42,927 nucleotides of DNA from Lachnospiraceae bacterium. Its GTDB lineage: Bacteria; Bacillota; Clostridia; Lachnospirales; Lachnospiraceae. Positions 1 to 42,927 of the stretch are shown here, in pieces. Where the stretch lies: contig JAFVCL010000044.1 of assembly GCA_017479285.1 (NCBI GenBank), forward strand, positions 1 through 42,927. Direction: 5' to 3'. Every line of letters starts with the position of its first letter. Position 1 is the first letter of the stretch. Below the pieces are notes generated by a model that saw only the letters and a list, made by a program, of their open reading frames with translations, had not been told where the DNA came from and made no database searches. A program made the translations under genes and the position numbers.

Positions 1-55
1 ATGACTGTATTATACCATATATTGTTGCGTTTGTGGGCATATATTGCATATTTAG

Positions 56-925
56 TTAGGTTATACACCCAAAGTGCCCTGAAGCCAGGAAATATCTGCG
101 TTTTACAGATACAGGGCAGATAACTTGTAAACTTACGCTAGTTATCCCATTAATTGTGATATATCTATCATCTGCTACAACAACAGAACTTTCAGAATCC
201 ATATCTGAATTATCGATACTTGAATCAAAAATATCAGGAGCATTTCCGCTGGTCAATCTGCCTGTTGAACCATCAAAATTATAAGCCACCCCGTCGATAG
301 TAACATTTCCTTTTGCCATAAGGCCGGTCTGACGATCATAATAATATACATTACCTGCCTGATCAGGATATATATTCTCATCATTGCCCTGCACCTTATA
401 CCAGCCCTTAACCATCTTTCCGTTAGAATCATAACGAACCCATTTTCCGGCTCCTGCTCCTCCATGGCTCCTTATAGCTTGCTTAACCTGAGCAGAGAGA
501 TCAACCACTTCTCCTCCCTCACTAGCCACGATATCTGCAGTTCTATTGCTCATAGATGCTACGTTATTTATCCATTCTTCATTTCCAAGGTTACCCAACT
601 CGTCTGAATAAATATAGGGCATAAACACTTCCTTATCGCAAGCTTTAGCTCCATTATATAACGCGTCAAGCCAGTACCAGCCATCGCTCTCTCGGTCATA
701 TATTTCACGTCCGCGTTCGGTACCGTCGTAGAAAACATTACCTATACTCCCATATACACCCTGGCGTTCCCCATTCTCATACCAAAACTGTTTTCCCTCA
801 TCTGTTCTCCACTCATAAGTATTGTCCCCATCCTGATATGCAAATGCAGCAGTTGATGGAAGTAATACCGTGCTCAATGCTATCGTGCCGAGCGTTGCCA
901 ACACCTTTTTAGTTTCTCTTTTCAT
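56..925 (-). CDS. Secreted cell-wall-binding repeat protein
   Basis: Predicted 289-residue exported protein. The start at 925 is preferred over an in-frame ATG at 1030 because a GGAAG ribosome binding site lies just upstream and the product then begins with a classic signal peptide (MKRETKK, a hydrophobic stretch, then a likely cut after AFA around residue 29). The body has aromatic/glycine motifs such as GKQFWYENGERQG, GWYWLDALYNGAK, GKWVRYDSNGKMVKGWY and YYYDRQTGLMAKG, which resemble choline/glucan-binding (CW_binding) repeats that hold proteins to the Gram-positive wall. The central part (about residues 105-170) is not repeat-like and I do not recognise it. The last 40 residues do not look like a repeat; the gene could be shortened there. 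No enzymatic domain is visible. It sits downstream of a structured leader with a terminator, which suggests regulated expression. Confidence 0.75.
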   Translation of the reverse strand: MKRETKKVLATLGTIALSTVLLPSTAAFAYQDGDNTYEWRTDEGKQFWYENGERQGVYGSIGNVFYDGTERGREIYDRESDGWYWLDALYNGAKACDKEVFMPYIYSDELGNLGNEEWINNVASMSNRTADIVASEGGEVVDLSAQVKQAIRSHGGAGAGKWVRYDSNGKMVKGWYKVQGNDENIYPDQAGNVYYYDRQTGLMAKGNVTIDGVAYNFDGSTGRLTSGNAPDIFDSSIDNSDMDSESSVVVADDRYITINGITSVSLQVICPVSVKRRYFLASGHFGCIT

Positions 926-964
926 GCCTCTTTTCTTCCTTTCTTTTACACAGTATTTCTGAAC

Positions 965-992
965 AAAAAAATGCGCAGCCGAAGCTGCGCAT
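965..992 (-). terminator. Intrinsic terminator inside the leader of the cell-wall protein gene
   Basis: On the minus strand a perfect 9-bp stem ATGCGCAGC / GCTGCGCAT closes on a TTCG tetraloop and is followed by a run of at least six T. It lies between the likely promoter (1132-1140) and the start codon at 925, so it can work as an attenuator and not only as the end of an upstream gene; no minus-strand gene lies directly upstream. Confidence 0.8.
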
Positions 993-1125
993 GAAAACCG
1001 CCGCTCCGTTTGCTGCGACGCAAATCTCATCTAAGTCCACAGAGGGAATAGAGAAGAGGAGCAAGCGTTTTTACCGAAATAAAAACACTTCCTCTGTAGA
1101 CTTAAATATTCGATTTGCGTCGCAA
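993..1125 (-). ncRNA. Structured 5' leader RNA, candidate cis-regulatory element
   Basis: Three nested helices are visible. P1 pairs 1015-1026 (GCGACGCAAATC) with 1112-1123 (GATTTGCGTCGC), a perfect 12 bp. P2 pairs 1032-1045 with 1091-1104, 13 of 14 positions. P3 is the hairpin 1067-1086 (GTTTTTA, 6-nt loop, TAAAAAC). The promoter at 1132-1140 would start the RNA at about 1125, right at the foot of P1. The element is followed by the 965-992 terminator and then the ribosome binding site. This is the architecture of a riboswitch or protein-controlled attenuator. I do not recognise the class. The alternative is a small inverted-repeat element (MITE-like). Confidence 0.5.
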
Positions 1126-1131
1126 CTTCAT

Positions 1132-1160
1132 ATTATCACATAAAATCCTGTAATACAAAC
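1132..1160 (-). promoter_or_regulatory. Probable promoter for leader and cell-wall protein
   Basis: An extended -10 element TGTGATAAT (minus strand, 1132-1140) is present. The -35 at 17-bp spacing (GTTTGT, 1155-1160) is weak. Two copies of a 17-bp direct repeat lie upstream (1181-1197 and 1210-1226), which might bind an activator that compensates for the poor -35. Confidence 0.45.
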
Positions 1161-1180
1161 AGAAAAATATTGAAACAAAG

Positions 1181-1226
1181 TGTAATAAGTTATAAGACAA
1201 AACAGAAAATGTAATAAGTTATAAGA
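1181..1226. repeat. Tandem 17-bp direct repeat upstream of the leader promoter
   Basis: TGTAATAAGTTATAAGA occurs exactly at 1181-1197 and 1210-1226, a 29-bp period, close to three helical turns. It lies about 55-100 bp upstream of the predicted start of transcription at 1125. The region 1227-1314 is AT-rich and I see no gene in it. Confidence 0.6.
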
Positions 1227-1314
1227 AAGAACTCAAAAAACAAAAATCAAACAACATTAAATCGGAGGTACATAGAAGAGTACATAAATTCAAAAACTAT
1301 ATAAATAATCTGCT

Positions 1315-1369
1315 AAAAAGGGACGGCTCTTCGGGCCAGCATATAAATGATGCTCCGAAGAACCGTCCC
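1315..1369 (-). terminator. Strong terminator after nadE
   Basis: On the minus strand a 15-bp stem with one mismatch (1355-1369 with 1320-1334, GGGACGG ... CCGTCCC), extended by an inner AGCAT/ATGCT helix, is followed by TTTTT. It lies 9 nt past the nadE stop codon and ends the long minus-strand gene series. It could also be formed by a dispersed repeat, because GGGACGGTTCTTCGG-type hairpins recur in Firmicutes genomes in my recollection. Confidence 0.85.
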
Positions 1370-1377
1370 ACATAAAA

Positions 1378-2163
1378 CTAACCCTTTCTGTACGCCGGAA
1401 TAACCTTTAATTTATGCAGGTTTATGGCATGCAATCTGTCTATCTTTTTTTTGATTTCTTCATCGGGACATACGCCGTTTAAGATATACTCATCCAGCAT
1501 CTCGTATGTAAATCCCAGCTTATCCTCGTCGCTCATTCCGCTAAGTCCGTCCGATGGCGTTTTGTGGACGAGTTCTGTGGGCAGACCAAATTCATCGCCT
1601 ATCGCGAGCACCTCCCTCACGGTAAAATCCGAGATAGGGGAAAAATCTCCCGCGGCATCGCCGTATTTAGTGCTGTACCCGACATAATCCTCCGATTTAT
1701 TGCAGGTATTTGCGACTCTTCCGCCGTTTGGAAGAGACTGCGCCACAGCGTACAGCGTACTCATACGGATCCTGGGTGGAATATTGATCTTCATATCAGC
1801 CGTTATCGGAATACTGCCCTCCGGGAAAATATCTGAAGCTTTACCGCCGTAAAACTCCGCGCTCCTTATGCTCTCCGTGAGTGCATCAGCCGCCTCTCCT
1901 ATATTTACTATAACCGCAGGGATTCCAAGAGTATCTGCAACAAGCTTTGAATCCTCTATATCCGGCTGTACTCCTCTCGGCATCAGGACACCAACTACGC
2001 GCTCAGCACCCAGCGCCTCCTTGAGCAAAGCCGCAACAATCGTTGAGTCCTTGCCTCCCGAAAGTCCGACGACCGCGCTTGCCTTCGGTCCGTTTTCCGA
2101 AAACCAGTCCCGGATCCATTTTATAATATTGTCCTTTTCTCTCTTTGGGTCAAAATTATACAT
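1378..2163 (-). CDS. nadE: NAD+ synthetase, ammonia-type
   Basis: 261 residues. It converts nicotinate adenine dinucleotide to NAD+ using ATP and ammonia, the last step of NAD synthesis. The N-terminal PP-loop ATP-binding motif SGGKDS is at residues 35-40, and the NTCNKSEDYVGYSTKYGD region near 150-170 is the substrate-binding part typical of NadE. The length fits the short, NH3-dependent class with no glutaminase domain, so nitrogen must come from free ammonia or a partner. A TAGGAAAAT binding site precedes the ATG. It is the last gene of the pncA-like/pncB/nadE set and is followed by a strong terminator. Confidence 0.93.
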   Translation of the reverse strand: MYNFDPKREKDNIIKWIRDWFSENGPKASAVVGLSGGKDSTIVAALLKEALGAERVVGVLMPRGVQPDIEDSKLVADTLGIPAVIVNIGEAADALTESIRSAEFYGGKASDIFPEGSIPITADMKINIPPRIRMSTLYAVAQSLPNGGRVANTCNKSEDYVGYSTKYGDAAGDFSPISDFTVREVLAIGDEFGLPTELVHKTPSDGLSGMSDEDKLGFTYEMLDEYILNGVCPDEEIKKKIDRLHAINLHKLKVIPAYRKG

Positions 2164-2258
2164 ATTATTTTCCTATATCAATAAGGGCTTCTATCCGCCT
2201 GATCCGCTCCGCACATCTCATTACGCTTTACACTTTAACCAAAAGCTCTTTTAACGCA

Positions 2259-3470
2259 TCAGTCTTTCTCATGCTGCATTCTCCAGTCGATACACCTTTG
2301 GAGATAAGCCACATAATCCGGATTCTTGCACATTCCCTTTCCCGCAACATCCGAAATCTTCGCAACATCCTGTCCGTTGCAGGCGGTGGTCTTCATTACA
2401 ATATTTAAAGGCTCCGCAAAGGTATCGTTAGAAATATATGTTCCGATTCCGAAAGCAACCTTTATCCTTCCTCGGAAATGCCCGTGTATATTGTGAGCTC
2501 TCTCAAAATCAAGACTGTCGCTGAACAGGAGCGTTTTTTGCCTGGCATCGATCCCCAGCTTTTCATAATGGGCAAGTATCTTTTCTCCCCATTCTATCGG
2601 GTCTCCCGAATCGTGTCTTACGCCTGAGAAAAGAGTCGCATACTGAAGGTCAAAATCTCTCAGGAAGCAGTCTGTGGTTATGGCATCGGTAAGTGCCGTT
2701 CCGTTTTGTACGCCATACTCCTTTACCCAGAATTTAAGGGCATATCTGTTTGAATACGCGGGATTATGCGCGTGGTCTCCCTGTCCGACACACATTATCC
2801 ACTCATGTGCCATCGTTCCCACAGGCAGAACATTGTACTTTCTGGCAAGAAATACATTAGAGGTTCCGACAAACCTTGAAGCACCGAGATCTGCCCCGGC
2901 AAGCTCCCTTACAGCCATCTCCTGCGCTTCGGCGCAAAGCCTCCTTCTCAATCCGAATTCACTGAACGCGGATATATCGTACCGGCCGCTTTTAAGCGAT
3001 GCGATCTTCTCCGAAAGCCTCTCCTGATAACTGGTCATAAGCTCTCCGTACTCATATTTCATACGGAAATAGACCTCGTTTACTATGGCAAGCGTCGGTA
3101 TCTCATACATCGAAGTATTAAGCCAGGTACCGTTTGTCTCAATATTCAGCCCGCACTCCGCATTGGTATCAATCACAAAATCTTCGAATCTCGGATGCCA
3201 GAGCCTTAAGAAATCTATATAGGATTTCTTAAACCATGAAATAGTCCCGAGATATGAAAGCTCCTCCTCCGTAAAACGGAGTTCGCAGTAGTTCTTTATC
3301 TGTTCACGGATCTCGTCAACCATATCGTTATCAAAATGGACATCTGCATTTCTGCACTTAAAAGTCCATGTGGTTTCATAGGACGGGAAGTTGTGATAGA
3401 TAGCCTGTCCCATGCTGAATTTATACAGGTCTGTCTCAAGTAGGCTTACGATAACCGGCGAAAATTTCAT
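2259..3470 (-). CDS. pncB: Nicotinate phosphoribosyltransferase
   Basis: 403 residues. It makes nicotinate mononucleotide from nicotinate and PRPP, with ATP hydrolysis, in the Preiss-Handler salvage route. Family features visible include the N-terminal LLETDLYKFSMGQAIY, the VGTMAHEW segment in the middle, and the RHDSGDPIEWGEK segment followed by FSDSLDFERA, which form the phosphoribosyl site. The length matches the bacterial PncB class. AAGGGGAATATT precedes the start codon. It lies between a nicotinamidase-like gene and nadE, so three salvage steps are encoded together; the adenylyltransferase nadD is not in this window. Confidence 0.92.
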   Translation of the reverse strand: MKFSPVIVSLLETDLYKFSMGQAIYHNFPSYETTWTFKCRNADVHFDNDMVDEIREQIKNYCELRFTEEELSYLGTISWFKKSYIDFLRLWHPRFEDFVIDTNAECGLNIETNGTWLNTSMYEIPTLAIVNEVYFRMKYEYGELMTSYQERLSEKIASLKSGRYDISAFSEFGLRRRLCAEAQEMAVRELAGADLGASRFVGTSNVFLARKYNVLPVGTMAHEWIMCVGQGDHAHNPAYSNRYALKFWVKEYGVQNGTALTDAITTDCFLRDFDLQYATLFSGVRHDSGDPIEWGEKILAHYEKLGIDARQKTLLFSDSLDFERAHNIHGHFRGRIKVAFGIGTYISNDTFAEPLNIVMKTTACNGQDVAKISDVAGKGMCKNPDYVAYLQRCIDWRMQHEKD

Positions 3471-3537
3471 AATATTCCCCTTAATCTCTTAAAAATTCCG
3501 GCTCCGGGAGGAGCTTTTAAAATAAAAAAATATCTAT

Positions 3538-4059
3538 TTACACTACATCAATATGGCAGGTTTTCATGGCTGCGAGAGCGGTCTCGTGAGACTCCGGCGT
3601 AACACAGGCGCAAAGGTCTGAGTGTGTAACTATCCTTGTCTCCGGTGCAAACGCCTTTAAAGTAACTTCGTTGCTTATAACACATATTCCGGTACATACA
3701 CCGCAAAAATCAACAAGCTCATATCCGCTGTCCCTTATAAACTCCGCAAGTTCAACGCTTCCAAAGGTGGGCTTGTTGAATATTTTTAAAGTAATACCTT
3801 TATCCTCCGACAGCATCTTAAGTTCCGGAACGATTTCCCATCCGGTAGTATTCTCTATACAGTGCGGAACCGGAAGCTTTTCTCCTTCGAGGGTATCCAT
3901 ATAATTGTCCTTATGCGTATCCCTTGTAAATACCACATCTCCGTCATAGGATTTTATGTATTCCGCAATAGCCGGTACTACCGACTGAGCCTCCGCGGTT
4001 CCAAGTACCCCGGTAACAAAATCATTCTGCATATCCACAACAACAAGTAATTTTTTCAT
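3538..4059 (-). CDS. pncA: Isochorismatase-fold amidase, probable nicotinamidase
   Basis: 173 residues from the start at 4059, which has a perfect CCGGAGGGTG site; an upstream in-frame ATG at 4125 would overlap the previous gene and has no such site. Likely reaction: nicotinamide to nicotinate plus ammonia. The catalytic triad of the family is visible: D9 (VVVDMQNDF), K96 (FNKPTFGS) and C126 (GVCTGICV). D47 and H49 (TRDTHKDNY) and H66 (PVPHC) fit the metal site of nicotinamidases. The neighbours pncB and nadE take nicotinate on to NAD, which supports nicotinamidase over other cysteine hydrolases of the fold. Confidence 0.82.
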   Translation of the reverse strand: MKKLLVVVDMQNDFVTGVLGTAEAQSVVPAIAEYIKSYDGDVVFTRDTHKDNYMDTLEGEKLPVPHCIENTTGWEIVPELKMLSEDKGITLKIFNKPTFGSVELAEFIRDSGYELVDFCGVCTGICVISNEVTLKAFAPETRIVTHSDLCACVTPESHETALAAMKTCHIDVV

Positions 4060-4111
4060 TATGCACCCTCCGGAACTTTTCTTCTTTTCTAACTCTGTTA
4101 TTACGCATCCC

Positions 4112-4576
4112 TCACTGCCTGTCATAATATGCCTTGCCGCCGCTCGGCAGGAAGTATGTCCTTATATATCCATCGGTTGAAACTACAACAAATTCGTTAG
4201 TCTCCTCAAGATAAAAAACATAATCTCCGTCCTCAGCTTCTGTCTTGTGCAGGGCATTCGGATTGTTTACCACTGCGGAGGCGGCTGCCTCGTATTCATC
4301 GGCAGATTCAAAGCCCATCTCGATCCCATGCTTTTCATAATGCTGTTTTTTTAGCTTATTATTTCTGAAGTAGAATCTTGTTTCCTCAGGCTCTGTATCA
4401 TAGCTTTCAGTAATCTCAAGGTTTTCTCTTGCAGCGTCCTGCTTGTCAAGGTAGCTTGCAAGTGAGCCGCATCCGCATAAATTCAGCGACAGTAAACAAA
4501 CAGCTGCCGAATAAAGGCAGCCCTTGATAAATTTTTTAAACCCGGTGTTTTTTTCCATATTGTTCCCGTTACTCAT
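4112..4576 (-). CDS. Lipoprotein with C-terminal BECR-type (RNase toxin-like) domain
   Basis: 154 residues. The N-terminus is basic, then hydrophobic, then LCGC (C36), a lipobox, so the protein is probably lipid-anchored outside the membrane. Residues 65-154 (KKQHYEKHG with H79 and H83, then SADEYEAAASAVVNNPNALHK, NEFVVVSTDGYIRTYF and a final YYDRQ) match, from memory, the C-terminal toxin domains of polymorphic/LXG-type toxins in the barnase-EndoU-colicin E5/D-RelE (BECR) group. Here the domain is not on a large delivery protein. The ATG at 4576 overlaps the end of the CPCC gene by 8 bp (ATGAGTAA), which suggests coupled translation; an ATG at 4558 is an alternative start. It may be an active RNase, an exapted binding domain or a relic. 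Confidence 0.65.
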   Translation of the reverse strand: MSNGNNMEKNTGFKKFIKGCLYSAAVCLLSLNLCGCGSLASYLDKQDAARENLEITESYDTEPEETRFYFRNNKLKKQHYEKHGIEMGFESADEYEAAASAVVNNPNALHKTEAEDGDYVFYLEETNEFVVVSTDGYIRTYFLPSGGKAYYDRQ

Positions 4577-4877
4577 AGTTTCTTTCGATTTCCTCCGGAT
4601 ATGGCGTCCTTACATAGGACTTGTACCTCTCTTCACAGGCTCCGAATTCACGGTAATTCTTCCTTGCCTGAACAAGGGAGACATTATTCGCCCCGGTCTC
4701 ATCGGGGTTTCTTAGCTGAGAAGGATCATTTTCCCAAAAACAGACGGGACAGATCTCGAAGGATGAATCCTCGGGATCAAGCGTCCTGTTTCCGCAGCAG
4801 GGACAAACCGCATACTCCGAATGGTTATCGGAGTATGCAGCCTGCATTATATCTTCATCATTTACATTACTACCCAT
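4569..4877 (-). CDS. CPCC-family cysteine-rich protein
   Basis: 102 residues. It carries C25-P-C27-C28-G and C43-P-V-C46-F-W-E-N-D-P, two cysteine knuckles that fit the CPCC family (Pfam Cys_rich_CPCC in my recollection) and would bind one zinc ion, followed by NNVSLVQARKNYREFGACEERY, the usual conserved tail of that family. No signal peptide is seen, so it is cytoplasmic. A CCGGAGGAAAAGCT site precedes the ATG. The stop codon is inside the start of the lipoprotein/toxin-like gene, so the two are made together. The arrangement suggests an immunity or chaperone partner, but that is inference; the family has no function that I know. Confidence 0.8.
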   Translation of the reverse strand: MGSNVNDEDIMQAAYSDNHSEYAVCPCCGNRTLDPEDSSFEICPVCFWENDPSQLRNPDETGANNVSLVQARKNYREFGACEERYKSYVRTPYPEEIERNYE

Positions 4878-4930
4878 AGCTTTTCCTCCGGCGGTATACG
4901 GCTTTCTCCCGTTCCCTCAGGTCATCAGCA

Positions 4931-6337
4931 TTACTCTTTTCCGTCCCAGCAGTATGTACAGAGCTTCGAGGGGTCTATACCGGTAGCCTCTATCATATCG
5001 TCGAGTCTGTTAAATCTGAGCGAGGTAAACTTAAGCTCCTTACAGATCTCTTCCTCCATTTTTTTGTATTTCTCGGATTCGGGATCGGCGTATTCCTGTA
5101 AAATCTCCTCGGTCACATTCCCGTGCTCAAGCCTCTCGATAACCCTTCTTGCGATAAGATCCATCTCCGAATTCGACCGGGAGAAATTTAAATATTTGCA
5201 TCCGTAAAGAAGCGGCGGGCATGCAGGTCTTATATGAACCTCCTTTGCCCCGTTTTCGTACAGATACTCCGTAGTCTCACGAAGCTGCGTTCCTCTGACG
5301 ATGGAATCGTCTATAAGAAGAATGCTCTTTCCGTTTATGAGCTCATTTACCGCAAGCATCTTCATCTTTGCAATAAGATCTCTCTTGCTCTGAATCGTCG
5401 GCATAAAGGATCTCGGCCAGGTGGGAGTATACTTTATAAACGGTCTCGAGAAGGGAATTCCCGACTCATTGGCGTATCCCACCGCGTGGGCCGTTCCCGA
5501 ATCCGGTACCCCGGCAACGATATCCGGCTTTACATTGTCGCGCTTTGCCATCTTTGCGCCGCAGTTATATCTCATCTGCTCCACATTCAATCCCTCATAA
5601 GTGCTTGCGGGATAACCGTAGTAGACCCAAAGGAATGTACAGATTTTCATGTCTGTACCGGGCTTTGAAAGTGTAATACAATTCTTCTCTGTAAGAACAA
5701 CAATCTCTCCGGGACCGAGTTCCTTGTAATCATGATATCCGAGATTCTTGTACGCGAAATTCTCAAATGAGACACAGAAGCCTTCCGCCTTCTTTCCGAT
5801 CTCGACAGGTGTTCTTCCGAGCTTGTCTCTTGCGGCATATATTCCGGCCTGGTTTAGGAGAAGCAGAGACATCGATCCCTCCACCACCTCCTGTACAAAC
5901 TGTATTCCTTCGATAAGGTTTGCCTTGGTATTTATGAGAGCCGCAACAAGCTCCGTCGCGTTTATCTCCCCCGAACTCATCTCCTGGAAATGAACATGTC
6001 CCTGATCAAAGAGCATCTGGGTAAGTTCCTCTATATTGTTGATCTTTCCTACGGTAGAGATCGCGTAGGTTCCGTGATGCGAACGGATTATGAGAGGCTG
6101 GGCCTCATAGTCGGATATACAGCCGATGCCGTACCATCCGCTCATACCCTGAATCTCTTTCTCAAATTTTGTTCTGAAGGGTGCATTCTCAATATTATGA
6201 ATGGCACGCTCAAAACCGTCCTTACCGTAAAGTGTGATACCGCCCCTCCGCGTTCCCAGATGTGAGTGATAATCTATTCCGAAAAACAGATCAAAAACAC
6301 AGTCATCCTTCGAAGCAACACCAAAAAAACCGCCCAT
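4931..6337 (-). CDS. PurF-like amidophosphoribosyltransferase lacking the catalytic Cys
   Basis: 468 residues. The C-terminal phosphoribosyltransferase half is intact: the PRPP motif LLIDDSIVRGTQ is near residues 341-352 and VAGVPDSGTAHAVGYA lies before it. Cysteines C233, C380, C460 and C463 fall where Bacillus-type PurF holds its 4Fe-4S cluster. The N-terminal Ntn-hydrolase half is unusual: it starts MGGFFG, where true PurF has MCGI/V with the nucleophile cysteine, and the HNGN-like loop reads STVGKINN. Glutamine hydrolysis should therefore be impossible. It follows purC and purB, so it belongs to purine synthesis, perhaps using free ammonia or regulating a second PurF elsewhere. A paralogue of this type is, as I recall, common in Lachnospiraceae. 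Confidence 0.85.
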   Translation of the reverse strand: MGGFFGVASKDDCVFDLFFGIDYHSHLGTRRGGITLYGKDGFERAIHNIENAPFRTKFEKEIQGMSGWYGIGCISDYEAQPLIIRSHHGTYAISTVGKINNIEELTQMLFDQGHVHFQEMSSGEINATELVAALINTKANLIEGIQFVQEVVEGSMSLLLLNQAGIYAARDKLGRTPVEIGKKAEGFCVSFENFAYKNLGYHDYKELGPGEIVVLTEKNCITLSKPGTDMKICTFLWVYYGYPASTYEGLNVEQMRYNCGAKMAKRDNVKPDIVAGVPDSGTAHAVGYANESGIPFSRPFIKYTPTWPRSFMPTIQSKRDLIAKMKMLAVNELINGKSILLIDDSIVRGTQLRETTEYLYENGAKEVHIRPACPPLLYGCKYLNFSRSNSEMDLIARRVIERLEHGNVTEEILQEYADPESEKYKKMEEEICKELKFTSLRFNRLDDMIEATGIDPSKLCTYCWDGKE

Positions 6338-6426
6338 TTTCTTAAGTCCTCTATCTTCCTAAATTCTATCTACCTGAAATCTATCTTCAAACATCTTTCC
6401 GGGCTCTTCAGAACCGGCGCTCCCGG

Positions 6427-7884
6427 TCAGACATTTATCTCCGCCTTCATTCCAAGGTCTTCCCTGTTTGCATCAAGTATCGGTCTTACAACTCCCGAAA
6501 GGAATGCATCTACCTGCTCCGGAGCTCTTCCCACATACTTTGAAAGCTCCATGGTGGATGCTTTTAATTCCTCAAGTGTAAGTCCGAATGCGGGATCGTC
6601 GGCAATCAGCTCAAGAAGGTTATTGTCCATACCCTTCTCCTTGACATTTCTTCCTGCCTCCATGGAGAGCGTCCTTATCTTCTCATGAAGCTCCTGACGG
6701 TTTCCGCCGTTCTTTGCGGCATCCATCATGATATTCTCGGTTGCCATGAACGGAAGCTCGGCAAGCATATGCTTCTCGATAACCTTCGGATATACCTTAA
6801 GTCCGTCGGTTACATTGAGGCACAGATCAAGGATGCCGTCTACGGCAAGGAAACCTTCCGGTATGGAAAGTCTCTTGTTTGCGGAATCGTCAAGAGTTCT
6901 CTCAAACCACTGCGTAGCTGAGGTGATTGCGGGATTGAGCGCATCTATCATAACATATCTGGAGAGCGATGCGATCCTCTCGCTTCTCATGGGATTTCTC
7001 TTATACGCCATGGCGGAAGAACCGATCTGGTTCTTCTCGAAGGGTTCCTCAACCTCCTTTAAGTGCTGGAGAAGTCTTATATCATTGCTCATCTTGTGAG
7101 CGGATGCGGCTATTCCGGCGAGAACATTCGCTGCTCTCGTATCCACCTTTCTCGAGTAGGTCTGTCCGGATACGGGATAGCATTCCTTAAAGCCCATCTT
7201 TGCGGCTATCATCGGGTCGATCTTGTCGATGGTCTCGTGATCTCCGTTAAAGAGCTCGAGGAACGAAGCCTGTGTTCCCGTTGTTCCCTTTGAGCCAAGG
7301 AGCTTCATGGTCGATAAAACATGATCAAGATCCTCCAAGTCAAGGCAGAATTCCTGTAACCAAAGGGTAGCTCTCTTTCCGACTGTCGTGGGCTGCGCGG
7401 GCTGGAAATGGGTAAACGCAAGCGTGGGCTGCTTTTTGTACTCATCCGCAAAATCAGCCAGAGTCTTCATAACATTAAGAAGCTTCTTACGGACAAGCTT
7501 AAGCGCCTCCGTCATAACGATAATATCAGTGTTGTCCCCGACATAACAGCTTGTGGCTCCGAGATGGATGATGCCTGCTGCCTTGGGGCACTGCTGTCCG
7601 TACGCGTATACATGGCTCATAACATCATGACGGACTTCCTTCTCCCTTGCCCTGGCAACATCATAGTTGATGTCCTCGGCATGGCTCTTTAACTCGTCGA
7701 TCATCTCCTGAGTTATTCTCGGCGCTCCGTCTCCATCCTTAAGTCCAAGTTCCATCTCAACCTCGGCGAGAGCTATCCAGAGCTTTCTCCATGTGCGGAA
7801 CTTCATATCCTGTGAAAAAATATACTGCATCTCCCTGCTTGCATAACGCTCAGAAAGGGGGCTTGTGTATACATCTGTAGCCAT
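6427..7884 (-). CDS. purB: Adenylosuccinate lyase
   Basis: 485 residues, the longer clostridial form of the fumarase/aspartase superfamily. It cleaves SAICAR to AICAR and adenylosuccinate to AMP, releasing fumarate both times. The family signature SSAMAYKRNPMRSERI is at residues 289-304, with the catalytic serine in the mobile loop; THFQPAQPTTVGKR near 158-171 holds the catalytic histidine, and TSCYVGDNTD near 111-120 is the first conserved region. GGAAAGAGG lies before the ATG. It is 84 bp downstream of purC and 89 bp upstream of the purF-like gene, so the two steps that make and cleave SAICAR are adjacent. Confidence 0.95.
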   Translation of the reverse strand: MATDVYTSPLSERYASREMQYIFSQDMKFRTWRKLWIALAEVEMELGLKDGDGAPRITQEMIDELKSHAEDINYDVARAREKEVRHDVMSHVYAYGQQCPKAAGIIHLGATSCYVGDNTDIIVMTEALKLVRKKLLNVMKTLADFADEYKKQPTLAFTHFQPAQPTTVGKRATLWLQEFCLDLEDLDHVLSTMKLLGSKGTTGTQASFLELFNGDHETIDKIDPMIAAKMGFKECYPVSGQTYSRKVDTRAANVLAGIAASAHKMSNDIRLLQHLKEVEEPFEKNQIGSSAMAYKRNPMRSERIASLSRYVMIDALNPAITSATQWFERTLDDSANKRLSIPEGFLAVDGILDLCLNVTDGLKVYPKVIEKHMLAELPFMATENIMMDAAKNGGNRQELHEKIRTLSMEAGRNVKEKGMDNNLLELIADDPAFGLTLEELKASTMELSKYVGRAPEQVDAFLSGVVRPILDANREDLGMKAEINV

Positions 7885-7968
7885 TTTGTTTCCTCTTTCC
7901 AGACCATCCTGCGGACGGTCTATGTATTTATACGACAGCTCTTAAGCTCTGCCGTTTTATGTATTTTT

Positions 7969-8838
7969 TTACAGAGTCTTCCCGGTAAGGAGCTCATATC
8001 CCTCATGGTAGATATCGATGGTCTTTTTAACAACATCCTCGGGAAGAGTCCAGTTATGCCCGTCGTGGCTCTTTAACCAGTCTCTTGCAAACTGCTTGTC
8101 GAATGAAGGCTGTGAATGTCCGGGCTCATATCCCTTTGCGGGCCAGAATCTTGAGCTGTCCGGTGTAAGCATCTCATCGCCGAGCACAATATTTCCGTTC
8201 TCATCAAGACCAAATTCAAACTTGGTGTCTGCGATAATGATTCCCTTTGTAAGGGCGTAGTCCGCACATTTTTTGTAAAGTGCTATGGTGTAGTCACGGA
8301 GCTTTGAGGCATATTCCTCTCCCTTTCCGGGGAAACGCTCCTCAAGGTACGCCACGCTCTGCTCGTAGGAGATATTCTCATCATGATAGCCTATCTCAGC
8401 CTTGGTCGAAGGAGTGTAGATGGGCTCGGGAAGCTTGTCGGATTCCTTTAAGCCCTCGGGAAGAGTTATGCCGCAAACAGTGCCGTTTTTCTGGTAGCTT
8501 GCCCAGCCGCTTCCTGTGATATATCCGCGGACAATGCACTCCACCGGCAGCATGGTAAGCTTTCTGCACATCATGCTCCTTCCTTCGAATTTCTCGTTTC
8601 TGAATTCCTCGGGCATATCCTTAACATCCACCGAAACCATATGGTTTGGAATGATATCGCTTGTCATATCAAACCAGAACTTCGACATCTGGGTAAGTAC
8701 CTTTCCCTTGTCGGTCACGGTGTTTCCAAGGATAACATCGAAACAGCTGATACGGTCTGTGGCAACAATGATAAGTGTGTCTCCGTTGTCATAGATCTCT
8801 CTTACCTTGCCTTCTTTGATGGGTTTTACTTCTTTCAT
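7969..8838 (-). CDS. purC: SAICAR synthetase
   Basis: 289 residues. It joins CAIR and aspartate with ATP to give SAICAR. The start (EVKPIKEGKVREIYD) is the standard nucleotide-binding strand of the family; LPVECIVRGYITGSGW at residues 97-112 and the later IIADTKFEFGLDENG are the two PurC signatures. The length places it in the longer class seen in yeast and many Clostridia. A TGGAGGATTCCC site precedes the ATG. The gap to the upstream unknown gene is only 30 bp with no terminator, so it is probably transcribed with the unknown four-gene block. Confidence 0.95.
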   Translation of the reverse strand: MKEVKPIKEGKVREIYDNGDTLIIVATDRISCFDVILGNTVTDKGKVLTQMSKFWFDMTSDIIPNHMVSVDVKDMPEEFRNEKFEGRSMMCRKLTMLPVECIVRGYITGSGWASYQKNGTVCGITLPEGLKESDKLPEPIYTPSTKAEIGYHDENISYEQSVAYLEERFPGKGEEYASKLRDYTIALYKKCADYALTKGIIIADTKFEFGLDENGNIVLGDEMLTPDSSRFWPAKGYEPGHSQPSFDKQFARDWLKSHDGHNWTLPEDVVKKTIDIYHEGYELLTGKTL

Positions 8839-8868
8839 TTTGGGAATCCTCCATAAAAATATATCAGG

Positions 8869-10023
8869 TTAATTGTTTTCCTTACTGTCGAGCAGCTCGA
8901 TTATCTCCCGGGCGTACTCCGGATAAAGTTTTGCGATATCCTCTATCTCCTGCTTGGCTTCCTCTGCAAGCTTCCTGTTATAATCCATCTGCTCGCGTAC
9001 CCGCTGCCTCCGGATAATAAGATCGTGTCTGATCTCCACCATCTCCCTCGGATCAATGAGTGCCTGCACCTGGCAGAGCCATCTGTCGGGATATTTAACT
9101 CTGTGAGCGGAGAGTGCGGACACCAGCTGCTTGCCGAAATATTCACTCTGGGCCTGTGCCTCGGTAAACTGCCTTCTCTCTTCCTTTTCAAGCTGGTATG
9201 CCTGCCAGAGCTTTGACAGCTTTTCCCCATTCTCGACATGATATTTGAGATAAAGAAATTCCAGCAGCTTCCTGTTGTTCACATACCTTATCTTGACCGT
9301 ATTCTGGAGCTGGATAAGCTTGTTCATCTCGTTTTGTATCCGCCCCTGTTCCTTCCCGGCCTCCATATACTTTATCGCGGTTACCGCACAGGCTATCGAG
9401 GCGATCGCCGTCGCGAGAAAATAGCCGATAAAAACCTCCAGCCCTGCAACAAACTGCAGGAATAAAAGTATTACCATACAGAAGATATATGCCGAGATAA
9501 AGATCATCACCATCCCTCTGTAGTTGTTCATATTCCTGTTATTCTCGGTCTTCCGGAACAGCCGCGCCTGTCTCTCCCCGTCAAGCCGTCTTAAATCCTT
9601 CTTTACGGCGACTGCGTATTTTTCCGCCTCGCGTATTTTTTGTATTCCCTCCTCTACCTCATGCTCGCGCTTCTTCAGTGTATAATACTCGATATCCGTC
9701 ATGCGGCTTTTGCGCTCGCGGTATTTTTGCATCTCCGCGGAATATGTGGTAAGCGAGGTGGCAATGCCTGCAAGCTCTGCCTTCTTACCGTCGGGCAGCT
9801 CATCTATCTCATCCACATCCGTCAGATAATCTGTTACAAGCTGGTACTCCCCGGCAAGGAGCTCCACCTCCCTCGAGGACTCCTCCATCTGGTCGAGGCA
9901 GTCCATAAAGTACCGGCTTCTCTCCTGTGGGTCGGAAAGATCTACCTTGTCCCTCCCGGCGATGTCCGGTTCCTTTTCACCGTCTTTTGAAAAAAAAGAA
10001 ATGATCTTTTTAAAAATATTCAT
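8869..10023 (-). CDS. Membrane coiled-coil protein of unknown function
   Basis: 384 residues, not recognised. Residues 35-160 are rich in Glu, Lys, Arg and Leu and probably form a coiled coil. Two membrane segments follow (about 170-190, MVMIFISAYIFCMVILLFLQF, and 194-216), joined by a very short turn. A second long charged helix region runs from 220 to 380. With a hairpin of two membrane passes both arms would be on the same side, most likely the cytoplasm. Its ATG overlaps the stop of the TPR-like gene by 4 bp. It is the last of the four-gene block; it may anchor the other three products to the membrane (inference). Confidence 0.75.
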   Translation of the reverse strand: MNIFKKIISFFSKDGEKEPDIAGRDKVDLSDPQERSRYFMDCLDQMEESSREVELLAGEYQLVTDYLTDVDEIDELPDGKKAELAGIATSLTTYSAEMQKYRERKSRMTDIEYYTLKKREHEVEEGIQKIREAEKYAVAVKKDLRRLDGERQARLFRKTENNRNMNNYRGMVMIFISAYIFCMVILLFLQFVAGLEVFIGYFLATAIASIACAVTAIKYMEAGKEQGRIQNEMNKLIQLQNTVKIRYVNNRKLLEFLYLKYHVENGEKLSKLWQAYQLEKEERRQFTEAQAQSEYFGKQLVSALSAHRVKYPDRWLCQVQALIDPREMVEIRHDLIIRRQRVREQMDYNRKLAEEAKQEIEDIAKLYPEYAREIIELLDSKENN

Positions 10024-10877
10024 ACGCTCACATTTTCTCTGTAGCCATCCTTAAGACCCTTGAGGATCCTGTCGTTTTCGGCATAATACTTATATGCATC
10101 GCCCGAATCCCTCATCTGCCTTCTAAGCTTTAAGGAATGTGTCTCAGCTCTCGATTCCCATTCGGCATTCAGCTTCTCCATGGTCTTCTCAAGCTTTAAT
10201 GTATCTTCATAACCGTCGGTCAGACCCGCGGCAAAGGATATGTATCCGTTCTCATCGAGCCCCATCCTCTTCGCGGCAATAAAGGCAAGATAGTGCTCCC
10301 TCTCTCTGTCGAGCCTGTATGCCTCCTCAAAGCAGTCCGCCGCCCTCTCGTAAAGCATAAGTCCCGTATAGGCCACCCCGAGATTGTGATGTATGGCCGA
10401 GAGCACATTTATGCCCGGAAGTATGGAGGTTCCGTTCTCACTGACATAATTCCATTTTTCTATAAGAGAATGATACCCTCTTACCGCAGAGACATATTTT
10501 TTCTTGCTGACAAGATAGTCTATCTGTCTCTTATGGCGCTCTATTGCCGAAAGTCCCGCGCCCCTCTTTAATATTTTCCTCACGGAATCTATGTAATACA
10601 TATCCTGAAGGCCGGCGTATTCCATGATAAGGCATACAAAGGTACTAAGTGAACCCTGGCGCTGGATTATCGCATACATCTGCTGTGCCAGTTCGGTAAG
10701 CCCGAGTTCCTTATCCACCCACTCCGCAAGATTTCTCGTCATAATGGTCTGGTCGATAAGTACGGCATTCTCCCCCAAAAGATAGCAGAGCTCCTCGATA
10801 CAGTATACCGGTGTTTCAAGTCCGGGTATCATATATGGATTTGTCGCATATTTTCCGATACTGATACTGATCCGCAT
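10020..10877 (-). CDS. TPR-like helical protein of unknown function
   Basis: 285 residues, not recognised as a named family. Residues 115-205 look like tetratricopeptide-type helix pairs: LVSKKKYVSAVRGYHSLIEKW and then HHNLGVAYTGLMLYERAADCFEEAYRLDRE, the second with the usual A/G and small-residue spacing. The first 110 residues (starting MRISISIGKYATNPYMIPG) are a separate part, and the C-terminal 70 are charged helix with LRRQMRDSGDAYKYYAENDRILKG. No signal peptide. The spacing to the ATPase-like gene is 18 bp, and it overlaps the membrane protein gene by 4 bp. A scaffold role is likely from the repeats. Confidence 0.75.
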   Translation of the reverse strand: MRISISIGKYATNPYMIPGLETPVYCIEELCYLLGENAVLIDQTIMTRNLAEWVDKELGLTELAQQMYAIIQRQGSLSTFVCLIMEYAGLQDMYYIDSVRKILKRGAGLSAIERHKRQIDYLVSKKKYVSAVRGYHSLIEKWNYVSENGTSILPGINVLSAIHHNLGVAYTGLMLYERAADCFEEAYRLDREREHYLAFIAAKRMGLDENGYISFAAGLTDGYEDTLKLEKTMEKLNAEWESRAETHSLKLRRQMRDSGDAYKYYAENDRILKGLKDGYRENVSV

Positions 10878-10895
10878 AAAACCAAAAACGCCCGA

Positions 10896-12182
10896 TTAAA
10901 TCGGTATCTCCTCTCTCCAGTTCCTTGTCCCGGGGGATCTGAATGCCCCAAGACCAAGATCCTCTATCTCAACAATAAGTTTTTTTTCACTTTCCATATA
11001 CAGTCTGCATCTCATTCTCGAAAGCTTTCCGGAGAAATCATCGAGGGTTATCCTTGCGATGTGATCCCCTCCCCCGACCAGGGAGCGGATGATGAATTCA
11101 ACATAATCGCCGTCCTGCAGATAAAAATCAAATGTATTCTCCGCGTCATACCAGCTCACGCCGGCGTCCAGCAGCGCAAAGTAAACCTCATCGTTCTGCC
11201 TAAGGATATTCATCCCTATATTGGCAGTCAGTTTATCATTTCCAAGGAATATGTTTTTCTTCTGGACGGATTCCCCCGCAAGACGGTCCAAAAGACCGTA
11301 GCAGGCGCCCTTGCTGTACAGATTGCTTCCCTGGAATACCCTGTACTTTCCGCAGAGATATTTTTTTGACTCGTTCATCCATGAGTCGTCAAAGCCCTCT
11401 CCCTGGAGAAACACGCTTACGGTGCTTTCCGATTCACAGATTTCCCTTGCTATATTAAGAAACGCTTTGTCCTGCTGGATGCTCTCATAGTCCTTGTCGG
11501 TAACATTCGATCTTCCTCCCGCAGACATGGGGAAATGCTTCTCGTCCATATAGACCACGACCGGAACCGTTCCGAAATTGGATTCCATCCTGTAGGAAGT
11601 GATTTCCCCGTTTTCGTATTCAAAGAGCAGACTGCCGTTTCTCCAGAGCTCCTCGGGCATATTTGTCATGAAATGATAATAGCTCTCCATATGGCTCTGG
11701 AAAAAAATCTTTTCCGTCTTAAGCTTAAGCAGGGCGACAGCTTCCTTCAAAACCCCGATATTCTCATAGCTCAGGTTATCGGATGTTAAGAGCACGCCTT
11801 CTATCTTGTCCGAAAAAACAGCGGTGACAAGGGACAGACACCTCTTGATGAAAAGAGCAAGGAGTGATACGGGCTGGTATGCCACATTGTCAACCAGGAC
11901 AGGTGTCCCCTTCCCCGCAAGGGTTAAAAGGTGATCCACCAGTATTCCGCCCTCTTCACCTGAATACCTTAAAGCATCCTCCCCGTAGAACCATTGGTTA
12001 ACACCCTCTCTCTTGCAGAGAGCTGTCGGAATGTTAAATCTCTCCTCGCCCGTAATGAGGGAAACGGTCTCAACACTCTTCCCGTCCTGTGAGTAGCTTA
12101 TCTGACTGTAGTTGTCACCCAGATTGAATCCGATATAAACTTTGTTATTCATGCCGGACATAAAACCGGGCAGCTTGATCAT
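10896..12182 (-). CDS. Hsp70/actin-like ATPase homologue (DUF5716-like)
   Basis: 428 residues. The N-terminus KVYIGFNLGDNYSQISYS (residues 14-31) has the shape of the phosphate-1 loop of the actin/Hsp70 superfamily (normally IGIDLGTTYS). IEGVLLTSDNLS, followed by a helix that carries a locally conserved L-rich stretch, fits the second half of subdomain IA. A family resemblance to DUF5716 is from memory. The catalytic Asp of phosphate-1 is replaced by Asn (F-N-L-G), so hydrolysis may be weak or lost. The C-terminal third (from about 320) is beta-rich (YFALLDAGVSWYDAENTF) and could be a substrate-binding part. AAGGGGAAAAT precedes the ATG; the gap to the giant gene upstream is 9 bp. Confidence 0.7.
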   Translation of the reverse strand: MIKLPGFMSGMNNKVYIGFNLGDNYSQISYSQDGKSVETVSLITGEERFNIPTALCKREGVNQWFYGEDALRYSGEEGGILVDHLLTLAGKGTPVLVDNVAYQPVSLLALFIKRCLSLVTAVFSDKIEGVLLTSDNLSYENIGVLKEAVALLKLKTEKIFFQSHMESYYHFMTNMPEELWRNGSLLFEYENGEITSYRMESNFGTVPVVVYMDEKHFPMSAGGRSNVTDKDYESIQQDKAFLNIAREICESESTVSVFLQGEGFDDSWMNESKKYLCGKYRVFQGSNLYSKGACYGLLDRLAGESVQKKNIFLGNDKLTANIGMNILRQNDEVYFALLDAGVSWYDAENTFDFYLQDGDYVEFIIRSLVGGGDHIARITLDDFSGKLSRMRCRLYMESEKKLIVEIEDLGLGAFRSPGTRNWREEIPI

Positions 12183-12191
12183 ATTTTCCCC

Positions 12192-15100
12192 TTACATCAG
12201 CCTGAACAGTTCACCGTTCATAAATTCACGCCTGTTGTACTCTTCGTAGAGATCGTCAAAGCGTGCATAATCCTTTGTTGTATTGCTGATCAGCATATCA
12301 TTTATCAGCGTATACTTTCCTCCGCTTCCACCGGCTCCGGTATCATTGCAGGATACCTGTCCGTTATCGGAAAGCGAAGCCTCGTTTTCACTCTCCTCGG
12401 TAATGTAGTATTGTAGCTTCTCGCCGAAAAACAGTGTGAAATCCTTGAAGCAGATACCGCCGCAGACCTCACGCATATTTTCTGAGGCATAATCAAAGTT
12501 TTCACTTTCATCACCGGTTATCATGTAATGGATCTTGGCTATCTTTCCCTTTGTAACCTTATAATCGACTATTGTTCTGTCCTCTATCTCTCCGAGAATA
12601 AGCCTGCAGGCTTTCTGCCTCTCTTCACTTCCGAATACCCCCATCTTAAGATACTCTTTGAAGAACCCGAGATAGACCCTGTCATCTACCTCATCCCCAA
12701 GGAATTTTAATACCAGCTCCTCGGACAGCTCGTCCATTTTTCCGGTGTTTTCGGAATAATACTTAAGAAAAGCCAGTTTTGAAGCTACGGGCACTTCATC
12801 ACCCGTTTTGTAAAGATCCTTTATATTCTCGATAACGCATTCGTCACGCACTCCCATTCCGACCAGATATCTGAATGAGCCCTGCGCAAGCACGGCCTTT
12901 GCGATATCGGTTCCGAAATTTTCCTCAAAACACTCTTTTGCAATATGGTTTATCTCCGGCAGATATGCATCCGTGAAGATATGCCTGAGCATGATGCGCC
13001 TGTCGATCACATTCCTCGGAAGACCATATTCCTTTAACGCCTTCCATATCTCTACCATGTCTCTTGAGAGACCGTCATAGTAGTATCCCAGATAATCCGT
13101 TATAAGAGACCCTGCGTTTCCGAGGGCAAAAACATAGATGCCCGCTCCCACAAGCCCTCTGTCATATTCTTCGGAAAACCTTTTATCCCCATCCTTCCCG
13201 GAGGGCTTAAGGATTTTCTCGAGAAATCTCTTAACGCTTGCGACTCTGGCGAAATAAGGTCCGTATTTCGTAAGCCATGCCCTCGCGATATCCTCGTGAC
13301 CGAACTTCAATAAAAGCGGGAAGATAAGTCCCCTCTGGTTGGATGTAAGGGAGTCGGTATCGAGCATTTTCAAGGTTCTCTCAAAGGCTGCGGCATCATC
13401 CTTTATGCTGTAGTGCTCGAGAGCCAGAGCAAGCTTCTGCTGTCTTTCCTCCTTGCTTACAAGCTCCGATTCGGCAAGATTCATGATCCTCAAGATATTC
13501 GCGGAGGTGACGGTTACGGTTGTCTCCCCCGTACCTACGAGGTAAAAATTCAGTCTCTCGTTATCCCATACAAGTTCACTGACTGACGGCAGATAAGCGG
13601 ACACAGCCATCAGCTCCCGTGAATCCGCCTTTACGGATTCGATATACCGGTTGCCGGAGTTATCCTCAAATACGATTATATTGCCGCTTCCGTACACGCT
13701 TATGGCACCGGCTCCGTTTTTAAGCTTATATTCAAAGGGTCTGCTGAAGCCCTTCTGGTAAACATATACCTTTTCGCACTCCTTCTTTTCACAGACCACC
13801 CATCTTGAAAAAATAAGGTCGGCCATTCCGAGTGCCTGCTGTCTGCTGAGCATCGAAGGATCAAGCACCTCCGAATAGATGACCGCAAGATGCCTGCTGA
13901 TGTTTCCCTCTGCGATCTGCGCATTTGCGAAAAACTCCATATTCTGAAGATTGCCTTCATAGAGTTCCCTGTACTGCTCCTTATGCGTGATTATGTAGTA
14001 ATAAAAGTACGCCAGCTGCTCACTTGCAAGGTTATTCTTATACCCAAAATACATGAGCACCACAAGAGGAATGTCCTCCTCCGCCTCGAGATCGAGAGAC
14101 TGTATGAAATACTCAAAAAGCTTTGTCAGCTTTATCTCCTTCTCTATAGCCTTGCTGTACCATGCATTTGCCTTATGATCCGTCCTGTTGTTTATGATAA
14201 GCTGCGAGCATATCTCCTGAAGGATCCGGTTGTCACCGTACTTTTCATAGAGAAGCTCCATGGTATTCAGATATACATATCCCAAGTCTTTACTGCGCTT
14301 GGGCAGCTGAAGTATGTATTCGAGGCATCTTTGGTTTATAACGCCAAGCTTTGCCCCAAAGTGAAGCGTCTGGATAAGAAAATCATCCATCTGCTTTGCT
14401 GTGGAGGGGTTCTCGTTTATGATCTTTACTCCCTCGTAATAGATCACACCGCTGCGTCCTCCCGACTCATACAGGCGTTCAAGCACATCCCATCTCGTAT
14501 ATGTATTGGCATTGTAGGTCGTCGGAAGAGACAGTGTTATTATCGCGATCTGCCAGTCCTCGGGAAGCTTACGGTAGATCGCTTCAATCTTTCCCACAGC
14601 GGTTTTGGTAAATTCCTTGTCCTGCTTTACCATCGAAGCTATAAGCCAATGATATGCATACGCCTCAAGCAGTCTGTGCCCTTTAAGCTTGCCCGCTTTT
14701 TCGTCATGCTCTATCATTTCCGCGGCCTGGTCCACCAGCCAGCTTGCCTCGTTTGCCCGTCCCTCCAGCACAAGGAGCCTTGCCTTGAAAAGTCTCGCAT
14801 AAAGAGCGATTCCCGAAAAAGCTCCCAGCTGTTCCACATTGGCTCCGGTCCTGTCAAACCACTCTTTATCCTCCATAAGTCCGAGCCCATGGTAGATATA
14901 GTCCCTTGTCAGCTTTTCCAGAAGGACGGTCTGGGATCTCCGGGCTTTGCTTACGATATTCTCGCTCCTGCCCCTGACCACGACCGGTATCTCAAGTCTT
15001 GTGAAATTGTTTCTTAAGACTATCTTGCCCTCGCGGCGCCCTCTCGAACATTTTTCCGTATCTATAAAAATCTTTATCGTGCAGACATTCCCGACAAAAT

Positions 15101-15848
15101 CCGCCTCTGTCAGAGTCTCTCTTCTGGTAAGTATAAAATCTCCCTGTATCTCGATATCAATATCGGTATATCCCCATCCGTTGCGGAGTATCTCAAGCTC
15201 TCTCTCCGCAAGCTGCTCGGAAAACTCCACACCTATAAGACCTACCTCAAAAACCTTTTTGTCGTAGTAAAGTTCTACGCCCTTTTTCTTTCCGGTACAG
15301 AGAAGAAATTCCTCAAGGTTCTGGAGATTACCCTTGTTTGCGGAAAGAGCGTAATAGATACCTTTATATTTTTCGTCCGTTCCGCTTAAAATTCCTGGGA
15401 ATTCAGGGGAATAAAACATCTCGGCAGCTTCGTTCCAGCTGCTTCTCGCAAGATTAGCAAAATTGTAAAGATCCCTTATGGGGCCGAGAGAAGAATCAAG
15501 ACTTCCCTGCTCTATTCTGACCACAAAGGGTATCGTGTACTCCCCGTGGTCGCTTATGATCCCGAAATTCCCCCGGACCTCATCTCCCGGCTTGCAAAGA
15601 TCGCCATGAAAGAAATATGTGATCTCGGTTTCCTTTCCGGTTATATCCGGGGTAAGTATCTCCATTCTCATATCCGTGGAAATAACTCTTCCCTCAAAGG
15701 CACTGCCGTCATCGGTAAATACCTTAAAGGTCCCCTCGTAATCGCAATCGGAGGATACACCTATATCCACCTTTGCCACAGAAAACTGAAGCGAACCGGT
15801 TATCTGTATGTAGTTTCCCTCTAAAATCCTGCCGATGATATCGCGCAT
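12192..15848 (-). CDS. Giant beta-sandwich/solenoid protein (DUF5717-like)
   Basis: 1218 residues, the largest uncharacterised gene here. Residues 1-115 and about 195-300 look like two Ig/BACON-like beta-sandwich domains (alternating strands ending in YTIPFVVRIEQG and LEIPVVVRGRS). From about 310 to 700 the sequence is helical and solenoid-like (HRLLEAYAYHWLIASM, repeated LYxKAxE-like helices). A beta-rich insert is near 720-800 (ISVYGSGNIIVFEDNSGNRY), and the C-terminal third is again helical. No signal peptide or membrane segment was seen, so it is probably cytoplasmic. It is first in the block, behind its own promoter (15905-15933). The resemblance to DUF5717 is from memory; no function is known to me. 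Confidence 0.75.
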   Translation of the reverse strand: MRDIIGRILEGNYIQITGSLQFSVAKVDIGVSSDCDYEGTFKVFTDDGSAFEGRVISTDMRMEILTPDITGKETEITYFFHGDLCKPGDEVRGNFGIISDHGEYTIPFVVRIEQGSLDSSLGPIRDLYNFANLARSSWNEAAEMFYSPEFPGILSGTDEKYKGIYYALSANKGNLQNLEEFLLCTGKKKGVELYYDKKVFEVGLIGVEFSEQLAERELEILRNGWGYTDIDIEIQGDFILTRRETLTEADFVGNVCTIKIFIDTEKCSRGRREGKIVLRNNFTRLEIPVVVRGRSENIVSKARRSQTVLLEKLTRDYIYHGLGLMEDKEWFDRTGANVEQLGAFSGIALYARLFKARLLVLEGRANEASWLVDQAAEMIEHDEKAGKLKGHRLLEAYAYHWLIASMVKQDKEFTKTAVGKIEAIYRKLPEDWQIAIITLSLPTTYNANTYTRWDVLERLYESGGRSGVIYYEGVKIINENPSTAKQMDDFLIQTLHFGAKLGVINQRCLEYILQLPKRSKDLGYVYLNTMELLYEKYGDNRILQEICSQLIINNRTDHKANAWYSKAIEKEIKLTKLFEYFIQSLDLEAEEDIPLVVLMYFGYKNNLASEQLAYFYYYIITHKEQYRELYEGNLQNMEFFANAQIAEGNISRHLAVIYSEVLDPSMLSRQQALGMADLIFSRWVVCEKKECEKVYVYQKGFSRPFEYKLKNGAGAISVYGSGNIIVFEDNSGNRYIESVKADSRELMAVSAYLPSVSELVWDNERLNFYLVGTGETTVTVTSANILRIMNLAESELVSKEERQQKLALALEHYSIKDDAAAFERTLKMLDTDSLTSNQRGLIFPLLLKFGHEDIARAWLTKYGPYFARVASVKRFLEKILKPSGKDGDKRFSEEYDRGLVGAGIYVFALGNAGSLITDYLGYYYDGLSRDMVEIWKALKEYGLPRNVIDRRIMLRHIFTDAYLPEINHIAKECFEENFGTDIAKAVLAQGSFRYLVGMGVRDECVIENIKDLYKTGDEVPVASKLAFLKYYSENTGKMDELSEELVLKFLGDEVDDRVYLGFFKEYLKMGVFGSEERQKACRLILGEIEDRTIVDYKVTKGKIAKIHYMITGDESENFDYASENMREVCGGICFKDFTLFFGEKLQYYITEESENEASLSDNGQVSCNDTGAGGSGGKYTLINDMLISNTTKDYARFDDLYEEYNRREFMNGELFRLM

Positions 15849-15904
15849 TTACCAAAACCTGCCGGAAATATTAGCGCGTGCGAAAACGCACTTACGCAAC
15901 CTAC

Positions 15905-15933
15905 ATTATAGCAAAATAAAAGAGTACAGGCAA
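15905..15933 (-). promoter_or_regulatory. Promoter of the unknown four-gene block
   Basis: On the minus strand: -35 TTGCCT (15928-15933), 17-bp spacer, extended -10 TGCTATAAT (TATAAT at 15905-15910). It overlaps the 3' arm and T-tract of the ilvE terminator. The leader of about 50 nt contains a small GTGCG/CGCAC hairpin ahead of the start at 15848, and the ribosome binding site is weak. Confidence 0.75.
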
Positions 15934-15957
15934 TGTATTTTGTACCTGCCCGTACTC
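15913..15957 (-). terminator. Terminator after ilvE
   Basis: On the minus strand a 10-bp stem GAGTACGGGC / GCCTGTACTC (one G-U pair) with a 16-nt loop is followed by TTTTATTTT. It separates ilvE from the four-gene block and shares sequence with that block's promoter. Confidence 0.8.
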
Positions 15958-16012
15958 ATATTTTTAATGCTGTTTTATTGTTTTTACTTTATTGTTTTTT
16001 ACTTTATTATTT

Positions 16013-17038
16013 TTACTCTATCACATGAATCCAGCCCTTAGGTGCCTCGATACGCCCCATCTGGATTCCGGTAAGGGTCTCATATAGCTTTTTGGTTACA
16101 GGTCCCATCTCGGTCATGCCGCTGGGAAGGCAGATTTCCCTGCCATGGTCAACGATCTTTCCAACAGGGGAGATAACTGCTGCGGTTCCGCAAAGTCCGG
16201 CCTCGGCAAAATCCTTAACCTCATCAAAGTAAACTTCTCTCTCCTCAACCTTAAGTCCGAGATATTCCTTTGCAACATATACAAGGCTTCTTCTCGTGAT
16301 CGAGGGAAGGATACTGTCAGACTTGGGGGTAACAACGCCGCCGTCCTTTGTTACGAAAAGGAAGTTCGCTCCGCCTGTCTCCTCTACCTTGGTCCTTGTT
16401 CCGGGATCGAGGTACATATTCTCATCGAAGCCCTCCTCATGGGCGGTAACTATCGCGTGAAGGCTCATGGCATAGTTGAGTCCGGCCTTGATATGTCCGG
16501 TTCCGTGAGGTGCCGCACGGTCAAAATCACTGACCTTTATCGTAAGGGGCTTGGCACCGCCCTTAAAGTACGGTCCTACGGGTGTAGTGAATATTCTGAA
16601 CATATACTCATTTGCAGGCTTAACTCCGATTACGGGGTTTGTACCCATCATATATGGTCTGATGTAAAGTGTTGCGCCGCTTCCGTAAGGAGGAACCACA
16701 TTCTCATTGGCCTTAACCACCTTAGTCACAGCCTCTACAAATCTTCCCTCGGGAAGAGTAGGCATCTCAAGGCGTGCAGCAGACTGATTAAGTCTCTCCG
16801 CATTAAGGTCGGGGCGGAAGGTCACGATATGTCCGTCCTCGGTCGTGTAAGCCTTCAAGCCTTCGAATACGGTCTGGGCATACTGAAAAACTCCTGCACA
16901 CTCGTTGAGAGTAATATTTGCATCCTCGGTAATTTTACCCTCATCCCATGCTCCGTCCGCGTATATGGATACATAGCGGTAATCTGTGGGAACATAGCCA
17001 AATCCGAGATTACTCCAGTCGATGTTCTTCTTTTCCAC
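16013..17038 (-). CDS. ilvE: Branched-chain amino-acid aminotransferase
   Basis: 341 residues, class IV PLP aminotransferase. It transfers the amino group from glutamate to the 2-oxo acids of valine, leucine and isoleucine. The PLP lysine is K184 in GHIKAGLNYA; the EETGGANFLFV segment and RSLVYVAKEYLG are typical of this class, and the length fits the longer (BCAT2-like) form. The start codon is GTG, with AAGGA eight nt upstream. It is monocistronic: it has its own promoter (17090-17118) and terminator (15913-15957). Confidence 0.93.
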   Translation of the reverse strand: MEKKNIDWSNLGFGYVPTDYRYVSIYADGAWDEGKITEDANITLNECAGVFQYAQTVFEGLKAYTTEDGHIVTFRPDLNAERLNQSAARLEMPTLPEGRFVEAVTKVVKANENVVPPYGSGATLYIRPYMMGTNPVIGVKPANEYMFRIFTTPVGPYFKGGAKPLTIKVSDFDRAAPHGTGHIKAGLNYAMSLHAIVTAHEEGFDENMYLDPGTRTKVEETGGANFLFVTKDGGVVTPKSDSILPSITRRSLVYVAKEYLGLKVEEREVYFDEVKDFAEAGLCGTAAVISPVGKIVDHGREICLPSGMTEMGPVTKKLYETLTGIQMGRIEAPKGWIHVIE

Positions 17039-17089
17039 TTTAATCGTCCTTCTTTCTTATATATCTAACGGGAACTGCCCCGCAAAACA

Positions 17090-17118
17090 ATTATCCACCT
17101 CTCGTTAAAAAAAGTCAA
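17090..17118 (-). promoter_or_regulatory. Promoter of ilvE
   Basis: On the minus strand: -35 TTGACT (17113-17118), 17-bp spacer, -10 GATAAT (17090-17095). Only about 45 nt separate the likely start site from the GTG start codon, so there is no room for a T-box leader. Confidence 0.8.
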
Positions 17119-17146
17119 TAAACTGATTTTAGCCTGTTTTAAGGGT

Positions 17147-17647
17147 TTAAAGCTGTTTTTTAACCCTCTCGTAACGCACAAAAGAATAAGATAAGTCAAA
17201 ATATGTTATCTCATCGCTGTCGGCGGTCTTCTCCCACTCAGGGTCCGCGGACAGATCCGGCAGATACGCGTCTGCCTCGTACTCGTAATCTATCGCAGTT
17301 ATATGTGCTGTATCACAGTACGGAAGAAGCTGGCGGTAGATACTGTCTCCGCCGATAACAAATACATCCTCCGACCTGTACGCCTTAAGCTTTTCAAAGA
17401 GTTCGTCGATACTGTGGACAACAACGGCACCTTTAACCTTGAAATCCCTGTCCTTTGTCAGGATTATATTTGTGCGGTTGGGCAGTGGCTGCCCCTGCGG
17501 GAAAGTGTCCAATGTCTTTCTTCCGAGAACCACGACCTTCCGGGTTGTAAGCTCCCTGAAGGACTTCTGGTCGTTCGGTATCCGCACAAGAAGCTCGCCC
17601 TTATTCCCTATCGCCCAGTTTTTGTCAACCGCGGCAACTATATTCAT
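17147..17647 (-). CDS. folA: Dihydrofolate reductase
   Basis: 166 residues. It reduces dihydrofolate to tetrahydrofolate with NADPH. The N-terminus MNIVAAVDKNWAIGNKGELL is the classic start, D26 in IPNDQKSF is the catalytic acid, VVVLGRKTLDTFP and DVFVIGGDSIYRQLLP are the NADPH-binding signatures. It lies 15 bp after thyX. The pairing is notable because ThyX leaves tetrahydrofolate and not dihydrofolate, so a DHFR is not needed for recycling; it may serve folate uptake or de novo folate. Confidence 0.94.
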   Translation of the reverse strand: MNIVAAVDKNWAIGNKGELLVRIPNDQKSFRELTTRKVVVLGRKTLDTFPQGQPLPNRTNIILTKDRDFKVKGAVVVHSIDELFEKLKAYRSEDVFVIGGDSIYRQLLPYCDTAHITAIDYEYEADAYLPDLSADPEWEKTADSDEITYFDLSYSFVRYERVKKQL

Positions 17648-17662
17648 CCGGTCTTCTCCTTC

Positions 17663-18340
17663 TCAGTTTTCTTTCTTCGGTTTTCTTCCGCAGCTCTTTT
17701 TCTCGGTGCAGTATCCCGCCACCTCACATTTGGGCATAAAATAATTGTCCACCAGATAAGCCCACTCTTCGGAGTAATCCTTTAAGGCGGCGCAAAGATC
17801 ACGCATAAGCTCTCTGTACTCCCAGAAGGCTCTCGTACACATTCTCTGATGCGACATCTCTATCAGGTTCCTCAAGTTTCTCTTATCGACTATTCTGGTC
17901 TCCATTCCCAGGGGAAGGAGCATCGCGGCATCCTCCCGCGGTATCCCGCATTCGTTCTCGAGCCTTGCAGCCGCCTCCGATATGGTTTTCATGGTCTCCT
18001 CATATATCCTTTTGGCCTCCGGAGCCTTCTCTATCGTATGGGGCAGAACATACTTAAAATCCTCATACTTTATATATCTCGTGCTGGCCTGTAGCCTTGT
18101 GGGTGCACCTCCGATATGGGTATACCATTCGCGGATAACACGGGCGGAATACCCGTCAAGTATCATCTCCACATTTACATACTCCATAACCCTGTGATGG
18201 CCGGATATGATGCAGTCCAGACCTCTTTTGTAATTCTTTTCTGGGTCCTCTATATTTGCCCCCCAGCAGACTCCGGCCCGCTGTCCCATAAGTGTTATCG
18301 GATTTTTAGTGGTTTCTTCGATGATGATTACCTTTGCCAT
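17663..18340 (-). CDS. thyX: FAD-dependent thymidylate synthase, divergent motif
   Basis: 225 residues. It methylates dUMP with methylenetetrahydrofolate using FAD/NADPH. The second half is clear: a QASTRY core near 84-89 and MSHQRMCTRAFWEYRELM near 162-179, which is the flavin/dUMP-binding C-terminal motif. The usual RHRx7S motif is changed: the matching stretch reads REWYTHIGGAPTRLQAS, without RHR and with about two extra residues. Three cysteines (C205, C211, C217) sit in the C-terminal tail. So it is likely a clostridial subtype of ThyX; activity is probable but not proven. GGAAACAGCT precedes the ATG. Confidence 0.85.
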   Translation of the reverse strand: MAKVIIIEETTKNPITLMGQRAGVCWGANIEDPEKNYKRGLDCIISGHHRVMEYVNVEMILDGYSARVIREWYTHIGGAPTRLQASTRYIKYEDFKYVLPHTIEKAPEAKRIYEETMKTISEAAARLENECGIPREDAAMLLPLGMETRIVDKRNLRNLIEMSHQRMCTRAFWEYRELMRDLCAALKDYSEEWAYLVDNYFMPKCEVAGYCTEKKSCGRKPKKEN

Positions 18341-18394
18341 AGCTGTTTCCTTTGTATTGTTGGTTTTTATTCTTTACAACCGGAATGATTGTTC

Positions 18395-19993
18395 TCAATT
18401 ATCCCACTTGTCGCACATGGAATTTATCTGATCCGCAAATTTGCCCAGTTCCTTGTTCGGTCTGCCCTCGAGTTTCTTGATAAGAGCCACAAGACGCTGA
18501 CCCGCGGAAACAAGTCTTGCATACACACCGCTGACAATATGTGCCTTCTTCTCCACCCTGACGGGCATAGCCTCGTAGGTAAAGCGGTTCGCCCCAAGGT
18601 CAAATACCGATCCGCTGTAAGGAGCATAGGCACGCTGACCGTACTCGATCTTAAGAGTTTCCGCAAACTGCGTTGTCACGCTGTCTTCACCGTGTACGAT
18701 AAATACCTTCTTGGGCTTTTCCTCAAATGCGCTTATCCAGTCGATAAGTCCCTGCTTATCGGCATGTCCGGAAAGTCCCGCGATCTGCTTTATCTCCGCA
18801 TTTACTCCGATGGACTCCCCGAACAGTTTTACCTCCCTCGCGCCCTCTATGATTGCTCTTCCCAGGGTTCCGTTCGCCTGGTAGCCCACAAACAGGATTG
18901 TACATTCCTTTCGCCAGAGATTGTGCTTTAGGTGATGTCTTATACGGCCGGCCTCGCACATTCCCGATGCCGATATTATGACCTTCGGCGTATCGATAAA
19001 GTTTATCTCCTTTGACTCCTCGCTGGTAATCGTAAGCTTCAGGCCTCCGAAGGCGAGAGGATTTATGTTGTCCCTGACAAGCTCCAGCGCCTCCTCGTCA
19101 AAGCACTCGCTCCGGTTTTCCTGAAATACCTCCGTAGCCTCCACCGCCATAGGCGAATCGACATAAACAGGAAAGTTGTCGTGTCCCTTTATAAGCTTTT
19201 CGACCTTTATTTTACGGATGAAATATAAAAGCTCCTGTGTGCGCCCTACCGCAAAGGAGGGGATAACAACATTTCCGCCCCTGTCGAAGGTCTCCTGTAT
19301 AACCTTGGCGATCTCTTTTACGAAATCCGGTTTGTCCGCGCTGTGAAGCCTGTCGCCGTATGTCGATTCCATAACAACAAAGTCCGCCTGCGCTGTGGGC
19401 TTCGGGTCTCTCAAAAGCGGCTGGTGCTTGTTTCCGATATCTCCGGAAAACACTATCTTCTTTGTCGTACCGCCCTCGGTAAGCCATACCTCTATCGAGG
19501 AGGAGCCCAGCAGATGTCCGATATCCGTAAATCTTATCTTTATCCCGTCACAGACCTCTATCTCCGTGTCATAATGACATGGAACCAGCCTCTTAATGGT
19601 GCCCTCCGCGTCCTCAAGAGTGTACAGAGGCTCTATAAGTGCATTTTCCTCACTTCTTCTCGCCTTCCGGTTTTTCCACTCTGCCTCCTGCATCTGGATG
19701 TGGGCACAGTCGCGAAGCATGATGCTGCACAGATCGCAGGTTGCGTCCGTCGCGAATATCTGTCCCCTGAAGCCCTTTGCATACAAAAGCGGCAAAAGAC
19801 CGGAGTGGTCAACATGGGCATGAGTTAAAAAAACATAATCTATCTGTGACTCATGCACCGGAAGAGGCGCGTTTTCAAATATCTGTGCGCCCTGCTGCAT
19901 ACCGTAATCAACAAGTATATGCTTGTCACCCGCCTCAAGGTAGTGACAGCTTCCCGTAACCTGATGATCCGCGCCAATAAAAATCAGTTTCAT
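18395..19993 (-). CDS. Beta-CASP metallo-beta-lactamase-fold nuclease
   Basis: 532 residues. The metal motif HAHVDH is at residues 58-63 (T57 H A H V D H), then SGDIGNKHQPLL and FVVMESTYGDR, the usual D and MESTYG positions of the CPSF/RNase J superfamily. The beta-CASP insert follows (VIPSFAVGRTQELLYFI, then YVDSPMAVEATEVF), then ISASGMCEAGRIRHHL and HGE near the C-terminus. It therefore probably cleaves RNA in the cytoplasm. It lacks the extra C-terminal domain of RNase J and looks closer to the CPSF73-like group. It precedes thyX by 55 bp, and a strong 5' hairpin in its leader may control it. Confidence 0.88.
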   Translation of the reverse strand: MKLIFIGADHQVTGSCHYLEAGDKHILVDYGMQQGAQIFENAPLPVHESQIDYVFLTHAHVDHSGLLPLLYAKGFRGQIFATDATCDLCSIMLRDCAHIQMQEAEWKNRKARRSEENALIEPLYTLEDAEGTIKRLVPCHYDTEIEVCDGIKIRFTDIGHLLGSSSIEVWLTEGGTTKKIVFSGDIGNKHQPLLRDPKPTAQADFVVMESTYGDRLHSADKPDFVKEIAKVIQETFDRGGNVVIPSFAVGRTQELLYFIRKIKVEKLIKGHDNFPVYVDSPMAVEATEVFQENRSECFDEEALELVRDNINPLAFGGLKLTITSEESKEINFIDTPKVIISASGMCEAGRIRHHLKHNLWRKECTILFVGYQANGTLGRAIIEGAREVKLFGESIGVNAEIKQIAGLSGHADKQGLIDWISAFEEKPKKVFIVHGEDSVTTQFAETLKIEYGQRAYAPYSGSVFDLGANRFTYEAMPVRVEKKAHIVSGVYARLVSAGQRLVALIKKLEGRPNKELGKFADQINSMCDKWDN

Positions 19994-20016
19994 ACCTTAC
20001 TCCCTCTATAAGCAAA

Positions 20017-20056
20017 AAGCATAAAGATCACCATGACCTTTATGCTTATAAGTATA
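20017..20056 (-). promoter_or_regulatory. Promoter and 5' hairpin of the beta-CASP nuclease gene
   Basis: An extended -10, TGATATACT (TATACT at 20051-20056), lies on the minus strand with a weak -35. Just downstream a 14-bp stem (20017-20030 with 20034-20047, one G-U pair, 3-nt loop) is followed by TTTTTGC. With a start site near 20044 the hairpin is the very 5' end of the mRNA. It could equally be the terminator of the small gene at 20130-20387. Confidence 0.5.
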
Positions 20057-20129
20057 TCATATCTTAGTATATTTTTCTCTACTGTAAGGCAAAATACTAC
20101 AATATTTTGTGTCCGGATATTTTTCTGTC

Positions 20130-20387
20130 TTAAAACTGGGGAGCCCATGTGATTCCGTAGAGGGATACCATCATCTTTCTTATCTCCTCCTTCATCACCC
20201 TGCAAGCCTCAAATTCCGTCTTTACATGGATAAGTCCGATCTTCTTGTTATCGTCGCAGAAATATATATCATATCCGTTTCCGCTCTTCTCAAGGCAGAT
20301 CCTTTTATTCTGCTTTCCCTCGAGTTTATATAGCTTCTTCGGTACAAGATGCTCCCTGAAAAAACTGCCCAGTTCCTTTGTTGTCAT
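20130..20387 (-). CDS. Small protein of unknown function
   Basis: 85 residues from the ATG at 20387, chosen over an in-frame ATG at 20456 because GGAGGATCTT lies at ideal spacing. The sequence (MTTKELGSFFREHLVPKKLY ... GNGYDIYFCDDNKKIGLIHVKTEFEACRVMKEEIRKMMVSLYG) looks like a small alpha/beta protein with no signal peptide or known motif. It has its own promoter (20489-20517) and a perfect palindrome over its start site, so it may be regulated. I do not recognise a family. Confidence 0.7.
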   Translation of the reverse strand: MTTKELGSFFREHLVPKKLYKLEGKQNKRICLEKSGNGYDIYFCDDNKKIGLIHVKTEFEACRVMKEEIRKMMVSLYGITWAPQF

Positions 20388-20465
20388 AAGATCCTCCTTC
20401 CTGGTAGCCGCTCTCTGATATCCAAAACGCACCGGAAATAATATTATCGCTTTCAAAACGCTCTG

Positions 20466-20486
20466 ATGTAGTTTTTAAAACTACAT
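20466..20486. promoter_or_regulatory. Perfect 21-bp palindrome at the start site of the small gene
   Basis: ATGTAGTTTT and AAAACTACAT flank a single central T. The palindrome lies immediately downstream of the -10 of the minus-strand promoter at 20489-20517 and would cover the start of transcription, where a dimeric repressor could block it. It could also form a 5' hairpin in the RNA. Confidence 0.5.
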
Positions 20487-20488
20487 AC

Positions 20489-20517
20489 AATATAACACCG
20501 CAGATTTCTTATGACAA
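20489..20517 (-). promoter_or_regulatory. Promoter of the small gene
   Basis: On the minus strand: -35 TTGTCA (20512-20517), 17-bp spacer, extended -10 TGTTATATT (TATATT at 20489-20494). A perfect palindrome lies at the predicted start site. Confidence 0.75.
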
Positions 20518-20591
20518 GAGGTTTTATAGAATTTTAAGGAATCTTAATCTGACGCATATATATCCATCGTCAAAATTTTTTAAAATTCTTG

Positions 20592-20620
20592 TTGACAATC
20601 GGATTTTATTTTAGTATACT
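20592..20620 (+). promoter_or_regulatory. Promoter of tRNA-Gly
   Basis: Consensus -35 TTGACA (20592-20597), 17-bp spacer and -10 TATACT (20615-20620), about 26 bp before the tRNA. Confidence 0.85.
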
Positions 20621-20646
20621 TGCACTTGTCCGTTGGAAAACGGTAT

Positions 20647-20719
20647 GCGATAGTAGCTTAGTTGGTAAAGCGCCACCTTGCCAAGGTGGAGACCGCGGGT
20701 TCGAGCCCCGTCTATCGCT
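20647..20719 (+). tRNA. tRNA-Gly (GCC)
   Basis: A 73-nt cloverleaf: acceptor GCGATAG/CTATCGC, D arm AGCTTAGTTGGTAAAGC, anticodon stem CCACC/GGTGG around TTGCCAA (anticodon GCC), and T arm with GTTCGAG. CCA is not encoded. The sequence after the discriminator runs into a T-tract. The gene is convergent with the GGDEF gene at 20738. Confidence 0.96.
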
Positions 20720-20737
20720 CTTTTTTTATGCCCTTTT

Positions 20738-22492
20738 TCAGGATTTCTGCAATCTGATAAGACTGAGAGCGTGCTTAACCCTTACCGTAAGAAGTTCAGG
20801 CACAAAGGGCTTCCTTATAAAATCGAGAGCACCCATCGCGAAACCCTTGACTTCTGTCTGATCGTCAAGCCTGTCCGTCAGGAAGATGACCGGTATCCTA
20901 GATATCCTTCCGCCCTTGGCAATAAGCCTCTGTCTTACCTCAAATCCGTCCATATCTCCCAGTCCGATATCTATAAGGAGCAGCGCGGGATCCTTCTCCT
21001 CAAGGTATTTCAGGAGCTCCTCCCCGGATTTCAGACCGACAGTGCTTATTCCCTCTCTCTTCAAAATATGCTCCGCGATAAGGATATTGCTCTTTTCGTC
21101 ATCCACCACAACTACGGTATTTAAATCCTCCTCGCCGGCCTTTACATTCGAATCTCCTCCGATCCTGTCATACTCGATCTCAAGCTCGGTTATTTCGTAA
21201 TAGCTGCTCTTTCTCCAGGCGAGCTTCATACGGTTTAAAACTCTCTCTATATGCTCCGGATTCATCTCCGGAAGCAGCAAAAAGAACTGATCCATCCCCA
21301 CCCTCACCATCACATCGCTGTTGCGAAGGGTTGTCTGGATGATCTCCCGGAAGGCGGTTGCTATTTTTTCGCCGATGTCCTTCTGAAGCTTATCCTCCTT
21401 TATATTGATCGTAAAAAGCACCTTGTACGCCGATATATCATATCTGTCAAGATATCTCATCATATAACGGTATACATTTCCAAATGCCTCCCGCCCCATC
21501 CACATTACGCTCTGGGAAACATTCCTCTCCTCAAGCAGCTTTGAAAGCGTCTTAAGGTCAACGATGGTCGTATCTTCCTCCTCCCGGATGCCTAAATCCT
21601 CTTTGTAGAGAACATATCCGTGCTTTCCCTTATCCTTCGCGGCGTACAGTGATTTGTCCGCAAGACTGAAAAGCTCATCGAGCTGTGTGCCGTGCTTCGG
21701 GACCGAAACCGCGCCCACGGAGGCTCCGAGTGGTATCCGCATATCTCCGCCGACCAGCTCCTCACACGCCTTTACAATCCCTATATTGAGGGCCGCGGTA
21801 AACTTATCGATATCGCTCTCTCTTTGCATATTGCGCACAAATACAAGAAACTCATCTCCCCCGATACGCCCGCAGATACTCCCCTCCGTGAGATTTCTCG
21901 AGAGTATCCCCGAAAAGGCTTCCAGCACGCGGTCTCCCATCTCGTGACCGTATATATCATTAACCAGCTTAAAGGAATCCAGATCTATTATGCAAAGACT
22001 TCCCGACTGTTTCTGGCACACGGGAACAAGCATCTCGTGGATGCTCTCCTTGTTGTAAAATCCCGTAAGATAATCATGGCTTGCCTTCTCCTCGATGCTG
22101 ATCATCTTTTTTCTTGAATTAATAACATTTGATACTCTCTGGACAAATACTCCCGGGTCGAAGGGCTTATGGATAAAGTCGGAAACTCCCATCTGGAAGC
22201 CTCTCATCTCACTGCCCCTGTCATCATCCGCGGTAAGGAAAATAACGGGAGTCGGCTTTAAGGATTCCTTTTCCTCGAACCTGCGCATGTTTACAAGCGT
22301 ATCAAAGCCGTCCATATTCGGCATACGGATATCGAGCAGAACAAGATCCGGCATATCATGCTCTTCGATATACTCAAGAAAGCTCTTCCCGGATCTCAGC
22401 GCAGTGACCCTCATGCCGTTTTTGCTCAGTATATTTCCCGCTATTTTAAGATTCTCCGTATCGTCATCTACAACTATTACCCAATCTGCCAT
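20738..22492 (-). CDS. REC-GGDEF-degenerate GGDEF-REC response regulator
   Basis: 584 residues. It starts with a receiver domain (phospho-Asp D54 in VLLDIRMP, K near 109), then a GGDEF domain with an intact GGDEF motif at 211-215 (RIGGDEF), so it can make cyclic di-GMP. A second, worn GGDEF-like domain spans about 310-435, where the motif reads GMDQF (399-403) and is likely inactive. A second receiver domain ends the protein (D508 in LLLIDIG). No RxxD inhibitory site is obvious before the active GGDEF. The start is 2 bp after the stop of the hybrid kinase, so the two probably form a phosphorelay to a c-di-GMP output. AAAGGGGAT precedes the ATG. Confidence 0.9.
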
Positions 22493-22494
22493 AT

Positions 22495-25400
22495 TTATAT
22501 CCCCTTTATTTTCTCTGTGATTTCCTCATATTTATCCATAAAACGACTGTGATTAAGGCGGATATACTCCCCGTCGGAAGCATTTGCCGCAGCCTCGAGC
22601 TTCATCGCCTGTTCGGAAAGTTCCCCCGCGCCGATCGTCCTCAGCGTTCCCTTGAGCGCATGTATTACAATACGGTATTCCCTGTAATCTTCCCTTTCCA
22701 GCGACTTTTTCATGCTCTCCGCCTTGCCGGAATACTCTTTTGCAAAAAGTCCGATAAGTTCTTTGTACAGAGCTATATCCCCTCCGCAATAATCAATCCC
22801 TGTGTCGGCATCCAGACCGATATCCGCAAGTTTCTCCCTTAATCCCTCATCCATACCCGCGGCATCGTCTCCCGGATAACCATCGGTTACCGGTTCGAAT
22901 TCAAGTATCTCTCCGGTATCATCCGTAACCGTTTTGTTTTCATCCGCCCCGGTTACAGTGGATACTTCCTTTCTTTCAGGCTTTTTGTCCGTATCTCTCT
23001 CCTGCCAGATTGCAAAGCCCTTGGGAAGATACCTGAAGATCTTTTCCTCAAGTTTATCGACTTCTATGGGCTTTGACAGGTAATCGTCAAAGCCGGCTCC
23101 AATATAAAACTCCTTTGACCCGGAGGCTGCGTTCGCAGTAAGGGCTATCATCACGGTATCGTTTCCCGCAAGGTTCTCCTCCTTTATCCTCTCAAGAGTT
23201 TCTATTCCGTCCATTACAGGCATCATGTGGTCCAGGAACACTATATGGTAAAAGCATTCCTTCATCTTCTTTACCGCCTCCTCACCGGAGGAAGCCGTAT
23301 CCGGAAGGATTCCGTTGAGCTTAAGCAGATTTTTTATGACAAGAAGATTGGTTTCGTTGTCATCCACAACAAGGATGCTTGCCTTGGGCGCAAAAATATG
23401 CCTTTCATTCGAACCGTCCGTGACCTTTCCGGATACTCTGTCCGTGTACCTTCCCATTGGATGAGGATTGATGATCCTCTGGTCTATGCAGAATGAAAAA
23501 ACCGAGCCCTTTCCGTATACGCTCTCCACATTCAGCTTAGAGCCCATCATCTCAAGAAGTCCTGTGACGATTGACATGCCGAGGCCCGTTCCTTCGATAT
23601 TACGGTTTCTCTTTTCCTCAAGCCGCTCAAAGGACTCGAAAAGCTTACCCATATCCTCCTTGCGGATTCCGATACCCGTATCGGATACCTTTACCTCGAG
23701 AGTTACATTTCCGTTATCTCTGTCAAGCTCCTTTATAGACAGTATCACCTTACCCTTTTCGGTGTATTTGACCGCGTTGGTAAGCAGATTCATTATAACC
23801 TGGGATATCCTTATATCATCGCCCATAAGAACGGTGGGAATCTTCTCGTCTATTTCGGTTATCAGCTCAAGACCTTTTGAGTGCGCCCTTTCCCCAATGG
23901 AATTCACAAGATTATTGACCAGCGAGGCCACATCATATTTTACGGAGATGATCTCCATCTTGCCGTCCTCCATCTTGGAGAAATCAAGTATGCTGTTTAT
24001 TATGGATAAAAGATTCTTGCCGGCCGCCCGGATATTCTCGGCGTAGTTTCGTATACTGTCATCCGCGGATTCCCTGAGGATCATCTCATTCATACCGAGC
24101 ACGGCGTTTATGGGCGTTCGTATCTCATGGGACATCTGCGCGAGGAAACGGCTCTTGGCCTTTCCTCCCGCGATAGCTTCATCGGCTGCGGCCTGCATTT
24201 TTGCATTGGTCTCATCCTGCCACCGTATCATATTTGAAAGCAGCCGGTAAACAAGGATGATACAGGAAAGAAAGGCGATAAGGCAGACTGTCGCATAGGC
24301 AAAAACCCTGCCGTATATAAGCCAAAGCTTTGAAGTGACATATACCGAAAAATTGGATTCCCTGTTTTTCGAAGCCACAAGTATCCTCAGCGAGCCGTCA
24401 TAATCCCGTATGACCTTGGGCGCGGAAAGATCGTTTCGCACCTCGAGGTACGGAAGCTCCGATACATTTGTCTCGTGATCCATGGACATCTGGTAGCTGC
24501 CGTAGGGGTGATTTATAATATGTCCCTCTGGATCCACAAGGAAGGCATACCCGTCATCCGAATAGCTTCCTCCGAGTATGTCCACCAGCTTGTCCATAAA
24601 GAAATCTATACCGAAATTACCGAGGAATTCACCTGTCCTGTAATCATAAACCTTCTCCGCAAAAGTCACACAATAACCGCCGGTCTGCTCATCATAATAC
24701 GGAGCGGAGATTATCCAGTTATCCTCGGAGTTCATAAGGTCGACATACCAGCTTCTCTCCTCCACATGCCAGTCGGGGTCATCAGGCTCCCAGCCGTTGT
24801 TCATATAAACCGTATGCCTTCTGTTGGGGTTGGTCATATAAGTGACAGAGATCTCCGGATACTGGACCGTTATCCTGTTAAGGAATGTGATCGTCCTGTC
24901 ATAATCATCAAGCATCTCCGGATTCGTGGAGATTATGCTGGCAAACATATCCAGAATACTCTTTTGGGTGTTTATCCACTCGGAAAGCCTGTATTCGTAT
25001 TCCTCGGCCTGCTTTTGCATATACACATTTCCCCATTTGTATGTAGCGGAAATATTTGTATAAAGACTGACAAGCATAACAAGCACCATGAAGATAACAA
25101 TGACCTTCTGGAGCCTTCTGTCCATACCGCCGCTCGCGGCCCTGCTTCCTTTCGCATTCCTGTTTTTTTCCGTGCGGACAATACTGGAATACGAAATTAT
25201 CTGCTTTATCATTTCGGAGAGCTTTTCTCCCGAGGAGCGAATGCGTGCCATCTCCTCCCGCCATTCATCCTCGCCCTCGATCCCCTCCTTCACGGAGCTG
25301 TCAAGAATCCTTTGCAGCGGCTCGCTGAGTTCATCCGAAATACCGCTTAAAAAGGCCTCCTTTGACGCAAGCACATTCTCGGCCTTCTTCTGGTTTTTTA

Positions 25401-26286
25401 CCGCAAGAAGATAAAGGATTATGACTATCACAAACAGCGCGATGGAGAGGAAAATGGTAACAGCAAGCTGTATGTAGGAATCTCTGTAGAGCTCCCAGTC
25501 GTTTATGCTGACGATAAGATACCATCCGCCGCCCGACTCCATTGCAAAAAGGTTATCGTAAAGAAAATCCGCCCTTATCCTTGCGGTGGCTACTCCTTTG
25601 ACATTTTTGGAGAGCGACCATATACCCGCGTAATCCGGAAGGGCACTCAGAAGCTTTTCGCCGATAAGCTTTTCATCCGAACTTCCGGCTATTATACCCT
25701 CATCCGTTATGATAAGAGCATTGTGCGACCCTGCTTTATAGGTCTGGTTAATATGCGAACGGAGGTTTTCCATCGTGTAATCGATAGCCAGTACTGTCCT
25801 TCCGTCCCCGAGCATAACGGAAACCGAATAGCAGGTCTCCCCAGTCATTGCGTCCTGGTACGGGGATGTAACATACGCGCTTCCGCCGTTCCTTATCGCC
25901 CCGGTATACCAGACTCTCTCCGTTGCCACATAATCAGCCGGCATATCAAAATCCGGTATAAACACATATTCATCATTCGCAATATAAACATTGAACGCCC
26001 CGGTATTCCCCTCGGAAAGCTCAGTTTTCTTCAGGCGTATAAACTCCTCAAGTGCCTCCCGGTCATCCATATACTCTCTTGCGGATACCGCGATCTCCAG
26101 AGTCATACTCTTGGCATTGCCGATGGTGGTTTCAAGCTCCCCGCTGATCGTCTCTATCTGGTATATTCCCGAATTCTTTATCTGCATCCTGGTCTGGCGA
26201 AAGACCATCCATGTATCCATAAAAGTAACGCCAAGGAGCAGTGAGGCTATAAATATTATCACAAAAGCATGCTTTTTATTCTTCAT
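22495..26286 (-). CDS. Hybrid histidine kinase with two sensors and a pseudo-HisKA half
   Basis: 1263 residues (start at 26286, GGAG upstream; an in-frame ATG at 26349 has no site). Order: TM 8-29, extracytoplasmic Cache-like sensor 30-272, TM 273-297, HisKA-like helices 300-370, TM 393-411, second Cache-like sensor 412-655, TM 658-680, HisKA with H720 (SHEIRTP), HATPase (N-box NLLTNAVKY near 833, DTGIG 869-873, GTGLG 899-903), receiver with D1019, and an HPt domain with H1209 (IHALKGT). The first HisKA-like stretch reads SDELSEPLQ, with Asp at the phospho-His place (D318), so it looks like a fused dead kinase half. It is followed by the REC-GGDEF-REC gene, 2 bp away. Confidence 0.9.
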   Translation of the reverse strand: MKNKKHAFVIIFIASLLLGVTFMDTWMVFRQTRMQIKNSGIYQIETISGELETTIGNAKSMTLEIAVSAREYMDDREALEEFIRLKKTELSEGNTGAFNVYIANDEYVFIPDFDMPADYVATERVWYTGAIRNGGSAYVTSPYQDAMTGETCYSVSVMLGDGRTVLAIDYTMENLRSHINQTYKAGSHNALIITDEGIIAGSSDEKLIGEKLLSALPDYAGIWSLSKNVKGVATARIRADFLYDNLFAMESGGGWYLIVSINDWELYRDSYIQLAVTIFLSIALFVIVIILYLLAVKNQKKAENVLASKEAFLSGISDELSEPLQRILDSSVKEGIEGEDEWREEMARIRSSGEKLSEMIKQIISYSSIVRTEKNRNAKGSRAASGGMDRRLQKVIVIFMVLVMLVSLYTNISATYKWGNVYMQKQAEEYEYRLSEWINTQKSILDMFASIISTNPEMLDDYDRTITFLNRITVQYPEISVTYMTNPNRRHTVYMNNGWEPDDPDWHVEERSWYVDLMNSEDNWIISAPYYDEQTGGYCVTFAEKVYDYRTGEFLGNFGIDFFMDKLVDILGGSYSDDGYAFLVDPEGHIINHPYGSYQMSMDHETNVSELPYLEVRNDLSAPKVIRDYDGSLRILVASKNRESNFSVYVTSKLWLIYGRVFAYATVCLIAFLSCIILVYRLLSNMIRWQDETNAKMQAAADEAIAGGKAKSRFLAQMSHEIRTPINAVLGMNEMILRESADDSIRNYAENIRAAGKNLLSIINSILDFSKMEDGKMEIISVKYDVASLVNNLVNSIGERAHSKGLELITEIDEKIPTVLMGDDIRISQVIMNLLTNAVKYTEKGKVILSIKELDRDNGNVTLEVKVSDTGIGIRKEDMGKLFESFERLEEKRNRNIEGTGLGMSIVTGLLEMMGSKLNVESVYGKGSVFSFCIDQRIINPHPMGRYTDRVSGKVTDGSNERHIFAPKASILVVDDNETNLLVIKNLLKLNGILPDTASSGEEAVKKMKECFYHIVFLDHMMPVMDGIETLERIKEENLAGNDTVMIALTANAASGSKEFYIGAGFDDYLSKPIEVDKLEEKIFRYLPKGFAIWQERDTDKKPERKEVSTVTGADENKTVTDDTGEILEFEPVTDGYPGDDAAGMDEGLREKLADIGLDADTGIDYCGGDIALYKELIGLFAKEYSGKAESMKKSLEREDYREYRIVIHALKGTLRTIGAGELSEQAMKLEAAANASDGEYIRLNHSRFMDKYEEITEKIKGI

Positions 26287-26355
26287 GTCGGCTCCGTAAA
26301 AATACTTAATAAATGCTCTGTCCCGGAGAAACTGACCCGCCGGACACAAAATATC

Positions 26356-26383
26356 AATATAATGTTAAGTAATTTGATTACAA
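26356..26383 (-). promoter_or_regulatory. Promoter of the kinase/GGDEF operon
   Basis: On the minus strand: -35 TTGTAA (26378-26383), 16-bp spacer, -10 TATATT (26356-26361). It lies just beyond the terminator of the ABC exporter, 70 bp before the kinase start codon. Confidence 0.6.
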
Positions 26384-26385
26384 AA

Positions 26386-26412
26386 AAAAAGTAACCCTAA
26401 GGCTACTTTTTT
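26386..26412 (-). terminator. Bidirectional terminator after the ABC exporter pair
   Basis: A stem AAGTAACC / GGCTACTT (one G-U pair) with a CTAA loop is flanked by A-runs and T-runs on each side, so it works on both strands. On the minus strand it ends the exporter transcript 20 nt past the stop codon at 26432. Confidence 0.8.
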
Positions 26413-26431
26413 AAAATTTGAGTTATGAATT

Positions 26432-28222
26432 TTATGCTCCCTTTTCATCCATCTGGGCGGTATACAAATGGTAATAGTATCCGTGCTTTGCGAGAAGTTC
26501 TTCGTGATTTCCCGCCTCAACTATTCCTCCGTCATCGATATACATTATCATATCGCAGTTCTTGATGGTCGAAAGTCTGTGGGCGATAACAAATGTGGTC
26601 CTGCCCTTCATCATATTGTTAAGTCCGGTCTGGAGTGCTCGCTCTGTCTGGACATCGATACTTGAAGTGGCCTCATCCAGCACAAGTATCTTGGGATCTG
26701 AGATAAGTGTCCTTGCGAAGGATATAAGCTGTTTTTGTCCCTGTGAAAGAGTCGTTCCCCGCTCTCTTACCTCACTTTGGTATCCGTCCTCCATCGAGCT
26801 TATAAAGCTGTCAGCACAGACGATCCTGCTTGCAGCCCTTATCTCATCCATCGTAGCGTCAAGCTTTCCGTAGCGGATATTGTCCTCTATTGTACCGGAG
26901 AATATAAAGCTGTCCTGGAGCATTATACCCATCTGGGAGCGGAGTGAGCTTAAGGTTACCTTCGAGATATCCTGTCCGTCGATCAGAACCTGTCCGCTGC
27001 CCACATTATAGAACCTCGATACAAGGCTTACTATGGTACTCTTTCCGGCGCCGGTGGGTCCGACAAGCGCCACACTCTGGCCCGGCTTTACCGTAAATGA
27101 AACATTCTTAAGTACGGGCTTGCCCTCCTCGTAAGCGAAGTTTACATTCCTGAATTCCACCTCGCCCTTTATCTCGGGCATCTCCTTCGCATCCGGAGCA
27201 TCATCAACGGTAACGGGCTCATCGAGGGTCTGGAATATTCTCTCAAGGTAAGCGATATTGTTGATAAAATTGTTGAATATATTTCCAAGGTTCATTATGG
27301 GCTGCCAGAATCTTGAGGCGTAGCTTGATATCGCCACAATGACTCCGACGCTCTTCATTCCCCCCTCCGCGGTACTGAAAACCACCATACCGAACACAAA
27401 GATCGCCGCTCTTACAAGTACCGAGATCGTATCTATTCCCGGCCATACAAGGTTGTTATATCTTACCGCCGTCATCCATGTACTGCGGCAATCGGCAGAA
27501 AGACCGGAAAAGACCTTGGCGTTGTAATCCTCCCTGGCAAATATCTGGGTTATCCTTGCGCCGACGATATTTTCCTGGAGATACGCGTTAAGGTTTGAGT
27601 TCTTGTTGGAAACAGCCTGCCATGCCCTGCGCTGCTTGTTCTTTATCCAGAGCATAAATACCGCAAGCACGGGTACGCCGCAAAGTACTACAAGCGAGAG
27701 CTGTACATCCACAGAGAACATAAATGCGACAATGAATATGAGGTTAAATATCTCAAGTATTACATTGATAAGTCCGTTTGAAAGCATGTCTGAAACGGAA
27801 TTGACATAGTTTACGACCCGGATCAGTATCTTTCCGTGAGGTCTGTCGTCATAATACTGGAAAGGAAGCTTTTGCAGATGCGCAAAAAGATCCTTTCTTA
27901 TATCATAAATGATACCCTGGCTGACCTTGATCATTATCCTCGAACGGATCGTGGTAAGGATAATGCTTACGATAACCGTTCCCACAAGGAATATGGCAAG
28001 CTTAATAAGGTATCTCGTGTCGGCGTTCGGAATGGCCACATCGAGGGCCTCCTGGTTTATCCTCGGAGCGATAAGTCCTATGGCACCGCCGAGTGCGGAT
28101 ATGATGAGCGCAAATATCATCTTTCCCGCATATTTTTTCATATAGACCGAAGCCCTGAGCAGATGTTTAAAGTTAAAGGGTTCTTCGAGTCTCTCGTCCT
28201 GTCTGTATGTATTCTTAGCCAT
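26432..28222 (-). CDS. ABC exporter half-transporter, consensus ATPase site
   Basis: 596 residues: six-helix membrane domain (about 30-330) and a C-terminal ATPase. Walker A GPTGAGKST is at 388-396, the signature reads TLSQGQ (492-496) instead of LSGGQ, Walker B ends LDEATS (515-520) with the catalytic Glu, and the switch His is H548. With its partner gene 28227-30020 (start 4 bp upstream of its stop region) it should form a heterodimer like YknUV/BmrCD or TM287/288. Substrate unknown; drug or lipid export is the family norm. The degenerate signature here and the degenerate Walker B in the partner are complementary. Confidence 0.9.
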   Translation of the reverse strand: MAKNTYRQDERLEEPFNFKHLLRASVYMKKYAGKMIFALIISALGGAIGLIAPRINQEALDVAIPNADTRYLIKLAIFLVGTVIVSIILTTIRSRIMIKVSQGIIYDIRKDLFAHLQKLPFQYYDDRPHGKILIRVVNYVNSVSDMLSNGLINVILEIFNLIFIVAFMFSVDVQLSLVVLCGVPVLAVFMLWIKNKQRRAWQAVSNKNSNLNAYLQENIVGARITQIFAREDYNAKVFSGLSADCRSTWMTAVRYNNLVWPGIDTISVLVRAAIFVFGMVVFSTAEGGMKSVGVIVAISSYASRFWQPIMNLGNIFNNFINNIAYLERIFQTLDEPVTVDDAPDAKEMPEIKGEVEFRNVNFAYEEGKPVLKNVSFTVKPGQSVALVGPTGAGKSTIVSLVSRFYNVGSGQVLIDGQDISKVTLSSLRSQMGIMLQDSFIFSGTIEDNIRYGKLDATMDEIRAASRIVCADSFISSMEDGYQSEVRERGTTLSQGQKQLISFARTLISDPKILVLDEATSSIDVQTERALQTGLNNMMKGRTTFVIAHRLSTIKNCDMIMYIDDGGIVEAGNHEELLAKHGYYYHLYTAQMDEKGA

Positions 28223-28226
28223 TTGC

Positions 28227-30020
28227 TTACGCCTCCCCCGTCTGGAGCTTAACCAGCTCGCTGTAGTAGCCGCCCTTTGCGATAAGTTCCTCGTGAGAGC
28301 CCTCCTCGGTTATCTCGCCGTGCTGGAGGATTATTATCTTGTCCGCAAATTTCGTCGTTGAGATTCGCTGGGCGATAATTATCTTTGTGCAGTCAAAATC
28401 GAGATGACGAAGGCTGTCCTGTATCTGTTTTTCCGTCTCCATATCTACTGCGGAGGTTGTATCGTCAAGTATAAGTATCGAAGGCTCGATAGCAAGCGCT
28501 CTTGCGAGAGATATCCTCTGCTTCTGTCCGCCGGAAAGCCCGACTCCGCGCTCGCCGACGATGGTATCGTACCCCTCCGGCATCTTTGCGATAAACTCCG
28601 ATGCGGCGGAATATCTTGCAAATTTAACCACCTGCTCCGCCGTGATATGAGGATCGCCGTATGCGATATTTCCCTCGATGGTGTCCGAATACAAAAGCAC
28701 ATCCTGGGTTGCAAGACCGATATTCTTCCTTAGCTGTTCAAGCTTGTAGCGGTTAATGTTTACGCCATCTATAAGGATTTCTCCTCCCGTGGGCTCATAG
28801 AACCTGGGGATAAGATGTATGAGGGAGGTTTTACCGCAGCCCGTCTCTCCCATTATGGCAACCGTCTCTCCCGCCTTTGCCTTAAAGGAGATATTCTTGA
28901 GCACGGGAAGATTACCGTCGGAGTACATAAAGCTGACATTTTTAAACTCAACCTCGCCCTTAAAGCTGTCCGGATGGTCTATGGCGTCCGGAGCATCAAC
29001 TATCTCGGCCTCCGAATAATATATCTCCATTACCTTGTCCGCCGCTGCCGAAAAACGCTGGAACTCATTCATAATATTTCCCAGCATTCTCATAGGGTTC
29101 TGGATTGCCCAGATAAGTCCGGAGAAAGCAACAAACTGTCCCATGGTAAGCTGGACATTATCGGGATTGTTAATGCTGTAAATAAGGAACAGACCGCCGA
29201 TAATAAGAAGCGCGATGGACATTGCACTTGCCATGCCCTCTATGGCGGGATAAAACTTTACCCACACCAGCGCGGTTTCCTCATTGGTCTCTTTATAGCT
29301 GGTATTTGCCTTATCGAACTTGTCCTTCTCGTACTCTTCCCTTGCAAACGCCTTAACCACACGGTTTCCGGAGATATTCTCCTGGGCGTAGGTGTTCATC
29401 TCGGCAAGCTTTTCACGCAGCTTCGCATGCATGGGGCGTACCTTTGAGCGGAACATATAAATAACGCCGAAGATGAAGGGCGAAAGCACCATAATGCAGA
29501 GCGCCAGCTTCCAGTTCATTATGAAGAAATAGACCATGGCAGATGTGTACAGCGCAAAGGACTCGATGATAACACGGATGACCCATGCCACCATGTGCCT
29601 TACCGCATCAAGGTCTCCGGTAACTCTTGTCATAAGATCTCCGGTGCGGTATGTGCTGTAGAATTTCATATCCTGACGCTGGATCTTGTCGTAGAGGTAG
29701 TTGCGCACGCGGTACAGCACCGACTGTGAGACATGCTCATACCCCATACAGTCGAGATACACTATAAGAGTACGGAGTATCGTAACTCCAACCATCACTC
29801 CGACGAGAACAAAGAAAAGATTTCTGTTATTCGCCCAGTTATATGCGGCCTCGCTCCCTGTCAGAAAGCGGTCCACGAGCTCACTTGAAATATACGGGAC
29901 CGTAAGCTGCAAAACATTGTATACGACCGTTCCGAGAAGCGCAAACATGAAAAGGACTCTCTTTCCCTCCATGTTCTCCCAAAGCCACTGCAATTTTGTT
30001 TTAGGAAATTTCTTTTCCAT
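28227..30020 (-). CDS. ABC exporter half-transporter, degenerate ATPase site
   Basis: 597 residues, membrane domain plus ATPase. Walker A GETGCGKTS is at 391-399 and the signature VGLSGGQ (495-499) is canonical, but Walker B reads ILILDDTTS with Asp (D520) in place of the catalytic Glu, and the switch His is Gln (Q551, IIAQRIST). Together with the neighbour's LSQGQ this gives one working and one dead ATP site, the known pattern of heterodimeric exporters. The gap between the two genes is 4 bp, so they are made in equal amounts. Confidence 0.9.
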   Translation of the reverse strand: MEKKFPKTKLQWLWENMEGKRVLFMFALLGTVVYNVLQLTVPYISSELVDRFLTGSEAAYNWANNRNLFFVLVGVMVGVTILRTLIVYLDCMGYEHVSQSVLYRVRNYLYDKIQRQDMKFYSTYRTGDLMTRVTGDLDAVRHMVAWVIRVIIESFALYTSAMVYFFIMNWKLALCIMVLSPFIFGVIYMFRSKVRPMHAKLREKLAEMNTYAQENISGNRVVKAFAREEYEKDKFDKANTSYKETNEETALVWVKFYPAIEGMASAMSIALLIIGGLFLIYSINNPDNVQLTMGQFVAFSGLIWAIQNPMRMLGNIMNEFQRFSAAADKVMEIYYSEAEIVDAPDAIDHPDSFKGEVEFKNVSFMYSDGNLPVLKNISFKAKAGETVAIMGETGCGKTSLIHLIPRFYEPTGGEILIDGVNINRYKLEQLRKNIGLATQDVLLYSDTIEGNIAYGDPHITAEQVVKFARYSAASEFIAKMPEGYDTIVGERGVGLSGGQKQRISLARALAIEPSILILDDTTSAVDMETEKQIQDSLRHLDFDCTKIIIAQRISTTKFADKIIILQHGEITEEGSHEELIAKGGYYSELVKLQTGEA

Positions 30021-30124
30021 GATCCTACCTTTTGGCTCCTAAGCCTGCTGATAAATTGTTTAACTCTCTTGTACCCTGTGTCGGGTTATTTTAAATTTAC
30101 TTTAAAATACTTTAAGCTCACCCG

Positions 30125-31933
30125 TCACTTGTCCTCATCAAGCTTAAGCACACTCATAAACGCTGCCTGGGGTATCTCCACATTTCCGATCTGTCTCATC
30201 CGCTTCTTACCCTCCTTTTGCTTCTCGAGAAGCTTTTTCTTTCGGGTAATATCACCGCCGTAACATTTAGCGAGAACATCTTTCCTCATGGCCTTAACGG
30301 TTTCCCTTGCGACGATCCTGCCCCCTACGGCAGCCTGTATCGGGATTTCAAAGAGGTGTCTCGGAATCTCTTCCTTAAGTCTCTCACACATCCTGCGCCC
30401 GCGTTCATAAGCTGAATCGGCGTGAACTATAAATGAGAGAGCATCGACCTCCTCGCGGTTTACGAGTATATCAAGTTTTACGAGTGAGGACTTTTCATAG
30501 CCCTTCATATCATAGTCGAAGGAGGCATAGCCCCTTGACCTTGATTTTAATGCATCAAAGAAATCATAAATGATCTCATTAAGCGGCAGCTCATATTTGA
30601 GAAGTGCCCTGTTTGCCTCGATGTACTCCATTGAGACATATCTGCCGCGTCTCTCCTGGCAGAGCTCCATTATCGAACCGACAAACTCCTTGGTCACCAT
30701 TATCTCCGCATTGACAATGGGCTCCTCCATATAGTCTATCTCCGAAGGATCCGGGAGATTTGAAGGATTTGTGAGTTCTATCACCTCACCGTTTGTCTTA
30801 TAAACCTTATAGACAACGCCCGGCGCAGTCGTTACAAGATCGAGATTGTATTCCCTCTCCAGCCTTTCCTGGATTATCTCGAGGTGCAAAAGCCCGAGAA
30901 AACCGCATCTGAAGCCGAAGCCGAGAGCGATGGATGTCTCCGGCTCGTATGTAAGGGAGGCATCATTTAACTGCAGCTTTTCAAGTGCGTCTCTAAGGTC
31001 GGGATACTTTGCTCCGTCGGCGGGATAGAGTCCGCAGTACACCATCGACTGTACCTTTTTATATCCCGGAAGCGGCTCGGCACAGGGATTCTCGTCATCC
31101 GTCACCGTATCTCCGACAGTCGTTTCCTTAAGGTTCTTTATCGAAGCCGTTATGTATCCGACCATTCCCGCGGAAAGCTCCTCACAGGGGATAAACTGCC
31201 CCGCTCCGAAGGTTCCGACTTCTACCACATCCTCAACCGCGCCGGTAGCCATCATACGGATCTTTGTCCCGCGTTTAACCGTGCCCTCTTTTATCCGGCA
31301 AAAAACTATAACACCCTTATAGGAATCGTACAGCGAATCAAAGATCAGCGCCTTTAAGGGTCCCTTGGGATCCCCCTTGGGAGCCGGAATCTTATTAACT
31401 ATCGCCTCAAGAACATCCTCTATACCTATGCCGTTCTTTGCCGAGATAAGCGGTGCATCCTGCGCTTCTATCCCGATGACATCCTCTATCTCCTCGATAA
31501 CCCTCTGGGGGTCAGCGCTGGGAAGATCTATCTTGTTGATGACCGGAAAAACATCAAGGTCGTGATCAAGCGCAAGGTAGACATTTGCAAGAGTCTGGGC
31601 CTCTATACCCTGGGCAGCGTCGACTACAAGTATCGCTCCGTCGCAGGCGGCAAGAGAGCGGCTGACTTCATAGTTAAAGTCTACATGGCCCGGGGTATCT
31701 ATAAGATTAAGGATATACTCCTCCCCGTCCTTTGCCTTATAAACCGTGCGCACAGCCTGGGATTTTATCGTTATCCCCCTCTCGCGCTCAAGATCCATAT
31801 TGTCAAGCACCTGCTCCTGCATCTCACGGCTTGTGAGAAGCCCCGTCTTTTCTATTATCCGGTCGGCCAGAGTAGACTTTCCGTGATCTATATGCGCCAC
31901 GATGCAAAAATTTCTTATCTTACTTTGATCCAT
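30125..31933 (-). CDS. lepA: Elongation factor 4, back-translocating GTPase
   Basis: 602 residues, ribosome-associated GTPase that acts in translation under stress. AHIDHGKST (13-21) is the G1 loop, [12 protein letters not shown] is G3, and NKIDLP is G4; [26 protein letters not shown] is the LepA domain IV region and the C-terminus ends [28 protein letters not shown], the characteristic LepA tail. Size fits the family. Between lepA and the next gene downstream (30020) lie 104 bp without a clear terminator. Confidence 0.97.
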
Positions 31934-32010
31934 ACATTCACATATCCTATCAAATCGGTATTTGTATTTATATCAATATATTTTTCATATATCCTAAAAA
32001 AATACATCTT

Positions 32011-32051
32011 TTGTTATATTTTTATCTGTTTTTTACAAAAACATATAACAA
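32011..32051. other. AT-rich inverted repeat between metH and lepA
   Basis: TTGTTATA and TATAACAA form the ends of a 41-bp stretch with AT-only helices on both arms. It sits in the 132 bp between metH and lepA. It is too AT-rich to be a confident terminator; it may end metH weakly. Confidence 0.3.
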
Positions 32052-32065
32052 TATTTTAATAACCA

Positions 32066-34546
32066 CTAATCTGCCCTCAGACTCTTTTCAACCTCCTCGG
32101 CATACCTTACGGTCTCCATCGCGTCGCGGCAGTACTTATCCGCTCCGATTCTGTCGGCGTACTCCTGTGTCATTACCGCGCCCCCCACTGTGACCTTCGC
32201 CCACGGAGCCTGCTGACGGAGAAGCTTTATCGTCTCCTCCATAGCGGGAACGGTGGTCGTCATAAGCGCGGAAAGTCCGACTATGGGCGCATGGAGCTCA
32301 ACAACCTTGTCGACCACCGTCTGTTCCGGTACATCCTTTCCGAGATCGTGAACATCAAAGCCGTAGTTTTCAAGGATCAGCTTTACTATATTCTTTCCGA
32401 TATCGTGTATATCCCCGTGAACGGTGGCGATAACAAATGAGCACCGCTTCGGCCCCGAGCCCTCCGCGCTCTTTGCCATCTCCTTTTTTATCTCTTCAAA
32501 GGCCTCCTTTGAAGCCTCCGCAGCCATAAGGAGCTGGGGCAGATAAACCTTCTTCAGCTCGAAATTCTTTCCCACGATATCAAGCGCCGGGATGACCTCA
32601 CGCTGTACTATATCAAGAGGTTTTACTTCCTTTAAAAGCTCCTTTGTTATATTTCCCGCCTGTTCCTTAAGCCCACGGATTATGGCATTTTGAAGCGGCG
32701 ATACGCCTGCGCCGGATTCACTGCCGGAATCGGATGCAGCTTTTCCCGCATTTCCCTGACTGCTACTTTGTCCGGCGCCGGCGCTTTTGTCTGCTCCGGC
32801 CGAAACCGGAACCGGTGCCGGAAGGCTCTGGGCGTAATTAATGTAATCCGTACAGTTCGCATCCATATTGTGAAGGGCTCTGAAGGCATAGTACACATTC
32901 ATCATCTCTGCGGCGTAGGGATTCATGATTGCCGCAGACAGTCCCTGCTCTAAGGTAAGGGCAAAGAATGTGGATGTTACGATGTTTCTCGAGGGCAGTC
33001 CGAAGGAAACATTGGATACCCCGAGTGAAGTGTTTGCCCCGAGTCCGTGCCTTATCTCATGAACCGCGCTTATGGTGGCAAGAGCCGCGGTCGTATCGGC
33101 ACTAATGGTCATGGCAAGAGGGTCGAAAATAAGATCCTTCTTTGCTATTCCGTACCCGGAAGCCTTCTTTATGATCTTTTCCGCTATCCTTACGCGCTGG
33201 GCTGCGGTCTCCGGTATACCGCCCTCATCAAGGGTAAGGCAGACCACAAAGCCGCCGTATTTCGCAACAAGGGGGAAAACCGCCTCCATAACCTCATCCT
33301 TTCCGTTCACGGAATTGACCATTGCTTTTCCGTTATAGCAGCGAAGTCCTCTCTCCATCGCGGTGGGATCCGATGTGTCGAGCTGGAGCGGAAGGTCCGT
33401 CACAGCCTGCAGCTCCTTCGTAACGCTCTCGAGCATATCCGGCTCGTTTATCTCCGGCAGCCCGACATTCACATCGAGCACCTGTACTCCGGCGTCGGCC
33501 TGCTTTAAGCCCTCGTTTAAGATATAATCGATATCATTATCCCTGAGGGCCTGCTGGAAGTGTTTCTTTCCCGTAGGATTTATTCTCTCTCCAATAAGTA
33601 TGGGAGATTTTCCGAATTCGACCGCGTGTGTGTACGATGATATTATCGAAAGATTCTTATCCTCGACGGGAACAGGCTTCAGCTCTGCAGCTTTTTCCAC
33701 AACTGCCCTGATATATTCAGGTGTCGTTCCGCAGCATCCTCCGACTATCCTTACGCCTTTTTCGAGCAAAAGCTTTATAGTCTCTGAAAACTCCGGTGGA
33801 TAGACATCGTAGACCGTCTTTCCGCCCTCATCCCTGGGAAGTCCCGCATTGGGTTTTATCAAAACCGGAACTGAGGCGTACTCGAGATATTCCTCCATCA
33901 CGCCTATAAGCTGCTCCGGTCCGAGGGAACAGTTTGCCCCGATCGCATCCGCATGCATACCCTCGAGCATAGCCACCATGGAAGCTGGACTTGCGCCGGT
34001 CATAAGCTTTCCGTCGCTTCCGTAGGCATTGGAAACAAATACCGGGAGGTCACAGTTTTCCTTGACCGCAAGAAGAGCTGCCTTGGTATCGTAGCTGTCG
34101 TTCATCGTCTCTATAAAGACAAGGTCGGCTCCCGCCTTTACGCCGAGCCTGACCGTCTTCGCGTAGGCTGACACCGCATCCTCAAATTCAAAATCCCCGT
34201 AAGGCTTGAGCAGTCTTCCCAGGGGTCCGATATCAAGAGCAATGAATTTTTCCTGTAAGCCGGAGCTTTCCTCCGCGGCCCTTCTTGCATTGTCAAATGC
34301 CGCATTTATAAGCTGCTCTAACTCCTCATCATCAAACTTTAAACAGTTTGCCCCGAAGGTATTCGCAAGAAGCACATTTGTCCCCGCGTCAAAATAGCCT
34401 TTCTGGATCTTTATTATCTCCTCCGGACGGGTAACATTCCACCTCTCGGGAAGCTCCCCGGGCTTAAGCCCCGCCTCCTGAAGAAGAGTCCCCATTCCGC
34501 CGTCGAGGAAAACAAAATTGTCACGCATATAATCAAGTATTTTCAT
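32066..34546 (-). CDS. metH: Cobalamin-dependent methionine synthase, core domains
   Basis: 826 residues. It moves a methyl group from methyltetrahydrofolate to homocysteine through B12. Domains: homocysteine-binding (1-290, zinc cysteines in GANCSLGP and GGCCGTTPEYI), pterin-binding (about 310-570), a low-complexity Ser/Ala/Gly linker (about 575-616), then the B12 cap and binding domain with D712-I-H714-D-I-G717 (DxHxxG). The AdoMet-dependent reactivation domain is missing and is encoded separately by the next gene upstream (34574). This split form is usual in Clostridia. CGGAGACATT precedes the ATG. Confidence 0.95.
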   Translation of the reverse strand: MKILDYMRDNFVFLDGGMGTLLQEAGLKPGELPERWNVTRPEEIIKIQKGYFDAGTNVLLANTFGANCLKFDDEELEQLINAAFDNARRAAEESSGLQEKFIALDIGPLGRLLKPYGDFEFEDAVSAYAKTVRLGVKAGADLVFIETMNDSYDTKAALLAVKENCDLPVFVSNAYGSDGKLMTGASPASMVAMLEGMHADAIGANCSLGPEQLIGVMEEYLEYASVPVLIKPNAGLPRDEGGKTVYDVYPPEFSETIKLLLEKGVRIVGGCCGTTPEYIRAVVEKAAELKPVPVEDKNLSIISSYTHAVEFGKSPILIGERINPTGKKHFQQALRDNDIDYILNEGLKQADAGVQVLDVNVGLPEINEPDMLESVTKELQAVTDLPLQLDTSDPTAMERGLRCYNGKAMVNSVNGKDEVMEAVFPLVAKYGGFVVCLTLDEGGIPETAAQRVRIAEKIIKKASGYGIAKKDLIFDPLAMTISADTTAALATISAVHEIRHGLGANTSLGVSNVSFGLPSRNIVTSTFFALTLEQGLSAAIMNPYAAEMMNVYYAFRALHNMDANCTDYINYAQSLPAPVPVSAGADKSAGAGQSSSQGNAGKAASDSGSESGAGVSPLQNAIIRGLKEQAGNITKELLKEVKPLDIVQREVIPALDIVGKNFELKKVYLPQLLMAAEASKEAFEEIKKEMAKSAEGSGPKRCSFVIATVHGDIHDIGKNIVKLILENYGFDVHDLGKDVPEQTVVDKVVELHAPIVGLSALMTTTVPAMEETIKLLRQQAPWAKVTVGGAVMTQEYADRIGADKYCRDAMETVRYAEEVEKSLRAD

Positions 34547-34573
34547 AATGTCTCCGATTAAATAAATACTTTT

Positions 34574-35278
34574 TTATTCGATTCCGATTATCGCCGTAAC
34601 GGATTTAGACGGCGACATAAGATAGGATTCATTTAAAGTAATCCCAAGGCGCCTTTCCGCATCCACCAGCTTTAAAATATCCGGCTGGACAGTTATGGGC
34701 AGATCACCATAGCCCGGAGAATATCTGGGATGCGCCTTCATTTCCAATTCCCCGGCGATTCGCTTTACATCTTCATTAAAGGCATCGACCATGGATTCCA
34801 CCCGCTCTGCACCGATACCCTGCAAAAGCAGCCCGGTTGCCACCTGGGTTCTCTCATATCTCCGTATAAGCCTGTCTATCCCCGCTCCCACGGTTGCCGC
34901 GAAAATTATCACTCCCCTGCAGTTTTCCAGATTTGTTTTTAAATTGGAGGAGTGCTGCCCGAAGGGAAGGACCGGATAACCATCGGTTCCTCTGTCTACC
35001 TTTGCGCAGACATAAGATATCCTGTATGTCAGATTTCCTTCCGTCAGTTTTACAACCTCGTCGAGCCTTTTTGCCAACTCTTCATCGGTCGGAACCTCTA
35101 TATAGGATTCATCCCTTTTTCCTTCTCCCTTTTTCCGAAGCACGGCAGCCGGAAAACCGGCATAGCGAAGTATCTCACCGCGGTTTACGGGCGGGGCGGA
35201 AAGCTCCAAATGATTGGGTGTAAGCGCATTATCTTTATCAAGTTTTCCTTCCTTTAAGGAAAGCAGTATATCTCTCAT
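34574..35278 (-). CDS. MetH reactivation-domain protein
   Basis: 234 residues. It matches the C-terminal activation domain of large MetH as a separate protein: the RYSPGYGDLP motif near residues 184-193 binds AdoMet, and LNESYLMSPSKSVTAIIGIE is the typical end. It should reductively re-methylate inactive cob(II)alamin on MetH. The 3-bp gap to metF and 27-bp gap to metH show cotranscription. The ribosome binding site is weak, so translational coupling to metF is likely. Confidence 0.88.
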   Translation of the reverse strand: MRDILLSLKEGKLDKDNALTPNHLELSAPPVNRGEILRYAGFPAAVLRKKGEGKRDESYIEVPTDEELAKRLDEVVKLTEGNLTYRISYVCAKVDRGTDGYPVLPFGQHSSNLKTNLENCRGVIIFAATVGAGIDRLIRRYERTQVATGLLLQGIGAERVESMVDAFNEDVKRIAGELEMKAHPRYSPGYGDLPITVQPDILKLVDAERRLGITLNESYLMSPSKSVTAIIGIE

Positions 35279-35281
35279 GTT

Positions 35282-36172
35282 TTATCTGTCAAAATCCTTT
35301 CCAAGTATACTGGAAAGATTGTCAAGTATAGCCTTTGCCACATCGGGCTTGTTCATTGAATATACATGTACATTGGTTATCCCGTTGGCGTAAAGATCTA
35401 TTATCTGATCCGTAGCATAAGCAATACCTGCCTGCTTCATTGCCTCCGGATCGCTTCCGAAATAATCCACCATGCTCTTAAAACGCTGGGGCATGAATGA
35501 GCCCGAAAGCTTTATCGCGCGAGCCACCTGGTTTGCATTGGTTATCGGCATGATTCCCGGAAGCACAGGGCATGTGACACCGGCCTCCCGCAATTTATAC
35601 AGGAAGTTAAAGAAAAGATTGTTGTCAAATACCATCTGTGTCGTAAGGAAATCCGCTCCCGCTTCGACCTTTTCCTTAAGGTGAAGGATATCCTCCTTCT
35701 GGTTTGCGCTGTCGGGATGAACCTCCGGATAGCACGCGGCACCGATACAAAAATCTCCATCGCTTTCCTTGAGCTCCCTCACAAGCTCTATGGCGTGGCG
35801 ATAATCCCAGTTTGACGGATCCGTAGCCTCAAGCTCCGGTGTAAGGTCTCCCCGAAGAGCCATAACATTTTTTATCCCTGCCGCCTTCATATCCTCGATA
35901 CGCTCCTTTACGGTCTCCCGTGAGGACGAAACACAGGTAAGATGTGCAAGTGTGGGAACACCATACTTTTCGCTGATATTTTTAGCAATATCAAGAGTAT
36001 ACTTACTGGTTCCTCCGCCTGCCCCATAGGTAACGCTCATAAACGCAGGCCTGCACGCAGCAATATCCTCCGTTGCCTTCTTTACACTCTCAAAGCCGCT
36101 CTCCTTTTTCGGAGGAAAGACCTCAAAGGAAAGGGACATATTTCTTTTGTTTAAAATATCTATAATCTTCAT
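35282..36172 (-). CDS. metF: 5,10-methylenetetrahydrofolate reductase
   Basis: 296 residues, FAD-dependent. It makes methyltetrahydrofolate for MetH. LSFEVFPPK near the N-terminus holds the catalytic Glu, MSVTYGAGGGTSKYT and NVMALRGD are the folate/flavin-binding signatures. It is first in the metF-activator-metH operon, with GGAAGGTGTTTAC before the ATG. A strong terminator (36188-36224) ends only about 15 nt upstream of its start codon and leaves no room for a promoter after it. Confidence 0.95.
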   Translation of the reverse strand: MKIIDILNKRNMSLSFEVFPPKKESGFESVKKATEDIAACRPAFMSVTYGAGGGTSKYTLDIAKNISEKYGVPTLAHLTCVSSSRETVKERIEDMKAAGIKNVMALRGDLTPELEATDPSNWDYRHAIELVRELKESDGDFCIGAACYPEVHPDSANQKEDILHLKEKVEAGADFLTTQMVFDNNLFFNFLYKLREAGVTCPVLPGIMPITNANQVARAIKLSGSFMPQRFKSMVDYFGSDPEAMKQAGIAYATDQIIDLYANGITNVHVYSMNKPDVAKAILDNLSSILGKDFDR

Positions 36173-36187
36173 GTAAACACCTTCCTG

Positions 36188-36224
36188 TAAAAAAAAGTAC
36201 CTGTATGACGGGTACAGGTACTTT
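36188..36224 (-). terminator. Strong terminator between rpsT and metF
   Basis: On the minus strand a perfect 12-bp stem AAAGTACCTGTA / TACAGGTACTTT with a 7-nt loop is followed by a long T-run. It ends rpsT, and it is so close to metF that metF must be transcribed from a promoter inside or before it, or by readthrough. Confidence 0.85.
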
Positions 36225-36246
36225 CACTGATATCTATATGGTAAAA

Positions 36247-36510
36247 TTAAGCCATAGCATTTACAGCCTTGCTGATTCTGGAAACCTTGCGAGCCACATT
36301 GTTCTTGTGGTAAACGCCCTTGGTTCCTGCCATCTCGATAGTCTTGGTGGCTGCTACAAGCTGTTCCTGCGCTGCCTTCTTGTCACCCGACTCGATTGCT
36401 GCATATACCTTCTTGATAGCTGTCTTAACTTCGGATCTCTCAGCCTTGTTGCGATCTGCATTGCGACGGCTCACGAGAATTCTCTTCTTCGCTGATTTGA
36501 TGTTAGCCAT
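36247..36510 (-). CDS. rpsT: 30S ribosomal protein S20
   Basis: 87 residues. MANIKSAKKRILVSRRNADRN is the usual S20 N-terminus; the start at 36510 is preferred over an upstream ATG at 36519 because AGGAGGTGTATCTA spaces well. It is a basic helical protein that binds 16S rRNA. It has its own promoter (36642-36670) and a 125-nt structured leader, so autoregulation is plausible. Confidence 0.97.
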   Translation of the reverse strand: MANIKSAKKRILVSRRNADRNKAERSEVKTAIKKVYAAIESGDKKAAQEQLVAATKTIEMAGTKGVYHKNNVARKVSRISKAVNAMA

Positions 36511-36635
36511 TAGATACACCTCCTTATAATATTTTAGGATGATGTGTCGGAAACTAGTTCACCTTCCCCAAATGCTCCCTCTTTAAACGAAACCCTTGAG
36601 GAAAGCGAACTTGACACGGGAGCTTCCACGCACAC
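36511..36635 (-). ncRNA. Structured leader of rpsT, possible pseudoknot
   Basis: On the minus strand GTGTC (36613-36617) can pair with GACAC (36544-36548) and AGTTC (36607-36611) with GAACT (36556-36560), closing a long stem. GCTCCC (36618-36623), which lies 5' of that stem, is complementary to GGGAGC (36574-36579) inside its loop. Pairing of both would give an H-type pseudoknot, an arrangement seen in several ribosomal-protein leaders. S20 could bind it to control its own translation (inference). Confidence 0.4.
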
Positions 36636-36641
36636 TAAAAT

Positions 36642-36670
36642 AATTTACCGCTTAAACAGCGAAATGTCAA
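36642..36670 (-). promoter_or_regulatory. Promoter of rpsT
   Basis: On the minus strand: -35 TTGACA (36665-36670), 17-bp spacer, -10 TAAATT (36642-36647). Transcription should start near 36635 and give a leader of about 125 nt. Confidence 0.8.
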
Positions 36671-36746
36671 TATCTAAATGCGCATTTTTCGTACAAATTC
36701 GGTAATATTTGGACATCTGAACAATCTGAAGGTGTAAAAAACCCGG

Positions 36747-37295
36747 TTATCTGTATATAATACCCACAGCTACATCCTCCACCTTCTCTGCATCCACAAA
36801 CTGCTCCGCGATTTTTAAGGCAAACTCTATGGATACGCCCATTCCCCGCCCGGTAATAACATTGTCGGACTTCTCAACAGGATTCCGGGATACTACCGCG
36901 CCCGCAAGATGTCCCTCAAAGGAGGGATAACTGCATGCCACTCTTCCGTTTAAAATATCCCTGTGACCGAAGATGCTCGGAGCGGCACATATAGCGGCGA
37001 TGTATTTATCGCTCTTATAAAACTCATCGATCTTTTTCATCAGAGGTTCACAGGCCTCGAGATTCTGCGTTCCGCGAAGTCCGCCGGGAAGCACGATCAT
37101 ATCGACCTTGTCAAAATCAACATTTGCAAAAACCTCATCCGCAATTACCGGAATCTTATGCGAACCCATAACATTTCTGTCATCGGTGATTGAAACAGTA
37201 ACCACCTCAATCCCGCACCTGCGGCAAATATCAACAACCGTAAGTCCTTCGATCTCTTCAAATCCTTCCGCAAGCATAACTGCAATTGTAGCCAT
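36747..37295 (-). CDS. DJ-1/PfpI family protein
   Basis: 182 residues from the ATG at 37295 (GAGAGGACT upstream; the ATG at 37307 overlaps that site). MATIAVMLAEGFEEIEGL is the conserved N-terminus with the acidic residue that holds the nucleophile, and AAICAAPSIFG carries the reactive C103. VLPGGLRG and SYPSFEGHL are typical of the YajL/DJ-1 branch. Possible chaperone/deglycase-type or stress-response activity; the precise function is unknown. It lies between rpsT and the divergent CYTH gene. No clear terminator follows it. Confidence 0.88.
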   Translation of the reverse strand: MATIAVMLAEGFEEIEGLTVVDICRRCGIEVVTVSITDDRNVMGSHKIPVIADEVFANVDFDKVDMIVLPGGLRGTQNLEACEPLMKKIDEFYKSDKYIAAICAAPSIFGHRDILNGRVACSYPSFEGHLAGAVVSRNPVEKSDNVITGRGMGVSIEFALKIAEQFVDAEKVEDVAVGIIYR

Positions 37296-37526
37296 AGTCC
37301 TCTCCATTCTTTATAAAACCTTAACTTTATTTTTTTTTCAATATAGGGTATACTGTTTTAGTGTGGTAAAGTATCAGGGTGTTTTAAGCGTCATATTCCA
37401 CAAAGACAATATAACATACTAAAGCTTTACTATCAAACAAAAATCACTGCATCGCCCGGAAAGCTGTTAAAGCTTTTATTTACAGCTTCCGAATACACAT
37501 TACGAGATGCGGTAAACGGAGCGGAA
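37296..37526. other. Divergent intergenic region, no gene seen
   Basis: 231 bp between the DJ-1-like gene (minus) and the CYTH gene (plus). It is AT-rich with T-runs. TATATT/TATACT-like hexamers occur at several places but I cannot choose a promoter with confidence. A small AAGCTGT/ACAGCTT inverted repeat lies near 37462-37490. Confidence 0.4.
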
Positions 37527-38036
37527 ATGGAAATTGAACGCAAGTTTCTAATCAAAAAGATCCCGGAGGATCTGGAAAACTATCCTTCAAAGAGAATTGA
37601 ACAGGCATACCTCAATACGGACCCTGTTATAAGAATACGCCGTGAGGATGACGATTACTATATGACCTATAAAGGCTCCGGACTTATGGCCCGTGAGGAA
37701 ATGAATCTTCCCCTTACAAAGGATGCGTACTACCATCTGCTCCTTAAGGCCGACGGTAATGTTATATGTAAAAGAAGGTACATTATTCCCTTAGAGCATC
37801 CGCAGGTTATAGAGGGGGCTCCCAAGCCGCCGGACGGATACAGCCTTATCATCGAGCTTGATGTATTTGATGTTCCCTTCGCACCTCTCATCATGGCCGA
37901 GGTCGAATTTGGAAGCACCGATGCCGCAGATGTTTTTCTCCCTCCCGACTGGTTCGGAGATGAGGTTACATACATAAAAGAATTCCACAATTCAAATATG
38001 GCAATGGCTGATGTCTATAAAGACGATCCCGAGTGA
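37527..38036 (+). CDS. CYTH-domain protein, probable triphosphatase
   Basis: 169 residues, one of few plus-strand genes. It starts MEIERKF, so E2, E4 and K6 form the ExExK motif of the CYTH/TTM superfamily (tunnel-fold metal-dependent phosphatases). VIRIRREDDDYYMTYKG and later E/K/R residues (YSLIIELDVF, MAEVEFGS) line the tunnel. The role may be inorganic triphosphate hydrolysis or another triphosphatase; adenylate cyclase is less likely. ACGGAGCGGAA precedes the ATG. A terminator overlaps its stop codon. Confidence 0.87.
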   Translation: MEIERKFLIKKIPEDLENYPSKRIEQAYLNTDPVIRIRREDDDYYMTYKGSGLMAREEMNLPLTKDAYYHLLLKADGNVICKRRYIIPLEHPQVIEGAPKPPDGYSLIIELDVFDVPFAPLIMAEVEFGSTDAADVFLPPDWFGDEVTYIKEFHNSNMAMADVYKDDPE

Positions 38037-38059
38037 TAAAACTATCACCCGGGATTTTT
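38026..38059 (+). terminator. Terminator of the CYTH gene
   Basis: 13 positions pair (one mismatch) between ATCCCGAGTGATA (38026-38038) and TATCACCCGGGAT (38043-38055), with an AAAC loop and a following TTTTT. The stop codon of the CYTH gene is inside the stem. It may also slow convergent malQ transcription. Confidence 0.8.
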
Positions 38060-38072
38060 ATTATAGTTTTTA

Positions 38073-39581
38073 TTATGATTTTTTATCGCTTTTCTTTGGT
38101 ATTCTTCCGTATACTTTCGCAAATCTCTTTATATACTTTGCCAGCTCCGGAGTAAGCGCCTTCTCATCGACTCTCCATCTCCAATTTATTCCCAGAGTCG
38201 AAGGGGCATTTATCCTCGCTTCGTTTCCAAGCCCCATATAATCCTGGAGCGGGATAACGCAGCTGTCTGCGGCGCTCTGATGAGCCGCGCGGATATATCC
38301 CCCGGGAAGTTCCTTTCTCTTTTTAACATTAAGATACTTCTTTGCGAACTTTACATCCTCCTTGCCCATCTGGTCTATCCATGCCTTTAATGTAAAATTG
38401 TCATGTGTTCCCGTATAAACAACATAATTCTTGTAGCAATAATGGGGAAGATGCTCGCTGTCTCCGCCCGCATCAAATGCAAATTGCAGTATCTTCATTC
38501 CCGGATAGCCGCAGCGGGCTATGAGATTTCTCACACTGTCGGTAATAAATCCAAGGTCCTCCGCTATTATCCTGCCGCTTCCGAACTCCTTGTTTATCGC
38601 CGCAAAAAGACTGTAGCCCGGTCCCTTTAACCACTTTCCGCCCACAGCCGTCTTATCTCCGTAGGGAACCGCCCAGTACTCGTCAAACCCGCGGAAGTGG
38701 TCGATACGAACAATATCATAAAGCTCAAAGCACTTTTTCATCCGGTCCAGCCACCACTTATAACCGGTCTCCTTGTGAACCTTCCACTTATACAAAGGAT
38801 TGCCCCAGAGCTGTCCGTCCGCGGTAAAGCAGTCGGGAGGACATCCCGCCACTGCCGTCGGATATCCCTTTGCATCGAGCTCAAAAAGCTGGGGATTTGC
38901 CCATGTATCCGCACTGTCAAAAGCGACATAGATCGGGATATCCCCGATTATCTCAATACCCTTTTTGTTGGCGTATTTTTTGAGCTTTTCCCACTGGGAA
39001 GCAAACAAAAACTGCTGGAAATTATAGCATTCGATCTCCTCGGCAAGCTTTGCCTTGTAAGCTGCAACCGCCTTCTTTTCACGGCGTCTTATGTCCTCGT
39101 CCCACTCCATAAAGTTTATGCCGCCGAAGGAATCCTTAACCGCCATGTAAAGCGAATAGTCCTCCAGCCAGTATGAGTTGCTCTTAACAAATTTTCTGTA
39201 TTTTTTATCCTCAAGGATGCCTTTTTTCTTTGCATTGTCATAAGCCTTACGGTACAGGCCGAATCGCCCGAAATAAAGCTTTTCATAATCAATATCCAGC
39301 GGATTCTTTCCGAAGTCAACCGCTTCTATATCAGCCCTCGTAAGAAATCCGTCTGCAATAAGCGCTTCAAGGTCAATAAAATACGGATTTCCGGCAAAGG
39401 AAGAAAACGACTGGTAGGGCGAATCCCCATAACCTGTCGGTCCGAGGGGAAGTATCTGCCAGAGCGACTGCCCCGCCTCCTTTAGAAAGTCCACAAAATC
39501 GTATGCCCCTTTCCCGAAGGTTCCTATTCCGTATGGCGCGGGGAGGCTGAATATGGGGAATAAAATGCCTGCTTTTCTCAT
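38073..39581 (-). CDS. malQ: 4-alpha-glucanotransferase (amylomaltase)
   Basis: 502 residues, GH77 disproportionating enzyme of maltodextrin and glycogen metabolism. The N-terminus RKAGILFPIFSLPAPYGIGTFG and WQILPLGPTGYGDSPYQSFSSFAGNPYFIDL are strongly typical. The nucleophile Asp is in IVRIDHFRGFDEYW, the acid Glu in IIAEDLGF and the third Asp in YTGTHDNFTLKAW. GAGGACACTACA precedes the ATG. It has its own promoter (39659-39687) and a CcpA-like site upstream. Confidence 0.96.
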   Translation of the reverse strand: MRKAGILFPIFSLPAPYGIGTFGKGAYDFVDFLKEAGQSLWQILPLGPTGYGDSPYQSFSSFAGNPYFIDLEALIADGFLTRADIEAVDFGKNPLDIDYEKLYFGRFGLYRKAYDNAKKKGILEDKKYRKFVKSNSYWLEDYSLYMAVKDSFGGINFMEWDEDIRRREKKAVAAYKAKLAEEIECYNFQQFLFASQWEKLKKYANKKGIEIIGDIPIYVAFDSADTWANPQLFELDAKGYPTAVAGCPPDCFTADGQLWGNPLYKWKVHKETGYKWWLDRMKKCFELYDIVRIDHFRGFDEYWAVPYGDKTAVGGKWLKGPGYSLFAAINKEFGSGRIIAEDLGFITDSVRNLIARCGYPGMKILQFAFDAGGDSEHLPHYCYKNYVVYTGTHDNFTLKAWIDQMGKEDVKFAKKYLNVKKRKELPGGYIRAAHQSAADSCVIPLQDYMGLGNEARINAPSTLGINWRWRVDEKALTPELAKYIKRFAKVYGRIPKKSDKKS

Positions 39582-39658
39582 TGTAGTGTCCTCATAATGT
39601 AAAATTTTCGCTGGTCAGGAAATCGTTTTTTATAAAATAAATTTCTCTGTATATATGT

Positions 39659-39687
39659 AATATACTACGCTTAAGAAAAACTTTCAA
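39659..39687 (-). promoter_or_regulatory. Promoter of malQ
   Basis: On the minus strand: -35 TTGAAA (39682-39687), 17-bp spacer, -10 TATATT (39659-39664). The start site is about 70 nt upstream of the ATG. Confidence 0.75.
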
Positions 39688-39695
39688 TATGTTTT

Positions 39696-39709
39696 TGAAA
39701 CCGTTTTCT
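39696..39709. promoter_or_regulatory. Candidate cre site (CcpA) upstream of malQ
   Basis: TGAAACCGTTTTCT fits the cre consensus TGWAANCGNTNWCA in all but the last base. It lies 8 bp upstream of the malQ -35 and next to the stop codon of the tocopherol cyclase-like gene. A starch-use gene is a fitting target. Confidence 0.4.
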
Positions 39710-39711
39710 TA

Positions 39712-40863
39712 TTATTTGCCGCTACCTTTTTCGCAGTACTCCCCGTATTCGCATCCCAGGTGTGTGACGCTTATATCATCTAAAAGCTTAAGCCTTCCCT
39801 CTCCTGTTTTTTTATACAGTAATATCCTGCCCTCTCCGTTTCCTCCGTTCCAAAGACGGTTATGCCGTTTCATTCCGTCCGGCGACTCATAATTTACAAG
39901 GAGCATATCCTTTTTCTTACAGCGAAATCTGGTTCTTATCATCGAATCCGCATTATCCATATTTACATGCCAGATGATCTCCGTATCGGTTTCCTCGCAG
40001 TAAAACCGGGTTCTCGGCAGGGTCCAGAATTTTGAAAAATTAAATTCAAACTCTCTTCCCTCATAGTAAAGAGCGCCGAGAAGCTTTCTGTCGAATTCGA
40101 TCCCGAAGGCCTTCGGTCTTCCGCCGCCGATATCAAATACGCTGTTTTTAAGCTCTTTTCCGGTAATATTGCTGGTAAGGCAGTTTGAAGAGAGCCAGAC
40201 CCAGGGGCTGGTAAAGTTATCACCCCAGTTTTTATCCGCATATCCGTAGCAGGTATCTTCGCTCACATTGTACTTAACGCCGTTGTAGTACACATATCCG
40301 CTGTAGAGCGTCTTCATCCCTTCGGCATGCCAGTACATTTCAAATGCCTTTAAATCCCTGAAGGGCTTGCTTGCGCCGTATCCCACATTAAAAGCTATCT
40401 TCTTGTTTATGCTGAGTTTCCATGTCATTTCTCCGCTGTCGCACATATACTCGGGATATGCTTCCACCTCCTCATCGAATACACTTACGCTGCCCCTTGT
40501 CTCGGTCTCGGATAAATAGCAGTCCTCCGCTTCGATGCTAAACGGTGCCCCGGCGCGGAGCTTTACATTTTTCCAGCCAAAAAACCTGTGTATCTGCGCG
40601 GCTTCCTCTCCCCAGCAGCCGGCCTTTACCATGAGATACGAGGGCTTCTTTCCGGCCTTCTTATTTTCAGCCTTTTGTCCAAGGACAGGCTTATCCCCGC
40701 CGAGCTCCGGATTACAGGTAAAAAACTCTATAAAAAAGGCTCTTTCCTCACCCGTCTTCTCGCTTATTCCGGTAAAGGAATGCCACCACCAGTCATACCC
40801 CTCATCGGCAAACATACCATCAAGCATAAATTCGTCTCTCGTAATGTCATGAACATTAAACAT
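39712..40863 (-). CDS. Tocopherol cyclase family protein
   Basis: 383 residues from the ATG at 40863, which has AAAGGAGATTTTT; a longer in-frame start at 40971 lies inside the promoter. The motif YGYADKNWGDNFTSPWVWLSSN (about residues 205-226) is the mark of the tocopherol-cyclase-like family, and WWWHSFTGISEKTGEERAFF at the N-terminus also fits. No plant-type tocopherol is expected in this organism, so the substrate is unknown; lipocalin-like all-beta folding is likely. No signal peptide. The gene has its own promoter and ends close to malQ. Confidence 0.8.
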   Translation of the reverse strand: MFNVHDITRDEFMLDGMFADEGYDWWWHSFTGISEKTGEERAFFIEFFTCNPELGGDKPVLGQKAENKKAGKKPSYLMVKAGCWGEEAAQIHRFFGWKNVKLRAGAPFSIEAEDCYLSETETRGSVSVFDEEVEAYPEYMCDSGEMTWKLSINKKIAFNVGYGASKPFRDLKAFEMYWHAEGMKTLYSGYVYYNGVKYNVSEDTCYGYADKNWGDNFTSPWVWLSSNCLTSNITGKELKNSVFDIGGGRPKAFGIEFDRKLLGALYYEGREFEFNFSKFWTLPRTRFYCEETDTEIIWHVNMDNADSMIRTRFRCKKKDMLLVNYESPDGMKRHNRLWNGGNGEGRILLYKKTGEGRLKLLDDISVTHLGCEYGEYCEKGSGK

Positions 40864-40943
40864 AAAAATCTCCTTTAACAGCCGTTGTACTACAGTCCGC
40901 CCCTTTAATACTATAAAAATAATGAGCATCAGCCTATAAATGT

Positions 40944-40971
40944 ATTGTACGCCACGGAAGAATTTTGTCAA
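40944..40971 (-). promoter_or_regulatory. Promoter of the tocopherol cyclase family gene
   Basis: On the minus strand: -35 TTGACA (40966-40971), 16-bp spacer, -10 TACAAT (40944-40949). It is back-to-back with the tRNA-Leu promoter; the -35 hexamers are 4 bp apart. Confidence 0.75.
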
Positions 40972-40975
40972 ATGA

Positions 40976-41004
40976 TTGACTCAAAGAAAAAATTGCTGTA
41001 AAAT
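40976..41004 (+). promoter_or_regulatory. Promoter of tRNA-Leu
   Basis: -35 TTGACT (40976-40981), 17-bp spacer and -10 TAAAAT (40999-41004), ending 11 bp before the tRNA. Confidence 0.8.
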
Positions 41005-41015
41005 AAGCGTGTTTT

Positions 41016-41095
41016 GCGGATGTGATGGAATTGGTAGACATGCAAGATTTAGGTTCTTGTGCGCAAGCGTGTGGGTTCGAGTCCCTTCATCCGCA
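41016..41095 (+). tRNA. tRNA-Leu (UAG)
   Basis: 80 nt. Acceptor GCGGATG/CATCCGC plus A discriminator, anticodon arm CAAGA-TTTAGGT-TCTTG (anticodon UAG), a short class II variable arm and T arm GTGGGTTCGAGTCCCTT. CCA is not encoded. Such tRNA 3' ends are common integration sites, and the sequence beyond changes in character. Confidence 0.93.
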
Positions 41096-41102
41096 GGGTG
41101 AT

Positions 41103-41140
41103 AAAAAAGGACGAGTAGCAATAAGCTACCCGTCCTTTTT
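41103..41140 (+). terminator. Terminator after tRNA-Leu
   Basis: A 16-17 bp stem AAAAAAGGACGAGTAGC / GCTACCCGTCCTTTTTT (one mismatch) with a short loop and a T-run. It follows the tRNA by 7 nt. Confidence 0.9.
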
Positions 41141-41241
41141 TGGCATCCTGCGGATGCCAAAAACCCACGATTCTCTGTCTCCTCGGCGCAGAGCGCCTTC
41201 GTCGGTCCGTTCGGCGGGAAAAAGGTCCACCGGACCTTTTT
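41141..41241 (+). repeat. Series of hairpins, the last one terminator-like
   Basis: Three short perfect hairpins lie one after another: 41141-41159 (TGGCATCC / GGATGCCA), 41185-41197 (GGCGC / GCGCC) and 41219-41241 (AAAAAGGTCC / GGACCTTTTT, a second terminator-like structure). No gene is visible between 41096 and 41351; the region holds only these and the repeat at 41307-41325. Confidence 0.6.
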
Positions 41242-41306
41242 CTGTTTCCGCCTCTCCCTTCATCTGCTTTAAGACTTTTTTCTTTTGTAGTAAGACGATT
41301 TTTTTG

Positions 41307-41325
41307 GGGTACCCCTAAGGTACCC
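41307..41325. repeat. GGGTACC inverted repeat
   Basis: GGGTACC (41307-41313) and GGTACCC (41319-41325) around CCTAA, preceded by a T-run on the plus strand. It lies 27 bp past the small-gene operon's last stop codon at 41352. Function unknown. Confidence 0.45.
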
Positions 41326-41351
41326 GCCTTGATTTAGTAATTCATTACATA

Positions 41352-41525
41352 TTATTTTGAACGTGTGCCCAAACCACCAGACTTGTACTTATACCCCTTA
41401 TCTTTATACTTATCAATTGTCTCTTTCCTTAGCTGCGAAGCGGATTTTGTTTCACTTTTTACTTCTTTTGTAACCTTTTTACCATTCTTATCTTCGAATG
41501 TCCCTCTAAAAAAATTAAAACTCAT
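41352..41525 (-). CDS. Very small basic protein, unknown
   Basis: 57 residues beginning MSFNFFRGTFEDKNGKKVTK, with a Lys-rich middle (about 14 Lys) and the end GGLGTRSK. GAAAGGAGGCACTAT before the ATG is a strong binding site. It is the last of three small genes, 13 bp after the 100-residue gene. It may bind nucleic acid because it is basic, but no domain is recognised. Confidence 0.55.
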   Translation of the reverse strand: MSFNFFRGTFEDKNGKKVTKEVKSETKSASQLRKETIDKYKDKGYKYKSGGLGTRSK

Positions 41526-41538
41526 ATAGTGCCTCCTT

Positions 41539-41841
41539 TCACGAGAACGGTTCTATGTTATATCCGTTTTTCTTCATAACGTCTAATACCGTTAACTTGT
41601 TACCAAAACTTGAGACTTCTTCCACAGCGCTTATTGCCGAATTAACATAAGCATAGTCAACTTCTCCATATGGGTCATTTGCGGTTCCTTTTCCGTGTAA
41701 ATCTCTTAAAAGTTGATCTATAATCCCATCCGCATATCCTATCTCGACATATTCCCGTCTCTTTTTTTCTGTAACCATCTCTTCCGCATAACCATTTACT
41801 GTATCCTTTACGAAGCCAAATAAATCCGCAAAAAAACCCAT
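41539..41841 (-). CDS. Small protein of unknown function
   Basis: 100 residues: MGFFADLFGFVKDTVNGYAEEM (possibly an amphipathic N-terminal helix), then an acidic helical body, then VLDVMKKNGYNIEPFS. No known domain is recognised. AGGAGGATAGCGCT precedes the ATG, and the stop codon of the upstream zinc-ribbon gene lies inside that site, so the two are translationally linked. Confidence 0.7.
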   Translation of the reverse strand: MGFFADLFGFVKDTVNGYAEEMVTEKKRREYVEIGYADGIIDQLLRDLHGKGTANDPYGEVDYAYVNSAISAVEEVSSFGNKLTVLDVMKKNGYNIEPFS

Positions 41842-41853
41842 AGCGCTATCCTC

Positions 41854-42012
41854 CTAAAATCGTTTGTTTATTACCCATCGGTGCGGCATGTCTCCTTTGC
41901 GACGAGCGCATTTTCCGGGCTGCGGTCTTCCCGAATGAGCGCCTCGACTATTCTTGATTCCGCAATAGGTACACATATACTCAATGGTAGCTGTTTTTTT
42001 CTTGTTTTCCAT
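41854..42012 (-). CDS. 52-residue zinc-ribbon-like protein
   Basis: The product MENKKKTATIEYMCTYCGIKN... holds C14-T-Y-C17-G and a later C35 with H26/H44 around it, so a small Zn-binding knuckle is possible. Arg/Lys content is high. It starts the operon of three small genes. The binding site before the ATG is weak. No family is recognised, although many phage and mobile-element proteins have this shape. Confidence 0.6.
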   Translation of the reverse strand: MENKKKTATIEYMCTYCGIKNSRGAHSGRPQPGKCARRKGDMPHRWVINKRF

Positions 42013-42394
42013 AATACTGTTTTCTTGAAATCGTTATCAGAGGGATAATCGTTTAGATATCATACTAACTAGCTAAATAATCATGATATCTTTGATTGAT
42101 ATATTGATACTTCGCAGCAAGGTCCCATAGACTGTAGAACCCGCTTGTCTCTCTACATTGCCATGAATTTCTTGTTGCTTATTTGCTATCTTTTTAGTCT
42201 TGGATCCGCTTCCAAAGTAAATACATAAGCTATTACTACTTTCGTTTTAAAAATCATCAATCATTCATTGGATATCTTCTGTAAAAATTCGTCTATAGTG
42301 CATATCATCTACTTTACATTATTAAATAATACTACAATAGGCGATAAAATACAATCATTATTAGACTATTCACGATTTTTTATAGGGTGTATTT
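42013..42394. other. Divergent AT-rich region with palindromes, no clear gene
   Basis: 382 bp between the small-gene operon (minus) and the XRE gene (plus). It contains an inverted repeat GATATCAT (42056-42063) / ATGATATC (42083-42090) and a palindrome ATTATT-A-AATAAT (42318-42330), either of which could bind the XRE protein. A startless open stretch on the minus strand (42065-42178, ending YQYINQRYHDYLAS) might be the remnant of a gene. No confident promoter. Confidence 0.4.
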
Positions 42395-42739
42395 ATGAGT
42401 AATCGACTAAAAGAAGTGGGCGAAAGAATCAGACAAGCCAGAAAGACGGCAGGAATAAATCAGGAGAAATTAGCTGAATTACTCGATATTTCTACATCTT
42501 ATGTAAGTGATATTGAAAACGGGAAAACCAATATCGGTCTCGAAATATTCATGCGTATCACAGAAGTTTTACAGGTATCTGCCGACTGGCTTTTGATGAC
42601 TGATACTCCTACAGTATCCATTATCCATAACAACGAAATCAGCTCACTGATCTCGTCCTGTTCAAATGAGGAAATAAAAGCAATAAAGAATATAATAAAA
42701 GAATTAAACACCCTAACTAAAAGCATAAATAAGGGTTAG
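42395..42739 (+). CDS. XRE-family transcriptional regulator
   Basis: 114 residues. Helix-turn-helix of the Cro/CI type at about 9-62: GERIRQARKTAGINQEKLAELLDISTSYVSDIENGKTNIGLE. The remaining 50 residues (ISSLISSCSNEEIKAIKNIIKEL) are probably an oligomerisation helix. It lacks a peptidase domain. It faces the operon of three small genes and precedes the RelB-type antitoxin gene by 85 bp, so it probably controls the accessory region. An AGGGTG site precedes the ATG. Confidence 0.9.
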   Translation: MSNRLKEVGERIRQARKTAGINQEKLAELLDISTSYVSDIENGKTNIGLEIFMRITEVLQVSADWLLMTDTPTVSIIHNNEISSLISSCSNEEIKAIKNIIKELNTLTKSINKG

Positions 42740-42769
42740 TATACAAAATCTCATCTAACAGATTCTGTA

Positions 42770-42798
42770 TTGCACCTTGCAGTACATTGTAGTACAAT
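42770..42798 (+). promoter_or_regulatory. Promoter with palindromic operator for the relB-type gene
   Basis: -35 TTGCAC (42770-42775), 17-bp spacer, -10 TACAAT (42793-42798). A perfect 13-bp palindrome ATTGTA-G-TACAAT (42786-42798) covers the -10, well placed for autorepression by an antitoxin. Confidence 0.65.
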
Positions 42799-42824
42799 TA
42801 AGACACAGTTAGGAGGTAATTGTT

Positions 42825-42927
42825 ATGGTAAAGAATGCTACTGTAAGTGCCCGTATAGATGAAGATATAAAAATCCAAGCAGAAGACATACTTCATCAGC
42901 TTGGAATTCCTGTTTCTGTATTGATAA
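42825..42927 (+). CDS. RelB/DinJ-family antitoxin, cut by window end
   Basis: The first 34 codons are present: MVKNATVSARIDEDIKIQAEDI, then LHQLGIPVSVLI. This is the N-terminal ribbon-helix-helix of RelB/DinJ antitoxins. AGGAGGTAATTGTT precedes the ATG. The rest of the gene and a RelE/YafQ-type toxin are expected beyond the window. Confidence 0.85.
   Translation, partial: MVKNATVSARIDEDIKIQAEDILHQLGIPVSVLI

Follow-up and report, generated by a model that had tools for sequence, protein, structure and literature searches.

DUF5716, an apparently inactive Hsp70 relative in a conserved operon of Lachnospiraceae, and its proposed origin from an expanded Hsp70 operon

The operon and its surroundings

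The window (the whole stretch of DNA analysed, 42,927 nucleotides of a Lachnospiraceae contig) carries four adjacent genes on its minus strand. D5717 (12192..15848) encodes a DUF5717 protein of 1218 amino acids and is followed by D5716 (10896..12182), which encodes a 428 aa DUF5716_C protein, by TPR (10020..10877), which encodes a divergent TPR protein of 285 aa, and by MCC (8869..10023), which encodes a 384 aa membrane protein with long helices. A previous sequence-only reading had given the gene order and gaps of 9, 18 and minus 4 bp, and the open reading frame coordinates bear it out (9 bp, 18 bp and a 4-bp overlap).

A promoter-like site, TTGCCT-17-TATAAT (minus strand, 15905..15933; 10 of 12 matches, with a TG before the -10), ends 56 bp ahead of the first ATG, that of D5717. 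It had been described as a clear promoter. The site is present, but such sites are no commoner in the region than in shuffled sequences (16 observed vs 14.3 +/- 3.3), thus a promoter at this position is plausible rather than proven. No strong terminator lies inside the unit, as had been stated; there are three weak minus-strand matches within it (13155, 13333 and, where D5716 ends, 10904), and the total of seven terminator matches is below the shuffled mean of 9.6. The next open reading frame past MCC begins after 30 bp and is 289 aa in length; from its translation we take it to be purC (the gene names purC, purB, ilvE and dhfr were all assigned by reading translations).

D5717 is found in 147 and D5716 in 145 of 150 sampled Lachnospiraceae genomes, mostly as a single copy; one genome (G389) has neither. 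Because both families are near-universal in this sample, the two are real genes. Among 60 spread Lachnospiraceae loci, D5717 was found in 60, D5716 in 57 and TPR in 60. Open reading frames were called with a greedy longest-ORF picker and these counts are lower bounds, since an antisense frame probably masks D5716 or TPR in several loci (L076, L084, L118, L124, L138 and L152 among them) and in fused D5716-TPR loci one label masks the other. Of the gaps measured, 53/57 and 56/57 do not exceed 60 bp. The conserved order and short gaps support the earlier proposal of a single unit.

MCC is present in 26 of the 60 loci. It was not found in the other 34, and in 28 of those 34 genomes, searched whole, there is none anywhere. 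Of the four-gene system proposed earlier, the D5717, D5716 and TPR core stands, while general membership of MCC does not; MCC is an optional member and the core consists of three genes.

The genes outside the unit change with lineage. The unit had been said to lead straight into purine genes, and this is the case in the window, but a purC-like frame was found in only 12 and a purB-like frame in 20 of the 60 regions; linkage to purine or ABC-transporter genes was rejected as a functional context. valS follows MCC or TPR in 15 of the 60 loci, and it follows MCC in two further genomes, G450 and G473; the corresponding gene in G488, the third k10 row of this check, is not valS (21% identity). A divergent aminotransferase gene lies upstream in both the Lachnospiraceae and the sister lineages described below (45–57% identity).

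D5717 has matches above the Pfam gathering cut-offs to DUF5717_N (residues 1–881, E = 5.8e-224) and to the DUF5717 C-terminal domain (residues 896–1215, E = 4.8e-67) (PF18984/PF18983), and D5716 likewise to DUF5716_C (PF18980, E = 9.9e-79). The names DUF5717 and DUF5716, suggested in the sequence-only reading, are therefore correct, and the window proteins are members by curated cut-offs of entries that themselves carry no function. The strand pattern of the N-terminal part of D5717, read by eye, looks beta-rich and Ig/FNIII/ASH-like, and the part that follows is probably helical. No solved relative of D5717 was found by sequence; the best matches (E = 0.19 with the full profile, 0.025 with the N-terminal profile) were judged to be unrelated. 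The protein is a putative scaffold.

The 285-aa protein had been called TPR-like. As a single sequence it is below the Pfam cut-off (TPR_1, 21.1 of 27.8 bits), but its family profile matches designed TPR proteins with E-values down to 2.8e-54 and a relative in G482 is above the Pfam TPR cut-off, which bears the assignment out. In four loci of relatives TPR is fused to D5716; on a quick tree these fusions take at least three changes, and one gain with two losses is also allowed.

MCC has a strongly hydrophobic stretch at residues 168–220 (9364..9522, minus strand; Kyte-Doolittle 19-residue maximum 2.85), in agreement with its earlier description as a membrane protein. This stretch is probably a hairpin of two transmembrane helices. 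It is flanked by long segments rich in charged residues, whose coiled-coil nature was read by eye. Comparison of MCC with solved structures gave nothing useful (best E = 0.0025).

D5716 and the Hsp70 proteins of sister families

A D5716 profile searched against solved chains matches DnaK (2v7y; whole-sequence E = 6.4e-8), mainly over the nucleotide-binding domain (segment i-E = 1.3e-5); the substrate-binding domain segments alone are not significant (i-E = 46 and 12). At E-values up to 1 the only actin-fold chains are DnaK and BiP/GRP78, and no MreB, FtsA or actin chain is matched. The earlier designation "Hsp70/actin-like ATPase homologue" is thus upheld in its Hsp70 part, by the DnaK match and by the end-to-end Hsp70 paralogue alignments described below, but not in its generally actin-like part.

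The closest relatives of D5716 are found in an expanded operon of sister families. Twenty regions were fetched: 17 sister-family D5717 loci, G495 (twice) and G899. The sister loci were chosen among the matches listed and not at random, 14 of the 17 were extended, and family f126 is represented by one neighbourhood (G631). The gene order is D5717 – Hsp70-1 – X (a GrpE-fusion protein) – Hsp70-2 – Hsp70-3 – Hsp70-4/vWA – TPR, and is collinear with that of the Lachnospiraceae operon. The Hsp70 part adjoins D5717 in 15 of the 17 sister loci read; in the other two (G631 and G478) D5717 is without neighbouring Hsp70s. Eleven of the 14 extended loci have every gene up to and including TPR, and the L216 and L225 regions end before Hsp70-4 and TPR. 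D5717 occurs in these families as separate genes of ~395 and ~900 aa or as one gene of ~1330 aa, and in several sister genomes MCC sits away from the operon. X is found in 15/15 sister genomes and 11 of 12 X proteins give a GrpE match at E-values up to 1 (best 1.4e-13); for X of G546, no Pfam entry is matched up to E = 0.1. In the single operon that was scanned throughout, none of the seven genes from D5717 to TPR gave a J-domain match.

The G450 locus displays a D5716-like Hsp70-2, an X of 279 aa and MCC, with Hsp70-4 and TPR each split into two open reading frames; it looks like an intermediate between the expanded and the reduced operon. The sequence-only reading had missed the expanded operon. 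Its four Hsp70s with GrpE and vWA, the co-inheritance of the genes, and the Hsp70 origin of DUF5716 are what the present analysis adds.

In Lachnospiraceae the picture differs. Among the matches listed (to about E = 1e-9), Hsp70-1, Hsp70-3 and Hsp70-4 were not found in 13 genomes, and a search of 14 genomes for X gave one 22-bit match only, to a 218-aa frame beside dnaK. A DnaK-level match is present in 13/13 genomes searched (partial in the window's own genome). G344 and G447 have an extra Hsp70 of ~570–640 aa, with HSP70 scores far above those of the operon types.

Alignment by hhalign shows D5716 to be closest to Hsp70-2 (E = 4e-54 over the full length; 4e-42 without G450), followed by Hsp70-3 (4e-23, full length), with DnaK (3e-8), Hsp70-1 (1e-6) and Hsp70-4 (2e-5) each aligned over about 180–190 columns. 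Together with the DnaK profile match, the full-length alignments relate D5716 to Hsp70 over both the nucleotide-binding domain and the beta part of the substrate-binding domain (SBD-beta). In trees (5 of 13 D5716 rows and 12 of 13 Hsp70-2 rows, long branches being involved), a 100/100 branch separates D5716 plus Hsp70-2 from the other sequences once G450 and the long D5716 rows are removed. Joining D5716 with Hsp70-1, Hsp70-4 or DnaK is rejected (p-AU = 1e-4, 1e-4 and 1e-3), and joining it with Hsp70-3 narrowly escapes rejection (p-AU = 0.055). A mis-picked DnaK row (L245) and a partial Hsp70-4 row (G450) were left out of the trees and the site counts. The grouping of D5716 with Hsp70-2 is well supported at the sequence level.

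The nucleotide site of D5716 is degenerate. The sequence-only reading had pointed to an Asn where Hsp70 has its phosphate-1 Asp, and the homologue alignment confirms it as Asn20 (codon at 12123..12125, minus strand). Among 131 D5716 homologues this column has D in 110, E in 10, N in 9 and other residues in 2. In the 13 D5716 rows used for site counts (of 135 found), the phosphate-1 motif D-L-G-T-T is not retained, with T-T in 0/13 and D in 10/13. The Lys70-type residue and a complete GGGT are each present in 13/13 Hsp70-1, 13/13 Hsp70-3, 11/11 Hsp70-4 and 5/5 DnaK sequences, and each is absent from all 13 D5716 and all 13 Hsp70-2; thus Hsp70-2 of the sister families is already degenerate in its nucleotide motifs. 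The glycines of two other nucleotide-site motifs are kept in D5716 (12/13 and 13/13; before GAC/GAA 13/13). Glu166, conserved in 119 of 131 homologues, is a possible counterpart of the NEPT Glu of Hsp70, since the column of the latter differs between the alignment and the reading by eye. Nucleotide binding by D5716 is conceivable because the phosphate-1 acid is kept in 120 of 131 homologues, together with the glycines of the two motifs; nevertheless the protein appears to be catalytically dead.

An SBD-beta-like region can be placed approximately at residues 312–412 (10947..11249, minus strand) from the second DnaK segment, weak alone, and from the alignment with Hsp70-3, whose own HSP70 match extends through the substrate-binding region. 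It ends in a D-x-G-x-G motif, and D408, G410 and G412 are invariant in 37 aligned rows. The 428 aa stop just past this motif, and a helical lid (SBD-alpha) is not present. D5716 is well supported as an Hsp70-derived protein, with a nucleotide-binding-domain remnant and an SBD-beta-like C-terminus without a lid.

Alternative readings and known systems

D5716 could act as an Hsp110-like regulator or co-chaperone of the ordinary DnaK, pairing with DnaK, DnaJ and GrpE encoded elsewhere and borrowing their ATP cycle. Eukaryotes have, in Hsp110, an established example of dead Hsp70 relatives acting on live ones, and this precedent together with the DnaK-level match in every Lachnospiraceae genome searched speaks for such a role. 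However, the loci read show no linkage or fusion to dnaK, and Hsp70-2 in the expanded operon is accompanied by partners of its own whose motifs are intact; we regard this role as unlikely, though it deserves some weight. Somewhat less likely is a switch whose altered site has kept the ability to bind ATP or a different nucleotide. The acidic phosphate-1 residue and Glu166 in most homologues, and the constant glycine before the GAC/GAA motif, fit such a switch, but the Lys70 equivalent and the complete GGGT are gone in all rows counted, and the window protein itself has Asn at phosphate-1.

Membership in a conflict or defence system is improbable. The parts of PMC7159879 on the HSP70-GrpE theme of GAP1-N2 GTPase systems describe component types in common with the present operons, namely HSP70, GrpE, a second Hsp70 that has lost part of its domains, and a beta-repeat protein fused to TPR. 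In contrast to the usual patchy spread of defence genes, the DUF5716/DUF5717 set is near-universal in one family, mostly single-copy and stable in gene order, with no recognised effector. Defence identity was set aside for the four proteins, which have no PADLOC match at E up to 1. A GTPase match was found neither in them nor in 10 sister proteins scanned (nine of which are operon members), nor did this general scan give a GAP1 match among the operon proteins. Very improbable is that D5716 forms filaments as an actin-, FtsA- or MreB-like part of the cytoskeleton or division apparatus. The fold common to Hsp70 and actin, and the hydrophobic, probably membrane-bound partner encoded in some members, would suit such a role; D5716 nevertheless groups with Hsp70-2, and this identity was rejected because solved chains of these kinds gave no match up to E = 1.

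The canonical Hsp70/DnaK and GrpE system is among the closest known ones. D5716 is related to DnaK, and the sister operons encode three Hsp70s that keep their motifs, alongside a protein with a GrpE domain. Unlike that system, D5716 has neither room for a lid nor the catalytic residues, the window operon has no GrpE protein, and several different Hsp70s occur in one sister operon. A survey of duplicated bacterial DnaKs (PMC11019930) mentions an operon that pairs a second DnaK with an exchange factor; words starting with Clostridi-, Lachnospir- or Willebrand are absent from its main text.

Proposed origin and significance

The reading that we prefer, with somewhat better than an even chance, is that the window genes represent a Lachnospiraceae version, reduced in content, of an Hsp70 machine particular to the order, with a dead Hsp70 serving as a peptide-binding scaffold. 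Ancestry from an Hsp70 machine is well supported by the sequence comparisons; the mechanism is inferred. The ancestral operon would have encoded the D5717 scaffold, three Hsp70s whose ATPase motifs were intact (one of them carrying vWA), the degenerate Hsp70-2, the GrpE-ended protein, TPR and the membrane protein. In Lachnospiraceae the intact-motif Hsp70s and the GrpE protein would have been lost, the direction presumably being loss and not gain, and D5717, D5716 and TPR retained, with MCC in some lineages. Loss of the energy-using Hsp70s and retention of the apparently dead one suggests a scaffold rather than a motor.

D5716 may no longer run an ATP cycle, and its SBD-beta-like domain may form a constitutive clamp for peptides or clients. 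It may dock onto the TPR protein, with D5717 holding it in place, and MCC, where present, may tether the complex to the membrane; because fewer than half of the sampled loci carry MCC, tethering cannot be the general mechanism. The role may be one of housekeeping, in which an envelope or other complex is assembled or held, rather than a reaction to stress or a means of defence.

Nearly all sampled genomes of a major family of gut bacteria carry this gene set, and its Pfam entries are without function. Its relationship to the expanded operon offers a concrete biochemical hypothesis and a reason to test essentiality, and the intact, intermediate and reduced forms provide a natural series on what a dead Hsp70 does. 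We would give an even chance to the broader proposition that this set, among the most widespread uncharacterised ones of Lachnospiraceae, is an Hsp70 machine that shed all of its ATPases and its exchange factor, and that the dead Hsp70 was turned into a structural scaffold throughout the clade, while sister families still have the intact machine and an intermediate. If true, the loss of ATPases and exchange factor with conservation of the inert paralogue would show instructively how an enzyme can evolve into a scaffold.

The operon and its occurrence

Four open reading frames on the minus strand (positions 8869–15848) are spaced by 9 bp, 18 bp and −4 bp, in agreement with the sequence-only reading. 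The two family names it proposed are upheld by Pfam, for the first two products: a 1218-aa DUF5717 protein (D5717, with both N and C parts) and a 428-aa DUF5716_C protein (D5716). In the third, a 285-aa divergent TPR protein (TPR), TPR matches are below the Pfam threshold; the fourth, a 384-aa membrane protein (MCC), has no meaningful Pfam match and carries a hydrophobic stretch at residues 168–220. NCBIfam and PADLOC searches of the four proteins gave nothing useful. The next open reading frame lies close behind the fourth gene and was taken for purC from its translation. The proposed clear promoter (15933–15905) matches at 10 of 12 positions, with a TG ahead of the −10 element, but the region has no excess of sites of this kind.

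Elsewhere in the window, the 419-aa product of positions 39712–40971 matches a tocopherol-cyclase domain barely above the cut-off (E = 1.3e-7), which is unusual in a gut anaerobe. Positions 20738–26349 encode two adjacent proteins: a dCache hybrid histidine kinase of 1284 aa that has receiver and Hpt domains and, immediately after it, a 584-aa protein that matches the receiver and GGDEF profiles twice each.

PF18980 is present in 145/150 and PF18984 in 147/150 Lachnospiraceae genomes, almost always in single copy. A phylum sample yields PF18980 in 4/299 genomes including the window's own, all four within this family. PF18984 occurs in 11/291 genomes of a class sample; ten are Lachnospiraceae, the window's genome among them, and the eleventh lies outside the order with a score under the curated cut-off. 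An order sample has PF18984 in 145/295 genomes, with matches in 15 other families. Thus, as far as these samples go, the system is confined to one order and near-fixed in Lachnospiraceae. Labels among the best 80 of 513 confirmed stretches are chiefly Lachnospiraceae or Acetatifactor. One family genome (G389, 98% complete) shows no match to DUF5716, DUF5717 or MCC and has two DnaK-like loci; it may have lost the system naturally, and compensating changes could be sought there.

Across 60 loci drawn from all over the family, D5717 is found in 60, D5716 in 57, TPR in 60 and MCC in 26, counts that are lower bounds because the ORF caller undercounts. The proposal that all four genes are kept together therefore holds for three of them but not for MCC. 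Gaps of 60 bp or less separate D5717 from D5716 in 53/57 loci and D5716 from TPR in 56/57. In four loci D5716 and TPR form a single open reading frame, the two profiles matching separate parts. A quick tree of 73 rows requires at least three changes, e.g. three fusions; one gain with two losses is an alternative compatible history. The fusions are good evidence that D5716 and TPR are direct partners. MCC was found nowhere in the 28 family genomes searched out of 34 without a locus copy, and is present in 8/8 genomes searched from sister families (other families of the order with D5717 loci); it is thus probably ancestral and dispensable.

An expanded operon in sister families

The sister loci show the order D5717 (one gene of ~1330 aa or two of ~395 and ~900 aa), Hsp70-1 (554–581 aa), X (565–644 aa), Hsp70-2 (494–542 aa), Hsp70-3 (539–572 aa), Hsp70-4 (690–719 aa) and TPR (~387 aa). 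Hsp70 genes adjoin D5717 in 15 of 17 sister loci examined. Among 14 extended loci, Hsp70-1, X, Hsp70-2 and Hsp70-3 are each found in 13, full-length Hsp70-4 in 11, TPR in 12 and the entire D5717–TPR run in 11; two have MCC at the locus. Two DUF5717 genes (L217 in G631, family f126; L219 in G478, family f139) have no adjoining Hsp70 genes; their partners may be elsewhere or lost.

In the one operon scanned (genome G482), Pfam HSP70 matches all four paralogues, DUF5716_C matches Hsp70-2 (E = 1.5e-26) and Hsp70-3 (7.5e-10), and a vWA domain and GrpE lie at the ends of Hsp70-4 and X, respectively. Of 12 X proteins, 11 have a GrpE match with E no higher than 1, the best being 1.4e-13. Thirteen positions checked are kept in every row of Hsp70-1, -3 and -4 but not of Hsp70-2. 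Thus an apparently dead Hsp70 already stood beside live-looking ones in the same operon.

Among the titles and abstract openings listed in literature searches, none describes this operon. DUF5717 does not occur as a word in the texts searched, and DUF5716 occurs only in an apparently unrelated cancer-informatics paper. The nearest published theme is the HSP70-GrpE-FNIII/TPR arrangement within GAP1-N2 GTPase-centric conflict systems (PMC7159879), which are built on GTPases. The operon proteins scanned here gave no GTPase match. The main text of a DnaK duplication survey (PMC11019930) has no words starting with Clostridi-, Lachnospir- or Willebrand.

Genome G899, which belongs to the class but is not listed in the order, encodes a 749-aa Hsp70-vWA protein (cluster at L229:3520–12154). 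Clustered with it are two more proteins matching Hsp70, of 375 and 554 aa, and one of 1043 aa to which no Pfam family matches, so such clusters are probably a wider theme reaching past this order. A 499-aa Hsp70-like gene immediately precedes chorismate synthase in G495 (L228:9180–10679), a family member that also carries the reduced operon (L227).

Origin and possible role of D5716

The reading of D5716 as an Hsp70/actin-like protein is borne out, by sequence profile, on its Hsp70 side: the family profile matches DnaK in the PDB (2v7y, E = 6.4e-8; 4rtf, 7.9e-8), and its matches with E of 1 or less include no chain of MreB, FtsA or actin. The match is carried by a nucleotide-binding domain segment. 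A further segment, where the substrate-binding beta domain ends, is correctly positioned but weak alone (i-E 46 and 12). D5716 also aligns full-length by profile with Hsp70-3, which itself matches HSP70 through its substrate-binding region; this supports a beta domain in D5716. The protein terminates there, without a lid. Its nucleotide site is degenerate, with a Lys70-type residue and a complete GGGT each in 0/13 aligned rows. At phosphate-1, 110 of 131 homologues have D, 10 have E and nine have N; the window protein belongs to the last group, as first read.

In a tree from which the intermediate G450 row and the long D5716 rows were taken out, a 100/100 branch sets D5716 together with Hsp70-2 apart from all other rows. 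Joining D5716 to Hsp70-1, Hsp70-4 or DnaK is rejected (p-AU 9.7e-5, 1.3e-4 and 1.3e-3), and joining it to Hsp70-3 is marginal (0.055). Profile comparison ranks Hsp70-2 first and Hsp70-3 second.

The match lists of the 15 sister genomes include operon-type Hsp70-1, -3 and -4; those of 13 family genomes, which reach down to about E = 1e-9, include none of the three. All 15 sister genomes have X, and the 14 family genomes searched for it yield nothing but a 22-bit match in a 218-aa frame next to dnaK, which is probably ordinary GrpE. The large and small operons are collinear, D5717-[H1-X]-H2-[H3-H4]-TPR-MCC, where H1–H4 are the Hsp70 paralogues. Their flanks agree: in two sister genomes MCC is followed by valS, 72.7 and 76.8% identical to family copies, and a divergent aminotransferase is upstream in 7/14 sister regions and 21/60 family loci. 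G450 looks like an intermediate form; its Hsp70-2 groups with D5716 at 100/100, its X is a shortened 279-aa form, and it carries MCC. Since G450 appears intermediate, the large form occurs in several families, and MCC and D5717 are common to both, we infer that the large operon gave rise to the small one, not the opposite.

With the motor Hsp70s and exchange protein gone, the conserved remainder would be the parts that need no ATP cycle, so that D5716 is most likely a peptide-binding clamp or structural hub. The strongest rival is that D5716 employs the cell's own DnaK. As a clamp or hub, D5716 would be bound to TPR, as the fusions suggest, and sit on a D5717 scaffold, with MCC as an optional membrane tether through its hydrophobic stretch. 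The near-fixation of the system in Lachnospiraceae argues for a housekeeping function.
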